Source: Bryum argenteum (Eukaryota > Streptophyta > Bryopsida > Bryales > Bryaceae). From it: a stretch of DNA of 64,000 bases. Under the pieces are notes generated by a model. That model saw only the letters and a list, made by a program, of their open reading frames with translations, was not told the DNA's origin and made no database searches. Location: contig CM073321.1 in the NCBI GenBank assembly GCA_037043015.1, forward strand, positions 25,247,510-25,311,509, read 5' to 3'. The position numbers and the translations under genes were made by a program. Shown here in pieces: positions 1 to 64,000 of the stretch (position 1 is its first letter; the number at the start of each line of letters is the position of its first letter).

Positions 1-1900
1 AGTCCACTTGGAACCAATGATATATCAATATATATAATTTTTCTTTTTTTTTATTATTAGACAAGACAAAGCAAGCGAAATTGTGGGTGTATCATTATGG
101 ACAGCACTCTGCCAACATACACTCATTTCACCAGAGTAATCCTTGCAATGGGAGAATTTGAACTTGACCGTTGAAATAGTCGATTTGTATCCCGCCTTTC
201 ATTTCCTGCTACTCCGCCTATTTGAGCAATTGCAAAATGTTTCCGTTCCTCTTTTTCTTATGTTTATTAGTCATTGTCATTTGTCATTCCATTTCCGTGC
301 TTGCTTCAATCACTATGTAAGTCTAGTTAGTGAATGCTTGACTTATATAGATTGAGCTAAGTGTTTGCCGCAATGTAGTACTACAGACTTCTCTACCTAC
401 AACTCGTTGCATTGTAGGGTTGACGGTGGGATTCCGTGCTCGGACGGTCTCTGATGTGTTGTGTATACCGTGAATTTTAGCTGCTTGCTTTCAGAATTGA
501 ACTGATGTTCAAACAATTTCTCAACAATAGTAGTACAAAATTCTCTTACATATAACAATGAGTTGCAGATATTTTCAAGTTACGAGCTACTGAAGCTACT
601 TTACTCAGACTATGGGATATACAATATAGAGATTTGTTGAGTGATTGTTGTTTCAACGTTTCAAATATTTTTGCGTATATTTTGGGAGACTGTTTTAGTA
701 GCATGGTTCACCCTCAAAAGAATTCAGCTCCAATTGAGTTGAATCTGTATATACATTGTGCATATGCTCATGTCCTATGTAGTTGTTTAAATTAACTCAA
801 GTTAACTTTGAATTTAATCTAACATAAACAAATTCGTTGTCACTAAGGATAATGTTCAAGACATGGATCTGAATAGTCAACTTTGCTCGAGTCGAATAAG
901 TGGACTACTACAGAGACATTAAAACCAAGAAACGATCCTATTATATTTAACTCGATTCAAGTTGAATTTATTGAGTACATTTAAATACAATCAAGATTCC
1001 AATGCGATTATGTCTTGAAGAGATGTTCCGCTGAACTCAAGTCGAGTTAAAAGACATTATCACAATACAAACTAAGAAGTGGCGTTATGACAACATAGAA
1101 AACGTAGTGGCTGGCCCAACGTTCGTAATTCAACTCAAGTCAAGCTGAATGTGGTAGTAGTCATTGAGATCTTTGTCTCGATTGTTGCAGTAATAAATCC
1201 GTCAATTATAACGAATTATGGATTGATTATTGAGATGATTTGAATGTTCTACTCGATTCTAATGTTATTGTATAAGGGTGTATTCATTGAATCGAGAGAA
1301 AATGCACATTTAGACTTTAGAGATTCTTAAATAATCAAAATTTTATTAAAGTGTTTGGAATGTTGTTGAAGAGTACTATGATTTGGACTTGCAAATTACT
1401 ACCACATTCAAATTGAGCGGTCAAGATCCCAAAGACACCAACGGATGGAAAGGAAACTACTCATGTATTAACTACTATAAATAAAATAAGGTAAATTGTA
1501 AATTAACCATTTACTAATACTAAAAGTAGTAACCCGACATTATATAAAGTACATTTATTTGGACTAAACTAAATAAAGCGGAGCATTCAGAACCCATAAT
1601 ACATAAGAAATTCAGAATGTCATTTAGTATGGACAAAAACCATTATAGTTCAATATAAAAAGGTACATACATTTCTACACTCATATGAAGTGTAGGCCTA
1701 CAAGTAGGAGGATATACCAAGTAGTAAAGTAGACAGAATATATACTATACGGATGAAGTTTTCTATTATGAGAGGATAAGTAGAGGCTACGACGTATTTA
1801 CTATTTATTTACGACATCAAAAATGAACATTTTCGATATCAAAGCCCCTTCTCTTTGGACTTTGAGTCATTAGGCTTGGAAGATTTCTCTAACAAACTAG
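1..1900. other. AT-rich intergenic DNA, no gene seen
   Basis: No reading frame here looks like protein. The stretch is AT-rich. Its only structure is a set of degenerate short palindromes between about 0.88 and 1.15 kb, listed separately. Not assigned to any element. Confidence 0.6.
877..1150. repeat. Cluster of degenerate TCGA-centred short palindromes
   Basis: Copies at 943-969, 1030-1051 and 1128-1150 match the near-palindrome TCAACTCGANTCGAGTTGA found in bulk at 22.8-29.9 kb. A weaker half-copy lies near 877-896. They are more diverged than the main cluster and lie in AT-rich DNA about 2 kb from the minus-strand FCP1/NIF-like locus. Confidence 0.65.
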
Positions 1901-3090
1901 GCATCTACCTCTTGTTGCCGCATGATAAGATGATTGCGACAGGAGGAGGCCATGCAAGTAGTAGTACCTAAGAATTCACTCGTCGAGCAAGCCAAGTGTC
2001 AAGACCTTCCCCCTCAAGCCTACCGAGTGAATCTAGAGAACGTGAGGAACGAGAAAGAAGAGGTGAGGTCAACGCGCCGCGGGCGTGACGCGGACGCATG
2101 GTGCATGATGCTCGCCTTGAAGTAGGGCGGCGCATTCCAACTGAGTTTGGATGAGGCAAAGGGTTCCTCTTTGCTATAGCAGGATGCGGCACTCAACCAA
2201 GGGAATGTGTAGTCCTCGTAACACAATTGTTAAGAGCTTTATTCCGAGGTTGAGCGGGAATCGTCATTCTTGCTGCATTTACCAGCGTGGGTGACAGTTG
2301 AAATTGGCTGAAGAGGATCAGGACGCTCCTGTAGAGAGTACAACTGCTTCTGAGGCGTCTTGCAAGATGGAAGGGTAGGCAACATAGATTGCGATATGGG
2401 GATGTACAAATGCGCTTTAGAAGAGACCAAGAGCACACATGGGTCCTTACTGGACCTCTATTTGGAGGGCTATCCACAACATCCTCATCTACACCCTCTT
2501 TCATAAAATCCATTGTTGCCGACACGGCATCCGTGGCTGTGTATATATCAAAATGTCTTGCCCCAAGAGAAATGGCCAAACTTTATGAAAGTGACACAGA
2601 ACAATCGATTGAAGTTTCATATAATGACTCACCCTCATTACCAAAGTGTGGGGTGGGTAAGCCCGCCGTGACCTGAATCACAATTTACACACAACAACAA
2701 AGTATATATAGAGAGTTGTAATCAAACGCATACTACAATTTATCCAAGGTCTGAGGATAAAAAGGCGAGAACACGTATGCAGATGCAGCGAGGAGCCAAC
2801 ATTAATATCCATGGGTCGGACATTCTTCAAGCAACTGTAAAGCAGAACAACAGCTACATAACAAATACCAACAATAAATAAATGTAAACACCAACCAAAT
2901 TGAGGACTACACTACTCAGGACATGAACATACATTCGGTTCGAATAAACAATGTGTTAAGAAAGAAGAATTATGTTTGAATTCGTTTTACAAATCTTGTC
3001 AACTTTATTATGAAAACCATAACTGTACTCCAAGATCCTATATACAGGTTGTCAGACAACGTCCAATAAACAAAAAAAAGAAAGCCCCAA
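1901..3090. other. Region with weak plus-strand ORFs, no recognised gene
   Basis: Two short plus-strand frames, 1934-2125 (63 aa, polar) and 2389-2676 (95 aa), have moderately protein-like composition but no motif I recognise. Overlapping minus-strand frames are equally long, so strand is undecided. They could be exon remnants of a decayed gene. The rest is AT-rich and featureless. Confidence 0.3.
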
Positions 3091-3093
3091 AAG

Positions 3094-3845
3094 TCATTTG
3101 GAGATTAAGTAGGGAATACTCGGCGTCTCGTAAGTTAATATTAAGTTCTTAGAAGACCGATTTATTCCATCAAAAATGTATCTTCCGAGGCTGCTATGTC
3201 CGTTAAGGGGCAGGACATCTATCCTATTCGCGTCTACACAAGCCCAAAGATTGCTCGGCTTGCAATTGGCATGGAAGGCAAGGAGCCAAGGTGCGAGTAA
3301 CTTCGACAAAATGTTGTCATTCCTGTTTGACCTTGGCCAAGGCTCAACGAAGATCGTATTGCCTGTATGGTTGCAAATACTCTTCTCAAGACTCTCGTCT
3401 ATTAGAAAAGTGTTATTGACGTCAAAGACAGCCTCTCCAAAATCAAGGCGAAAGACCGCACATGACAAGGTTCCCAAAAATATATTCTTCCTACTATTGG
3501 AGGGGGAAACCAGGAAGACGCCACGAGTAACCTTGTTTGTGCTACAAGATTCATGCCCAAGGATTTTGAAGGGCCTAGGAAGTCCGTAGAAGAGAAAGTC
3601 AACGATACCCTCTACTCTGAACCTCTTCATGGAGCTCCATATCACAACCCTTGCAACGTGCGTGGACATGAACTCCAAGAAGCCTCGAACCCTTTGTCAG
3701 CAGTACACTGCCTTGGAGGGAATTGAGGTTGGGATGTCTGTCCCGTAGAGCCGGTGGCAAGGATCAGTTGTGGCGGAATCCTTCTTCAATGTTGGCAGAT
3801 GCACACACTGACCATGATGATTCTGTTGATGTCAATGACGACATT
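3094..3845 (-). pseudogene. FCP1/NIF-like HAD-domain protein, copy 1 (decayed)
   Basis: The open frame 3678-3094 (194 aa) carries the landmarks of an FCP1/NIF-type HAD domain: VVIWSS near residue 11, a cysteine segment (GHESCS) where the family has a W-x-x-x-x-C motif, KNIFLGTL, then FLIDES in place of the usual L-L-D-D-S loop, and WPRSNRND about 20 residues later. Upstream on the same strand, in another frame at 3845-3825, NVVIDIN stands where the N-terminal DxD strand belongs, so the domain is broken by a frameshift or an intron. The catalytic motif reads D-x-N and IDDS reads IDES, both expected to weaken phosphatase chemistry. It is homologous to the plus-strand copy at 29 kb. Family placement is from remembered landmarks. 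Function is unknown. Confidence 0.65.
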
Positions 3846-4273
3846 CAGCCGCCTAATTGGTGTCGGCTGTTGGACGGCAATTTTCTCGTCATTGAGAATT
3901 TGAGAATTGGATTATATCAACTTTTTAACGAATTGTTCATCTTCTGCAAAAGATAATAGTCGTATAAGCCACATTCAAACAAATAGATGCAAACTATCAA
4001 ACGCAGTCGAACAAAAATCAATCGGATTCATGAAAGTCGTGACAAATATTTTTCATGAAGTGAAGGACTTACAACGTTTGTCATGTGCTCTCACTGATGT
4101 CTTGCCAACACGCTCGCCAACTAATCCACACACTCCTCATCCTTCTCAGTAATGTCATTTCTTTCGTGAGGTTTTGCGTCTGTAGTGGAGGAAGTGTTGT
4201 CCGCAAACTTGTCATTCACCACTGCCTGGTGTTGCTGGACGCTGGTCTTGTTGAGCATCCTCATGTTGACAAC

Positions 4274-6391
4274 ATTCCCGGATTGGGGGTGATTCACCAA
4301 GGCGTCGTACAGGGAGAGCTCAAGCCCAATATTGGTCGACGATTTGAGTAATGCGTTAGCGCCATCCTCATCATTACCCGTACTTGTACCTTCAGCTGGA
4401 CAAACTGGTGATGAAGGAGGAAGATCATTTCCAGGTCGGAGATTAATCTAGGTGTCAGCATCCAATGCACTTACTCAATCATTCAACTTAGTGGGGCACT
4501 CCTTGAGTATTGCTCCGGAACGAGCATTGATGTGCTCTTGTGATTCTTCGAGATCCGGTCTCTAAGAGGTGACTGCTGCAATGAGTCAGGCTGAGATGCA
4601 GCTGAAATAGGAACATCTCTGGGTCGGAGATGAATCAAACTAGCTTCCGCAGGGGAGGCTGCAAGGGCAACGTCGTGGAAGGCAGGAAGGGAAAACAAAG
4701 GAGGGTCCAATGCAACCCCGGATTGGAGATAATAATTTGCGAGTTCTTGGAGAGGGGGATCACACTTAGGGGAAACGAGGCTCAGCAGTCTGCACTGAGA
4801 CAAACTCCTCTACTGCGGTCTTAGCAGTCAACCTATCTTGCTCTAGATCCAGCTCAGTTGATGCCAAGACAAACTTTTGAAGGCCCTTCGGCAAAAAGAC
4901 TTTAGTTTCAGCGATATATTGAAACACCATGACATGCTCTTGGAGCAGGCGCTCTTTTTCCTCAAGTAAGCAATCCTTCTCCGGCTGCTTCTTCTTTTCA
5001 TCGACTATGAATTTCCTTACCTCTTGGTAGTGCTCATTGATCTTCTTCTCCGGCTCCGTTGCATTGAGAGCTTGCCTAGCCGCATTCTTCAAAGGACCTA
5101 TTCGTTTGAATACAAAGGGACTGCTGCCTTCTCCTGCTTCACGTCACGCAATGGTGTCTTATTAAGCTATGAGGCGGAAGTCGCAATAAGATTCAACACC
5201 TCATCGTTATCGTTGAAGTCGCTCCTAAGGTCAATAAATTTGTGATCCCCGGCAACTATTGTGAAGATAGGCTTCCCTTGTTTGTTGAATTTCCTGCTCT
5301 GGAGAATGGAGATCACATCTGCTGCCACTAATAACGTTGGCTTCGCAGCAGATGCCCCATCGATTGTAACACTAGCAACCTCGCCACATGGACTAAGCTC
5401 TTGCCGCCCCTTAAGTGGTTGCCGAACATTGGACGTGCACTCCGGTCTTTGTGAAGAACCAATCTCAACCACAGAGGATGAGACGCCCTTTGTCAGCTAC
5501 CCACAATTTATCTCCAACCTAGGGATAAATTGACCGACCATAGACCTTGTGGCAATGATTGGGGTCTCAAATTCATCATTAGGCTCTCGCTCCTCTTGAA
5601 AGGAGCTAAAGGACCTATGGGAGACAAAGGAAGCAAACTGGCCAAAGGCGACACAAGAGCTGAAAATGGAGCAGGGGCATCCTAATCTGCATGAACCGGC
5701 TGCAAGGACTTCTCCTCTCGATTCACCTCGGACTGAGATGCCAGATTAGAATTGAAAAACTCAGGATCTACATATTCCTCATCCATGTGATGATCCCCTT
5801 GACCACTATTGTCGTATCCCTCTCTCAATTCCTCAACAAACTCTTCATCCTCCTCCTCCTTCATCAATTTGTAAATGGGCCAATTTGGATGTCGTCTCTG
5901 TTGTAGGAGACTACGCGGAATTGTGTAAGTGTGCCACGCCAAACCCATATGTAGGATTGCTCTCCCCTGAATAGGTGGTTGTGAGTAGCGAAGCGCCCGC
6001 CTCCTCCTCCAAAGATTCAATCGCACTCCTATCATACAGGCAATTGTGGAGTACAAAATTGTGCTAGCTGACCTCCACCGCTTTCTTCAACGTGGCGACA
6101 TGCCGGTCTAGATGAGGGAAGTCAACCAAACTATAATATCAATGCCTGTAGATCTAAAAAGTAGAGTGCCATGCTTAGCAATGGAATTTAAAATAATTAT
6201 CGTCGGTCTGGAGATAATATGATTGAAGAAGATCAAGGCGTAAGTCCAAATAGATACATAATTCTGGATTAGGGGAAATTATCTCCGGTCCGGGGATAAA
6301 TAAGGAAGTTAACAAACAATTCTATTCTACCTAAAGCAACTCAAAACAAAAAATGATAGTTAAGAATTATCCCCGGTCCGGGTATAATACA
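4274..6391. repeat. Dispersed CCGG-centred near-palindromes
   Basis: About eight copies of the near-palindrome TATCYCCGGTCCGGRGATA lie at roughly 4274-4295, 4430-4451, 4612-4636, 4714-4738, 5505-5532, 6190-6220, 6277-6304 and 6364-6391. The copies at 6277 and 6364 are closest to consensus, and the 4.2-4.7 kb copies are degenerate. Length and layout are analogous to the TCGA family at 22.8-29.9 kb, but the sequence is unrelated. Confidence 0.65.
4483..6056 (-). pseudogene. Decayed minus-strand gene with acidic and coiled-coil blocks, upstream of FCP1/NIF copy 1
   Basis: Three protein-like blocks follow one another on the minus strand. 6056-5682 starts Arg-rich and becomes acidic (KEEEDEEFVEELREG). 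5472-5167 includes KPIFTIVAGDHKFIDLRSDF. 5092-4766 is charged and heptad-like, a probable coiled coil (CLLEEKERLLQEHV). A further weak frame, 4803-4483, has S/P-rich composition. They lie in different frames separated by gaps holding CCGG-centred palindromes. The simplest reading is exons with palindrome-bearing introns, as seen at 25-27 kb, but I could not assign splice sites confidently. The order acidic, coiled coil, S/P-rich, FCP1/NIF-like resembles that of the 27-30 kb locus. No enzymatic domain was recognised. Confidence 0.45.
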
Positions 6392-6495
6392 TGATGGGCA
6401 CTCACAACAAACATGACCATGAAATTTGACCCGACGAAGATTCCCAATGTTGAATCCCTTCTCTGGCAGTATTTGTGGACGATGTTGATGTAGAA

Positions 6496-6714
6496 CTATA
6501 TCTTGAGTTTTGTTTGTTTCGTCAACCCAGCCTCTGAATTGTAGTGCACAGCCGGAAGCTTGTATTCAGGTTTCATTGTGTTCTTGAAGCTGTCGACATG
6601 CGGATCTCCCTTCTTGAATAGGAATATCTGGCAAACGTCACTGGCAGCCTTTTCTGGAGCTGTCTTGTTGTACAACTTCTTCTTTAATGCCTTCTTGTAC
6701 TGCAAAATCTCCAT
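6496..6714 (-). CDS. Short unrecognised reading frame, possible exon
   Basis: A 72-codon frame starts MEILQYKKALKKKLYNKTA and has a lysine-rich, protein-like composition. It lies directly upstream, in minus orientation, of the decayed 6.1-4.5 kb gene and may be an upstream exon of it. No domain recognised. It ends about 100 bp from the piggyBac-like insertion. Confidence 0.3.
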   Translation of the reverse strand: MEILQYKKALKKKLYNKTAPEKAASDVCQIFLFKKGDPHVDSFKNTMKPEYKLPAVHYNSEAGLTKQTKLKI

Positions 6715-6814
6715 CTAGTCCGATACAGCCCATCCCCTATCCAGTACAAAAACTTATTTTTCTATATTGTAATCTGAGAACATTTTTTTTTCACAAATTA
6801 GCTAAACCATTTAA

Positions 6815-7327
6815 CCCTTTACGGCCGAGCGCGCTCTTCCAGGATCCGGCAATATTTGAAGTCAGCCACGGATTACGACGTGGACAATTGAATGAGTTCC
6901 CCGAGGATCCCATTGATGGAATATCAACAGCTTGATCTCTCGATAGACAGAATTCACTAACGTTGGGTCACATGGATCAGAATATTCAAACCTTTTTGAA
7001 GACGCTACGACTGACATAAACACAGAATGTACCATAATAGACAGTTCTACGAGGGCACATTTGGCCAATTTGATCAACAAGATTGATTTTTTAGAAACAA
7101 TGATGTTGGGACCGGCCTCCATATTGAACCTATGAACTTTGTTTCAGCTCAATTGTCATTGTCGGGTCAAGTGAGCTCCAAGTTCACTATGCATGGGCTC
7201 ATTAGTTGCGCACTTTCAGTGCCCTCCACTTTCATTCAGCCCTCAAAATCAACTGAGCCCTTGTTCATTTTTTATTCCCCTCGGTCCTCACAAATCGACC
7301 AAATTGGGCACGCTCGGCCCTAAAGGG
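6815..7327. mobile_element. Non-autonomous piggyBac-like element with TTAA target duplication
   Basis: The element is 513 bp and flanked on both sides by TTAA (6811-6814 and 7328-7331). The left end reads CCCTTTACGGCCGAGCGCGC and the reverse complement of the right end reads CCCTTTAGGGCCGAGCGTGC, 18 of 20 identical. A TTAA target duplication with CCC-starting inverted ends is the hallmark of the piggyBac superfamily. No transposase domain was recognised. The minus-strand frame at 7122-6862 (86 aa) fills much of the interior but has no recognisable DDE motif. Best read as a MITE mobilised in trans. Confidence 0.8.
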
Positions 7328-7610
7328 TTAAGAGCCAAACAGCAGATAATTCCAATTTACCACGGTTGTAGGGTCTAAATTGTTATGTATTGGTAGTTTT
7401 TCTACGACTTTAGGATTACACAAATATTGAATTTGTTTGAATAAAATCAACTAATATTCTCTTTTGGACCAGAATATTTCCTCAAAATCTGCTCATTGCA
7501 GATGGAAAATCTGCTCACGGCTCACGGCTCACCGCTCGCATTGTAATCACATTGGTCACAGATGACCATCTATCCATGGTCAAAGTTCCTCCAAACTTCC
7601 AAAGGCTCTC

Positions 7611-7883
7611 TTAGAGTCTACTATCTAGTTTCTTTTGTAACTCGGTCTTTATTTCTCCCAACAACCTTGTCCAAATGTAATGGTAAGATGATGAAGCATA
7701 GGATATTTGAAATCCAGCAGTCTTCATCACAGCTGCTTTGAGCGCATCATTTCGGGCTATAGAAAATGGTATATTTTCTTCGTACAAAAATTTCGCCCAA
7801 AGTTTATCCAACTCCCGCCTATCCGCTTCTGCAAAAGTAGCTTCAATTGCTTGGTTTGCTTCATAGATCCAAACATCGGGCAA
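7611..7883 (-). pseudogene. hAT transposase fragment (DUF659-like)
   Basis: The 90-aa frame contains KLWAKFLYEENIPFSIARND followed by a conserved S-Y-H-Y-I-W-T-R-L-L segment. This matches the usual start of the DUF659 region of hAT transposases, where a phrase like F-F-Y-x-x-x-I-P-F-x-x-x-R is followed by P-S-Y-x-x-L-R-T-x-L-L. Hosts and hAT relatives usually carry a BED zinc finger upstream and a dimerisation domain downstream, and neither is seen. The frame is stopped just upstream of the Met and ends after about 90 residues. Assignment is by motif memory. Confidence 0.65.
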
Positions 7884-8624
7884 ATATCCTTAATTCCCCT
7901 CAAAAGGATGGAAGAAGCAGAGGTTGACCCAACCAAAAGATTTGCTGAATTCATGGGGGTGCCTAAAGAGAATCCTACACAAGAGTCACTCCTAGGGGTT
8001 TCCGGAATGTCATGTTTTGAGGCACTCGGAACTCCCGCTGATGGAGTGAGGGAACATTCACCTAGAAATCTGTCCACTTCTCCGTTATACGGAGGGAACT
8101 CCTCGCCACATTTTAAAAATAGTTGCCTAATTTGAGCAGGCAGCTTTGGGCAAAGAGCAGAACTCGGATTGGGATTCTAGGAATCTTTTCGTACCCATAA
8201 TGACTTAGATTCGGGCTCTTCTTCTTAACAACTTTTAAGTGACATAAGGAGTATTGTATGAAGGACCCGAACGCTTTGCCTTCCTTCATGGTGTTTACGA
8301 AGCAAGGCTCTTATGGAGCAGGGCCCATTTTGATAAATAGGACGCCTCAAAGTCAGAACAGTGGTGGGATCAAGACGTGAAAAAAAATGGCAAGAGTTTC
8401 TTACGGAAATCCTCATTTCCAAACTCAATACCTACCAAGCAATGTATACATAAAAAGAGTTATGTAGCTCTAAGCTTTTAGAAAGTGTTCAAAATTCGGA
8501 AGTGAAGTGAGACTCTATGTCTCTTCTCTTCTATACCACCCAACTCCGAATATGACCGTTGCAATATAAAAATGGCATGCTCCAAGGACTGTTGGATAAT
8601 GCCAGCAAATCATCCGACCACAAA

Positions 8625-8835
8625 GTAGTCGCCGGAGGCGAGGGCCAATCGCCGAGGCCGACGGCCGATCGCCTAAGCTGACGGCTGGTTGCCTGGGCTG
8701 GTCGCCCAAGCCTTTTACCGGTCGGGCGGGCGGCCATAGCAATCGACCGGTCACCGTCGCCGATAGCCGCTTAGACGACCGGTCGCTCGAGCCGACGGCC
8801 AGCTCGAGGGCCGGTCGCCAGGGTGGGTTGGCCAA
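8625..8835. repeat. GC-rich degenerate tandem repeat built on TCGCC/GGCCGACGG words
   Basis: About 200 bp consist of imperfect 20-30 bp units containing GGTCGCC and GCCGACGGCC words in both orientations. Minus-strand frames here are long only because stops are scarce in GC-rich sequence. Related fragments occur at 10805-10880 and 32365-32460, the latter abutting a solo LTR. Confidence 0.6.
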
Positions 8836-9355
8836 TCAACACACCCCGATGTCCATTTACCCTTAGTAAAAAGTCCAAAATCTCTAAATCACGGATGGTC
8901 TGTGCACCTCTAGCGGACGTCCGGACGCCATGACATCCCTGCAAAATATCATACAATGGAAAAGAAGTCATCCATTGCAAGGTATTAAAAAACCAAGAAT
9001 GTACTTGAAGTGCCTACATATGTAGACGTAGACAAATTTTTAGAATTAAATGAACTTCACTACATTCGGACTTCAATGAACAATCTAAAAAGCTAATAAA
9101 GCAGCAGGAAGTACAAGAGATGTACATCTCTATTTGTATTTGGTGCAAAAATGCTCATTGGGCACCGGCCAATGGTGAAATTCCATGAAGCGGTTGACAA
9201 CGTGGGTCAGCGTAAACCCTTCTTCTCCCACCATCTCCAAGTACTGGTCAAAAGTATTTGTAAAGTCCTGATTTGACCACCGGTAAGGCCATGTTGTCCG
9301 CCCAAAAAAACTTAAAAGACATCTATTTTGACATCTCTACTTTAGATCAGTTCAA
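8836..9355. other. Non-coding stretch, nothing recognised
   Basis: Between the GC-rich array and the foldback cluster I see no protein-like frame, repeat or terminal motif. Confidence 0.4.
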
Positions 9356-9359
9356 GAAC

Positions 9360-10000
9360 GGATGAAAGGTGGTAGGGCGGGTGCAAAAGGAGTAGGGGGG
9401 GTGCAAAAGGGGTAGGGCAGGTACGAAAAGGGGTAGGGCAGGTGCAAAAGGGATAGGGCAGGTGCCATTTGGGAGGGGCAGCGGGTGATTTTTTTAATTT
9501 TTTAATTTTTTTTGTTTTTTGTCACTCTTCTTCTTCAAATTGGTTCAGGGGCAGTTGAAAAAAAAGTTAGGGCGGGTGCAAAAGTGGTAGAGCGGGTAAC
9601 ACCTCACCCGCCCTACTCCTTCGTCACCCGCCCTACCCCTTTTGCACCCACCCTTCCACTTTTTTCACGTGCCCTTGAACCGATTAAAAGAAGAAGAACG
9701 ACAAAAAACTAAAATAAAATAAAATTTACCAACAACTCCCCAATGTCACCCGCCCTACCCGTTTTGCACCTATCCTACTCTTTTATTACCCGCCCAATGT
9801 CCCTCCCTCTTTTGTACCCGCCCTACAATTCTTGCACCTACCTTGATACGTTTTTCACCTGCCCTTGAACTGATGTCAAGAAGAAGAATGACAAAAAATA
9901 AAAATAAAAAGAAATCACCCGTCCCGCCTGTATGTCACCCGCCCTACGCCTTTGGTCACCCGCTCTACCCCTGTTTCACGTGCCCTACAACTTTTTTCAC
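9360..10000. repeat. Foldback cluster of GGGCGGGTGCAAAAG units and their inverse
   Basis: From 9360 to 9480 the plus strand carries repeated AGGGCGGGTGCAAAAGG-type units, and from 9600 the complementary form (CTTTTGCACCCGCCCTA) appears. An inverted repeat about 90-100 bp per arm is centred near 9600: the left arm carries GTCACTCTTCTTCTTC and the right arm GAAGAAGAACGACAAAAA. A further partial copy of the right arm lies at about 9770-9910. Predicted frames here are low-complexity and are not genes. Confidence 0.65.
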
Positions 10001-10109
10001 CCGCCTATTAATCAATTAGTGAGAAGGGAAAAAATCAATTTAGTAAATTGTCACACGCCACGACATATATATACCTCCCATGACATAAAAACACTTGTCC
10101 TGTCATCAG

Positions 10110-10330
10110 TCCTACGTAGCCCGTACGTGGCGGCCAAGTAGGTTAGTTTTCACTTCAACCCTTACCACGTCCTCGTTTTTCTACCTAAACTAAAAGTCAA
10201 CAGACTTTTGACCATATCGGGTGAGCGAAATCTCATTCAAGGGGGCAAGGCGGACAAACGGACTGGCAGCGTGCCTGCCCGGTTTAACAACCTTGATCAA
10301 AAGTGCTAGCTTTGACCAAGGCTTATCTAG
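10110..10330. repeat. Single copy of the foldback-element terminus seen at 60.6 and 61.4 kb
   Basis: The run from CCCGTACGTGGCGGCCAAG through CTAAACTAAAAGTCAACAG to GGTTTAACAACCTTGATC parallels 60651-60841 for nearly its whole length and, inverted, 61303-61487. Only one terminus is evident here, so the element is solo or truncated. It sits directly beside the C-rich foldback units, as the 60.6 kb copy sits beside C-rich DNA. Confidence 0.7.
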
Positions 10331-12240
10331 ACAAGAGAATGACCTATACAAAGGTAGTGAAGCACTTGATGGCAAGACCATATCACATGCTTCCACCCGA
10401 TTGTGTATTTAGAGAAGTCATAAATAACTATACAATATTAGTATTTCTTTATGCAAATTATAGGCTCCTAGTGATGGCCATCTTACATCAATGAGTGCTC
10501 AATTAGCCATGTAATTCAAAAATTCTACTTGCAATACATACAATATACTTTTTGACATATTGTTTCAGTTTTGATGAATTCTGCATCTTTTTTGATAAGC
10601 TCTGTTTTTCATGTTATTTACAAACGTATGTCACGACATTTCTTAGTTTACGAGTTTAGAATCTTGGGGTCAATGTTAGACTTGCCTTTAGAAGGTCTGT
10701 GGATTGTCGCAATTTAAATCATGTTATCGCTTCACTTCTCCTTTGGATAACGTGAACGGAAGATTTCTTGAGTAATGATGCAGAGCAACTTGGCTCATTC
10801 CAATTGTGGGCAGCTTCAATCTAAGGCGACCGAGGGCAACCGTCGGTCCAGAACGACCGCCCGTCCAAGGCGATCATAGTCAAACCCTGTTTTCCTGCAT
10901 TTGGATCCGGATAATAGTTGGGAGTAGGAACTCGTAAGGAATAAAGGCCTCTACGTCTGTGAACCGCCGAAATGGTTCACGCTTGTTCGAAACACTATTT
11001 ACAAGCGCTAGTATAATATTTTTACGTTCAAAATCCCCAATTGGGGCATTTAGGCTAATTCCTTCGGTTTCCGGAATTTCTAGGATAATTGGAGGGGTCT
11101 ACTTAGATGGCCCGGTGGTTGTTATTCTATTCTAAATTAGTAATATTAATTTGCGTCAAAGTTTCATGACATGTTTTAGTTAGGTTTTACTACTTTATCA
11201 TTATTCATAAATTGCTCAAGTTCCTCCCTAACTAATAAACTAGGGGATTGGTAAACCCTGCGGATGAACTGCCGGATGAACAAGTTTCATCCGTGTGGAA
11301 TGGATGAAAATTACTCCATCCAAGTCTCCAACTAGGGAGAGAGGGTGGGAGTTAGAGTTAGAAGTTGCTGTGCGTGTGTGGAAGGTTTTTTGGGAGATCT
11401 AAGATCTAGATCTTGTTTTTTTGAAGGCCGTTTTTGAATCTTCTTGCTTGTGGTTTTTGTAGCAATCGGTTTTAGATCTAGTTTAGTGTGCATGTTTTGT
11501 TGGAAAGGGGTTGTTGGTGAAAGAGAAACTTAGGGGTTTGGAAAGAGGAATGTGTGTGTGTTCTGGGGTAGGTAGAAGGGTCAAGGCGAAGGCGTGGTGG
11601 CAGTTGGAGCGAAGGAGGGTCGGCTGTAGCGGCAGATTCGAAGGCCAACTTTGAAGGGCGACAACTCGAGATGTACGAAGATTGGAGGGACGAGCCTCGG
11701 TGATTCAGAAGCGTCTCCAAGCCCTCTTTCTAGCAATACTAGGCTCGTCCTCAGCGGATCAAGGATGGAGGCGTGGTGGCAGCTGGAGTGAAGGAGGGTC
11801 CAGCAGTGGTCGGAGACAACGTGAAGGGAGCCCATCCCTTTTCAATTCCTTGATATTTGTGTTTTTTGCAATTGGTTTGGTTGTGTGGTTAGACATAGTA
11901 GAGACTGTGAACTTTGTCCTAAAATATGGCAATTTCATTGCCCAAAAATTGGTTGTGATGATTTAAATTGTGTTGCATGCTCTTGTCTTTGGTGTTGGCT
12001 TTGGATTGGAATGGTTGTGCTTCGCTTGCCTTGCTGATTTAGATGATTGAATGCTAAAGTACACTAAGAGTAAGGGTAGTGCGGAAGCGCTGCCCAAATT
12101 CTATGCTGAATTTACAAATTTAGGTTAAAATTTAGGGAATTTGGGACCAAGCGCGGAAGCGCTGCCCAATTTAATTTCGAACTTCAAAGTTTAGGTTGAG
12201 AAGATTTGCTAAGATTGCTAGGATGTCCATTGCTTGGAAG
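10331..12240. other. No gene recognised
   Basis: This is mostly AT-rich with a few short frames of no recognisable character. A TCGCC/GACCG repeat fragment lies at 10805-10880. The G-rich stretch at 11560-11830 gives open frames on both strands without protein-like features. Two copies of GCGGAAGCGCTGCCCAA lie near 12080 and 12153, separated by 70-odd bp, a minor direct repeat. Confidence 0.45.
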
Positions 12241-12462
12241 GTCAAATTGTTTGCATTCCTCCCCCACGGCCCGACTTGTGAGTTAGAACCGGAAGACCGG
12301 GATTTAACCTCACAACGTCAGCCTATCCGGGTAAAGACAAGATAAAGATGAGTGAGCTAGGTCCCTGCCTATCCAAGTACATCCTTAAGCCTAGGAGGTA
12401 GGATAAATATAGGTGAATTTCTGAAACTTTTTTTTTGTAAAGGTTCAGAGCGTGGGTCCGTC

Positions 12463-13758
12463 TGTCGCGCACCTCTCCTTGAGGAGTGCCCGCAACACCA
12501 AGGGCCCAAGGGGGACACCGGAGTGACGCCCGGGCCTTGGGGTGCCAAGGTGAAGGGAACCTAAGTGGGCCTAGTGTGGGAGAGGACCCCGGGCGTTGGA
12601 GACGCCTCTCACCCACGGAGACTAGGAGCCACGACGGAATGGACATGAGATTATGGAAGCTCATGTTGCCACGATTCCGGGATGCTAAGGAGCACCTCAT
12701 TTGGAGGTGTGAGCTAAAAGTTATGGGAGTTGGAAGATTGTGGGACTAAAGTGAGTGCTGTCCAGGGACAGTGCTGGACTGGGAAGCTGGCCCGGGACTC
12801 CCGAATCTTCAGAGGGGCATAACTCCCTCAATACTTGTCGGAATGAGGCAAGTAAGGTGTCTATCGGCATCTACTTGACGAGTAGATGTCGATAGAGTGG
12901 TCGCTCGTCGCGTTTGGATGCGGGACGAGGTAGATACGAGCCCTGGAAGGTTCGGGAAGTCTCCGGGGCCTTCCAGCGGCTAAGGCATTGGGAGATTGGG
13001 TGGTCTTCCAAAACTAAGAGGTGTGAGGGTCCAGCCCTTCACCTAGGACCAGGGGCTGCCGAATCCCACAGAGTATACTATGGGGAGGGCTGGTCTCCTC
13101 CCCACTCCCATGGTGCCTTGGTGGTGACCAAGGTGGGAGTCCCAGTGAGTGGTGTGGCTAGTGTTGGGGCCTCACCATGGGGACTCCCAAGCCAAGGTGA
13201 GTCCCAATGGGTGGAGCTAGTGTTGGGGCTCCACCATGGGGACTCAAAGTGCAAAATGAGGCACGGTGGGTGGAGCTAGTGTTGGGGCTTCACCACGGTG
13301 GCTCATAAGGACAAGGTGAGTCCCGGTGGGGGAGCTAGTGTTGGGGCTTCACCACGGGGACTCATATAGGCAAAATGAGGACCATGAGTGCTACCGATGT
13401 GGGGTGGTGTCTCACCGCCGGCGTTGTGATTACTTGGTGGCCTTGGGGTCACCATGGTGGTCATGGGCGGTGGTGAGGAGACACCACCAAGTGCGGTTAG
13501 GCCGCGTGGTATGGGAGTGCCACCAAGTTGGGCCTTGGACATAAGTGGAAGTCCGCACCTAACCATTGGCTACCTACGAAGGGGTTGAGTCCCGGTTGCA
13601 TGAGTAAGAGGGATTGATAACCAAGCGGTGAGCTTGGTGGATGGTATGGAGAGCTAACTTTGTGCATGTGGGGGATGTGCAGAGTTAGCGCTCGTGACAC
13701 TTGCTAGAGTTGGGAAAAAGTTGGTGTAAGCTAAGGTGAGCTAGCAAGGGTTGCGACA
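12463..13758 (+). mobile_element. Solo LTR (most diverged copy), TSD CCGTC
   Basis: The unit begins TGTCGCGC and ends TTGCGACA, and is flanked by a perfect 5-bp duplication CCGTC (12458-12462 and 13759-13763). It aligns along its length with the LTRs at 13858 and 33762, sharing the opening, the GGTGGTCTTCCAAAA phrase, a stem-loop (12865-12891) and the closing GCGACA. No internal retroelement region is attached, so it is a solo LTR left by recombination. It is clearly the most diverged of the three. Open frames inside it, on either strand, are not genes. Confidence 0.9.
12865..12891 (+). promoter_or_regulatory. Conserved LTR stem-loop
   Basis: Twelve-base arms with a 3-base loop (GAC). Arms CGGCATCTACTT and GAGTAGATGTCG pair throughout if two G-U pairs are allowed. 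The same stem-loop recurs in the other two LTRs at 14399-14425 and 34303-34329. Confidence 0.65.
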
Positions 13759-13857
13759 CCGTCCAAGCCAGCCTGGATCCAGGCTATGCGTGACCCGAAC
13801 TGGATTTAGTCGGAAACTCTTAAACCTCGGGCACAAATCCGGGCCGGATACCGTCCG

Positions 13858-15346
13858 TGTCACATCCCTTTCCAAAGGATGCCCGAACACCGTGGTGAGC
13901 CGAGAGGACCCCGGGAGTGACGCCCCGGGCTTGGCAAGAGACAAGGTGAGGTGACCAAGGGGAGTCCCGAGCAAACAGCACGCAATGGCGTCGTGCTCGG
14001 GACGAACTTGGTGGCGTGTCTTACATGGTTGGAAACCTTGTTTGAGCACGCATCCATGGGTCCAAAGAACGCGCGATTTGGAGTTGTGAGTCATCAGATA
14101 TGACTCTCCAAAGTTGGAGCGCGTTCCGGGACACTCCGGGACTCGGGAGTGTTGCCTTTCGGGACTCAAAATGTCCTCCCTCATGGATGGCGGCATGTTG
14201 CATGTCTTTGGAAAGCTGTGGACAAGAGCTTTCCAAAATGCTAAGGCTCGTGAGGAGCAAAGCAATGCTTTGAGAGATATGGCTCTCCAAACATCGGGAC
14301 TTCGGGACTCCGGGACGGCTGCCTCCCGGGACTCCCGAATGTTCAGAGGAGCATAGCTCCCACATGGAAGCTCCGATTGGGACAAGTGAGGACTCCATCG
14401 ACATCTACTCAAAGAGTAGATGTCGAAAATGGGCTCGCACGTCCCATTTGGTGACCTGAGCTACAAGTTAGACCGAGAAGAAGATACGGCCCGTTTTTGA
14501 GACTAAGGCAAAAACGGGTGGTCTTCCAAAACAAAAGTGTGTCACGGAAGGCCCCTCAACACAAGAGGGGGGGGGGGCCTACCGAAGACTCCAGAGAGTA
14601 CTATGAGGAGGGGTGGTCTCCCTCCTCACTTGCACATGGTGCCTTGAGGAGCCGGGGTGGCTCCAAGGGGTGAGGCTTGGGATGGGGCCTCACTCCCGCA
14701 CCTTGTGGAAAATGGAGAGTGCTTTGGAGCATCTCTAAACATGGGGTTGGGAAGTGTCCCTCTCCAAGTTAGTCCCCGTGATAAGTAGTGCCGGTTCCCG
14801 GGAGTGACCGGGAATGGCTCAAGAAGGTGAGGCATGGAAAGGAAGCCTCACTTCCACATCTTGGGCATTGTGGGATGCTCTTGAGCATCCCGCAACATTG
14901 GGTTGGAAAGAGTCCCGCTCCAAACTAGTCCCCGGGAAAACTAGTGCCGGATTCCGGGAGGATTTCCGGCAAAGTCCCGAATGGGGTGAGAAACAAGAGT
15001 GGAAGGGGACTAGTGGGAAGTTGGACAATGGATAAGGGCGGTTAGCTCCGGGGGTGATTAGTAGCACCCTTGGGAGCTTGGACATGTGTGGAAGGCCGCC
15101 CCGTGCCACCAAGTAGCACGCCGATGTGTTGGTGGGAGTTCCGGGTAATGAGTACCGGATAATGAGTTATGGAGTCAAGGTGGGTTGGACACCTTGACTT
15201 AGAATGGTGCTAACATTGTGTGTGTGGGGCACATGCAAGTGTTAGCAAAGTTGTGGCCGGTTGCTACCAACTAAGTGAGCCGTGATTCCGCTACCAAGTA
15301 AGGCTCACTAAGAAAAAGAAGAGTTGGAGTAATTAGGGTCGCGACA
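13858..15346 (+). mobile_element. Solo LTR, TSD GTCCG
   Basis: The unit begins TGTCACATCC, ends GCGACA, and is flanked by the perfect 5-bp duplication GTCCG (13853-13857 and 15347-15351). At 1489 bp it is the longest of the three family members. It carries a run of Gs near 14568-14578, the conserved stem-loop at 14399-14425 (perfect 12-bp arms, AAA loop), and the phrase GGCCCGTTTTTGAG. It is inserted in element A about 100 bp from the previous solo LTR. Long antisense frames here (for example 14412-13741) are artefacts. Confidence 0.92.
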
Positions 15347-15749
15347 GTCCGGCCCGGGTATGGACCTTCTCGGGTATAAAAGCTTGAGTCAGACCGCGTA
15401 CGGAAACCCTGGCGGCGGCGCCGACAAGCCAGGATCTGACAAGCTCGTGATTATGACGCCCCGCCAATGATCCGAACCACCCACCTTTTTTAACTTTAGC
15501 GCGGTAACGGCCAGGTTATCGCCCTTTTTTAATCTTCCTTGTTTTCCTTGCTTGTTGACTCCGTCGCATCCGGCTTTATGCACGCGCAATTCAGCTCCGT
15601 CCACGCGTTCATCCGGAACACCATAGCGAGGAGACGGGGTACCCTGAGGAGCGCCTGGAGACAAAATGGCGCGTACAAGGAGTAAAATCATCTAGGTCGG
15701 CATCCAGTTGCAGGAAGATGCTCAGACACACTTAGTCTAGGACTCCACC

Positions 15750-16424
15750 ATGATGGAGTGCGTGGGAATGTACTGGTTGGCCTGGAACATAGAAGACACA
15801 GGGATTATCGAGGAGGTTGTTGCTGAACAGGACCCGCCATACTTCGCGGACAACCCAGTCCGTGCAGAACCGGAGTTCTGAGAGGAGGCATGCTGGAGAG
15901 CTACCTACAACTTTCCGGATTCGGCCACGGATTACATTTAGGTGCGGAACGATACGTCACTCAGCGAGATGTTTCACAACTCGGCGCACAAGCACGATGG
16001 GGAGCGGGTGGTGGATTGCAAGGCCGCCAGAGAATGGCGCCTACTGATGTTCCTAGCATCGAATTTCAACCCGGAGAAGGCGGCATTTGTCACCAACTAG
16101 CTCCTGAAGGCGATCATGGAGTCTTGCCGGGACATGAAGAGGATAGGATGGGGGATCATCTCCGAGGAAGTGATCAACTGGGCGGCAAAGAAGCCCACCA
16201 ACACAAAGGGCTATCTCCTGGCGCCTTCTCTATACCACTTGTACGCTGACTACAAGTGTCTCACTCCATGGGAGATAACATATCTCCGGGTATTCATGGA
16301 GGAGACGCTGGACCTCTTCTTAGAAGAGGTGATCCCCGCTGCTGGAGTCTCCGCAACTGCCAGGATATTCCACATGGCACCGGCCCCGGAGCAGGAGTAC
16401 CTCCGCCACCACCAGGGCCACTAG
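15750..16424 (+). pseudogene. Element A, N-terminal gag-like/transposon-protein remnant
   Basis: Read with a few stops, the plus strand gives a continuous protein-like sequence from about 15750. It includes MECVGMYWLAWNIEDTG, REWRLLMFLASNFNPEKAAF, then KRIGWGIISEEVINWAAKK and YLLAPSLYHLYADYKC. The last part (residues after G-x-I-I-x-x-E-I through a S-L-x-x-L-x-x-x-x-x-C segment) resembles the plant putative transposon protein domain found in gag-like polyproteins. The resemblance is from memory and modest. In-frame stops occur after EPEF, after DYI and after AFVTN, and the frame shifts near the end, so it is not functional. Element B lacks this part. Confidence 0.45.
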
Positions 16425-16489
16425 AACCCAAAAGACAGGGACCTCGGAGGCCGGGACCAGGAGCACTAGGACCGGGAGCACTAGGGCCC

Positions 16490-17900
16490 AGTGCGGGGCA
16501 GTAGCCATCCTGAGGCCAAGGGAGGCAGCCCCAGTACCAATGGCGGAGGAGATTACCCCACCCAGGGCAATCCCGACTCACAAGATGGCAAGCCGGAGCA
16601 CAGCCGTGCCAGGATCAACCTCTCGGAGTCCAATCATGCAGGCAGTGGAGGAGGATTCTCTGTCAGCTATGTCAACTACGCAAATTCCCATTGAGCTGGA
16701 AACGACGCGAGAAGGTACTCCCATACCGCCTCTCCAGCCTGAGCAGGGAAGTGACAGTGACAAAGACAATTCCCTCTCTTGCGTCGGAGGGTAAGAGCGC
16801 GAGCCCTTGAGTTCAAGGAGGCCGAGAATTCTCTCCAAGATGAGAATTCGGAGGAAGCAACCGTGTTGCAACCAGAAGGAAAGAAAGTCAAGGGAGAACC
16901 GCTTCCAGCCAGCCCTGGTAGGGATGAGGCACCTCGACTACAAGAGGCACGAGTCAAAGAAGTCTCTCTAGCGGCACTTCTCCTGGCTGACGATCTATCC
17001 GAGAGCCAAGAACAGCCTCTGAACCTGACAAGGGATATGTCGTTAGAATCCAAGCCGGCACCAAAACCCATGAAGAAGAAATTAGACCCCCATTTTTAAA
17101 GCCTCCGACCACAAACCCGAAGGAAAGTAACCAAAACAAGGGAGGACAGTGCACTCCTTCAGCCAGCACCTGTAACCAGGATCCAAAATCCCGAGTCAGC
17201 CATAAAGTCGTGTTCACCCGAGCAACAGGCTGCATCATCTAAGGATGAAGCTACTAAGAGGAAAGGGAAGAAGTAGATGGAGGAGTCCTCTGACTCGGAG
17301 AAGGAAGCAGTGGGTCCCCTATCTCCGGTATATCCTACCCAAGTACAAGATGGTGCAGCTCCATCCACCGCGCCCCGATTGTTAGCGTGTGACGACTTCA
17401 GGCTGCAGAAGAGGCCGGAGTACAATCCCAGTATGCCAATTCCCTCGTTCTGGATTACGCAGCAGGACCCATTGCGACCCATCGCACTAGCCTTGCAGAT
17501 GTGCGAGCGCGAACACGCAGAGATGCACAAGTCTCTGCAAGGGGTCGCAATACGACGTCAAAACTAACCACATCGAGCGACATCCGGAAATGGTCCAAGC
17601 GCTAGTATAGGAGACCGAGACACTCCGGGCCAACGACAACAGGGGATCCCTCATCATTTTAAGACAGGGCAAGGACATCGAACAGCTGGAGGCTGTGCTA
17701 TCTAAACAAGAGGGGTATGCCCGAGAACATCTATCTGGGCTACAGAAGTTTTTGTACGCGCCGGGAGAAGCCCAGCTCAAGGCGCAGCTTTTCAATGCGC
17801 AATTCCACTCCTCCAGCCCAGATACCCCAACCAGAATGGCGGCCTTCATAAGAAAAGCCACAGAGCGCACTCCAAGAGATGTGGGCGCTCATTGAGGAGA
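16490..17900 (+). pseudogene. Element A, C-terminal coding remnant homologous to the element B ORF
   Basis: A Pro/Glu-rich stretch (about 16540-17270) leads into a segment that matches the 54 kb ORF. Shared landmarks are EESSDSEKE, RPEYNPSMPIPSF, a HAEMHKSLQG segment, GSLIILRQGKDIEQLE, and LYAPGEAQLKAQLFNAQF. Relative to element B it has a stop at 17275, a single-base frameshift near 17550 (after which KTNHIERHPEMVQAL continues the match), another stop near 17608, and a shift near 17870. The remaining Glu-rich tail peters out by 18165. The central part is predicted to be helical. I do not recognise a known family. Confidence 0.6.
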
Positions 17901-18676
17901 TGGCCATGTCTCTTCGAAGAGAGGCATTCCAACCGGTAACTCCAATAGTCCCCCCTACCTTGGCTAATTCCGGAGTGCTCGAGATAATCTAAGTAGAGGA
18001 GGATGAGTTAGCCGACCTAGTGGCAATGGAGGACCCGACTACGGCAGTAGCCACGAACCCCGAGACGGCAGAGCCCGAACACGGACTCCTACACCCTACT
18101 GCGCGTGGAGACCAGAAGGAAGTGGAGCATCTCGAGGATGGAATCCCTCCCCAAGAGGCCAGTTTATACATAGATATAACCAGATATTAATACATTAGTT
18201 GATTTTTAAAAAAATAAATTAAAAAATCTGAAATAATTTATTCTGCTTCCATATCCAAAACATTTCCATGGACAAACCTCCTGTCCTTCGCTGTAGTGGT
18301 ATATTATCCCTATACATTACACTTCTGTATCCTTCTCAAAATATCTAAATTTTTAATTTATACTTGGAAGCCTAGAAAATTGTTTTATCGTCCTCTTTTA
18401 TTACATATAGTGCGATGTCGCAGTACATGAATAGGAATCAAATGCGACTCCATTATGATCTTCATATTTGACGTTCAACAGACTTATTTAAACATGTCTA
18501 GACATGTTGCAATCGTTTTATTTTTCAAACAATAAGTTCTAAAACTACCTCCCTTCAAAAAGATCTTCAATAAAATAATACAATAAATTGTAATAAAGAA
18601 GATGTAACATAATATTTATTGTTTTCTTTACGCTTTTAGCGTATAGGACTATTGGGTATAGGATATAGTCTACAAA

Positions 18677-18748
18677 GTTTAGGGTTTAGGGTTTAGAATT
18701 TAGAGTTAGGATTCATTGTTAAGGGTTTAGGGTTTAGGCATTAGGCTT
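18677..18748 (+). repeat. Interstitial plant-type telomeric repeat
   Basis: Two short runs of TTTAGGG units (about 18677-18696 and 18722-18739) are separated by degenerate units. TTTAGGG is the usual telomere repeat of most green plants. The tract is short and imperfect, so it is an internal relic, not a chromosome end. Confidence 0.75.
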
Positions 18749-19637
18749 TAGGCTTTTTAGTGTTTAGAGTACACTGAGGTTCTTGTATGTGAGATTTAAT
18801 GTGAATATCTCATATGTTCTACTACGTGTGGTGATGAAGTTTAGGTTGGTATAAGTGGTGCTAACACGGTTAGCTTTTTGCTTCACAAACCCGTTGTGGT
18901 TTTGCTATGTACTCTATGTTAATATTTTTGTGTTCGATTTGATATCTTCATGCTTTGAACCTTTAGGTTTCAAGCGCAAGCTTGACCTTACATTGCAAAA
19001 ATCTCTTATGGCAACAATGCCTTGCTTGCATATTTTTGCTTTATTGCACGCGCTGGACATCAAAGCATACTACATCATTCATATGAAAGTCATCTACATT
19101 TGAATTAGCTTCAAGAATGCTTGTTACTAAAGTGCTCAAAGAAAGGTGGATAGCATGCATCACTTCAAGTTTTGAAGGTTTATAGCTAGGTTACTTACAT
19201 ATTTATTGCCACCTTTTGTGCATCTTGTAGTTACCTCAGAGATCTGATGTTCATCGTGAAGGTTTATTGAAGGAACGAGGGTAATTCTCTCTAAATTTAC
19301 TCGAGTTCGTTTTGTCATGTGTTTTTTGTTTTTAAAAACATTACGTTATTATAATATATTAATAAAATAATATATTAGCTATATTATTAGTATTTTAATG
19401 TTATATTTTTAGTATAGAAGTTATAATAATTGTGCATGATCAACATTTACATATCAATTGAGTGTTAAATTTAAGTTATATTTCATCGTTATATAGGTTC
19501 AAAATAACTAAATTGACTCTTATTCTATTTCAAGTGACTTCTTGAAGATTATTAAAAAAAAAATGTGTTAGTGTTTATAAGGCGGTTTGTAGCCAATAAT
19601 CTACTTCTATAATATAATATTGTTGGACGATCCTTTG

Positions 19638-19745
19638 GTATGTATGATGTATGGCTATGGTATGAATGATGTATGGCCAGTTGGCCATGGTATGTGTAAT
19701 GTATGGCCATGGTATGTGTGATGCATGGCCATAGTATACATGATG
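19638..19745 (+). repeat. Minisatellite, about 22-bp unit, roughly five copies
   Basis: Imperfect units of the form GGTATGTGTGATGTATGGCCAT follow each other. One unit carries an extra CAGTTGGC. No coding or regulatory meaning is evident. Confidence 0.7.
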
Positions 19746-21299
19746 TTTCTCAAAGATATCTTCTATCTATAAACTCCCACTGTCTTATTTATATTGTCCA
19801 ATAGGTTCTCTCAAACCTTCCTACCCACTTATGTATCTACCCGATAAAATTATTAATATGTAGCCAATAATATTATTAATAAAATTTTATGTTGTAATAA
19901 TATAAATATAATTTAAAGATGATTTAATGTAATAGGAATAATATAGTAGTTATAGTAATAGTACAATAGAGGACAAATAAAATTTGCAAGAAAGTTATTC
20001 TAATTATAGAACAGAGGTCCGAGGGTTTAGAAAAAATAAGAACGAAGACCTCAATAGTTTATAGATAGTTAAGAAATAATTACTGAGATATGAGCATTAT
20101 CAATGTTGAATTAGTGCTTGAGTGTTGACAATGAAATAATGTTTGTTTATTATTGTTTGTATCTAACTTATATAAAAACCTACAGACAATTACTATGTAA
20201 TTATCCATTAACCCCTAAAGATCTAAGACGACCAAATCAAGCTTTTGCTATTTTAGGTAATGTAGATGAATAGGTTGTAAGTAATATTTTAGTTTAATTT
20301 TTTTGATGGGTGCTCCCTCTACTCCAAAGTTTATGAGATTAATTTTGCAAAGCCAATTTCCAATTTGGGAGTCTCGTCTTGTTTTTGAACTACGTATACT
20401 CAAGTAAAAAACAAATACACACATAATTATAATAAACATAGTATTGTTTGAAAAAATTGTAGACACATGATACTTTTTTAGCTTCTACGTCTAGACTTGG
20501 GTTATCGGTGATGGATCCGGCGATCCTTCCTATCAACCTACGTACCTAACTCGTATAAACATTTCTACCTATCTAGCTACCAATCTACCAACATACAAAC
20601 GTACTTACCCACTTACCTACTTTCTATGCTTTTTGGATTACATAAAAATAATAATGTTAAAGAAGTAAAAATAACAAACCAAAAAGAAAAAAAAGTAAAT
20701 AAAAAGCAACAAGAAAATAAACACGCACGGATAAAAATAATGAGCATGACAACATCTAAGAAGTTGGTAGAGAGGGATAATTTTTTTAGCTTCCTTCTCT
20801 AGACAACGATGACCTTATTGGTTTAGAAAACGGTATCTAATGGGTAGTGGGATATGAGCATTATTAAAGTTGAATTAGTGCTTGGGTGTTGACAATTAAA
20901 TAATGTTTGTTGTTTCTTGTTTGTATCTAATTTCAATATATACCTACACACAACAATTTAGTAATAAGTTTATCCTATTTATCCTAACATGTTTTATCTA
21001 ATACTACACATACTATTGTAAAGTGTTGTGGAGCCTAAATTCTTACCATACAACTAATATAGTGTTAGAATTGGCATTTACTAAATTAATCTTGTTTTCA
21101 AAAAAATAAACTAGAAAAATAGTTAGAAATTAGTGTATCCAATTGTAATTATGGAATTTGATGTAGTGTTATGATGCGCAATGAGAGTTTGTACACTAAT
21201 GCAACAAAATTTTCTTATAGTTGGAAAAGTAAATTATTTAAAAATGATCAGGCACACGCCCAAATACGAACGGACAGAGATAAGCAGACATTCATGAAA

Positions 21300-21690
21300 G
21301 GGGCAAAAAAAGACTGCCCGGGGCAAGATTCGGCGGGGGCAGCGTTGAAGGCGACCCAGGTAAGCAAGAGCAGTGTGAATGGCTGCCCGGTTAGGCAAGG
21401 GCAGTGTGAAAGGCGACCCGGGCAGGATTAGGAGCAGCCTGCCCGAATTGAGGCGATGAACGGAGAGTGGGGGGCCTAGGGCTTGACCTCCATTTGTTTC
21501 ATCGCCTTGCTCCCTTCTGCGACGCTGTTAGCTATGTTTCTCAACCCTGCTAGCTCTGCTCCTCGACGCATTTAGCTTTCAAAACTTTTTGTCTTCTTTG
21601 CGCGTGATCTTCGACCCTATTAGCTTCCAAAGCTGACTATTTCTTTTGCGACCACCCCTCGACGCTGTTAGCTTCCAAAGCTGTCTTTTG
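21300..21690 (+). repeat. Two adjacent degenerate tandem repeats
   Basis: From 21300 to 21440, units with GGCAGTGTGAA and CTGCCCGG alternate with GGCGACCC at a spacing of about 45-55 bp. From 21525 to 21690, units containing GACGCTGTTAGCTTCCAAAG recur three to four times. The short frame at 21171-21431 spans the first array and is probably not a gene. Confidence 0.5.
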
Positions 21691-22776
21691 CGCCTTAAAG
21701 TTGTCTGCTCCTTGATTTTCTCGGTGCATCAAGTAGGTCGCACGTTGTCGACGGCACTTTTGCGGCTTGGGCGGCGCTCATAGAAGTTTCTGAACTTCTA
21801 TAACCTCTATTGTAAGTTATTTGCCACTGTTTGTAGCTTTTGTTTTGAATTTTCATGTTCTAGTTGTTGCTATTTTTGTCCATCTTTGTCAATTTTTCAA
21901 ACTTTGGTACTTGAATTTGACTAGCTGTAGGGATCCTTCAAATTTGAGTGACTAATGAAGAGGAACTCTGAGTGTAGATGTCTGATTTAGAAAAAAAGAG
22001 GAAACTGGCTTGCTGGAGCTAGTTGATCAAATTTCAGAACCCTAAATTTGAAGAGCAGCTCTGGAATTTGAATGTTGAAACAAAAAGGGTGGATTTGTTT
22101 GAGCTATTTAGGGTTAATTTGGAGCAATTCAAAAATCCGTTCAATTGCGAATTTGTGAGAGTCGTCAATCAAGTTGTACTCACTGATTTTAGATATTTAG
22201 GATGCGTATTTTCACTTCCAGATCATCGATTTCTTAATCAGTTGCAAATGAATGTGACTACTATGTGATTTTTATTTTGCATACTTGAATCTGCATTACT
22301 TATGAGAATTTCCTTATGAATGATTCAATGTACATTTCTCTTGTTCTAAAACAGGGCATTGAAGATTGCATCGAATTTTGATTCCTGTAGATTCGAATGT
22401 ATTTTGAAAATGCATGAATGTAGTGTCTTTTTGAGGCTTCAGAATTGCGTTTGACCTTATTCTCACAAATTGCATGTAATTCCTTCCTAAGAAGCATTCT
22501 GAGCTGTGTAGTGATTTTCATGTTTCTCTATTAACTTTGTCGATAGTGAGTAAACAATATCACGAAACTGATCAAATTTGAATGCAATATTGTTTGCTTC
22601 AGGATTAGGACAAAGCTGAGGCTTGTTCAATTGTTTTTGGTATCCACAGACTAGAAGTAAACACTACTTTAATCTCGATCAATCTCACTATGTTGTAGGA
22701 GAATAGTTTGGCATTGAAATACTGTATTCGTGTATTATTCAAAATACAAGTTTTGTCTATACTTAGTGTACAAAAC

Positions 22777-23920
22777 AATTCAACTCGAGTCGACCGTAAT
22801 CGAGTTGTGTTGATGTTCCAAAGATTAAATAATGTTCAGCACTTCAACTCGACCGGAGTTGAATTTGAAACACATTTTACTACCTATACATACCAACGCC
22901 AATATAGAATACAAACAGATTCAACAGGGGCCGAGTTAAATTCTCCATTCAATTTTGTTTTTGTACGTCAAAGTAAGCCGAAACCACCCAATTAATCCCA
23001 ATGATGCCAGAACCTTATCCTCATTGGACGCTCGCGAGTTCACAAATCCGACGGAATCCAACTCGACCCATGTTGAATTTCCAACCCAGAATCCTCTTAA
23101 TGGTTAAAGTAGCATTATAACAAGCGATAAATAATTTATAGATTCTGGAATAAAATTAAATTATAATATAGATAAATTAGACTTAAACAATTCAACTTGA
23201 TTCAAGATGAATCGAGAATACACGAGATATGAACAGTACTGCAATGGTTCCGCTATGCCATTGAGGTACGAGAACGAGTCAGTCGAGTGAGCCCAAAAGA
23301 ACAACAGTGTAAATATTCAACTCGATTGGAGTTGAATTAGATGAACACCCTCATGAGGCAAAATAATACTAATTCAACACAACTCGAGTTGAACTGTCCT
23401 ACACAAAATCAATATATGTAGATAGGGTTGTCCAAATAGCACTGCCATGAGATCACAAACCCGAATCAAATCCATTCAAAACTGCTATTACTACACAAGA
23501 CAGATGAGAAGTCCATACAATCAACTCAATTCGAGTAAAAATGAGAAATTTATAAAATGGACAGTTGCTCTCGACAAAAATTTCAACTCGACTCAAGCTG
23601 AAAGTCAACATGTACTGTAGTAGGAGATCCAAGCACTCCCCCTAGGATACGTTCAACTGGAATCGAGTTGAATTAAACTTTCGTGACAATTACTCTCGAA
23701 ATGCGAAAGGTAATTCTGGACAGTGAATTGCTCTGGAAAAAATTTCAACTCGACTCGAGTTGAAAGTAAACATGTACTGTAGTAGGAGATAAAAATCATT
23801 CCCTAGGTTAGATTCAACTCGAATTGAGTTGAATTGATATTTCGTGACAATTACTCTCCAAATACGTACTGTCTCAATTACTGATAGATTTCTAGTTCAA
23901 CTTGACTCGAGTTGAATATT
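22777..23920. repeat. Dense TCGA-centred palindrome cluster upstream of the 24 kb gene
   Basis: Twelve copies of a near-palindrome with consensus TCAACTCGANTCGAGTTGA lie at 22777-22814 (two halves split by about 10 bp), 22842-22865, 23055-23080, 23189-23212, 23314-23339, 23371-23395, 23518-23541, 23580-23605, 23650-23674, 23741-23767, 23811-23837 and 23894-23920. Copies at 23741 and 23894 are nearly perfect. Spacing is irregular (25-210 bp), so this is not tandem. Two copies carry a shared 50-bp flank (23600s and 23760s, with CATGTACTGTAGTAGGAGAT), showing local duplication. Confidence 0.85.
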
Positions 23921-25382
23921 ATGGCAGTAACCATAAACCGAGATGGATACTAATTTGGCTTCTGTGTCTCATGAGCAGAAAACAATCCGAAGGAAAGGCT
24001 CTCAGCATTCTTCAAGCCCTATGTTCCTGAGGAGGTCAGCGTAGTCGCAGACCAAAAAATATTTGGCGACATGTGGGTGCACACAGAGCCTTCCGATGTC
24101 GAATGGTGGAGTATGCTCCTTACACCCCACACGGACAAGCTGGCCATCGTCACGAAGTATAGGGGAACAGAGTGCAACCTTCCTGTCAATATGGAGGAGA
24201 ACATCATTGATGTTGTCATCCACAACCCTTACTGGATCTGCGTGACGTGCATCGTGGACGATCCCGCCGAAGACACGACTGATAACCATGACTACCGGTA
24301 CACGTACATGATCGATACAATGAAGATCGGAAGTATAAGAAATACTCATGTACGATCCCAAAAATGTCGAGCAACACATTCGCGAGTTTTGATTCACAAT
24401 CGAGCTTAGTAACCAGCAGCCCCCAAATGTTCTCGTGCCTTGTCTTTGATCATTGATCACTGCCATGGTGAACTTCAAGGCAAAGCTGCAACGCAAGAAG
24501 ATGCAAATGCAGCCCCTTTGTCTGACGCAGGAAGTAAGCATGCACAGTGGGAGCCACGAGTCGATCCTATATGAGACTCCTGACAGGACAACAAGTGGAT
24601 CAAAGAGGCGCAAGGCTAATCCGTCCTAAACACAGCGGGGGCCAACACCGAAGAAGCTCAAAACAGTCACGACAAAGAAGTCAACCCTGGCCGAACCCAT
24701 GGAGATTAATCACGCGAGCCTAGCGTCGGCCTTGACTGACATCCCCATCAACAATCTAGAGAAAGTTGTCGATTACAAAGAGTCAATGCAATTCTTCAGA
24801 ATTTACTGGGCTCTGTGCCAGGACTCGTACATCTTTGGCTCAGATACCACTTTCGAGATTCCAATCGAGCATCTCTTTACTCCCCCCGCGGACCTGAACA
24901 TCCGGAACCTGGAGCAGGCAAATATCAAGCACACGATGCATTTCCTGATTGAGATGTCCGATTAAGAAAAGAAGAACACCCTCTGTGTCTTCTTCAAGAA
25001 TAAGCTCGTAAAACCACAATCTTGGGAGGAGATAGAGAACGGGGAGTTCTACATGGTCAATAGACAACACTGTGTCAAGGCCTCCAAGATGTTGCAAAAT
25101 AGGCAAGATGTAAATGTTAAGATAAGGGACTGTTTTAAGACCTGAGACTGCTTCGTAGTATAGAATGAAGATAAGTCCATCATTAGGAGAATTTCGACGT
25201 TCTACAAAAGGGTCAATCCCTTCATGAATACAAATCCAACGTGGGCGACAAACATCATCGGGGCGCGGGAGATGTGGACTAGCCTCGGTAGACCAGAGAA
25301 TCCAAAGGAGGTTATTGAGGTTGGCAGGCCCATTACACAGAAGACCTCGAAGGGCACGAAACCATCTAAGGATGCGTTCAAT

Positions 25383-25532
25383 GTATGTGCAACTCCATTC
25401 AACTCGATTCGATACAATACAAACTATGAACTATTTTTTTGAACACCTTCTCTAGACTCCATTCCAGCTGTAACCTATTTCAACTCGACTCGAGTTAAAT
25501 TTCTAACTCATTATCGTACTCGGTTGATACAG
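25383..25532 (+). other. Phase-0 GT-AG intron containing two TCGA palindromes
   Basis: The frame before (ends GCG TTC AAT) and after (starts GAG TTT ATG) match phase exactly. The donor is GTATGT and the acceptor TTGATACAG. Inside lie palindrome copies at 25397-25415 (half) and 25477-25502, the latter almost perfect. This places the repeat family in an intron. Confidence 0.75.
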
Positions 25533-26885
25533 GAGTTTATGGAAGCTGTAAAGTTTAGATTTGCTCTCATTAACGTTAAGATCGCCTAGAAAGTAGTGAC
25601 AGCAAGCAAGTCGGCTAGAGAAAAGCTCAATATCCAGAATGAACTTAAAATCATCTGTGCTCCTGATGAGGTCTAACTTGAGGTTATCTCAGCCGCATTC
25701 CAAGGGGAGCTCATCGACCCCGATACAGGAAGGAAGATGAAGGAGTTGGAGAAGTGGAAGACAGAGTATGGAAACATCTCTACGGAGTTCTTCAAATGGA
25801 TCGACAGAACAAGCTATCCCCAGCTGAAACGGTTAGCCGAGCATATGCTAAACAGACCGAACCCAAAACGGTCATACACATAGTCCAAAGTCACGTTGAA
25901 TCAGATGAAGGGTGTATTTATAGATTGCTACAGCGCCCGCGATTGGCTGGAGCACTGCAAGAGGAAGACCATTGTGAAACGCGTGATACTCAACATGCGC
26001 CCTCACTTAATGTTGTTCAGCATGAGTGGGGACTTCAGGAAGGAGAGCTGGAAGAAATTCAAGAGAGATTTCAAGATAACGCTAGCTATACGGAACGTTC
26101 TGATCACATATCCCGGGGAGACGTTCTTTGCGTAGTCCAATTCCCAGCAACAAGAACAAGTCCACAGAAGTACTCCTGCCGTATGCAGCAGAGTTCTTCA
26201 GAGTTTTCCTCGCCAACAAGGGGAAGTTTTAGGTTTCGAAAGGCGAGGCAAACTTCTGGGCCTACAGCCTGGAGGACGACGTGCTGGGGGACTGGCATAG
26301 TGACTCCTGGAACGAATCATCTTCCAAGAGAATCAAGGTCCGAATAATGGACTTCCGCAATTTCCCCGGAGCACAGGAGGTATCAGCTTCATCAAGCTCG
26401 CCATCAAGCTCGTTCTTTTACAACGTCCTCCAGGGCCTGAAGTCTATCACGGACCCGATGGTCACCAAAATTCCCGTTTGGGTTTGGATATGCGGAACTA
26501 GAGATGCTGAGGCGAAGATTAAGAATCACCTTGATACTTGCGAGTTTGGATAGAACTACAAGATTGAGTATGCAGAATATATTCCGGCTCCATATGAGCG
26601 ACTCGAGGATTATACCCTCTCGACCAAGAAGGCCAAAGATCATGTCCAGATCCTCTTCTTGTTTTGAAAATCGCAGAAGTTGGAAATTTTGAACCTCCCT
26701 AAGTTCTTCCACGCCCGCGACACTCCACAGTTCAACATCTGTGGGAGATACAACAAACTCGAGTACCGAATTTATAATATGGAATTGAGGATGGAGTTCT
26801 ACCTGAAGCTGCTTGATCTCTTCTGCTGGAAAGGGGATGTGACCCTCAGTGTTTCTGGAGGAGGGAAGCTCTACTGTGCGGCCTG

Positions 26886-27343
26886 GTGAGGACATCCTTT
26901 AAATTTCAACTCGATTCGAGTTGAATATTTTGAAATGAATCTCCTACTTCTTAAGGTCTTTGTATTTAACTCGAGTCAAGTTAAATGCGCACTTCAATGT
27001 GCAGACATCATTTCACTCTTGAACTCCATTCAACTAGACTCGAGTTGAATGGATTATACTAAATTTGCTACAAAACCATGTTTTCATATTTAACATAAAT
27101 CGAGTTGAACACGCACAATAAACTAGTTAATTCCCACTTTCTCATGCGGTCTTAAATTTAACTCGACTCGAGTTGAATGTAGTCAATACTGGCGCTTAGT
27201 AGTTCATATTTGGTATCCAACTTGAGTCGAGTTAAATACGCACACATAGTAGTATAGTACTACCCTGAAACGCCAGCTCCGGTCTAACTCAAATCGAGTT
27301 ACAAGTTATTGATAATTTCATCTCTTGCTGTGTCTACTCACAG
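26886..27343 (+). other. Probable intron packed with seven TCGA palindromes
   Basis: Donor GTGAGG at 26886 and acceptor CTACTCACAG ending at 27343 bound a segment with copies at 26902-26929, 26962-26985, 27028-27053, 27087-27110, 27155-27180, 27213-27238 and 27282-27302, about one every 60 bp. The flanking frames do not join in phase, which may reflect decay or a different true donor. Confidence 0.6.
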
Positions 27344-28320
27344 ATGTGTTTGCTGATGAATTACACAATCAGCTCTAGCGACGAGCACGACGACGTCGTC
27401 AAACTTTCGATGGAGGTCTTCAATTCGGATCGTCGAGATTTCAAAAGTGGGTACCCTATCGGTGAGGATTTCTGATCCAGAGAGAGACTGGAACCACCAC
27501 CACCCCCCATGAAGGCCGAGAAGGGAAAGGGAAAGAAGATTGTTAGGAGATCAGAGTTACCACTTGACATGAATGTCCCTAGACCCATAGCAATCGGGTC
27601 CAGTGACGACAATGACGACACTGTAGAAGAAGTTGAGGCCTATGGATCCCAACTACCGATTACGCCCCAAACTGGGCGAGGCTCATCTTTTCATCTTTCG
27701 CAGCCCCACAAGCACGGCTTCTCCGATAGCTTTGTTCCGGCTTCCACCCCTTCGCCTTAGAAGAAGCGAAGGGAGTCAGCCTCCGTTGACACTCTAATGA
27801 AGAAGCTCATTAGAATGCACAAGGAGGCGCACGCGCGACATAGGATCGAAATTGAAGCAATGCTTGCTCGAGAGCGCGAGGTATGCAGAATTGAGATTTT
27901 GGAGGATGATAAGTGATGGACCATAATGATGTCGCAAGCCTTTGAAAAAATACCCACAATGGTGGTCCAAGCGCTCACGAGCTTCCAAGCAAAGCCACTC
28001 CGCGCGCTCGAACGAAGCCATAGTGAACCTCCGTTCCTGACCCAAGGGGCCACTCACTCTTCCCACAGAGGTGCAGCTCAACAGGCATCACCTCGACGTT
28101 CCCTCTCAGGCAGTCCATTCGAGTCGGTTGCAGCTCCGGCACTCGCAGGCAGTATCGATCAAGTGGATCGTAGAGATGAAGGCCCAGAAAGTCGCTCCAT
28201 ACCTCGGACCCAGTCGATGTGGAAATGAAGGCGGTCGATGATGGAGAGCAGAAAGGAACACAGGATGAGACTCTTTTTACGAACGTTATTGAATCAATTT
28301 GAACTCCATGATCTAGTCTT

Positions 28321-28346
28321 TTGTTTAACTTGACTCGAGTTGAACT
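28321..28346. repeat. TCGA palindrome between the two 24-30 kb genes
   Basis: A single near-consensus copy, TTTAACTTGACTCGAGTTGA, sits in the gap between the methyltransferase-like gene (ends 28228) and the FCP1/NIF-like gene. Another, weaker copy at 29937-29960 lies just past the latter, so both genes are bracketed. Confidence 0.75.
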
Positions 28347-28553
28347 GCTCTTACGATTAATGGCAGATTGCATGTAGAAGCCTTCAAGAGTTGTTGTTAG
28401 TCTAGTATATATATTACCCTAAGACAATTTTGTTAGATTGGATTTAGTGTTCATCTTGTAAATACTTTTTGTATATGACGCTCATTTTTGAACGCAGAGT
28501 TTGGAATGCAATCATATTTTCTTACACATTTTCTCCCTCTGCTTTCTACGCAG

Positions 28554-29751
28554 GCTCTATTGATTGCGAAATGTTCCGAATGTATGTTTGTCTCATGAGG
28601 TCCCTCCTATAGAAGACACTAGTCCGATGAGTCCTTTTTATAGTGAGCCAAGTAACACAGCGCAAGATGATCACAATGAAGGTCACATTTTGGATTCAAT
28701 CTTGCTTGAGGTTCGCATTCCTTTTCCATCCTCGACCGCTGTAGGAGATTTAGAAACACCTGAAACTCAATCAAAGACGCCAGCAAGCTCTTCCCGTACC
28801 GTAATCTCATTTACATTCAATCCTTTCTTTACGAGTTCGGTGTGATCGCATTGTTTGGATATCGAAATTCTGAGTGTTACAGCGATGGTTAGTCTCAAAA
28901 TGAGGCACTGTAGTACTTAATTGTCTACACATTTGTCTGCCCCCCTTCTGAACAGGGGATGAGTCATTCGCACAGTCCGGTAGTTGCAGCCGTGGAAAAT
29001 GTCCTTCGTTCTATTCCTTCAAGGGTGCCATGCAAGTGGTTCAATGTCATCCTGGACTTGAACGGTATTCTGTGTGTCTGCAAGGAGAAGAGATTTATGC
29101 CAAAGGACCAAGTTTACAAGATGGTAAGGAATGCACATTCCTCTGTCCTACCCGCTCCGATTGGTCCCAAGGCAATTTTTCGTTCGGCCCATCTGCCTTG
29201 ATTTTCTTCGTGAGTTGAGTGAAGTTGCATATGTCTCCGTATGGAGTTCGATGGTTCATGCGACCACAAAGTCCATATGTGATTACTTGTTCCGGGGTGT
29301 GCCATCCCCGTGCCTTGTTTGGAGGCAGAAGTCATGTGAGGTTGTCAAGGTTCGTGGACCGCGGAATAAGTTGTCCAACTTCAAGTTGAAGGGGACTAAT
29401 AAGAATCTCTTCCTCAAACCACTGGATATGCTTTTTGGTGCTCTAAACTCAAAGTTTAATGAGCATGACACGATCATCATCGACGATAGCCGTGAGAAGC
29501 ACATCGTGAATGAACTTGAAAATGTCGTAGTGCCAGTCTCGTGGTCAGAGCATGATGTATTCGACAGATTCTTGGTGGACAAGCTCTTCCCTTGGATTCA
29601 ACAGCTACATCTGAGCCGCGGTCAGGGCTTGTTGTCTTTCCTTAGGGAAGACAACATTGGGCGTAGAATGCTCTGTGAAGAGCTCGATACTTCAGAATAC
29701 GAAGAGCTTAGGAGCGCCGTAGAGGCTTCTAGGAAGCTAGTGCTTGATTAG
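28554..29751 (+). pseudogene. FCP1/NIF-like HAD-domain protein, copy 2
   Basis: An S/T/P-rich exon (about 28554-28839, after acceptor CTACGCAG) joins in phase 0, through a 116-bp intron (28840-28955), to an exon starting GGG ATG AGT. That exon reads KWFNVILDLNGILCVCKEKR. The frame then shifts by one base near 29165 and continues to 29751 with FFVRPICLDFLRELSE, VSVWSSMVHATTKSICDYLF, VWRQKSC, NLFLKPLDMLF, DTIIIDDSREK and a DRFLVDKLFPWI tail. These are in order the landmarks of FCP1/NIF-type HAD domains: DxD strand, FxRP, V-x-W-S-S, W-x-x-x-x-C, K-x-L, I-D-D-S. The first motif is D-L-N, not D-L-D, as in a plant-expanded subgroup I recall. A second substitution removes the usual Thr. The 587-bp 3' frame has no stops. 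The frameshift could be an assembly error. TCGA palindromes flank the gene at 28321 and 29937. Confidence 0.7.
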
Positions 29752-29960
29752 GCTAGTTAAGCATGATTGGTCTCACCAGACATGATTCAAATTTGCCATG
29801 TATATTGTGTAGATTATAATAAATGATTTCAATATTAATGTCTCTTCTCGGACTGATTTCATTTCAGAGCGTGCTTCTGTCCAGTCTTTTATTTTATTTT
29901 ATCGTAGTATTTGATGGTGCAGGTTCTCTCGGCATTGATTTAATTCGAGTCGAGCTAATT

Positions 29961-31310
29961 TGGCTCTATGATATTGCATATCATCCTTGTTGATGATTCC
30001 TCTAAAATGAATTCGTATCCAGGTGCCCAATTCTGTCTCGGTTTCGGACAATGATTTTGATTTCCGTTGCGCTGCTTCTGCTGATTCGATTTTGGACTAC
30101 GGACAATACACAATTTCGTAGAGTGGAATGGGCCATATAATGTACTCAAGAGCTACTGCACAATCAACTATGGACTACTCAACAATGGCAATCGATAATG
30201 GTGTTGTGGATATTCCTCCTTATGGCGGTAAACGACCACACTCTGCATGTTCTCCTTCCCCACTAAAGAACCGTACCATGAAAGACAAATAAAGTCAAGG
30301 TGGCGCTTCGCAAAGAAAGCTTTATGATGATTCTCAGTTAGTTGAGGATGCACTTCCGGTACAGGTATGTAATAAGTGAAGCAGTTCATCTATGAATTTT
30401 TTTGTGATTGTTAACTTCAATCGTAATTTGATTTACTTACATTTATCTATCTCTTTTCATCGACTTTGGCGACTGTTGCAGCAGTCGTGCCCATACCGGT
30501 CATCTTTGAGTCCCCGGCCCTTTGTGTATCACCTCATAAGGCAGCGACGCTGAAAATATCTCGTGGTGCGACAACACATTCTCTCTCTACGCCTTCTATA
30601 TTGAAGTCTTTGGAGTCTGCAACAGAACTTGGAGACTGCATGACAAAATTAATGAGGCCACCTAAACCTTCTGTTGCCCATGCTGTTGATACCTCACGTT
30701 TGCCCTTCCGTACTATGCGTCTCCCATTACACGAGGGTCACCGCCAGACTCAATCATACGATGGATTTCAACCCAGAGTTACTTGTCCACCAGTTCGTGA
30801 TGCATGAGAGCAACGGATTTTGAAGCTTCGAAGACGAGAGAAATCAAGTTCTCGTTCGTCACCATACACAGGCTACAGTTGTGGCCCAGAAGTGTGGAAG
30901 GCACTAGCAGAAATTCGAAGCCGTTCGCACTTGTGATACGGCAACAATCTTGATATGATTTGGAGCACATAGGCGTAGTCCTTCATGGATAGCCTACGTT
31001 CAACACAATACTGTATGGTTCTATTGGTATAGAAATATCGTATAAACCATTGTACATTCAGATCATTCATATGTAACTAGAGCTCACATTTATATCTGGA
31101 TGAGCATATTTCCTATAACGGGGTCAATTGGTGTAAACAATGTCTATAAATATACATACATTCATGTATATCCCATTCTGGTATACAATTATTCATCCAT
31201 CTATATCTACTTAATACCATTTTCAACGGCCTATTTGGTTTTTTATCATTTCTTCTAGGACTCAACATTACTCTCATTATTGCGGGATACTCTCAAAATA
31301 ATGAATATGG
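29961..31310. other. Mostly non-coding, one possible exon
   Basis: A plus-strand frame at 30466-30807 (113 aa, S/T/P-rich, FESPALCVSPHKAATLK) follows a pyrimidine-rich acceptor-like stretch and has protein-like composition without a recognisable domain. It could be an exon of a further gene in the 24-30 kb locus. The remainder is AT-rich and shows nothing. Confidence 0.3.
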
Positions 31311-32359
31311 TGTTATAGCGGCGCACGACTGACAGGGTTAGATCTTTAGAAGATCTGGGATTCGCGGGGTTTGTCCACTTCCAGGTATGCCCAGGGAAGA
31401 TCTGCTACTTAGTCGAGGGAGTTCAACTCCCTTGGGGTCTTTTTGTGCTTTCATCTTCCCTAATTCAGTTGCAAGTACGTTTCTCCCCTTATTTTCCTTG
31501 TAAGCTTGTCTCCTTGTCTCCCGTGTTGGATGCTGGGTCGGGGTAGGGTGGATAGCGCAGAGGGCCCTTCCTGTCCGGGCAAGTGAAAAAGTGGTTCCGT
31601 GGTCGAACAGAGAGGAGAGAGGAAAAGAAGAGAAGCAGAGTAAAAGGAGTGTCGCCGGTGAACGGCACCTCGCGCCGGAAAGGAAGTCCTCTTTGTCCCA
31701 GGAGCTTTTCACGATAACAGCAACCAGGAAGGAATTTTTGTCGCCTAACCAACTCCGGGGGCCGACGCGGTTGAGTTCCCCCGGTCTGCTAATACTTCGC
31801 GTAGAGAGGCTGATTGGTAGGCGCTAGGGGTAAACCCCGAACTAGGTGCACCACCTCCATGTCCGGTAACCTGATACCTACTGTCGTAGATAGTGAGTCA
31901 TTATAAGTCGGGTAATAGGAGAACCGGACACCCTTTAGTGACATGTGCACAGGTCTGACATCCGGGGCGTAGAGGATAGTGTAAAAGAAGTATATAGACA
32001 GGAGAGAAGGAAGAGATAAAGAACTCGGTGATATTTGCGGTCACGATAATCAACGGAAAAGGTGGTCTAATCCCCCCACCTTACCAAGTCCGGGAAAACC
32101 CCTCTGATGTATATACAAAGGTTAAACTAGACCAAACCCCCCCTGTCTAGGTATCAATACCCGGACAAGAGTCGGAGTACATAGTAGGACCGGAGATACC
32201 AGAATAGGGTAAGTCCGGGTTCGCCAACTGGTGGGTATTGTTGTCTTTGCACTTTACAGAAACTCCGTGGAATGAGTATCCGGGCTGTTGTCCTAGAATA
32301 CACCTTTTTACCGTAAGAAAAGGATATCCACGTAAGAACAGGGAAAATGCGTTACGACA
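31311..32359 (+). mobile_element. Solo LTR of the A/B retroelement family
   Basis: This about 1.05-kb segment aligns end to end with 55738-56824 downstream of the element B ORF. Shared phrases include a CGGCGC start, GGGTTAGATTTA, CTACTTAGNCGAGGGA, CTAATTCAGNTACAAGTA, GGTGTCCGGGGT-like words, CACTTTACAG, TCCGTGGAA and the end GTTACGACA. It starts TG and ends CA. No purine tract or coding region precedes it, consistent with a solo LTR. No matching 5-bp flanks were found (TATGG against ATCAT), so one boundary may be off or eroded. Confidence 0.65.
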
Positions 32360-32364
32360 ATCAT

Positions 32365-32460
32365 TGGTCCATGGCAATCGCCGGTCGCTCACTAGCAAGA
32401 GTCGGTCGCCTACAGTCGCGATAGTCCAAGGCAACCGCCGATCGGAGGTCCTACATGGCG
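32365..32460 (+). repeat. TCGCC-type GC-rich repeat fragment beside the solo LTR
   Basis: Words GGCAATCGCCGGTCGCTC and CAACCGCCGATCGGAGG follow within a few bases of the LTR end. They match the style of the arrays at 8.6 and 10.8 kb. Confidence 0.5.
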
Positions 32461-33756
32461 CACTCGCTCCAATCCAGTCATTGTATTGCTGAGTTGTACA
32501 ACCCATGTGGCAGCTACGCCGGTGCAACATGGACGGGATAAATCAAGGAAATTGTTTTGAAGTAAAAGATTTTGTAGATTCTATTGAACATTCTGAGGGT
32601 GAATGTATGTCTAACATGTTGTGTCTGTTTGACGTTCGACACCGTCACATAGGACAACCCTGAACATGACAAGATACAATGGATCATACAATCTTCTCGG
32701 TTTTGGGTTTGTAGCCTAAGTGCATAAATGCATGTTTGCGTCTTTAGTTGAATGTTGTGTTGCAAAAAACACAAGTAATGTTCCTATTATCCAAAAATTT
32801 CAACGACAATTTCCATTCTCTTATTGTCTTCTGTTGAGTTCCCATCGCATTGACAACTAATGGATATTGCTCCTAGTGGCCTGAATGGTGTATTGTGTAA
32901 ACTTTGGTACTATAAATAATAGTTCGCTCTAATGTCCTGCGTTAACTAATTTTGACATTAGCTTCGCAGCTAACTAGCGCCAATTGCCACGATAATACTC
33001 TCAGAGAGCCCAAACTTAATTGGAATCTAAGGCAGAGTGCAAAGTAGTACACCGTGCTTCAAGGTGCCTATTGCACCCCCTTTTATACATAGATGAGAAG
33101 AAGGCAGGTGCCTATAGGGCAGGGCGGATGCAGCTTGAGAGTGTGGGGGTGAGGGGTAGGTGCAGCTTTAGAGTGCTGCACGGGGGCCGAGGCTGGTGCA
33201 GCTTTAGGGTCTTGAGCGGGATGGAGCTGATAGGGGTGAAGGCAAGGGTAGGGGCAAGTGAGGAGGAGGTTATGGCGGGTAAGAGAGGAGCGGGTGCAAG
33301 TGAGGGAGAAAGAGGGCGAACAAGGGGAAGGGATGAGGTGGAGGGGGGCGGGGTGTGAGCGTAGAGCAAAGAGTGGTAACGGTACAATTTCTGATTTTAG
33401 AGTAGTAAATTTCTGTTTCTAAATCATTCAAATGAATATTCTCAAGAATATTCGAATATTCTTGACTTATTGCCGTGGATTCTCGAGCCTAAACCTCTGG
33501 AATTTGGATATAGAATTTTAAAATTATACATGCTTGAGATGGATATAGAGTCATTAATGAAGTCAATCGATAACATTACATGCGCATATTAACTACTTAC
33601 AGTAGAATTATCTGTTATATAGAAACAGAATTTTCTCAACATGTATAATTATATATATTGATTTTCACTAAATTGTGAAATTATACTACATAAGATAAAA
33701 AATACACAATGTTATAGTATAACATATAGAGTATGTGTAGGGTGTCCTCTACGACC
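32461..33756. other. No gene; AT-rich with one G-rich block
   Basis: The G-rich block at 33105-33360 is built of loose AGGGGTGAGGG-like words and gives spurious open frames on both strands. The remainder is AT-rich. ATATTCTCAAGAATATTCGAATATTC words near 33435-33465 form a short local palindromic stretch. Confidence 0.45.
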
Positions 33757-33761
33757 TCTAG

Positions 33762-35084
33762 TGTCACATCCCTTTCAAAAGGATGTCTGAACACCGTGGT
33801 GAGCCAAGAGGACCCCGGGGGTGTCGCCTCGGGCTTGGCAAGAGACAAGGTGAAGTGACCAAGGGGAGTCTCGAGTAAACAGCACGCAACAGCGTCGTGC
33901 TCGGGACAAACTTGGTAGTGTGCCTTACATGGTTGGAAACCTTGTTCAAGCACGCACCCATGGGTCCAAAGAACGCGCGATTTGGAGTTGTGAGTCATGA
34001 AATATGGCTCTCCAAAGTTGGAGCGCGTTCCGGGACACTCCGGGACTCGGGAGTGTTGCCTTTCGGGACTCAATGTGTCGACCTTTGTCGAGGGCAACAT
34101 GTTGCATATAGCTGGAAAGTTAATGACAAGAGCTTTTTAGAATGCTAAGGCTCATGATGAGCAAAGCAGTAGTTTAGGAGATATGGCTCCTCAAAGTGGT
34201 CGGGACTTCGGGACTCGCGAATGTTGCCTCCCGGGACACCAAATGATCAGAGGGGCATATCTCCCTTGGGACGGATTCAATTGAGGCAAGTAGGTAGTTT
34301 ATCGATATCTACTCAAAGAGTAGATGTCGAAAATGGGCTTGCACGTCCCGTTTGGATACCTGAACTAGGAGCTAGCCCGAGGAGAAGTTACGGCCCGTTT
34401 TTGAGGCTAAGGCAAAAACGGGTGGTCTTCCAAAAAGAAAGTGTGTCACGGAAGGCCCCTCATCACAAGAGGGGGGGGCCTACCGAAGACTCCAGAGAGT
34501 ACTATGAGGAGGGGTGGTCTCCCTCCTCACTTGCACATGGTGCCATGAAGAGCCGGGGTGGCTCTAAGGGGTGAGGCTTGGGATGGGGCCTCACTCGCGC
34601 ACCTTGGACACTATGGGATGCTTGTGGTGTGCATCCCGAAACATGGGGTTGGAAAAGTGTCCCGCTCCAAACTAGTCCCCGTGATAAGTAGTGTCAGTTT
34701 CCGGTAGTGTCCCGAATGGAGAGTAAAGACATGAATGGAAGGGGACTAGTGGAGAGTTGGACAACATGCAAGGGCGGTTAGCTTCGGGGGTGACTAGTGC
34801 CACCCCTGGAAGCTTGGACATGTGTGGAAGGCTGCCCCGTACCACCAAGTGGCATGCCCATGTGTTTTGTGGGAGTTCCGGTTTCCGAGTTCCGGGTAAT
34901 GAGTTGGATGAGTCAAGGTGGGTTGGACACCTTGACTAGAAATGGTGCTAACATTGTGTGTGCTTGGCATGTGCAGTGTTAGCTAAGTTGTGGCCGGTTG
35001 CTACCAACAAAGTGAGCCGTCATTCCGCTACTAAGTAAGGCTTACTTGAAGAAAAAGAGTTGGGAGTAATAAAAGTTGCGACAT
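33762..35084 (+). mobile_element. Solo LTR, TSD TCTAG
   Basis: Starts TGTCACATCC, ends GCGACA, 1323 bp, flanked by the perfect duplication TCTAG (33757-33761 and 35085-35089). It is close to the LTR at 13858-15346 over nearly all its length and shares the stem-loop (34303-34329), a G run near 34471 and the GGTGGTCTTCC phrase. No internal region is attached. All frames inside it are incidental. Confidence 0.93.
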
Positions 35085-35335
35085 CTAGTCTGTTGCATGG
35101 TCTAGCAGTTCACACTCTGGAATCATTTTCTCCTCATTGCAACTGAAGGTAGGCGCGTGGATAAATAGGTTTCTATCGGCATGAAATTTACAGACCATAA
35201 CAAAGACAGAGAAGAAGAGCTTAGAGGGTCTATATGGACATCATTTCCCACCCAATTAAGCAATTGTGTCCTTCATCACTGCGCAAGTAAATGATGCAAT
35301 GATTAGGCAATGCACTTATTGAAAAATCTATGAAC

Positions 35336-36568
35336 TCACCCCGAATCCGATCGCAAATCGTGAATACAGCCAAAACTAGGTTGCGGTACCATGGTCACCT
35401 TGAGTATGCTTGCTTGCAAAGCTCGAGCAGAATGGACTCCGTTCATATCCTTTGGTGTAGTAGTAGTGACTCGATGAACATTCCTAGATTTTCTTGATTT
35501 GGGGAAGATGTTCGCATTGTCTGGCATCGAGATGTGCGACAAGTCCCGTAGAGAGAAAATATTATTTAATGTGCGATTTATAGGAAGGCACTCATTTTGT
35601 GGGAGTTGGTATCTTACATTCTCCAACGCCTCAATTTTGCTATGTGTCGGATGTGTCCCTATTCACGCGCGTACTGAGTGGATAGGTGGTTGATCTTAGG
35701 TCCGAGAAAACTGCTCAATCCATCTCCGACTAGTACCCTTAATACACCTCTCAATATCGTTTGCATAGAAAAATAGTTGCTCTTCCACTTTGCGTCAGCG
35801 GTGAGGAGGCTGTCATATTCCAGTGTAAGTAGGAGCCAGAGTAGCCTACACATTCTAGACTATGTGTGATTCACATTTCTTCTTAGTCACAAGCATATTT
35901 GCCCAACAAGCCTTAGAAGATGTCTCTTTCAGTCGAGAAATGTGCTACAACCTCTCGTTCACTTTAGTCTCTTGAACCGCCGTAATACGTTGGATACTTA
36001 GTCCAAGAAAAGTAGATGGTTTCAGCGAGCATTGTTAAACTTCGTTTTTTTTGTAGATAGTACCCAAATTTTGAGCTCAAGTTGGGGTAACCCTTCTTTC
36101 TATATGAGGACGTAAAAAGCTCACGGTGTCAAGTTGATGTGTTTCTTCTTCTGCTCCAATTGGAACATTTCTCTTTGGTTTCTTGGTACCAAAGACCTCA
36201 GCTCCCTCCAAGTGGGCATCACGAGTACTAAAAAGTTGAGCTTCAAAAAAACTCAATACTGCCTTGTTGATATCTAGTCGATTTCTTGTTCAATTCGCTT
36301 TGCTTTGGGCGGTGCGGAGAGCTTTGCGTCGGACGGCGCGAAGTTGAAGTTCCTCTGTAGACGGACCCGATCCACCTTCGCCACCCTTGTTGATTGATGA
36401 TAAGCCACTACTTGGAGGAATGCGCGAACCTTATTATCAACGGCCACAACGTAAAGGTCTTCCCCTCTTATTGCCGCATGCTTGTAACCATTTGTTGTGT
36501 ACCGTCTTAGCAAGGTTACAAGACGACATCTTTGCTAACTCTTCAAGAGAGTATTTTTTTTCCTGCAT
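35336..36568 (-). pseudogene. Frameshifted minus-strand gene with SCNLAKTVHNKWLQ motif
   Basis: From a Met at 36568 (just inside an acceptor-like TACAATGCAG) the minus strand reads MQEKKYSLEELAKMSSCNLA KTVHNKWLQACGNKRG (shown in two parts). It then shifts frame to EDLYVVAVDNKVRAFLQVV, shifts again to GGSGPSTEELQLRAVRRKAL, then SFFEAQLFSTRDAHLEGAEV and FGTKKPKRNVPIGAEEE. Further protein-like pieces follow at about 35960-35900 and 35853-35659 (KWKSNYFSMQTILRGVLRVL). The last is 35626-35336, ending at a donor-like GTGAGT. Two shifts and a stop make it a pseudogene. I have a vague memory of similar phrases in uncharacterised, highly repeated proteins of non-seed plants, probably transposon-associated, but cannot name the family. 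Confidence 0.5.
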
Positions 36569-39100
36569 TGTATGAAATGATGTCAATTTGATACATAATT
36601 GAACATGTTTTTAAGCCTAGTATAGGATAGACGTGCGGCACACAAAGTAGAGGAACTACAAGGAGTTAGGAGAACAGTATTAGCCTTCAGGACGGACTCC
36701 GTAATTCTATAAAGGCGATATTTGCGTCTAAGCTTCCAAAGCGTTGTATTGTTATCGAGAAGCATTGGTGCTTATTGCTTAGAGTATCGAACAAGAAGAG
36801 AAACAAGATCAAGCACCTCGCGCTCTAACCATAAAGAAGATTCATTGTAGCCAAATCGAATCCCCAGCTATTGTGGAGTGATCTTAGCTACGCCATCTGG
36901 ACCGAGGAGAATACATGTAGGAGCGGACGAACTGCTGCAGCTAATCTCTATGACGTTCAGAACGGTGGAATGCGTAACGGAGGAAGCTTTTATGCTTGTG
37001 AGCAAGCGACAAGAGATATGTGGTTTGATGGTAAGAGAATATGATACTGATGGTTTGGAGCAATTTACAATGGAATTATGGTGTGGATAGTAGACAACTC
37101 TCCTCACTCTAATAGGATGGCAACGTTAGCACACAAATTTTGACAGGTCTAGAAAATATTTTGTATTTGCTTGTTAGTAATATCAAGAATATTATTGAAA
37201 TAAGAACATGTTGGTTAATTGGTAAGTTTAGACTGTATCATTAATATTGAAAACCTAACGGCGGCCGTCTATGTCAGAGTAGCTGTATTTAAAATTAGGA
37301 GTTGTGGAAAAGTAACATCGGTCGTCTTTGTCAAAGTAGTTGCCTTTAAATTTGAGAAACAGATTAGCATCATATGCCGAAGTCGTTTACATTAGGCAGT
37401 CCGCAAGCCGTCATGGTTGTTGTAATAATTAATAAGCAAGTAAACAAATTAGAGCATGGGGGCAGTGGTTCAGGGTTTAAAGAAGAAAAGAACAACTACA
37501 TCGCCCTTTTTATTGTTAGCTGTATTTGTGTGGGAGTAGATTTTGAGCCGATCCGATTTGTCTTCACTCGTATAGTGACTTGAGGGCATGGATGCTTTAA
37601 GCATGGGTTCTGAAAAATCCAATGACGCGATGCCTAAGAAGAAGAAAATGAGCGGTGGTACACGTTTCAGTAAGACCAAAGCGCTAACGCGCAGCGCTTT
37701 GCGAAAGATGGGAGCGTCTCGGTCAAGTGGAGACGAGTGAAGCCCTCTTGATTTTGACGGGAACGATGAAGAATTATTTACTTGCTCATTTATAGAAATC
37801 GTATAGTCAGTATTTAGGAGAAATGTGAAGATGCGCTCTATCAATCCCGACACGATTGTGAAGATTGAAGAGGTTGAAAAAAGTAAAGATGTAGATGAGT
37901 GGAAGAACTTTGTCGAAAAGCAAGAGCAAGGCAGACGTACTTCAATGTCAAGCGGTTCCTTGTGTTATTACATGTGAGAGGATGTTGGAGGCGATAACGT
38001 TACTGTGGATTCCGAGATAGATTTTTGCTGGTACTTAAGGGTTTTTGCAATAAGTATTTATAGTTTGTATTGACTGATACTTTTGTTTGGAAATAGAGTA
38101 ATGGATGCACGGGTTATAAAGATAATGGCGTTGAAGATGTAAGTGTTGACGATGAGGAGAAGGATGGTAATGACTGTCATGCAAATAAAGAGCGAATAGA
38201 TCCCTCAAAGCTATCAAATGCAGTAGACGAAGATTAAAGGTTCAGTGATCCGAATTTGGAGAGGGATGTAAATGATGTGTCATTTCTCTTGAATATCATG
38301 AATGAGACCGGACATATATTAGCATTCACCTCTGTAGTTAAGAGATGCGTTTATATTGTCTCGTTAAGCAAGTGCAGTATTAGAGTAAGCTATCATGTAG
38401 TATCAAAATTATGACATACTTCTAAATATACATTGGTTTTGCCATGATCAATGTTATCAATGTCATTTGTGGAATTTGTGACTAAGTTAGGTATGTACAA
38501 TCCGCACTATGGATATAGTAATTACCGCCTGCAGATATTACTATTCTTTTTTAATAAATTCAGTGAAGTACGTAGAAATGACTATTCAATTATACTATAG
38601 AAATTCTTATAGAGTAAGCGTATAATACCAAAATCCAGAGAGTAAATGGTGATGGGTATAATAGTGTTCCAATTATTGAACAACTAGCAATGCAACCGTC
38701 GCCTTGACGTAAAGCTCTTCTTAGGTTCTATTATAGAATTATCCTGTGTGAACCATTTTTTCATATTAGCTTTTGTTTTTTTAGATATGTTTTTGTTTTG
38801 TTTATTGTTATTTTACATAATTCAAAAACAGAATAGATGGAAGGTATGCTGGTAAGTTGAAAGGTTGGTGGGAAGAATGGATTGCCATATAGTATCTTGT
38901 TATATATATAAAAAAATTTAAAAGTTGCGGGCACGGACCGGAAAAGATCAAGTAGACTTTGTGGCAGGGATAAGAAGGGTCCGGGTGACGGCCGAAAAGG
39001 ATCGACAGATGTCACTGCCGGAGCTTCTCTTGGCCCTCGCACATGGTGCTTTATTGCTCAGCCAACGCTTAGTTAGGGCCTCCTATTTTTCGAAGAGGCC
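36569..39100. other. AT-rich region with weak coding remnants
   Basis: A 70-aa plus-strand frame at 36878-37090 (GADELLQLISMTFRTVECVT) looks protein-like and may be an exon. At 37588-38000 the plus strand reads, with stops, MPKKKKMSGGTRFSKTKAL and further polar sequence, and 38098-38330 gives an acidic stretch (GVEDVSVDDEEKDGND). These may be one decayed nuclear protein gene. The rest to 39100 shows nothing. Confidence 0.3.
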
Positions 39101-39170
39101 TGGGCCTTGCCTTGCGGCAGTTGCTGCGGCAGGGGCCGGCAGCTAGCTGCTGCGCAGCCCCCCGCTCGCC

Positions 39171-39345
39171 CGCAGCTTTACCGCCTCCCCCGCCCGCCCG
39201 CAGCTTTACCGCCTCCCCCGCCCGCCCGCAGCTTTACCGCCTCCCCCGCCCGCCCGCAGCTTTACCGCCTCCCCCGCCCGCCCGCAGCTTTACCGCCTCC
39301 CCCGCCCGCCCGCAGCTTTACCGCCTCCCCCGCCCGCAGGTTAAC
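39171..39345 (+). repeat. 28-bp C-rich minisatellite, about six copies
   Basis: Nearly perfect head-to-tail copies of a 28-bp unit containing GCAGCTTTACCGCCTCCCCC. Since 28 is not a multiple of three, all plus frames stay open with a shifting Pro/Arg/Ser pattern. Copies are almost identical, so the expansion is recent. Decaying units continue to about 39420. Confidence 0.9.
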
Positions 39346-39419
39346 CCCCCCGCCCGTAGTTTATCCCCCGCTCGCAGTTTACTCCCCCCCTGCACTTTAC
39401 CCGCCTCCGACCGCAGCTT

Positions 39420-39575
39420 ACCCCCAGCCTCCCTTACCCTAGCCCCCTAGTTTGAATAAGAAAATGATGAGAAGAAGCCCCTTACCCCCAGCCTCCCTTA
39501 CCCTAGCCCCCTAGTTTGAATAAGAAAATGATGAGAAGAAGCCCCTTACCCCCAGCCCCCCTTAGTTTGAATAAG
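39420..39575 (+). repeat. About 65-bp direct repeat, two full copies and one partial
   Basis: The unit runs from CCCCCAGCCTCCCTTACCC through TAGTTTGAATAAG to ATGAGAAGAAGCCCCTTA. The second copy is essentially identical and the third is shortened. It directly continues the 28-bp array, as if both arose by slippage in a C-rich tract. Confidence 0.85.
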
Positions 39576-40407
39576 GGTCTTAATTAGAAAATGATGGGAA
39601 GAGGGTGAATTTATTATATGAAATAGCTAAATAGGACCATATAATTTTAGGAGGGAGAGTGATCTTTATAACTTTTTTACTAGGTAATTCATGTCATATA
39701 AAAATTATGGTAAAAATCTTAGGACCGCAAGGCTGAGGGAATTATTTTCCCTAAATTATTTAAGATTAATTAGATTCAAGAATGTAAGGGGTGTATGCAA
39801 ATGGATTAGAAATTATTATAGTGGAGGTGGTTTTCAGGTTTAAAGTAGCCAATTAGAACCCTATAAAAATTTTGGAATCATCAAAAAATTTATTGAGAAA
39901 CGGGAGTTGTTTTTCAAGATTTACTTTACAGTGGTCGAAGTCACTGGAACTTTGAATAATAGTGAAAATTTAGATAGGAAGGGAGTAATTGTTTATTTTT
40001 TAATTTTTAATTTTTAATTTTTTAATAAATCTTGGAATAGCTAATAAATATCTAGTAAAAATGATGGAAGGGATGGGGAAAATACAAAGGAATGGGGAAA
40101 ATACAAAGGGATGAGGAAAATAATAGAATAAAGATAAGAGAAAAGGTGGGGTCAAGGGGGTGTGGGGGATAAGTGGGAGTAACCCAAGTAGATGGGTCAC
40201 TTTTGTTTTTTGTTTGTTGGGCAGGTGCTGTAACGTTTGGGCAGGGTGCCGCAGAGGCCACGCGCTGACGGGCGCTGTCTGGCGCAAGGTTTTCCCGAAG
40301 CCTGCGGTGGAGGCTCACCGTCGGCGTTTCAGGCGTCACCGTCGGCCTAACGCCTCACGTGCGAAGGCCTTCCCTTGACCTGAGTAGAGTGGCGAAGGCA
40401 GCCCACC
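39576..40407. other. Non-coding, AT-rich then GC-rich
   Basis: No gene is seen. Near 40078-40110 GGGGAAAATACAAAGGRATG occurs twice in tandem. From 40220 the sequence becomes GC-rich with CGTCGGCGTTTCAGGCG words and leads into the MITE. Confidence 0.4.
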
Positions 40408-40410
40408 TTA

Positions 40411-41045
40411 GGGCATCTCCACCGTTGGGGGCAATGGACCCTCCAACGGCCAGCTGCCGAGAAGAAGCAGCCTGCGGTGCGACGCCAATGGCAGGCTGAA
40501 GGCCGGTCACTCCAAATGACCCTCCCCGCCCTGGAGCTTACAGAGGGTAGTTTCTTACTTCAAACAGTAGATATTCGGGGAATCTTATCTTCTTGGTCAA
40601 ACGTCATCATGGTAGTAGAGAGAAAGAACAAAGCGACTAGGGTGGCCGAGGAAGGAGGGCCTGTTTGAAGGGGGAGAACACGCTGACGCCACCAGGTGGG
40701 TGGGGGTGGATCCCTGTATTTCACTCCTACGAGCGTTTTTCGGAGAGCCCATCAGCCAATGGGATTTTTTCCTCAAATTTGTGGAATTCTCCATTTGGAT
40801 CGATTTTGATGATGTTGAATTCAAATTTGAGGTCTGCGACCCCAAATTACCCTTGGCAGCCTACTCCTTGGCATTTACAGCCTATACATCAAAAAATTAG
40901 GGGGCTCATTACCCATCCCCTCCCTGAGCTCCGAAAAACGCTCGTACCACTAAAATACAGTGATCCGCCCGCGGCCGGCAGCCACATTTGGCACCATCAA
41001 CCACCCCGTTGGTGTCGTCATTGACGCCCAGGGGTGGAGATGCTC
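40411..41045. mobile_element. Harbinger/Tourist-like MITE with TTA duplication
   Basis: The element is 635 bp and flanked by TTA on both sides (40408-40410 and 41046-41048). Left end GGGCATCTCCACCGTTGGGG and reverse-complemented right end GAGCATCTCCACCCCTGGGC are imperfect inverted repeats. A 3-bp TTA target and GGGCATCTCC-like ends fit the PIF/Harbinger superfamily. A second, inner inverted repeat (about 40706-40745 against 40925-40975, sharing ACGAGCGTTTTTCGGAG) would make the whole element fold. Frames inside it are not genes. Confidence 0.75.
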
Positions 41046-41378
41046 TTAGTGGCCTGTCCTCTGAGCAAGCCTCTCTGAACCAGATTGTAGGCTCACCTTA
41101 TCGGCACATTGATCGGCCGCTTTGGTCGGCTCAACTTTAGAATAGGGTTATGGGCTTGTGAAAGGATGTAGCCTAATATGATCCTTGTCGCCGTCATAGT
41201 CGCATCTGGAGCCGCGCCATGTAGCGAGGGGCTCGGCACGCACTAATTTTTGAAATAAGTCAGATGAATGCTCTGACGTAAAAGATGCCAAAAACTTTTT
41301 GCTTTTAAATTAGAATGGCCAAGTTCAATGAAGTTGATGGAGGGAGAAATGACAAATTTGTAGGTTGGAGCTGCGATA

Positions 41379-41597
41379 GTGGACGGCGAAGAAGTTATGG
41401 CAAACTTAGAGGAAGAAGAGGTGGCAATCGTCGAAGGTGGGAAGAGCGTTGACATGGGTTTGGACAATGTGAGTTCAGAGTCAAGTTTTTTTTCTGCATT
41501 TTACAAGACCCATCGATATGCTCCAGGAAAAGCAATCAAGACGAAAGCGGAATTTATGAGGTTCTACTCCTCCGGATTCAAGGCGTGTTTGAGTTGA
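41379..41597 (+). CDS. Short unrecognised frame, possible exon
   Basis: 72 codons, acidic start (EEVMANLEEEEVAIVEGG) then SSFFSAFYKTHRYAPGKAIK TKAEF (in two parts), and a natural-looking stop. No domain recognised. An overlapping minus-strand frame is Ser/Thr-rich and looks like its shadow. Confidence 0.3.
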   Translation: MDGEEVMANLEEEEVAIVEGGKSVDMGLDNVSSESSFFSAFYKTHRYAPGKAIKTKAEFMRFYSSGFKACLS

Positions 41598-41749
41598 AAA
41601 AAGAATTGTTTGCACGATGCGCTCGACCCCCTTCATGATTGTTTGTTCCGGTTGGTGAATAGGGCCTCGCACGCCGGAGGACGTCCAGATTCTAGACCCC
41701 CTTTGATATGCTTTCAGAGCCTTAATGTTTGATTTTGGAGTTTAGAGTA

Positions 41750-43225
41750 ACGAAGTACTATGCCGCGTTGACACAGCTCTAGTATCTCGTCAATCTGCTA
41801 CCAGATCTCCAACCCCTTTCGATATGCTTGTACAAATTATTTGACTAATTTCGGAGTTCTGATGCATGGATGTCTAGAGCTGCGTCGACGTAGATGTAGC
41901 GTCCCTTCAATCTGCTTCCGGTTCGTGAGGAGGACCTTTATATACTGATTAGGTTGAAATTTTCAGCCCTTTCGTAATATGATTGCTCTGCCAGGATAGA
42001 GAACTATACATAATGTCTCGTTTCGGTAGCTCAATCACATCTCTGAGTAAACTTGATTGGTCGGTGAATGGGCCTCGCAGGACAGAGGCAGATGGGATTC
42101 TTGTTTGATTTTGAAGTACAGAGCTGCGTCGACGTAGGTGTAGCCTCTCATCACTCTGCTACGGGATTCTCGACCTCCCTCTATATACTTGATCAAATTA
42201 CTTCACTCATTTCGGAGTTTTAATGCATGGATGTCCAGAGCTACGTCAACGCAAGTCTAGCGTCTCTTCAGTCTAGCGTGCCTTTAATGCTTCCTTGAAT
42301 ATGCTTGCACAGCCTTGTTAATTGATTTTTTAGTTTAGAGTAATGAAGTACAGAGCTACGCGACGCAGGTCAGGCCTCTCATCAATCTGCTGCCGGATCC
42401 TCGACCCCCTTCGGTATGCTTGATCAGATAATTTGTCTGATTTCACAGTTTTGATGCACAGATGTCCAGAGCCCCGTCAACTCAGGTCTAGCGTCCCTTG
42501 AATCGGCTAGTGAGGAGGACCCTTGTATACTAATAAGGTTGAAATTATTGCCCATTCGTAGTACAATTGCTCTGCCAGGATAGAGAACTGTACATGATTG
42601 TTCGTTTCTGTGGTTGAATTGGACCTCAGAGTAAACGTGATTGTTCGTCAAGGCCGGTGATTGGGCCTTGCAGGACATAGGCTGACGGGATTCTGGACCT
42701 CCTTCCTTTATGCTTGCTCGTATTGTTTGACTGATTTTGGAGTTTGGATGCATTTATGTCAAATGCTGGGTCGACGCAGGTCTAGAGTTGCTTGAATCTT
42801 CTTGCTGGTTTGGCTGGTGGGGAAGACCCTAGTATACTACTTCAGTGGAATTGTGTAGGCCCTCCGTACTATGACTGCTCTGCCGAAATCGTGATCAGTT
42901 CATGATTGTCCGGTTCGGTTGGTAAATACAACCTCCCAGGCCGGAGGCTGTCCGGATTCTTGACCCCCTTTGATATGCTAGCTCGGATATGTTGACTGAT
43001 CTCAGAGGTTGGATGCATGGATGCTCAGAGCTGCGTCGACGCAGAATTAGCCTCTCATCAATCTGTTTGTTTGTTTTGGATGACTAACGGGACCTCAGAG
43101 GCGACCTCAGAGGCGAGTGGCAGACTAGATTTGAGTCCTCCATGAGCGGCCTGTTTGTTTTCATTTGGAGTTTGATGCAGGTATAGTCCAGAGTTGCGTC
43201 GACGCAGGTGTAGCCTCTGTTCAAT
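41750..43225 (+). repeat. Long diverged tandem array with a GTCGACGCAGGT core
   Basis: The core CAGAGCTGCGTCGACGCAGG followed by TSTAGCCTCT recurs near 41760, 41885, 42125, 42238, 42356, 42468, 42766, 43032 and 43197. Linked modules include GGATGCATGGATGTCCAGAG, TTGATTTCGGAGTTTAGAGT, GAGGACCCTTGTATACT and TTGACCCCCTTTGATATGC. Spacing alternates between about 110 and 300 bp, so units are composite and old. Further modules trail to about 43500. No coding frame survives. Confidence 0.7.
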
Positions 43226-43991
43226 CTGGTTGCACATTCAGAGGGTGACGAGGACCCTTGTATTATGCTTATGTGGAAATTTGTATCTCCTCCGTAATAT
43301 GGTGGCCAGAATCTGAGATCTGTTCTTGATTGATTGTTTGGGTAGGTGAATAGGACCTCGCAGGCCGGTGGCCGTCCGGATTCTTGACCCCCTTTGATAT
43401 GCATGCTCAACCTTCTTGTTTGATTTCGGAGTTTAGAGTAATGAAGTACAAAGCAAGTGGCAGACTAGATTCAAATCCCTGTTGAGTATGATTGTACGAC
43501 CTGTTTGATTGCATTCGGAGCTTCATGCTCTTACATACTTCTTCTTCATGTTGGTGGGAAGTCAAAGTTTTCGCCGGTCTCGAGACGTAGGTACCTATGT
43601 TATAGCATATAGCTTTGAAATTTGACTAGCATCTACGTTGTTTGACTCTGTAACAAGGAGTGAAGATTGTGAGTTTGAGGGTCTTAAGTGGAATGCGCAA
43701 GAGGATTTTATTGATTTCTTCAATTCTGATTACGAAAAGAATTAGTGTTCATTGTATATGTCATTTTCTTCTTGGGGCAAAGTTGGACTTAATTCTTTTT
43801 TTTTTTAAATTTTAAAGTTATTTTGATTCTTTTTGAAAATTTGTTGATTTTTTGGTTGCTAATTGTTTTGAGTGGTACTGCAAGATCCATTTAATGGAGT
43901 TGGAGTCCTTTAAGATGAGGAATCAGATGCTGATAGTAACCTTTCTGCTATGAGAGTCGGTATCTAGGTTGTAGTAGAGTCTCGCCGTTTC

Positions 43992-44640
43992 GTGTTAGCG
44001 TTAACCCCAGTTCCGGTAATTGACTCTCGTGCTACTCTTGTCAGTCATACTACAAGTGATGACGTTGATCGGGTTGCACGAGCAAATTACATGCAAAACT
44101 ATTATCTTCAAGCAAAAGCTCAACGTATCAAGAGAAGGGCATTAGCAAAAATTGCACCACGACATTCACCGCGACTTGCAGCAAAGTCTAAATCCCATTA
44201 GACGTATGCTAAAGCTATATGATACGTCAATAATTATTATTTTTATTATAAAGAGAACTATACAATACTTTTCAGATCTTATTACTTTTGACATATTATT
44301 ATTTTGTGTATCTAATGTTGTATTTGGGTTTTCGGATTTTCAAATGAGAATATCTCAAGTTTGTTCCCTTCAAGACGCACAAGACAGTCCATCTCCCGTA
44401 AATGATTTGCCAATCCAAGCTCCTAAGCGCAATGAATCTTGCTTGGTGAGGATAGGATTCCTCCACCATAAGAGTTGAAGGCATGTACAATGCAACTCTC
44501 AAAGAGAGTCCTTTGGAAGGTGAATGTCCCCTCCAACCTAGGCTACATCACGATGAGCTCAAGTCCTTTTTAAATGATGAAGAATCTCCTTTGCTTGGCA
44601 GTGTTAACGTCAGCCTTGTCCACATGCCTCCTCATTTTTA
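43992..44640 (+). pseudogene. Weak coding remnants, unrecognised
   Basis: A 69-aa frame at 43992-44201 ends in a basic patch (RIKRRALAKIAPRHSPRLAA). A second protein-like run from 44340 reads ISQVCSLQDAQDSPSPVNDL and, after a shift, MYNATLKESPLEGECPLQPR and LKSFLNDEESPLLGSVNV to about 44640. Together they suggest a decayed gene, of unknown family, just outside the CACTA-like end. Confidence 0.3.
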
Positions 44641-44882
44641 AAACAAGGACCCGGATTAGAGTGTAAACAAGATGAGGATGACTTACAAAAGTGACTCAAT
44701 CGCAATCTTAAACAGGTTCCGGTGCAAACATGTGATAAGTCTCCTATGGTTATTCTTCTATATCGTCCCAATTGTTACTATAAAGTTTGACCTATTTGAG
44801 AACAAAACATCAAAAAATTGGAGAACGAGTTCAACAAGGGCTACCGTGAAGATGATTGGGTAATGTACGTATCACCATTCAA

Positions 44883-47480
44883 CACTAGTAGAAAATGGGC
44901 ATCAAATGACTGTGTTAAATGACTGTATTAGCAATCATTTGGGCCAGAATCTGCTGTAAATGACTGCAGTGCCGAATCAGGGTTTATAGTCATTAACAGA
45001 TAGTCATATGGGCCATTTGGCCCATATGACTGCACCTTCATCCGTCCGCTCACATCTGGCTCACAGCCGACGTGGCCGTTGACATGGCCGGTTTTTCAAC
45101 GGAGTGCTCCACGTCACCCAAAGTGGCTGAATGTACATTCCGACGTGGACGTTGACTTGAAATTCGGGCAGGGAGGTACGCTAACTTTAAATCATACGTG
45201 GAAGCGCGGGATATAACATGACAAAGTATTTGCACCCTTACTGTGTGACTTAGAAATGACTAGATGGTTTTCTTGGTAGTCGACGTGTTTAACTGTGGTT
45301 GGTCCACGTGTCTAGGCCATTTCTAGACTATAACTCGTGGCAAAGTTATTGTGATGCCAGAGTCATAAAAGAGACATTTCTTAGTCATTTATTATTATAA
45401 AGCAGACAATGTGTCTAAGTTTGGTTAGTCCACATGTCGAGGCTAGTTTTACAGTGTAATTCATGCTGCGGGGGGGGGCGGGGGGGGGGGGGAAGCGATA
45501 TTCGTTGTCCTTTCATTGTTATATGAGAGTCATTTTGAAGTCGTTGATTGCACTAAATGACTACTCATATGCAAGTCATACAATGATTGTGTTGAAGTCA
45601 TTGATAAGTAATATTCATATTTTATTACTAACTATGATACATAAGTCATAACTTCATCAAAGATGTGTCATTATGTACATGTGATTAGAGTATGACTACA
45701 AAATGACTTACAAGCTTGCACTATAACTATTAGCTATTTGCCATCAATATCTTTGAAATAAAACTCCTGCTTGCTGCTGAAAATGCCACTCATGTGGCAT
45801 GGTACTACCTTGGACCTTGTCATATTTAGAATAAAACAAAACACCTCCTGAACAACTGTAAATTACACCAAACAATTTAGAAATACAACACAATAAAGTA
45901 GGAAATGTGCATCACGAATTTTTACTAGTCATACTTTGGTTCCCTTCGAGTCATTCTTTAGTCATATTTTGGTTCTTGCAAGTCATTTCTAATTCATTTT
46001 AATGTCATTTCTAAGTCGTAGTATAGTATTAAGATCAAAACCCTAAAATTTCAGCCCTAGTATGGCGGCGCCGACAACATTGGATACCATCAAGACTACC
46101 GAGGTACTTGAAGATTGAGTGCTGAAAATTTTTGGTAGGCTATATTATTGGCATGTGTGTACTTTCTCATCTTTGTTCAAGTGTTAGGTTGCTAAATACA
46201 TTACTTTAGGGTTTGTAATCACCATCTGCTTGAACTTCCTACGGCGCTTACAAACAAAGAAAGAAAAAAGGAAAGAAAGGAAATAGACATACCTTCACAA
46301 CCATGCTTCTCCACACCCCTTACTCAGAGATGGCATCATAACACTTAAACTCACAAAAAAAACAAAAATAAATGCGTGTTTAATCAATAATGTTTATGTT
46401 TTTCTCGAACTACTATAATTCAACTACTCTAAACCAAAGGCAATAAGTGCAAGGTAATCAAGAGAAAGGAAGACATGAACTTAAATAAAAAACTCAAGAA
46501 AAAGAGAGCTTTGGATTAGAGGAGAGAGAGTAATCTAAACTTCAGTAAATGGTACAAGAAAAAGAGTGTGAGAGCTAGTGCAGACCATAATATGCCGTGC
46601 AGTTAGGGTTAGTTTTAGATAAGGTCGACCACACTAATTTATGACCATTTTGCCTTCACTAATTGTTGTAAATTTCAATTTCACATGAATTAATGGGTCC
46701 TACCTCAACCTTACGGTCATGTTGAAAGACTGATGAAATTTGTCACAAGGCCTAAATTTGTCATCTATTAGCCCTATTGGATCTACGTCAGATAAAAATT
46801 TCCAAATATATGAAATACAGAATAAATTAGAAGAGCCACATAGGGAAAAAATATAAAGGTATTTATGGTGCTCGTCAAGAAATGACTATAACATGACTCC
46901 AAGTTATCTACGTCACAAAAAACAAACCCATGTACTTATCCTACACTTATATAGGAAGACTCCTTAGAGTCCATGCTGGCAAGTACTAATTAGATAAGAA
47001 TGCACTCGAAGTTCTTGCCAAATTATCCGGATAAAACATTTCCCCTACCGAAATGAGTGCAAAATGACTAAGAAATATCCACGTTAGAAAATGATTAAAA
47101 TACAGAAAAATTAAATATTAAAAGCTAGAAGCCACGTATGATACCTAAAAACAGTCTCATTTTCCACCACATGTTTATAACTGCGAAATAACTTCTATTT
47201 ATCCAAGTCACCAGCATATAGTTATCCTTCCAAAATTATTCATACAAAGTATACAGGCCACGTCGGATTCCATAAACTTGTCGTAAAAATAGAGCACAGT
47301 CAAAACGATGGTGAGACGTATCCATGACTGCAAAATCACTGGTGTTTGGCCACATCGGCAAGCGAGATGAGAAGTTGTAGATGGAAATGGAATTCCGCCA
47401 CTTTCATCTCTCAAGCTATTTGTAAATGACATGCAAATGACTAGGACCATATTTTCGAAAAATCCACAGATGCTATGAAC
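44883..47480 (+). mobile_element. CACTA-like transposon end with ATGACT subterminal repeats
   Basis: 44883 begins CACTAGTAGAAAATGGGCAT, the typical terminal sequence of plant CACTA (EnSpm) elements. Behind it, about 22 copies of ATGACT or its reverse AGTCAT, mostly as AAATGACT, occur in both orientations to about 47440 (for example 44905, 44919, 44955, 45253, 45554, 45703, 45927, 46882, 47063, 47434). CACTA elements are known to carry such subterminal motifs bound by their own protein. The matching right-hand end was not found before 64 kb, and no tnp2-type transposase is recognised, so the element is truncated, very large, or only its left end is present. Confidence 0.7.
45471..45493 (+). 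repeat. Poly-G run
   Basis: Twenty-odd Gs broken by one C inside the CACTA-like subterminal region. It may be real or a base-calling artefact. Copy number is unreliable. Confidence 0.7.
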
Positions 47481-47575
47481 GACATAAATTGGTAAGTAAA
47501 TTTCTCAATTTTTAAAACCATTTATATCTATTCTCTTTTCAGCTAAAACCTTCCTCATCTTTGTTTTTCTCTTGT

Positions 47576-50532
47576 AGGTCTACCGAGCATGACCATGTCA
47601 AAGACAATTTGTGTGCAAAACTGCAACGCATGAGGAAGTTTGGTAAATTGTAACTTGAAGATTTCAAGGATCTTATTACTTTGGAGGATTACAAAACCTG
47701 CAAGAATGCGAAAACAAAAAAAGACACTTGGTATCCAATCACAGTAGACGTCTTTGTTGAATTTTTATATGCGGTAAGTTCACTTTATATGTATTTGACT
47801 ATGTCATCTTCTATTTATATGTTCAAAATTACTTATTCCTATTTTTTATCCGTACAGAGGAGCTTAGGACAAGTAACGGACGATGCTGAAACTACTGACT
47901 ACGCCAGTGTTCCAAAAGGTAAACAAACAAGACCGGGAGTATGGAGTGACATGAATAACTCCATCAAAGCAGAAATCAAATCTATTCGCGGCAAATTTTT
48001 TGTCAAAATGGTCGCTGTCGCTAATAACAAACTTCAAAAGTATTTTCAAAAGAAGTATATATAACTCTCTTTCTAGTTTTGATATGAGCCTAATTGTCCT
48101 CATATTTCATTACTCAATTTCTCAAATCAACATTGTCAATTTCATGTGCAGATATATTCTCACTAAAGCCAAAACCATATACCCGATAAGACAATCAATT
48201 GCTTACACATGGTAGCGACTGCGAATGTTCATTTATATTTCAAGAGAAAGTCGCTGCAATGGTGGAATGCACAAAACGAAGTTTGTCGATCTTTCCACTT
48301 CCCAAAAGAATGCCCAATGAAAGATAAAACTCTAGTTGCATTTCTCTATCGCGCTTCTCTATGGGCACAAGCATTTTGCATTTTGCAGTCACAAACAATC
48401 CCTGCAGCATTTTCACAAGCCGTTTACTAACTCACAATTGATGATCCATGGTTGGTTCCTTGAGTGCCACGATTACTTCTTGCACAAGGAGGAGAAACAT
48501 CTTCTTCAAAATCTTCATTCAAACGCAGCTAGCACTGCACCTATGGAGATTCACGACGATGACGATGACGACTTCTCCATTTTACCAAGCGCACCTGTCC
48601 CATCTTCTCCACCTCCTTCTCCAGCGACATAGGCTAAGTCTCGAGCAAACAGAAAGCCACGCAACGCAATTGCGGACCCTGTACAAGATCCTGAACAAGA
48701 ATCCAAAGAAATCGCTTCCATTCCACAAGAGATTGGAGGTCCTGAAGAACCTAATCTGACTCAGGCTTCAGATGGAGCGACAATCAATGCAGTTAGATGC
48801 GATGCACAATTGACTTGAATTTCTGCGCGTGGACTTACAAACGTGAGATCTCCTCCTCAATCTTTCACCGCTGACCACAACTCTTGGCAGTCCCCTCGTC
48901 GCCTTAGCCAGCCTAAATTCACGAAGCTCCGTGTTCCAAAACCTAGACACATTGGTAGCAGCTCGTCGTCAAAAATATCAGTCACTTGGCCTATGTATCT
49001 CGAGAAGGGGAACATCGGAGATTTAGTGTATCAATCGTTGGCAGCAAGAAACTGGGATTCATCGATTCTAGATATCGTGAAACACATCAACAAGGTACTA
49101 TTACGTACAAATGACGTACATTATTATTTCCTCACATACATTCTGTAATTGCAATACTTGTATCCACTGTCTAATTATTCACATGTACCTCACATTCGAA
49201 AGGACCAGAAATAACCGTGTATGGCAATGGAATATAATCCCAAGCATCCAGGGATTGATTCAATTTTTGAAGACGCTTGAGAGAACTTGCTTCAACTTGG
49301 TGTGTCTCCTAAGGAAAGTCCATTGTGGAACCATCGTGATAAAAATTACTTTGAGAACCTCTTCATCTTTGCCGCATACCACTTAACTGACGTTGAAGCC
49401 ATTCTTGTTATGCATCCCAAAGATCCTAGAATTGAGCGTACTCTCGATTCTGAGTCCGCAACATATACTTTTTGTGTTGTTCGAGACTAGTGGGATATAA
49501 TCTCTTGCTTTTGGCCTCTATCCTACCGCACCAGAAACAGGTACGGAGCAATTTGTAGTTTCCAATTTCACAATTCATGATAAATGTCCTATCTGCTTGA
49601 TAAAATACTTATAGTTGTGTTTCGCAAATTGACAACTTCAATATCAAGGTCTATGTTCGTAAGAAGTTTGTTTTGAAGATCAAATGTCGGCAGGTGACAC
49701 ACGCATATGCGGGTGTGGCAATCATCCCTGACGAGCAAGACCACATCTGTATCTTTGCCGACGAAGAGACATTGCGTTATTGTCCAAAAGTACGCCATGG
49801 CGAGCCTCACAAGAAAAGGATCCCTCCTTTATTCAATGCTTCGTAGATTGTCTCACTGACAATGGAGATATCGTATTCGACTGGAGCATAAGTACATGTA
49901 ATGTTTCTGTGTCGGCTACTTTTCAACTAGTTTATACATTTTGCATTTCTATTGAGGGTTTCTGTATCTTCACGTGCATCTATAATTGCTTGCGAGCGAT
50001 CAAATCGACATCTTATCGCTATGGAACCTAATAAAGAGATTTTTGATGGTAAACTAGCGGACTACAAGGACGGTCCTCCCGATCATGAAGAAAGTGGAGA
50101 AACTGCTCCTCCCGCAGATTATGAGTCTGATGAACCGCAAGTGGAGAAGCGACGACATTTCATTGGTGAGTAATATCATCATCTTCCTCAAATTGAGGAA
50201 GTAAATTTTGGAAGTTACTTCCTCAATTTTGGATTCTGCACTTACAAATATATTATACTGCCTTTCTTTGTACTTTTAGCATCGCAGGTTTGCAAGAGCG
50301 ATTGATTCGCAACGCTCATCTCTACAACAGCCTTGCATCAACATTCACCCTATCTTCCTACGCTAAGCGTCTTGCTCAAGAGTTCGTTCAAGCTCCATCT
50401 GCCATCCTGTCAAACACTACACGTCCACGTTTTAGTAACAACATGCTTAAGTTTATAGACTTTGAGGCTGATGTGTGTGACCAGCACTATAATGGTCTTC
50501 ACCTTCAACATAGTACAAGATTTACTTTGTGA
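47576..50532 (+). pseudogene. Decayed multi-exon gene with a second amino-methyltransferase-like motif
   Basis: Coding-like exons follow the ATGACT region. 47576-47773 (EDYKTCKNAKTKKDTWYPIT) ends at a GTAAGT donor. 47858-48064 contains KGKQTRPGVWSDMNNSIKAE. 48209-48630 carries KDKTLVAFLYRASLWAQAF and a DDDDDDFS acidic run. 48843-49094 ends IGDLVYQSLAARNWDSSILD and a GTACTA donor. 49220-49490 includes AAYHLTDVEAILVMHPKDP. 49615-49896 ends FVDCLTDNGDIVFDWSIST. 49955-50170 reads SIIACERSNRHLIAMEPNKE, followed by an exon at 50290-50532. L-T-x-x-G-D-I-V-x-D-x-x-x-x-T-G joined to A-S-x-I-A-C-x-R-x-x-R-x-x-I-x-M-E matches motif I and the next strand of the N6_N4_Mtase family. The usual D-P-F-x-G-T-G has become D-W-S-I-S-T-G, and no DPPY/SPPW motif is seen. 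Frameshifts and stops in several exons show decay. Confidence 0.5.
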
Positions 50533-51110
50533 TCTTTACTAGACTATGTAGCGCCATATACTTATAGTTACCATAATCTACAATTTACTTATCATGATTA
50601 TCGTTGATAGCTAAACCTACAATAAGTGCTTCAAATATTACTCTAAGTATGTCAATACATTATAATTGAAGCCAATTTTGCCCCTAAATGATGACGTCAG
50701 CCCTTATTTTAATGTAAATTCTACTACTCCAGATTAAATGCGTCTAATAAGCTCAACCTTGATCCCATTATTGGAATCATAGTGTGTAAAAAGAAATTAA
50801 ATCTTTTTGAGAGACAATAGTACCATCCAATTTCATAAGATTAAGAACGATGACGTCAGCTTTAATTTTGGACAACGATGAAATAAGATGCCATTAAGAA
50901 AGTACGAAATGGAGTTAACAACACTTTTACATGGAAGTAGGATTGAAATCCACGGATTTGGGGTACTCAGTTGGACTAAAGCAATCCTTAAAAAATTTCA
51001 AGATGCTCAAATCAATGGACATACGATCCCTATCTCTATTAGAAAATTTTTAAAACGTTTACCACTAACCATATTATCTTGGACCTCAATGCTCTATGCT
51101 CACGCCCCTG
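50533..51110. other. AT-rich, no gene
   Basis: Nothing coding is convincing, though 50888-51151 is an open frame of 87 codons without features. GATGACGTCAGC occurs at 50688 and again at 50848 (a perfect ACGTCA-type palindromic word), possibly chance. Confidence 0.4.
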
Positions 51111-51114
51111 CATT

Positions 51115-51715
51115 TCCTGGCGGGGAAGGGGAGCAGGGGCAGGGAAGGTAGGCAGGGGCTGGTGAAGGAGGGGACAAGGGTGGGTGAGAGGGGCGCGTGA
51201 AGAGGGGGGCAGAGGCGGGTGAGGTGGGGGTAGGGGGGGAGGGGCAAATAAAGGATGAAGGAACTGGTGAAGTTGAGGGGCAGGGGCGGATGAAGGACGT
51301 AGGGACTAGTGAAGGGGAGGGAGGGGGGCGAGAGAGGGGGGGGGGGCAGAGGAGGGTAAGGTGCGGGTAGGGGCGGATGAAGGACGTAGGGGCTGGTGAA
51401 GGGGTGGAAAGGGGGCGAGAGAGGGTGGAGAGGGGGGCGGGTGAAGGATAGAGAGGGGCAGGTCGTGTAAGGATAGAGAGGGAGGAGAGAGGGCGGGTCG
51501 GGGGGGGGTGAGGGGAGGTAAAAGGAGTAGGGGAGGAGCGAGTAAAGAAGGAAGGGTCGGGTAAGGGGGGATGGAGTGGGTAAGGGGGTAAGGGGGTAGG
51601 GGGCGGGTATAGGAGAGGGGGGGGGGGGGAAACGGGGGGAAGGGTGGGTAAGAGGGGGAGGGGTGGGTAATGGGGATGCAAGGGCGGGGAGGGAGGGGAG
51701 GGTTGGCGATCCAAG
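51115..51715 (+). repeat. G-rich low-complexity tract
   Basis: About 600 bp of GGGGCGGGTGAAGGA-like units, with several runs of eight or more Gs. The matching minus-strand Pro-rich frame of 204 codons (51714-51100) exists only because C-rich sequence lacks stops. Repeats such as GATGAAGGACGTAGGG recur (51290, 51376). Confidence 0.8.
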
Positions 51716-52560
51716 TCTTACGACTTTGAATTCTCTGTCTTATTCAAATTTGAGTGACCACATCCCAATTCCACGTCTATTTCAAATTTGAGATAACACA
51801 TCCCAATTCACACTCTTGTTCAAGATTTCAGATCTAAAATTATTATAAAATTACAAATATTACAAATATTACCAAATACATACAGATATCCAATACTATA
51901 TTACGAATACATTTTACATCATATGGTTTGTACGTATACTTTATTTTACTTTCCAAAATTATATAAGAATATATAATAAATCATTGGGTTGTATGTGTAT
52001 ATTTGATTTTACTTTCCAATAATATGTTAGGAATATATAAAAGATAATAGGATCTACACGTATATTTGATTTTACTTTCCAATAATATATTAGGAATACA
52101 TTTTAGATTCTAGGATTTATTAGTCATACAAATATTTGAGTTTTTTAAAAATATACAAGTATTTAATTGGTAAGAAACACGATAACAAAAGCAAAAAAAA
52201 TTACATGGATTGACAACAAATTCTACATTATAAATTCTATATTACTTATGAGCTACATTTTCTCAATTTTGTAATATTGTCTTCTTCCATCTTGTTTCAA
52301 GGTTAGGCAAGAAATAAAATATGTGCTACATTTCGATGCATCACGAGAAGAGTTTTTTTTTAGGCAATGAGGGCTATAAGTGTCTTCATAATCATAGTTA
52401 AGCTACATTTCCAAGCTTACATATTCCAATATTGAATAAGAGAGGAGAGACGATTGGAGTGCGATAGCTCAAATTTTTAACAAGGGTGAGATTGGAATGT
52501 GGTAGTTTAAATTTGAATTAGAGGGGGGAATTGGCATGTGGTGGCTCAAATTTGAATAAA
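51716..52560. other. AT-rich DNA, nothing recognised
   Basis: No gene. TTTGATTTTACTTTCCAATA occurs near 52003 and 52063 in a short direct repeat. Confidence 0.5.
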
Positions 52561-52614
52561 AGGGGGAAGTAGGAAAACTTGGATTCTCCTTCTCTTTGGA
52601 TCCCCCGCTCTCCC

Positions 52615-53545
52615 AAACTCCGGGTATTTTTGCAGTAACAAAGTCCGCACATTCCTCCACAATAACCAAGATTTGGATTTGCTTGAATATCGTGGGAAAA
52701 TGTTGGGCTTCACTATGTTTGGATTGACCTCTCCTCCCCTCGCCTCATCTCCTTCTCTCCCCTCCCTTTCCCTCTCTTTCCGTCCTCTCTCCTCCCTTCC
52801 CTCCTTTTTCCTCCCCTCTCCTCCCTTCCTTCTCCTCCCTTCCCTCCCCTTCCCTCCACTCTCCTCCCTTCCCTCCACCTCTTTACCCGCCCTTACCCCC
52901 TCTTCACCCGCCCCCCTCTCTCCCCTCATCCGCCTCCCTCCCTCCCCTGTTCTCCTCCTTGAGCCGCCTCCTCCTTTCTCTTTACGCGCCCCTTTCTCTT
53001 CACCCGCCCCTAGCCCCCCACCATCTCTGTTCCCACCCCGCCTCCTTTACCTCTCCCGCTAAATCTTGCCGAGAGGTATGCAAAGGTTTTCATCATCTCC
53101 TCGACCCTTCTCATGCTTTAAAAAAAAGCCCGTATTTTTGAAATAAGCAAGTCCAAACATTCCTTCACAAAAATCAGGATTTGGATTTGCCCCAATATCG
53201 TGTGGGAATGTTTGGATACGCTATGTTTAGATTGACCTCCCCTGCCCTAATCTCCCCTTCCCTTCATCCCCTTTTCTCCCCGACCCTCCCCTATCCCACC
53301 TTCCCTCTCCTCCTTTCTTCCCTTTCCTCCCATCCCCCTCCGTCACCTCCCACACTCTACTTGCATCTTCCCCTCTTTCACCCGCGTCGCCCAATAGCAT
53401 CCGCCATATTCCTCCCAAGACTTGCCAAGAGGTTTGCGAAGGCTTTTCCATCTCTCCTACCCTTCTCATGCTTTGAAAAAGAGCTGGTATTTTTGAAGAA
53501 GGCAAGTCCAAAAATTCCTCCATAACTTCCCTCCCATCCCTCCAT
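52615..53545 (+). repeat. Two-and-a-bit unit direct repeat with pyrimidine tracts
   Basis: The phrase GGTATTTTTG, then AAGTCC, ACATTCCT, CAGGATTTGGATTTG, AATATCGTG and TTTAGATTGACCTC, occurs at about 52620-52730 and 53130-53240, and its start again at 53490. Each is followed by a C/T-rich tract (52730-53060, 53240-53400) and a segment with TTGCCGAGAGGTATGCAAAGG / TTGCCAAGAGGTTTGCGAAGG (as split words). Period is about 510 then 360 bp. Frames are low-complexity only. Confidence 0.65.
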
Positions 53546-54038
53546 TCTAGAGCTCATTCAAAAACCACACGCATGTGAATGCATACACAAGTCATTCAAC
53601 AAGGTTAATGATGTAGCAAAAATCATCGTAAATGTCAAACCTCAATTTTTTGTTTTTGCCCCAATTCGGTCCGGATAGTACTTAGTAATAGCTAATTAGA
53701 TGAAATAAAACTCTCATTCCCGCTTACCCGGGTAATGACCGGGTAGGATTGGCTTAGCCAGAAACCTTTCCACCCAGTAGTACCCTTAAGCCTAATAGGC
53801 AGGGTAGGATAGCTACCGCCTTTCGGGGATTTTGCTCGCTAAAAGGAAGGGTCCGGCCTCTCCGTGCCAGTCTGGTCGCTACAAGGCCCGGACAACACTT
53901 GGAGGACTCCTCGCGGTCCGAGTACCACCCGGCTAACGACTGCCTCAGACCGGCTAGCCGCGACCGGATAAGCCCGACCGGATAAGCCCGACCGGATACC
54001 AACAGTAGGGTATCGGTGGGCGGATACGGCGGCAGGGT

Positions 54039-55635
54039 ATGACTGCCCCGGCGGGTACCGGTCCGGGTATGACTGCCGACCCGGGCAGCAATGCCGGGCC
54101 GGGTAGCAACGCCGGGCCGGGCGGAGGAACTACCGGCGGCGGCGCCGACAGTCCCGGGGAGGGAGAAATCCGGAGGAAGGGGAAGAGGGTGCTGGAAGAG
54201 TCCTCTGAGTCAGAGGAAGGGGAGGCCACCGCACCGCATTCGCCTGCCCACGCTACCCGGGTACACGCAGAGGCGGCCCCCTCCAATGTTGGCCGGTTGC
54301 CAGGGTGGGACGACTTCACCCCGCGGAGGCCGGAGTTCGATCCCAGCCTCCCTGTACCCCCATTCCGGATGACAGAGGAGCACCCTCTGCAACCAATTGC
54401 GCATGCACTGCATGTATGTACGCAGGAGCACCTCCAGATGCACAAGGCCCTGCACGGTATATCCGTGGCTCTCCGAACCGGCCAAGTGGAGCGGTACCCT
54501 GACATGGTGAGGGATTTAGCCCGCGAAAATGCTGCAGCCCGGGCAAGTATCAGTGAGGGCTCCCTCATCATCCTGCGCCAAGCCCAAGAAATTAAGCAGC
54601 TGGAGGAGGAGCTGACCAAGCAGCAGGGGTACGCTCGGCAGCATCTTTTCGGGCTCAGGAGGTTCCTGTATGCACCCGGAGAGGCACAGCTGAAGGCCCA
54701 GCTGCTCGACGCCCAATTCCAGGCCTCAGGGTCGGACCTCCCAACCCGGATGGCGGCGTATATGAAGAAGGCTGCAGAAAGGATGGAAGGAGCTCTCCAG
54801 GAGATGAGAGGCCTCATCGAGGAGATGGCCCGGACTTTTCCCGGGGAGGCACCCCCCCTCGCAGTAGAAGAGGATACCCCCATCCAGGGTAACCCCGAAG
54901 CGACCGAGGAGGCCAGGGCCGAGGAAGAAGAGCCCATCGACCCCGCGGCAATGGAGGAGCCGGTCCTGCCCACGAGCCTGAGCCCGGAGAAGACCTCGAG
55001 GGAGACAGGAACTTTGCACCCCCTCAGCAAGGACGTACCGGAGAGCACTGAGGCAAGCCTGAAAGTGGAGGCTCCCCGGATAGTCGCGGAGGAGGTTTCC
55101 CGGGTAGCGTTAGAGGACACCCGGGTAAGGAGTCCCTCCCCCATTCCACCGGACCGGACTGTGGACCCCGAGGACGTTAGAGGACACCCGGGTAGCGTTA
55201 GAGGACACCCGGGTAGCGTTAGAGGACACCCGGGTAAGGAGTCCTATTCCTGCCCTAGAGGCCACGATCCAACCAGGACAGGAGGGGGAGACCGATACCC
55301 GGCAAACCGGATTGGGAGCAGAGGAGTCGCGGCCACCTCGCTGTCCGGGTTTAGCCGATCCGTCGGAGCCCTCTGACCTCGAGGCCCTCCCCGAGAAGGT
55401 GCTGACTGCGGAGGTTACCCCCCTCATCCACGAGGACTTGATTGATGTCCCGGAAATAGGGGAGGCACTCCCGGACACCTCAGCCCCGATGCCTTCAGGG
55501 GATACTGAGGTCCTGGGGAGCGGAGGGACCGCTCCAGTGCTCCAGGAGACAGGAAACGAAGAGGAGGAGGTCACCTCCCAACCCGGGCCGAAGGAGCAGG
55601 AAGACGGCGCCTCCGCGACTGCCGAGGCGCTGTGA
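54039..55635 (+). pseudogene. Element B ORF, unrecognised gag-like protein, one frameshift
   Basis: Frame 54039-55376 starts Gly/Pro-rich (about 45 residues). It then has EESSESEEGEA, RRPEFDPSLPVPPF, a helical middle with EHLQMHKALHG, GSLIILRQAQEIKQLEEEL, YAPGEAQLKAQLLDAQF and KKAAERMEGALQEMRGLIEE, and a Glu/Pro-rich tail. Between about 55110 and 55180 the frame shifts: the tail LEDTRVALEDTRVRSPIP is then read in the frame that continues to 55635 (LEALPEKVLTAEVTPLIHED). The shift falls in a 21-bp repeat (GTTAGAGGACACCCGGGTA units at 55107 and 55178-55240). The strong conservation of the middle with element A suggests it is the core domain. No known family recognised. Coiled-coil content and position before the LTR suggest a gag-like or accessory role, an inference. 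Confidence 0.6.
55178..55240 (+). repeat. 21-bp tandem repeat inside the element B ORF
   Basis: Three head-to-tail copies of GTTAGAGGACACCCGGGTA plus GC, identical apart from the last, and a fourth copy at 55107. The length is a multiple of three, so each adds seven residues. Confidence 0.85.
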
Positions 55636-55737
55636 CCGTCAGAATGGAGGAGGACGGTCAGGGCTGAGATAACGGTGGGCGGATATCCCGGATCGAGATT
55701 AGGTTAGAAGTAGTACTTTTGTTTGCAGATAGGAGAA

Positions 55738-56824
55738 TGACGGCGCTAGGTTGACAAGGGTTAGATTTAGAAAGATTCCCTGGCATGGGGTTTTGTCCTC
55801 TTCTGGGATGCCAGGGAGGATCCACTACTTAGCCGAGGGAAGGATACTCCCTCAGGGTCTTTTCTGTGCCTTTGTAATACCCTAATTCAGCTACAAGTAT
55901 GCCCTTTCTTCCATCCCCCGTGTGTATGTGTGTGTGTGAGTGAGTGTGTGGGTGTGAGTTTGCGTATCCTTTCCAGTTTCCTGTCTTGTATGCGGTGTCG
56001 GGGTTATTGCGGAGTCCAGGAGGCCCTTGCTGTCCGGGCAAGAGGTAACGGTTCCGTCTTTGAACGGAGAGTAGTAAGGAGGGGAGAGAAGCTGGCAGGA
56101 GAGGAGTGCGGCCAACGAACGGCACCTCTTACTTAGGGCACCGCCTAGTCTGTCCGTGTAGCGTCCAGGATTACAGCGGCCAGGAAGGGATTCCGGCCGC
56201 TTAACCGACTCCCGAGGCCGCACTCAGTTGAGTCCCCCTGGGTGCTGAAGTCCGGGTAGGCGGGTTGGTGTCTAGGTAATCGCGGTGAACTCCGGGTCAG
56301 TCGCACCACCCCCCAGTCCAGTAATCCGGGATCTACTAACCCGGGTAGAGAGTTGCGATAACCGGACCATAGGAGAACCGGATACCGACCTTTGTGACAT
56401 GCGCGTGGATCTATAGTCCGGGCGTAGAGGGAGGTATAAGGGAAGTTCCTAACAGGGTAAGGAGAGAGAGAGTCTCGGTGACCTTTCCGGTCACGTTAAT
56501 CAACGGGAGAAGTGGCCTAATCCCCCCACTTATCTAAGTCCGGGAAAATCCCTCTGAGGTGAATACAGAGGCTAAACTAAACCACAAAGACTAAACCCCC
56601 TCTCCTCTCCTGTCCGGGTAGCTCTTCCAGGACAGGATATAGGGCACAGGGGTGATAGGACAGTACCCGGATAGCACAAATCCGGGTTAGCTAACTGGTG
56701 GAAATTGTTGTTCTTGCACTTTACAGGATCTCCGTGGAACGAATACTCGGGTTCTTGTTTGGGAAACCTCTTTTACCACGAAAAAGGGTTATCCGGGCAC
56801 GAATCGGGAAAGCACGTTACGACA
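55738..56824 (+). mobile_element. LTR of element B
   Basis: Starts TGACGGCG after the purine-rich AGATAGGAGAA and ends TTACGACA. Matches the solo LTR at 31311-32359 throughout. It contains a (TG)n-like stretch at 55918-55965 and about seventeen CCGG words in 1.1 kb, mostly as TCCGGG or CCCGG. The flank after the LTR is AT-rich and carries no primer-binding site, so this is a 3' LTR. Confidence 0.7.
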
Positions 56825-57110
56825 GTAAAATCCTCTACATGACAAACATAATTTACAAATCAAATTGAATTACTTAGGTGGACTTAAGGATGCATATGAA
56901 TCATACAAAAATCATGGGTTAGATACAATGCCTCCATGATGATTAGTTTTCACATGATTATATGATTACTAACAAATGTATAGACTAGGCCAACAAGTTT
57001 GCAAAAGAAACATTTATGGATCAAAATGTATTTCAGAAGTGTTAAGCAATACTGAATAAGAAAATTATATCTTGCCATACAACTACAAAAATCTACAATT
57101 AGTTCTCGTC
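56825..57110. other. AT-rich flank, nothing recognised
   Basis: About 290 bp of AT-rich DNA separate element B from the minus-strand retroelement pieces. No gene or repeat seen. Confidence 0.5.
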
Positions 57111-57175
57111 CATTGTTGCACCGCTGGGGTCTACATCGGCATCATTCGTACCCTCCAGAAAATCTTCCCCCGCGC

Positions 57176-57403
57176 CTAATTAAAGTCTACAGGCCGTTGA
57201 TCAAGTCCTCCTCGCTGATCCATCTTCTTTGGAGCAGCTTGTACTTCTTCTTTCCCCTCTGGTCTTTTGTCGAACTGAGTCTCTTCTCCAAGCGTAAACT
57301 CTCTTGCCAAGGCTACAAGGACCACAATCGTAACAACTCTTCTCCTTGTCCAGCAAGTGATTTTCCTTGGGTTGGATTCATTGGATTGCTCTAGATTCAT
57401 CAA
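57176..57403 (-). pseudogene. Short frame just inside the minus-strand element
   Basis: A 75-codon frame begins MMNLEQSNESNPRKITCWTR about 150 bp downstream of the primer-binding site and becomes Lys/Glu-rich. Its position suggests the start of a gag-like protein, truncated near 57.1 kb. No domain recognised. Confidence 0.35.
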
Positions 57404-57553
57404 GCAGTCACTCTAATCCTCGGATTGCTTCCTCCTCTTAACTCTAAACTCGCACTTGCAACTTCTAGAGCGGCAGCGTCCACCTTGTACCGATCAGTTA
57501 ATAACCCGGTCAGTTTGGTCCGCTGGACTCCTTGGCTTATCAGCCTCAAAGAT

Positions 57554-57570
57554 TGCTGGCAGCGGCGCCA
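57554..57570 (-). promoter_or_regulatory. Primer-binding site of a minus-strand LTR element
   Basis: The minus strand reads TGGCGCCGCTGCCAGCA, six bases after a CA that would end an LTR. The plant tRNA-Asp-type primer site is TGGCGCCGTTGCC followed by GGGG, so 12 of the first 13 bases agree. This orients the LTR to the right (57577 upward) and the internal region to the left. Confidence 0.55.
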
Positions 57571-57576
57571 AAAAGA

Positions 57577-58568
57577 TGCTTCAGCACTATCACTATGTCA
57601 AAACACCTTTATCAAAAGTTAGACCAAAATCACACTTCCCAAGTTCAAACTAGAACTTCAGGACTTTGATCCAGGTTATCGTGCCGTGGGGATTCTAGTT
57701 GTGATAAGCGTCCGGAGTGTCTAGCTAAAGAAGCTACACCTGTATAACCAGCAACCGGATTACTTCTCTAATTGTGTTTGTTTAGCATTTGTTGCCCTTC
57801 AAAGGGATCTTTTCTGTGTTTAGAGAGTAGCAAACTAGCACACTCCTTCCATTTGATTTGAGTGATAGAAAGATCCACAACATACACTCTACTTGCTCTA
57901 GGTTATTCCGTTACAAGACCCTCAACTACCGGACATTCCACATGGGTAGCAAGTCACTATAGAAGTTGTCCGAGTCAACTTCTAAGAACACAAACTAACA
58001 CGTTATCCGGATCACTACACTCTCCGACAAAACTCGAGGTATGCTCACAACTTTCCGGACGGCCATTCCAAACAGCAGAGAGTTAGCTACGAGAGATCTA
58101 GACCCAATCCCGACTACTCGTTCCGGTGGTTCCAACTCGCAAGAGTACTCCCTCTTACGTATTTAGTCCAGACCTTGGATCTTGGCAAAACCTACTCTCC
58201 GGATGCACTGCTACACGGACTTCTTGAGCTACATATTAGTTCTACCTACCTAGTCCGGACCCGGACAAAGCATAACATTCCCAACAACAAGGGACTAATC
58301 CAGCAATACTTCACACACACACACACACATCCGGAAAATGAAAACAACAAAGATCTGGATTCTTGGCATGAAAGCGAGTACACTAAAAAAGACTTCAAGA
58401 GGGGTACATCCTCTCAAGAAATACCCCAAAATCATCCAGACTTCCCTCAGATCCACATTTTATGTAATCCGGAGAAGCCGAGATACCTATCTTCTCCGAC
58501 AGTCTTGTCCTATTTTCCTAATCCGGACTCCCTAAACTGCCTCCTACTACTAGCTTACTTGCCTAACA
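57577..58568 (-). mobile_element. Probable LTR on the minus strand (boundaries approximate)
   Basis: On the minus strand the proposed LTR would start TGTTAGGC (58568 downward) and end GAAGCA at 57577, directly before the primer-binding site. It contains a (CA)n run at 58310-58330 and many TCCGGA words. There is no second copy in the window to confirm the ends, and terminal inverted repeats are weak, so only the left end is well supported. Confidence 0.35.
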
Positions 58569-58595
58569 AAAATTCTATGTGGATAACCAATTTAC

Positions 58596-59786
58596 TTAGA
58601 CGTTGGCGCCTTCCTCGATCCGCGCCTTCGTACTCGGTGGGGATCCAGACTCGCAAGCCCCAGATACTATCGCCACCACAATCCAGTCAAAGGGCCCATC
58701 GACCTCCATCTTGCCTGCGACTAGTACAACTACTGCGGTTTCCAGGTCGAGCAACAGCGTTCGTTGGGACTCTTGCTGCATCGCTACTGTGGTTGTTGCA
58801 AATCCCTTTGTAGCTCTGCTCGGTGCAAGTCCTCTCCTACAGTCTCCAACCAAACAAAATTCCCATGGATTGCTAAACGTGAACCCTTGTCGCTCGGGAT
58901 ACGAACTTGAGTAGGTATCAGATCTCTGGAAACTCTAACGAGGGTAGAACTCCAGACAACAAGGAATGGAGGCAGATACGAGTTGCTCTTTGTCTCTCTG
59001 TCGCATTCTTGTTGAGCTAGGGTTTTACCTTCTCCTCTCACCGCCTCTCCTTCGGGGTCAGCCCTCTAGGAGGTTCCATCTCGACTATCGTTGGGAATGG
59101 CCTAGCAGCTGCGGAAATACTCGGATAAAGGGCCGCTGCAGACTCCGCCTGCATCTTCATCTTCTCAATGATTGGAGTTAACCCGATCTCACCCTCTCTA
59201 GTCAAACCACTTGCTTTTCTTACTCCGGGCGGAGTGGAAAATCCGTCTAGGGGGTTACTGCTCCGGACCTTCGGGATAATTTGATTAAACTTGGCCACGA
59301 TTGTTCTGCCACCTGATTCTGTTGACTCTTCAAGAGCTCATTATCTCGTCGAATGTTCAGCAAATCGACCTCAAGGGGTATTGCAGGGAAGCCTAATACT
59401 TTGTTGTAATCGGGATTATCAAATGCCAAGGAGTCAAGCACACTTCCTATGACCAAACCGCTAGAACTAGTTGAAGTACTAGGTCGACTAGTCAATGTAC
59501 AAGCCTCCTTCCCCTTTGCAATGGCCCTCTTAAGCCCCACTATACGTTGTTGATGAGATGAGATGGAGTCACTAGCTCTTTGCATGTCCTCTTTCAGCTG
59601 TTGATTCTCTTCCTTCAAGCGTTGATTTTCTTCCATCAATTCCTGAATCTGGTCCTCTCTTGCATTAACATGCTCCATCTCGACTTGCGAATCTCTTGGT
59701 GGAAATTTGTCCAGCACGCCCTCAGCCACAACAACCTCCACCTCTTGGGGCTCCATGCTTCCACCAACTGCATGTGCCATCTCCAC
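58596..59786 (-). pseudogene. Coiled-coil protein upstream of the minus-strand LTR
   Basis: The frame 59786-59247 (179 aa) has a strong heptad coiled coil about residues 40-75 (QIQELMEENQRLKEENQQLK), then S/T-rich sequence and LGFPAIPLEVDLLNIRRDNE. Near 59290 a one-base shift leads into AKFNQIIPKVRSSNPLDGFS, GLTREGEIGLTPIIEKMKMQ and a stop at 59038. Further weak frames (59041-58784, 58853-58596) carry on toward the LTR. Placement before an LTR parallels the element B ORF, and a coiled-coil gag-like role is plausible, but sequence similarity to B was not evident. Confidence 0.45.
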
Positions 59787-59852
59787 ATCTACTATGGTGG
59801 AGAACTAGCTGCACCGGAGCTTACTGTCCTACTAGGGTTAATGAAGCCATAG

Positions 59853-60640
59853 AAATAGGTTGTTGTGATAGCGCTAGCCTTTTCCGCTTATTCCTTTCCA
59901 ACGTTTTGCATCAAGGTAAAACTATCTTGTGAAAGCTATGAGAGCCGGAATGGGGCGAGGAGTCTGACCTAAAGTCTACCTTTAATGGTTTTTCAGTCTC
60001 GAGAACCACCCGGGATTCCCTATCGCCCATACTCAAATCTCCGAGAAACCATTTTGTACACAAGGAACATGACCCTTGCCTTCTAAACACCTCATGGTAG
60101 ACCAATCGATCCTCTTCTTCAATATGATCTCTACATGAATACCGCCGACTAAAAATAATGCCACATAGTTCTTGCTCAGTAACTTTGTCTTGTGTAGAAG
60201 TTGGTTAATTTGAAGAAGTTAATTTGAACAACGGAGATGGCAAAAATGGGTGGCACCAGAACTATGATTTTCATATGGTCCACGCCATTCCAACAATCTC
60301 CTTGATGTTATGGAATCCAAGCACATATATCCCAAGGCAGCCAATGCATTCTCCACCAAGTGGTTAGCACAACACATTTGGCAAGAAGAGTATAATATGA
60401 GGTACTTAATGCCACACATTCGAGCCCTCACCCTCAGCCACCGAGCCACCTTTGTTACCCTTCCCGAATCCCTCTCACCCGCCCGATACCCTACTCACCT
60501 GCCCCGGACCCCCCACACTCGCTCTAATCCGATCCTTACCCGCACCCCCCTCACCCCCTGTTAATAGGCCCTGACTTGCTCCTAATCCGCACCGCACCCC
60601 TCCTACCCGCCCCGACCCGCTCCGACAAGAATTCAAGCGC
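59853..60640. other. No gene; C-rich tail
   Basis: No convincing gene. From about 60430 the sequence becomes rich in CACCCGCCC and CCCTACC words, like the 9.6-10.0 kb foldback units, and runs up to the foldback element. Confidence 0.45.
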
Positions 60641-60650
60641 CACATTAATC

Positions 60651-61487
60651 CCAGGTGGCGCGTACGTGGCAGCCAAGTGGCTTAGTTTTCACCTAAACCC
60701 TTGCCACGTTGTCGGTTTTTTACCTAAACTAAAAGTCAACAGCCGTTTGACCATATTGGGCAAGTGAGAGTTCAATCGACCAGGCAAGTCGTGCGGGCGG
60801 CGTGCTTGCTCGGTTTGACAACCTTGCCTAGAATGCGCATTGAAAAGCCGTGTCGTCGCTCAAATACTTATAGTCAAAATTGGTCTCCCGCATCTCTTCT
60901 TCATACGGTGAAAACTGAAAACTAGCAATAGTTGACTATAGGTGGAGAAAAACTAATCTCCATCTAGTACATATGACACCCTTATGGCATTTACTTTTAT
61001 CTTCAAAAAGCCATTAGCACTCTTGATTTGTATTTTCTCTAAGTGTTTGCAAATTTATCAAGCACAACATTAATCATTGCTAACAAAGCTATATACTACT
61101 TTCAGTATAATCTCCTAAAAGACTAAGAATCTACTCCTTGTAACTACGTGTTTTGTCTTCAAAACTAGCTAAGCCTCTTAGATACCTTCAAAGGCTTTCG
61201 GAATGAGAGTGGAATCTGCTCAATTTGTTCTCATTTTCCATTTTCCATTTCTACAAAAATCTAGTACTTCCATTGCGTGCGAATCATATAGCTAAGACGA
61301 AGGTTGTCAAACCGGGCAGACAAGCCGCCTCCTCGCCCGCCCGACTTGCTCGCCTGATTGCCCTCTCGCTAGCTCAATATGGTCAAAGGGTTGTTGAATA
61401 TTAGTTGAGGTAAAAAACCCACGAAGTGAGGAGGGTTTATTCGAAAGCTTAGCCACTTGGCCGCCACGTACGTGCCACGTGGAACTG
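60651..61487. mobile_element. Foldback element with about 190-bp inverted termini
   Basis: 60651-60841 and 61303-61487 are inverted copies of each other. Left GCGCGTACGTGGCAGCCAAG matches the complement of right GGCCGCCACGTACGTGCC, and phrases around GTCAACAGCCGTTTGACCAT and GGTTTGACAACCTTG also pair. The 460-bp interior is AT-rich without coding. A third copy of the terminus is at 10110-10330. Long inverted ends suggest a Mutator-like or foldback MITE. No 9-bp duplication was found at the boundaries I chose. Confidence 0.65.
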
Positions 61488-62150
61488 ATAATAGGGCAAG
61501 TACTTCCATGGCAAGGAAGGTGCTTTTTGGGCTGGAGGAGGTTTGAAGGGGCAGGGCAACTTTCTAGGAGGCAAGGCAGGTTTCAATGACATAGGGCGAA
61601 TTTCTGCACGAGGGTGCGGTTCTCTAAGGTGGGCCAAATTCCCCAATTAGAGAGGACAGATTGTCCAAGGGGTGGATTCCACAAATGTAAGGCGGATGCT
61701 ATGTTTTACAATTGGTGTATACAAGTTTAGGTGAGAATAAGTGAATTTCTGTAATCAAATAAAAACCATGCAATTAAATATTACATATAAAGATAAGGAC
61801 ACTCAGTGAATATGGGAAGGCTGCTAAATATATTATATGAATCAACAAAACTCAAAGGACACATATTATTGTAAGAATCCGTGCAATCCTTATACATACA
61901 ATAACTATACGCTTAATTTAGAGATCCGTAAATTAAATAGCCAAATTACAGAAACAACACATTAAGCTTGGTCCAACAAAACGGATGCTTGTCCAAGGCC
62001 CCAATAGTATCGGACACTGTCAACTTTTTGGAGACATCTGGGTGTTGGAGGCCTTGCAAGTTGTAGCAGAGATGCTTGTGATTGTGGGCACGATCACACT
62101 AGTGTGCCATGAAGTACCTTCTATCCTATAACACCCATATCAATCAAAAA
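61488..62150. other. Non-coding, G-rich then AT-rich
   Basis: 61490-61690 is rich in AGGGC, GGGGCAGGGC words, mirror-like to the C-rich flank on the other side of the foldback element. The remainder is AT-rich. No gene. Confidence 0.45.
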
Positions 62151-62160
62151 ATTCCATAGC

Positions 62161-62259
62161 ACGGCAAAAATCCCTCCATTGTTCTAGGATGCCATGGCAA
62201 AAATCCCTCCATTGTTTCGTTCTACCATGGCAAAAATCCCTCCATTGTTCTAGGATGCA
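62161..62259 (+). repeat. Three tandem copies of a 31-34 bp unit
   Basis: Each unit contains GGCAAAAATCCCTCCATTGT. The first and third continue TCTAGGATG and the middle one TCGTTCTAC. Confidence 0.85.
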
Positions 62260-62588
62260 AGTTCAATAGTTTGATGATTCCAGGATACTCTACGAGGCAA
62301 CCTCCCGCCAGCTTTACAATGACCATGTGCTTTGCTCTTTTGTTGTTGTCATTCGTCATCTGCTTGTCCGCAAAGGGAATCTAACTAGGAATATGTTGTT
62401 GTTTTGTAAGCACCATTTTAGTCACCTTTCCATATCAATCCTGGATACGCTACACCGGCATGGATACGACGCTAACGGTTGATTCTAGCCGCTTAAAAGT
62501 TATGCATTTACAGTGAGCCATAACAACATCCTCGGCTTTTGCTTTCCATGGTTGATGCTCACAAAAAAAAAATTCACTGTCTCTAGCT

Positions 62589-62918
62589 TTACAAATAGTT
62601 CCTCATCTTCAAATGTCCAGTTGCTCCTGGCGGTCTATTTCTTTCGTGATATATAAGTCCAAGCTCCACGGTGTTGGTAGTCAACTCTCTCAGCTTACTA
62701 TCCAACCATGAGTTGTGTTTATAGAAGTTTGTCCAATTACAAAGTCTCTCATGGTTATGAAAAGCTTGCTCCAATGTTTTTGCAGCTGTTCGCACAAAAT
62801 TGGTTTGTCCCATTTCATTCGGACTAATGAAAGACCTATGAATCATGTTAACATTTCGTATCACATAGAAATAAATACCAACTTTACGAGCAAATGCAAG
62901 ATACTCCTCGAGTGGCAT
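62589..62918 (-). CDS. Unrecognised minus-strand frame
   Basis: 109 codons (start MPLEEYLAFARKVGIYFYVI) with protein-like composition, His/Asn-rich in the middle. No domain recognised. It lies about 230 bp downstream, in minus orientation, of the decayed Tc1-like transposase and could be part of the same insertion or chance. Confidence 0.3.
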   Translation of the reverse strand: MPLEEYLAFARKVGIYFYVIRNVNMIHRSFISPNEMGQTNFVRTAAKTLEQAFHNHERLCNWTNFYKHNSWLDSKLRELTTNTVELGLIYHERNRPPGATGHLKMRNYL

Positions 62919-63149
62919 AAGTAGAGTCCCTTACTTCTCACGCATTTGCTTGTTCAAATTGTTCTTCTTTGATCCCTTATTCTTCTTCGAGTTTTGCTTT
63001 TGTTTCTTCGATTGCGATGATGAAGGGTTTGTTGATTTTGTCCCTCCGACAACTTCCTCTCTTTCCTCAAAACTCTTGGAGGAGCCTCCAAGTCTTTATA
63101 TTCATGTTGCTTCCACAAACTTTGGCTCCCTTCACCCTCTATTATAAAA

Positions 63150-63904
63150 TCGCCAAAAACACAGCAAGAACGGGTGCGTCATCTTCCATGAGCAGTCCGT
63201 GTGGCACTCTACTCATAAAATTAATCAACTTGACATTCTAAACCACTTCAACAAAATCCTTACCAAAACGTCTATCTTTGGGGATAAAAACAAGTTGTGA
63301 CTTTTGCCCTCTAGCAAATGCACCCTAAATCATCAAAGAAGTTCTTCCACTTATAAAAGTTGGAACTATACAACTCGATGCACAAAGCTTATATGTATTT
63401 CTCCAAACATGAATCTGTTTAGAAGTTCTTCTAACTTCAAAAGTAGACTCATCTGTCCAAGCAACTCTCTCCCATTCTTTTGTAGTCCACCCAAAATAGT
63501 TTTGAGCAAATGCCAATCGTTTAGATTTGTGACAATGTGCCGGAAAAGGTTTTTTTAACAACAATTTGTCTAATTATGCCATTCTCATGTGAGGCCCTTC
63601 GAATAACCAATCTAGACACTTGAGTAGAACATATGCTAGTGATCTAAGAGAGTGTCGAGCGACAATGAGTTTTTAAAACACGTATGATAGCACGGACATC
63701 TCTATCACTAAGTTTTTTAGCATGACTTCCACTAAAAGGTTTGTATTTATAGGTTCCATCTTCTCGAAATCTTTTCACTATCCTCTGAACCGTTTTAACA
63801 TGGACACTAACAACAGATGCAATGTCAACTCTTGTCTTCCCTGCCTTACTCAAACTTACTATACCAGCTCGAAATTCATATAAAAATTCATCTCTCACCA
63901 TCAT
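63150..63904 (-). pseudogene. Tc1/mariner-type transposase, frameshifted
   Basis: 63904-63644 encodes a helix-turn-helix start (AGIVSLSKAGKTRVDIASVV, then KTVQRIVKRFREDG) typical of the Tc1 DNA-binding region. After a shift, 63564-63325 reads SKRLAFAQNYFGWTTKEWER and VAWTDESTFEV, the W-x-D-E-S/T segment holding the first catalytic Asp. Further down (about 63190) LLMEDDAPVL fits the segment with the second Asp. The usual P-D-L-N-P-I-E segment with the third acidic residue was not found. At least two frameshifts and stops rule out function. Terminal inverted repeats were not located; the right end may lie beyond the window. Confidence 0.75.
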
Positions 63905-64000
63905 CTTGCCTCACAACCTTCACTCAATCACCATACCTCACCAGTCACCACAATCATCTGTTAAAAACCCATTCTGGGATGCTTAAATAAATAAGTAACT

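Follow-up and report, generated by a model that had tools for sequence, protein, structure and literature searches.

Palindrome arrays as putative protein-binding sites in a moss DNA transposon encoding a protein with a predicted ParB-like domain

In the moss Bryum argenteum, a 21-bp palindrome, TTCAACTCGANTCGAGTTGAA, recurs in non-coding DNA of a transposon present in many copies, where the palindromes are conserved and are probably protein-binding sites. We favor, at slightly better than even confidence, the reading that they are bound by a protein of the element itself (the gene 2 product, with ParB-superfamily and FCP1-like domains), which would keep the element transcribable. At corresponding positions, a distant sister family has another palindrome built to the same design; this suggests site-specific control by a system that evolves with its own protein.

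The palindrome array and the transposon that carries it

The window is the whole analyzed stretch of 64,000 nucleotides (contig CM073321.1). An earlier reading made from the letters alone (the sequence-only reading) had described about 23 copies of a near-palindrome at 22.8–29.9 kb. This was borne out: between positions 22001 and 30500, non-overlapping copies of TCAACTCGANTCGAGTTGA numbered 2 (perfect), 17 (≤3 mismatches), 22 (≤4) and 25 (≤5), against means of 0, 0, 0.06, and 0.53 in 300 dinucleotide shuffles. The remaining 53.1 kb of the window (minus 1–1500 and 22001–31400) held no copy with ≤4 mismatches and one with ≤5. Weak copies had also been reported at 0.9–1.15 kb, and five (2–4 mismatches) were indeed found in the first 1500 bases. 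The features of this copy are as follows.

724–1148, unstranded: five degraded first-type palindromes (starts 724, 877, 947, 1032, 1130)
18188–31314, + strand: family-A transposon copy (similarity onset at 18188 by blastn against 11 other stretches; gene 2 on the + strand)
22780–23915, unstranded: upstream array of 12 palindromes (≤4 mismatches) 5′ of gene 2; 19-mer starts 22780, 22844, 23058, 23192, 23317, 23374, 23521, 23583, 23653, 23745, 23814, 23897
23975–25382, + strand: gene 2 exon A, start approximate, with frameshifts and stops in this copy
24714–25382, + strand: region matching the ParB/Srx fold, modelled on residues 262–486 of the Ceratodon relative P0001; borders approximate
25383–25532, + strand: gene 2 intron 1 (GT..AG), palindromes at 25399 and 25480
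25533–26885, + strand: gene 2 exon B
26886–27343, + strand: gene 2 intron 2 (GT..AG), palindromes (≤4 mismatches) at 26906, 26966, 27030, 27090, 27158 and 27217, and a weaker one (5 mismatches) at 27284
27344–28204, + strand: gene 2 exon C, end approximate, followed by a palindrome at 28325–28343
28875–29748, + strand: NIF/FCP1-like domain exon, followed by a palindrome with 4 mismatches at 29940
31289–31314 (C1:25278798-25278823), − strand: right terminal inverted repeat AACACCATATTCATTATTTTGAGAGT, perfect

By eye, the window near position 1276 also resembles the terminal inverted repeat. Both introns had been placed exactly by the sequence-only reading. Its description of the unit as a TCGA-containing palindrome stands, but the unit is 21 bp or slightly longer, with a free central base between two TCGA instead of one TCGA at the center. 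Spacing, described as irregular, is so in part: when distances below 400 bp were pooled over seven element copies, 103 of 146 fell at 50–89 bp and 21 at 120–149 bp, and two stretches upstream are local duplications 161–162 bp apart. Dyad symmetry was said to persist despite mutations; paired changes in the two arms exceed chance weakly (permutation P = 0.19 in the window copy, 0.008 to 0.32 in six other copies, 0.19 in the sister family, and 0.004 for 138 distinct 21-mers pooled, which are not independent), and the symmetry of the copies therefore derives mostly from a conserved symmetric consensus. Among the 138 distinct sites, the consensus is retained at 79–80% at the four CpG positions and at 83–96% at most others, with the non-CpG positions 3 and 19 at 68 and 62%; the lower CpG retention would fit past methylation without proving it. 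The exact 21-mer was not found in viral contigs.

Genome-wide, the first palindrome type occurs 2393 times (≤2 mismatches), against 0 for a reversed control, and the sites are clustered, which excludes a uniform genome background. Of 12 clusters checked on a single contig, ten proved to be copies of the same DNA transposon family of ~17 kb (family A). The supposed single gene locus is a copy of this multi-copy transposon. The element carries the hallmarks of a cut-and-paste DNA transposon: 26-bp terminal inverted repeats (96 + 97 matches vs. 0) and 4-bp target duplications (TACA, TTAA, ATAT, and TCTA in four copies, TAAC/TAAT in a fifth). It also carries a gene with DUF7869, which we take to be a transposase domain. 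The Pfam match (PF25273) has an E-value of 2.2e-26 in one frame, with two other frames below the cut-off, and a tblastn search with the DUF7869 pieces found no match in the window, whose copy is without this gene. Family-A palindromes lie upstream of both genes and inside the gene 2 introns. They are conserved like exon edges while the intron spacers drift fast; in intron 2, the sites hold the same places in different copies, and the spacers between them are not alike.

The gene 2 protein and its relatives

Gene 2 is under purifying selection, and its named relatives come from mosses only. Its product is predicted to include a ParB/Noc-like domain: residues 262–486 of P0001 were modelled by AlphaFold with a ParB/Srx fold (mean pLDDT 69, core 80–94), whose structure matches include ParB/Noc-type proteins at a TM score, normalised to the query, of 0.34; none of the Foldseek matches fell below E 0.001. 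The matches also include sulfiredoxin, SbnI and free serine kinase, none of them a DNA binder to our knowledge. At the sequence level, ParB matches reached E 0.06–0.095 only. GERR and ENxxR are the ParB motifs of CTP binding and hydrolysis; here, with placement by eye, their places are occupied by NGQHSVAAS and YYNRVNHF, i.e., the motifs are altered. The part after the fold was poorly modelled, with no helix-turn-helix seen there, and a model of whole P0001 from 22 sequences (pLDDT 41) was set aside. In the FCP1-like domain, HAD motif I reads DLNG, which makes catalysis doubtful. Pfam scans of the ORF pieces and relatives yielded DUF7869 and NIF but no MULE domain, and the rest of gene 2 had no convincing match. 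By eye, the end of exon B looked DNA-methyltransferase-like, a candidate dropped for lack of support (one unrelated PDB profile match at E 1.5; no Pfam family for any of 6 members searched).

Among 13 relatives with readable exon-A tails, five, 40–64% identical to the Ceratodon protein, carry the first-type palindrome in intron 1; it was not seen in the other eight tails. A type-B palindrome in the P0042 tail (3 mismatches) was discarded because shuffled palindromes did at least as well (mean 6.8 matches, largest 45), and type-A-like stretches in P0035, P0041, P0013 and P0019 (2 mismatches) were left uncounted as near chance (shuffled cores mean 1.4, largest 14).

A sister family with its own palindrome

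Family B is a distant sister, with ~24–37% identity to family A by exon. Its palindrome, TTATCCCCGGNCCGGGGATAA, has the same 10+1+10 design, occurs 1901 times genome-wide (control, 1) and sits in places matching those of the first palindrome in family A; each type follows its own family. The DUF7869 genes of the two families are 50% identical in the longest piece and 36% and 65% identical in two others. Family B has a 24-copy array directly upstream of its DUF7869 gene and tandem arrays of 43- and 61-bp units. The rule that palindromes avoid coding blocks is not absolute: five family-B sites lie inside a long open frame. At four family-B loci below 72% identity, all with internal stops, no perfect site of either type was found. 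The window itself holds a family-B relic at 2.4–6.7 kb.

2415–2564, − strand: downstream ORF piece x6, 44% identity over 50 aa
3262–3959, − strand: NIF/FCP1-like exon, 31% identity over 167 aa
6279–6299, unstranded: second-type palindrome TTATCTCCGGTCCGGGGATAA
6367–6387, unstranded: second-type palindrome TTATCCCCGGTCCGGGTATAA, 18 bp inside the presumed intron-2 donor (gene on the − strand)
6376–6663, − strand: exon B end, 26% identity to gene 2 exon B
6197, 5508 and 2740: weaker second-type palindromes (4–5 mismatches)

A third family, represented for example by C8:15339451-15345027, whose listed exons have no stops, reaches 49% identity to a protein of Ceratodon, P0007; among the perfect sites listed, neither palindrome lies near it (type A at 0 of 3 loci, type B at 0 of 2).

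Proposed role, alternatives, and related systems

We propose that the gene 2 protein would bind the palindromes, loading on the arrays that precede the transposase-like gene and its own gene and on those within its introns. It may then slide or spread like ParB and Noc, and the outcome would be anti-silencing: element chromatin kept open and transcribed through sequence-specific anti-silencing or self-activation. When a family splits, protein and palindrome would change together. More tentatively, and short of an even chance, these elements could represent a ParB/parS-type system of the eukaryotic nucleus, in which a transposon-encoded ParB-fold clamp loads on palindromes in its own promoters and introns and spreads against silencing, with at least two, probably at least three, co-diversifying protein–palindrome specificities in one genome.

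Several other explanations were weighed. An unlikely one is that the protein bound at the arrays is that of the DUF7869 gene, or a partner, and that the palindromes serve as internal sites for transposition or regulation, for which the En/Spm TnpA sites are a precedent. The 24-copy family-B array just upstream of the DUF7869 gene would suit it, as would the fact that a change of palindrome type goes with a different DUF7869 gene; however, the sites are internal (3.7–13.9 kb of the 16.8-kb copy E8.16), and many lie upstream of gene 2 or in its introns. Host transcription factor sites, acting as promoter and intronic enhancers, are an improbable reading: upstream and intronic position and a dyad symmetry fitting a dimeric factor agree with it, but two palindromes in matching places, each with its own family, would need two host factors. 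A role in RNA, with pre-mRNA hairpins acting on splicing or feeding small RNAs, seems quite improbable. In family A, the first site does lie 15 bp past the donor of intron 1 and 19 bp past that of intron 2, and in the family-B relic 18 bp past the presumed intron-2 donor, but of the 31 sites in E8.16, 22 precede the two genes. In addition, hairpins with a loop of one base form poorly, the arms covary weakly, and an Rfam scan of the window gave no match at the gathering threshold, on which an RNA family identity was dropped.

A partition-like role, in which the ParB-like protein would tether element DNA or segregate it in the manner of bacterial ParB/parS, we consider very improbable; the predicted fold and the palindrome arrays recall such a role, but the element sits in a chromosome and bears the hallmarks of cut-and-paste transposition, and no ParA-like ATPase appeared in the 20 ORF pieces scanned. 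The sequence-only reading had left a choice between a protein-binding site array and a self-spreading mini-palindrome. The former is better supported, since intronic dyads are conserved like exons. The latter, or a MITE colonising the transposon, we find scarcely credible: high copy number and dyad symmetry might suggest it, but sites recur at the same positions across copies of one family, and the sister family repeats the layout with a different sequence.

Binding by the gene 2 protein has partial counterparts elsewhere. In Arabidopsis VANDAL elements, as described in PMC5735166 and PMC10398659, the anti-silencing protein VANC is encoded beside the transposase, and short motifs are arrayed in introns and upstream. 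The moss elements likewise combine an element gene beside a transposase-like gene, arrays of a short motif both intronic and upstream, tandem repeats, and sister families with different motif arrays in non-coding DNA, apart from the five family-B sites that fall within an open frame. They differ in their DUF7869 gene, with no Mutator-type transposase or VANC family match, in a candidate protein with a ParB-like domain, unrelated to VANC, for which anti-silencing is presumed, and in a motif that is a 21-bp palindrome seen in relatives down to ~40% protein identity. Bacterial ParB and Noc sites are palindromic and occur in arrays. What the moss elements share with bacterial ParB/parS and Noc (PDB 7bm8, 7bnk, 7ol9) is the predicted fold of one domain and palindromic site arrays; unlike those systems, they are eukaryotic transposons with altered motifs and an extra FCP1-like domain, known here from sequence and a model. 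A precedent for a ParB relative acting against silencing is VirB, a bacterial plasmid protein of the ParB superfamily that relieves silencing by countering H-NS (PMC10653881); the comparison with the moss protein is one of role. Lanisha is a transposon name linked to Ceratodon. PMC12730594 describes Lanisha (Maumus, McDaniel, Carey 2020) as EnSpm-like with C2C and H3-4H motifs, in a group of cut-and-paste DNA transposons with 2–5 bp duplications; cut-and-paste features and short target duplications are shared, whereas the gene here matches DUF7869 and is set apart from Lanisha by that description only.

If the proposal is true, sequence-specific transposon self-activation has evolved at least twice in plants, on one occasion from a superfamily whose best-known role is to segregate bacterial chromosomes, and matched pairs of protein and 21-bp palindrome within one genome make specificity, CTP dependence and silencing escape directly testable. 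The contig crowded with these elements may be a sex chromosome, which would bear on the causes of transposon accumulation on the sex chromosomes of mosses.

The type A palindrome and its transposon

The sequence-only reading had described a near-palindrome scattered through one gene locus, and a mechanical scan bore this out, with 22 copies at ≤4 mismatches in window 22001-30500 versus 0.06 in shuffles; the borders given for two introns were exact to the base. The consensus of this palindrome (type A) is TTCAACTCGANTCGAGTTGAA, flanked on the outside by a weaker A..T and with a free centre base; it was built on 233 distinct stretches of 31 bases, taken at sites of ≤5 mismatches across 11 stretches of the element. 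Genome-wide counts were made in the assembly from which the window comes, which totals 258.8 Mb in 25 contigs; there the 21-mer gave 2393 matches at ≤2 mismatches (reversed pattern, 0) and its 19-mer core gave 3251 at ≤3 mismatches (reversed pattern, 163). Clustering of copies, for which a whole-assembly search had been proposed, was confirmed: the perfect sites, among those listed, form clusters of similar layout.

Of 12 palindrome clusters in the first 10.7 Mb of contig C1, the 10 that were checked, by alignment or gene match, are copies of one family (family A). Alignment of 12 stretches, including the window, revealed 26-bp inverted termini and 4-bp duplications, and the palindrome-bearing locus is a transposon. 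Four copies in which both ends are present measure 16.8–17.3 kb, and a fifth measures 15.2 kb. The element has the following features.

Window 18188 to 31314: family-A copy, from the beginning of similarity to the element end
Left part of the element, minus strand: DUF7869 gene
Right part of the element, plus strand: gene 2, at least three exons plus a NIF/FCP1-like exon

No DUF7869 pieces were found in a search across the window. Another repeat family occupies window 13854-15346 and 33762-35083, which are 97% and 81–87% similar to repeats flanking an element piece at C1:2.69 Mb.

The dN/dS of gene 2 is 0.27–0.37 in all nine within-genome comparisons. The NIF domain lies in the same chain as gene 2 in 16 of 22 relatives. 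All relatives but one (P0006) carry Ceratodon or Physcomitrium names (21/22); the names of ten Ceratodon relatives, one of which represents 139 sequences, contain UG or VG, which we take to denote the U and V chromosomes. From these relatives, a moss host is inferred for the window. At window 28875-29748, the NIF/FCP1-like domain reads DLNG where the usual motif is DxD, and is perhaps an inactive phosphatase fused to the predicted ParB-like protein.

Placement and conservation of type A sites

We examined the placement of sites in E8.16, another family-A copy, which has 31 at ≤4 mismatches.

Sites in E8.16 at ≤4 mismatches
Upstream of left gene: 9
Upstream of gene 2: 13
Intron 1: 2
Intron 2: 6
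3' of exon C: 1

At this threshold, 0 of 31 site centres fall inside the coding blocks, as set by the analyst; at ≤6 mismatches, one weak site does. Over 10 copies, conservation within intron 2 is as high at the sites as at the edges of the exons, and lower in the spacers; between the window and E8.16, the values are 0.89 (sites), 0.65 (spacers), and 0.87 (exon). Across seven copies, 103 of 146 site spacings are 50–89 bp.

Proteins from public assemblies and metagenomes provided 19 exon-A ORFs, of which 13 extend far enough beyond the splice donor for testing by eye, the other six tails being too short. The peptides were fully palindrome-compatible in five (P0025, P0028, P0029, P0032, and P0034; 40–64% identity to the Ceratodon protein P0001), and the other eight testable tails were, by eye, not compatible. 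P0006 has two palindrome copies beyond exon B, with one mismatch each. In the control, shuffled 19-bp palindromes gave a mean of 1.4 matches (maximum 14 in 200 trials), at a threshold of ≤2 mismatches rather than 0.

A second palindrome in a sister family

A strongly diverged relative, the family-B relic, was detected by tblastn at 2.4-6.7 kb of the window. A blind palindrome search found TTATCTCCGGTCCGGGGATAA and TTATCCCCGGTCCGGGTATAA near its presumed intron-2 donor. The relic region overall has no palindrome excess (4 versus 7 expected, shuffles at 0.85), so the case for this type B palindrome is solely the genome-wide count, 1901 sites versus 1 in the control. The family-B stretch C1:958501-978500, outside which both element ends fall, contains 45 type B sites at ≤5 mismatches and 0 type A.

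Type B sites in the family-B stretch
Adjoining the end of exon A: 2
Upstream side of gene 2: 3 and 11
Directly upstream of the DUF7869 gene, at ~44-bp spacing: 24
Inside a long open frame: 5

The family-B ParB-like exon and exon B are 31–37% and 24–31% identical, respectively, to family-A relatives. Types A and B share length, a free centre, and the skeleton TT...C.CG.N.CG.G...AA, which covers 5 of 10 arm positions and by itself is possibly chance. Among the loci listed, palindrome type matches protein family in 6/6 (A) and 8/8 (B); the perfect sites listed include none at four family-B loci of <72% identity, each of which contains stops. The five open-frame sites of family B (L038:1942-4131) keep the reading frame, which is 730 aa long, and their translation would give YPRxGDN-like repeats.

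Putative function and crowding on C1

The nearest functional parallel is VANDAL/VANC, which, according to PMC5735166 and PMC10398659, has motifs in corresponding kinds of positions, arrays, and motif turnover; the nearest structural parallel of the predicted ParB-like protein is ParB/Noc. VirB, as described in PMC10653881, is a ParB relative able to work as an anti-silencer. Because of these two parallels and this precedent, we favour, by analogy, an element-encoded, palindrome-guided anti-silencer or self-activator: the protein would bind the palindromes, might spread from them, and would counter silencing or activate its own element, all three steps being putative. Among the open-licence matches listed, no title or abstract start mentions such palindromes, or a ParB-like protein, in transposons of mosses, which does not prove novelty.

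Contig C1 comprises 44.1 of 258.8 Mb (17% of bases). The following counts were made by hand among those listed, and those for gene 2 are of matches, not of elements; a search for a third gene-2 family scored 29 candidates and listed 76 matches.

Share located on C1
Perfect termini: 68/95
Family-A gene-2 matches: 81/105
Family-B gene-2 matches: 67/99
Third-family matches: 51/76

C1 is possibly a sex chromosome, either U or V. One third-family member, at C8:15339451-15345027 on another contig, is about half identical to the Ceratodon protein P0007 and has no stops in its listed exons.
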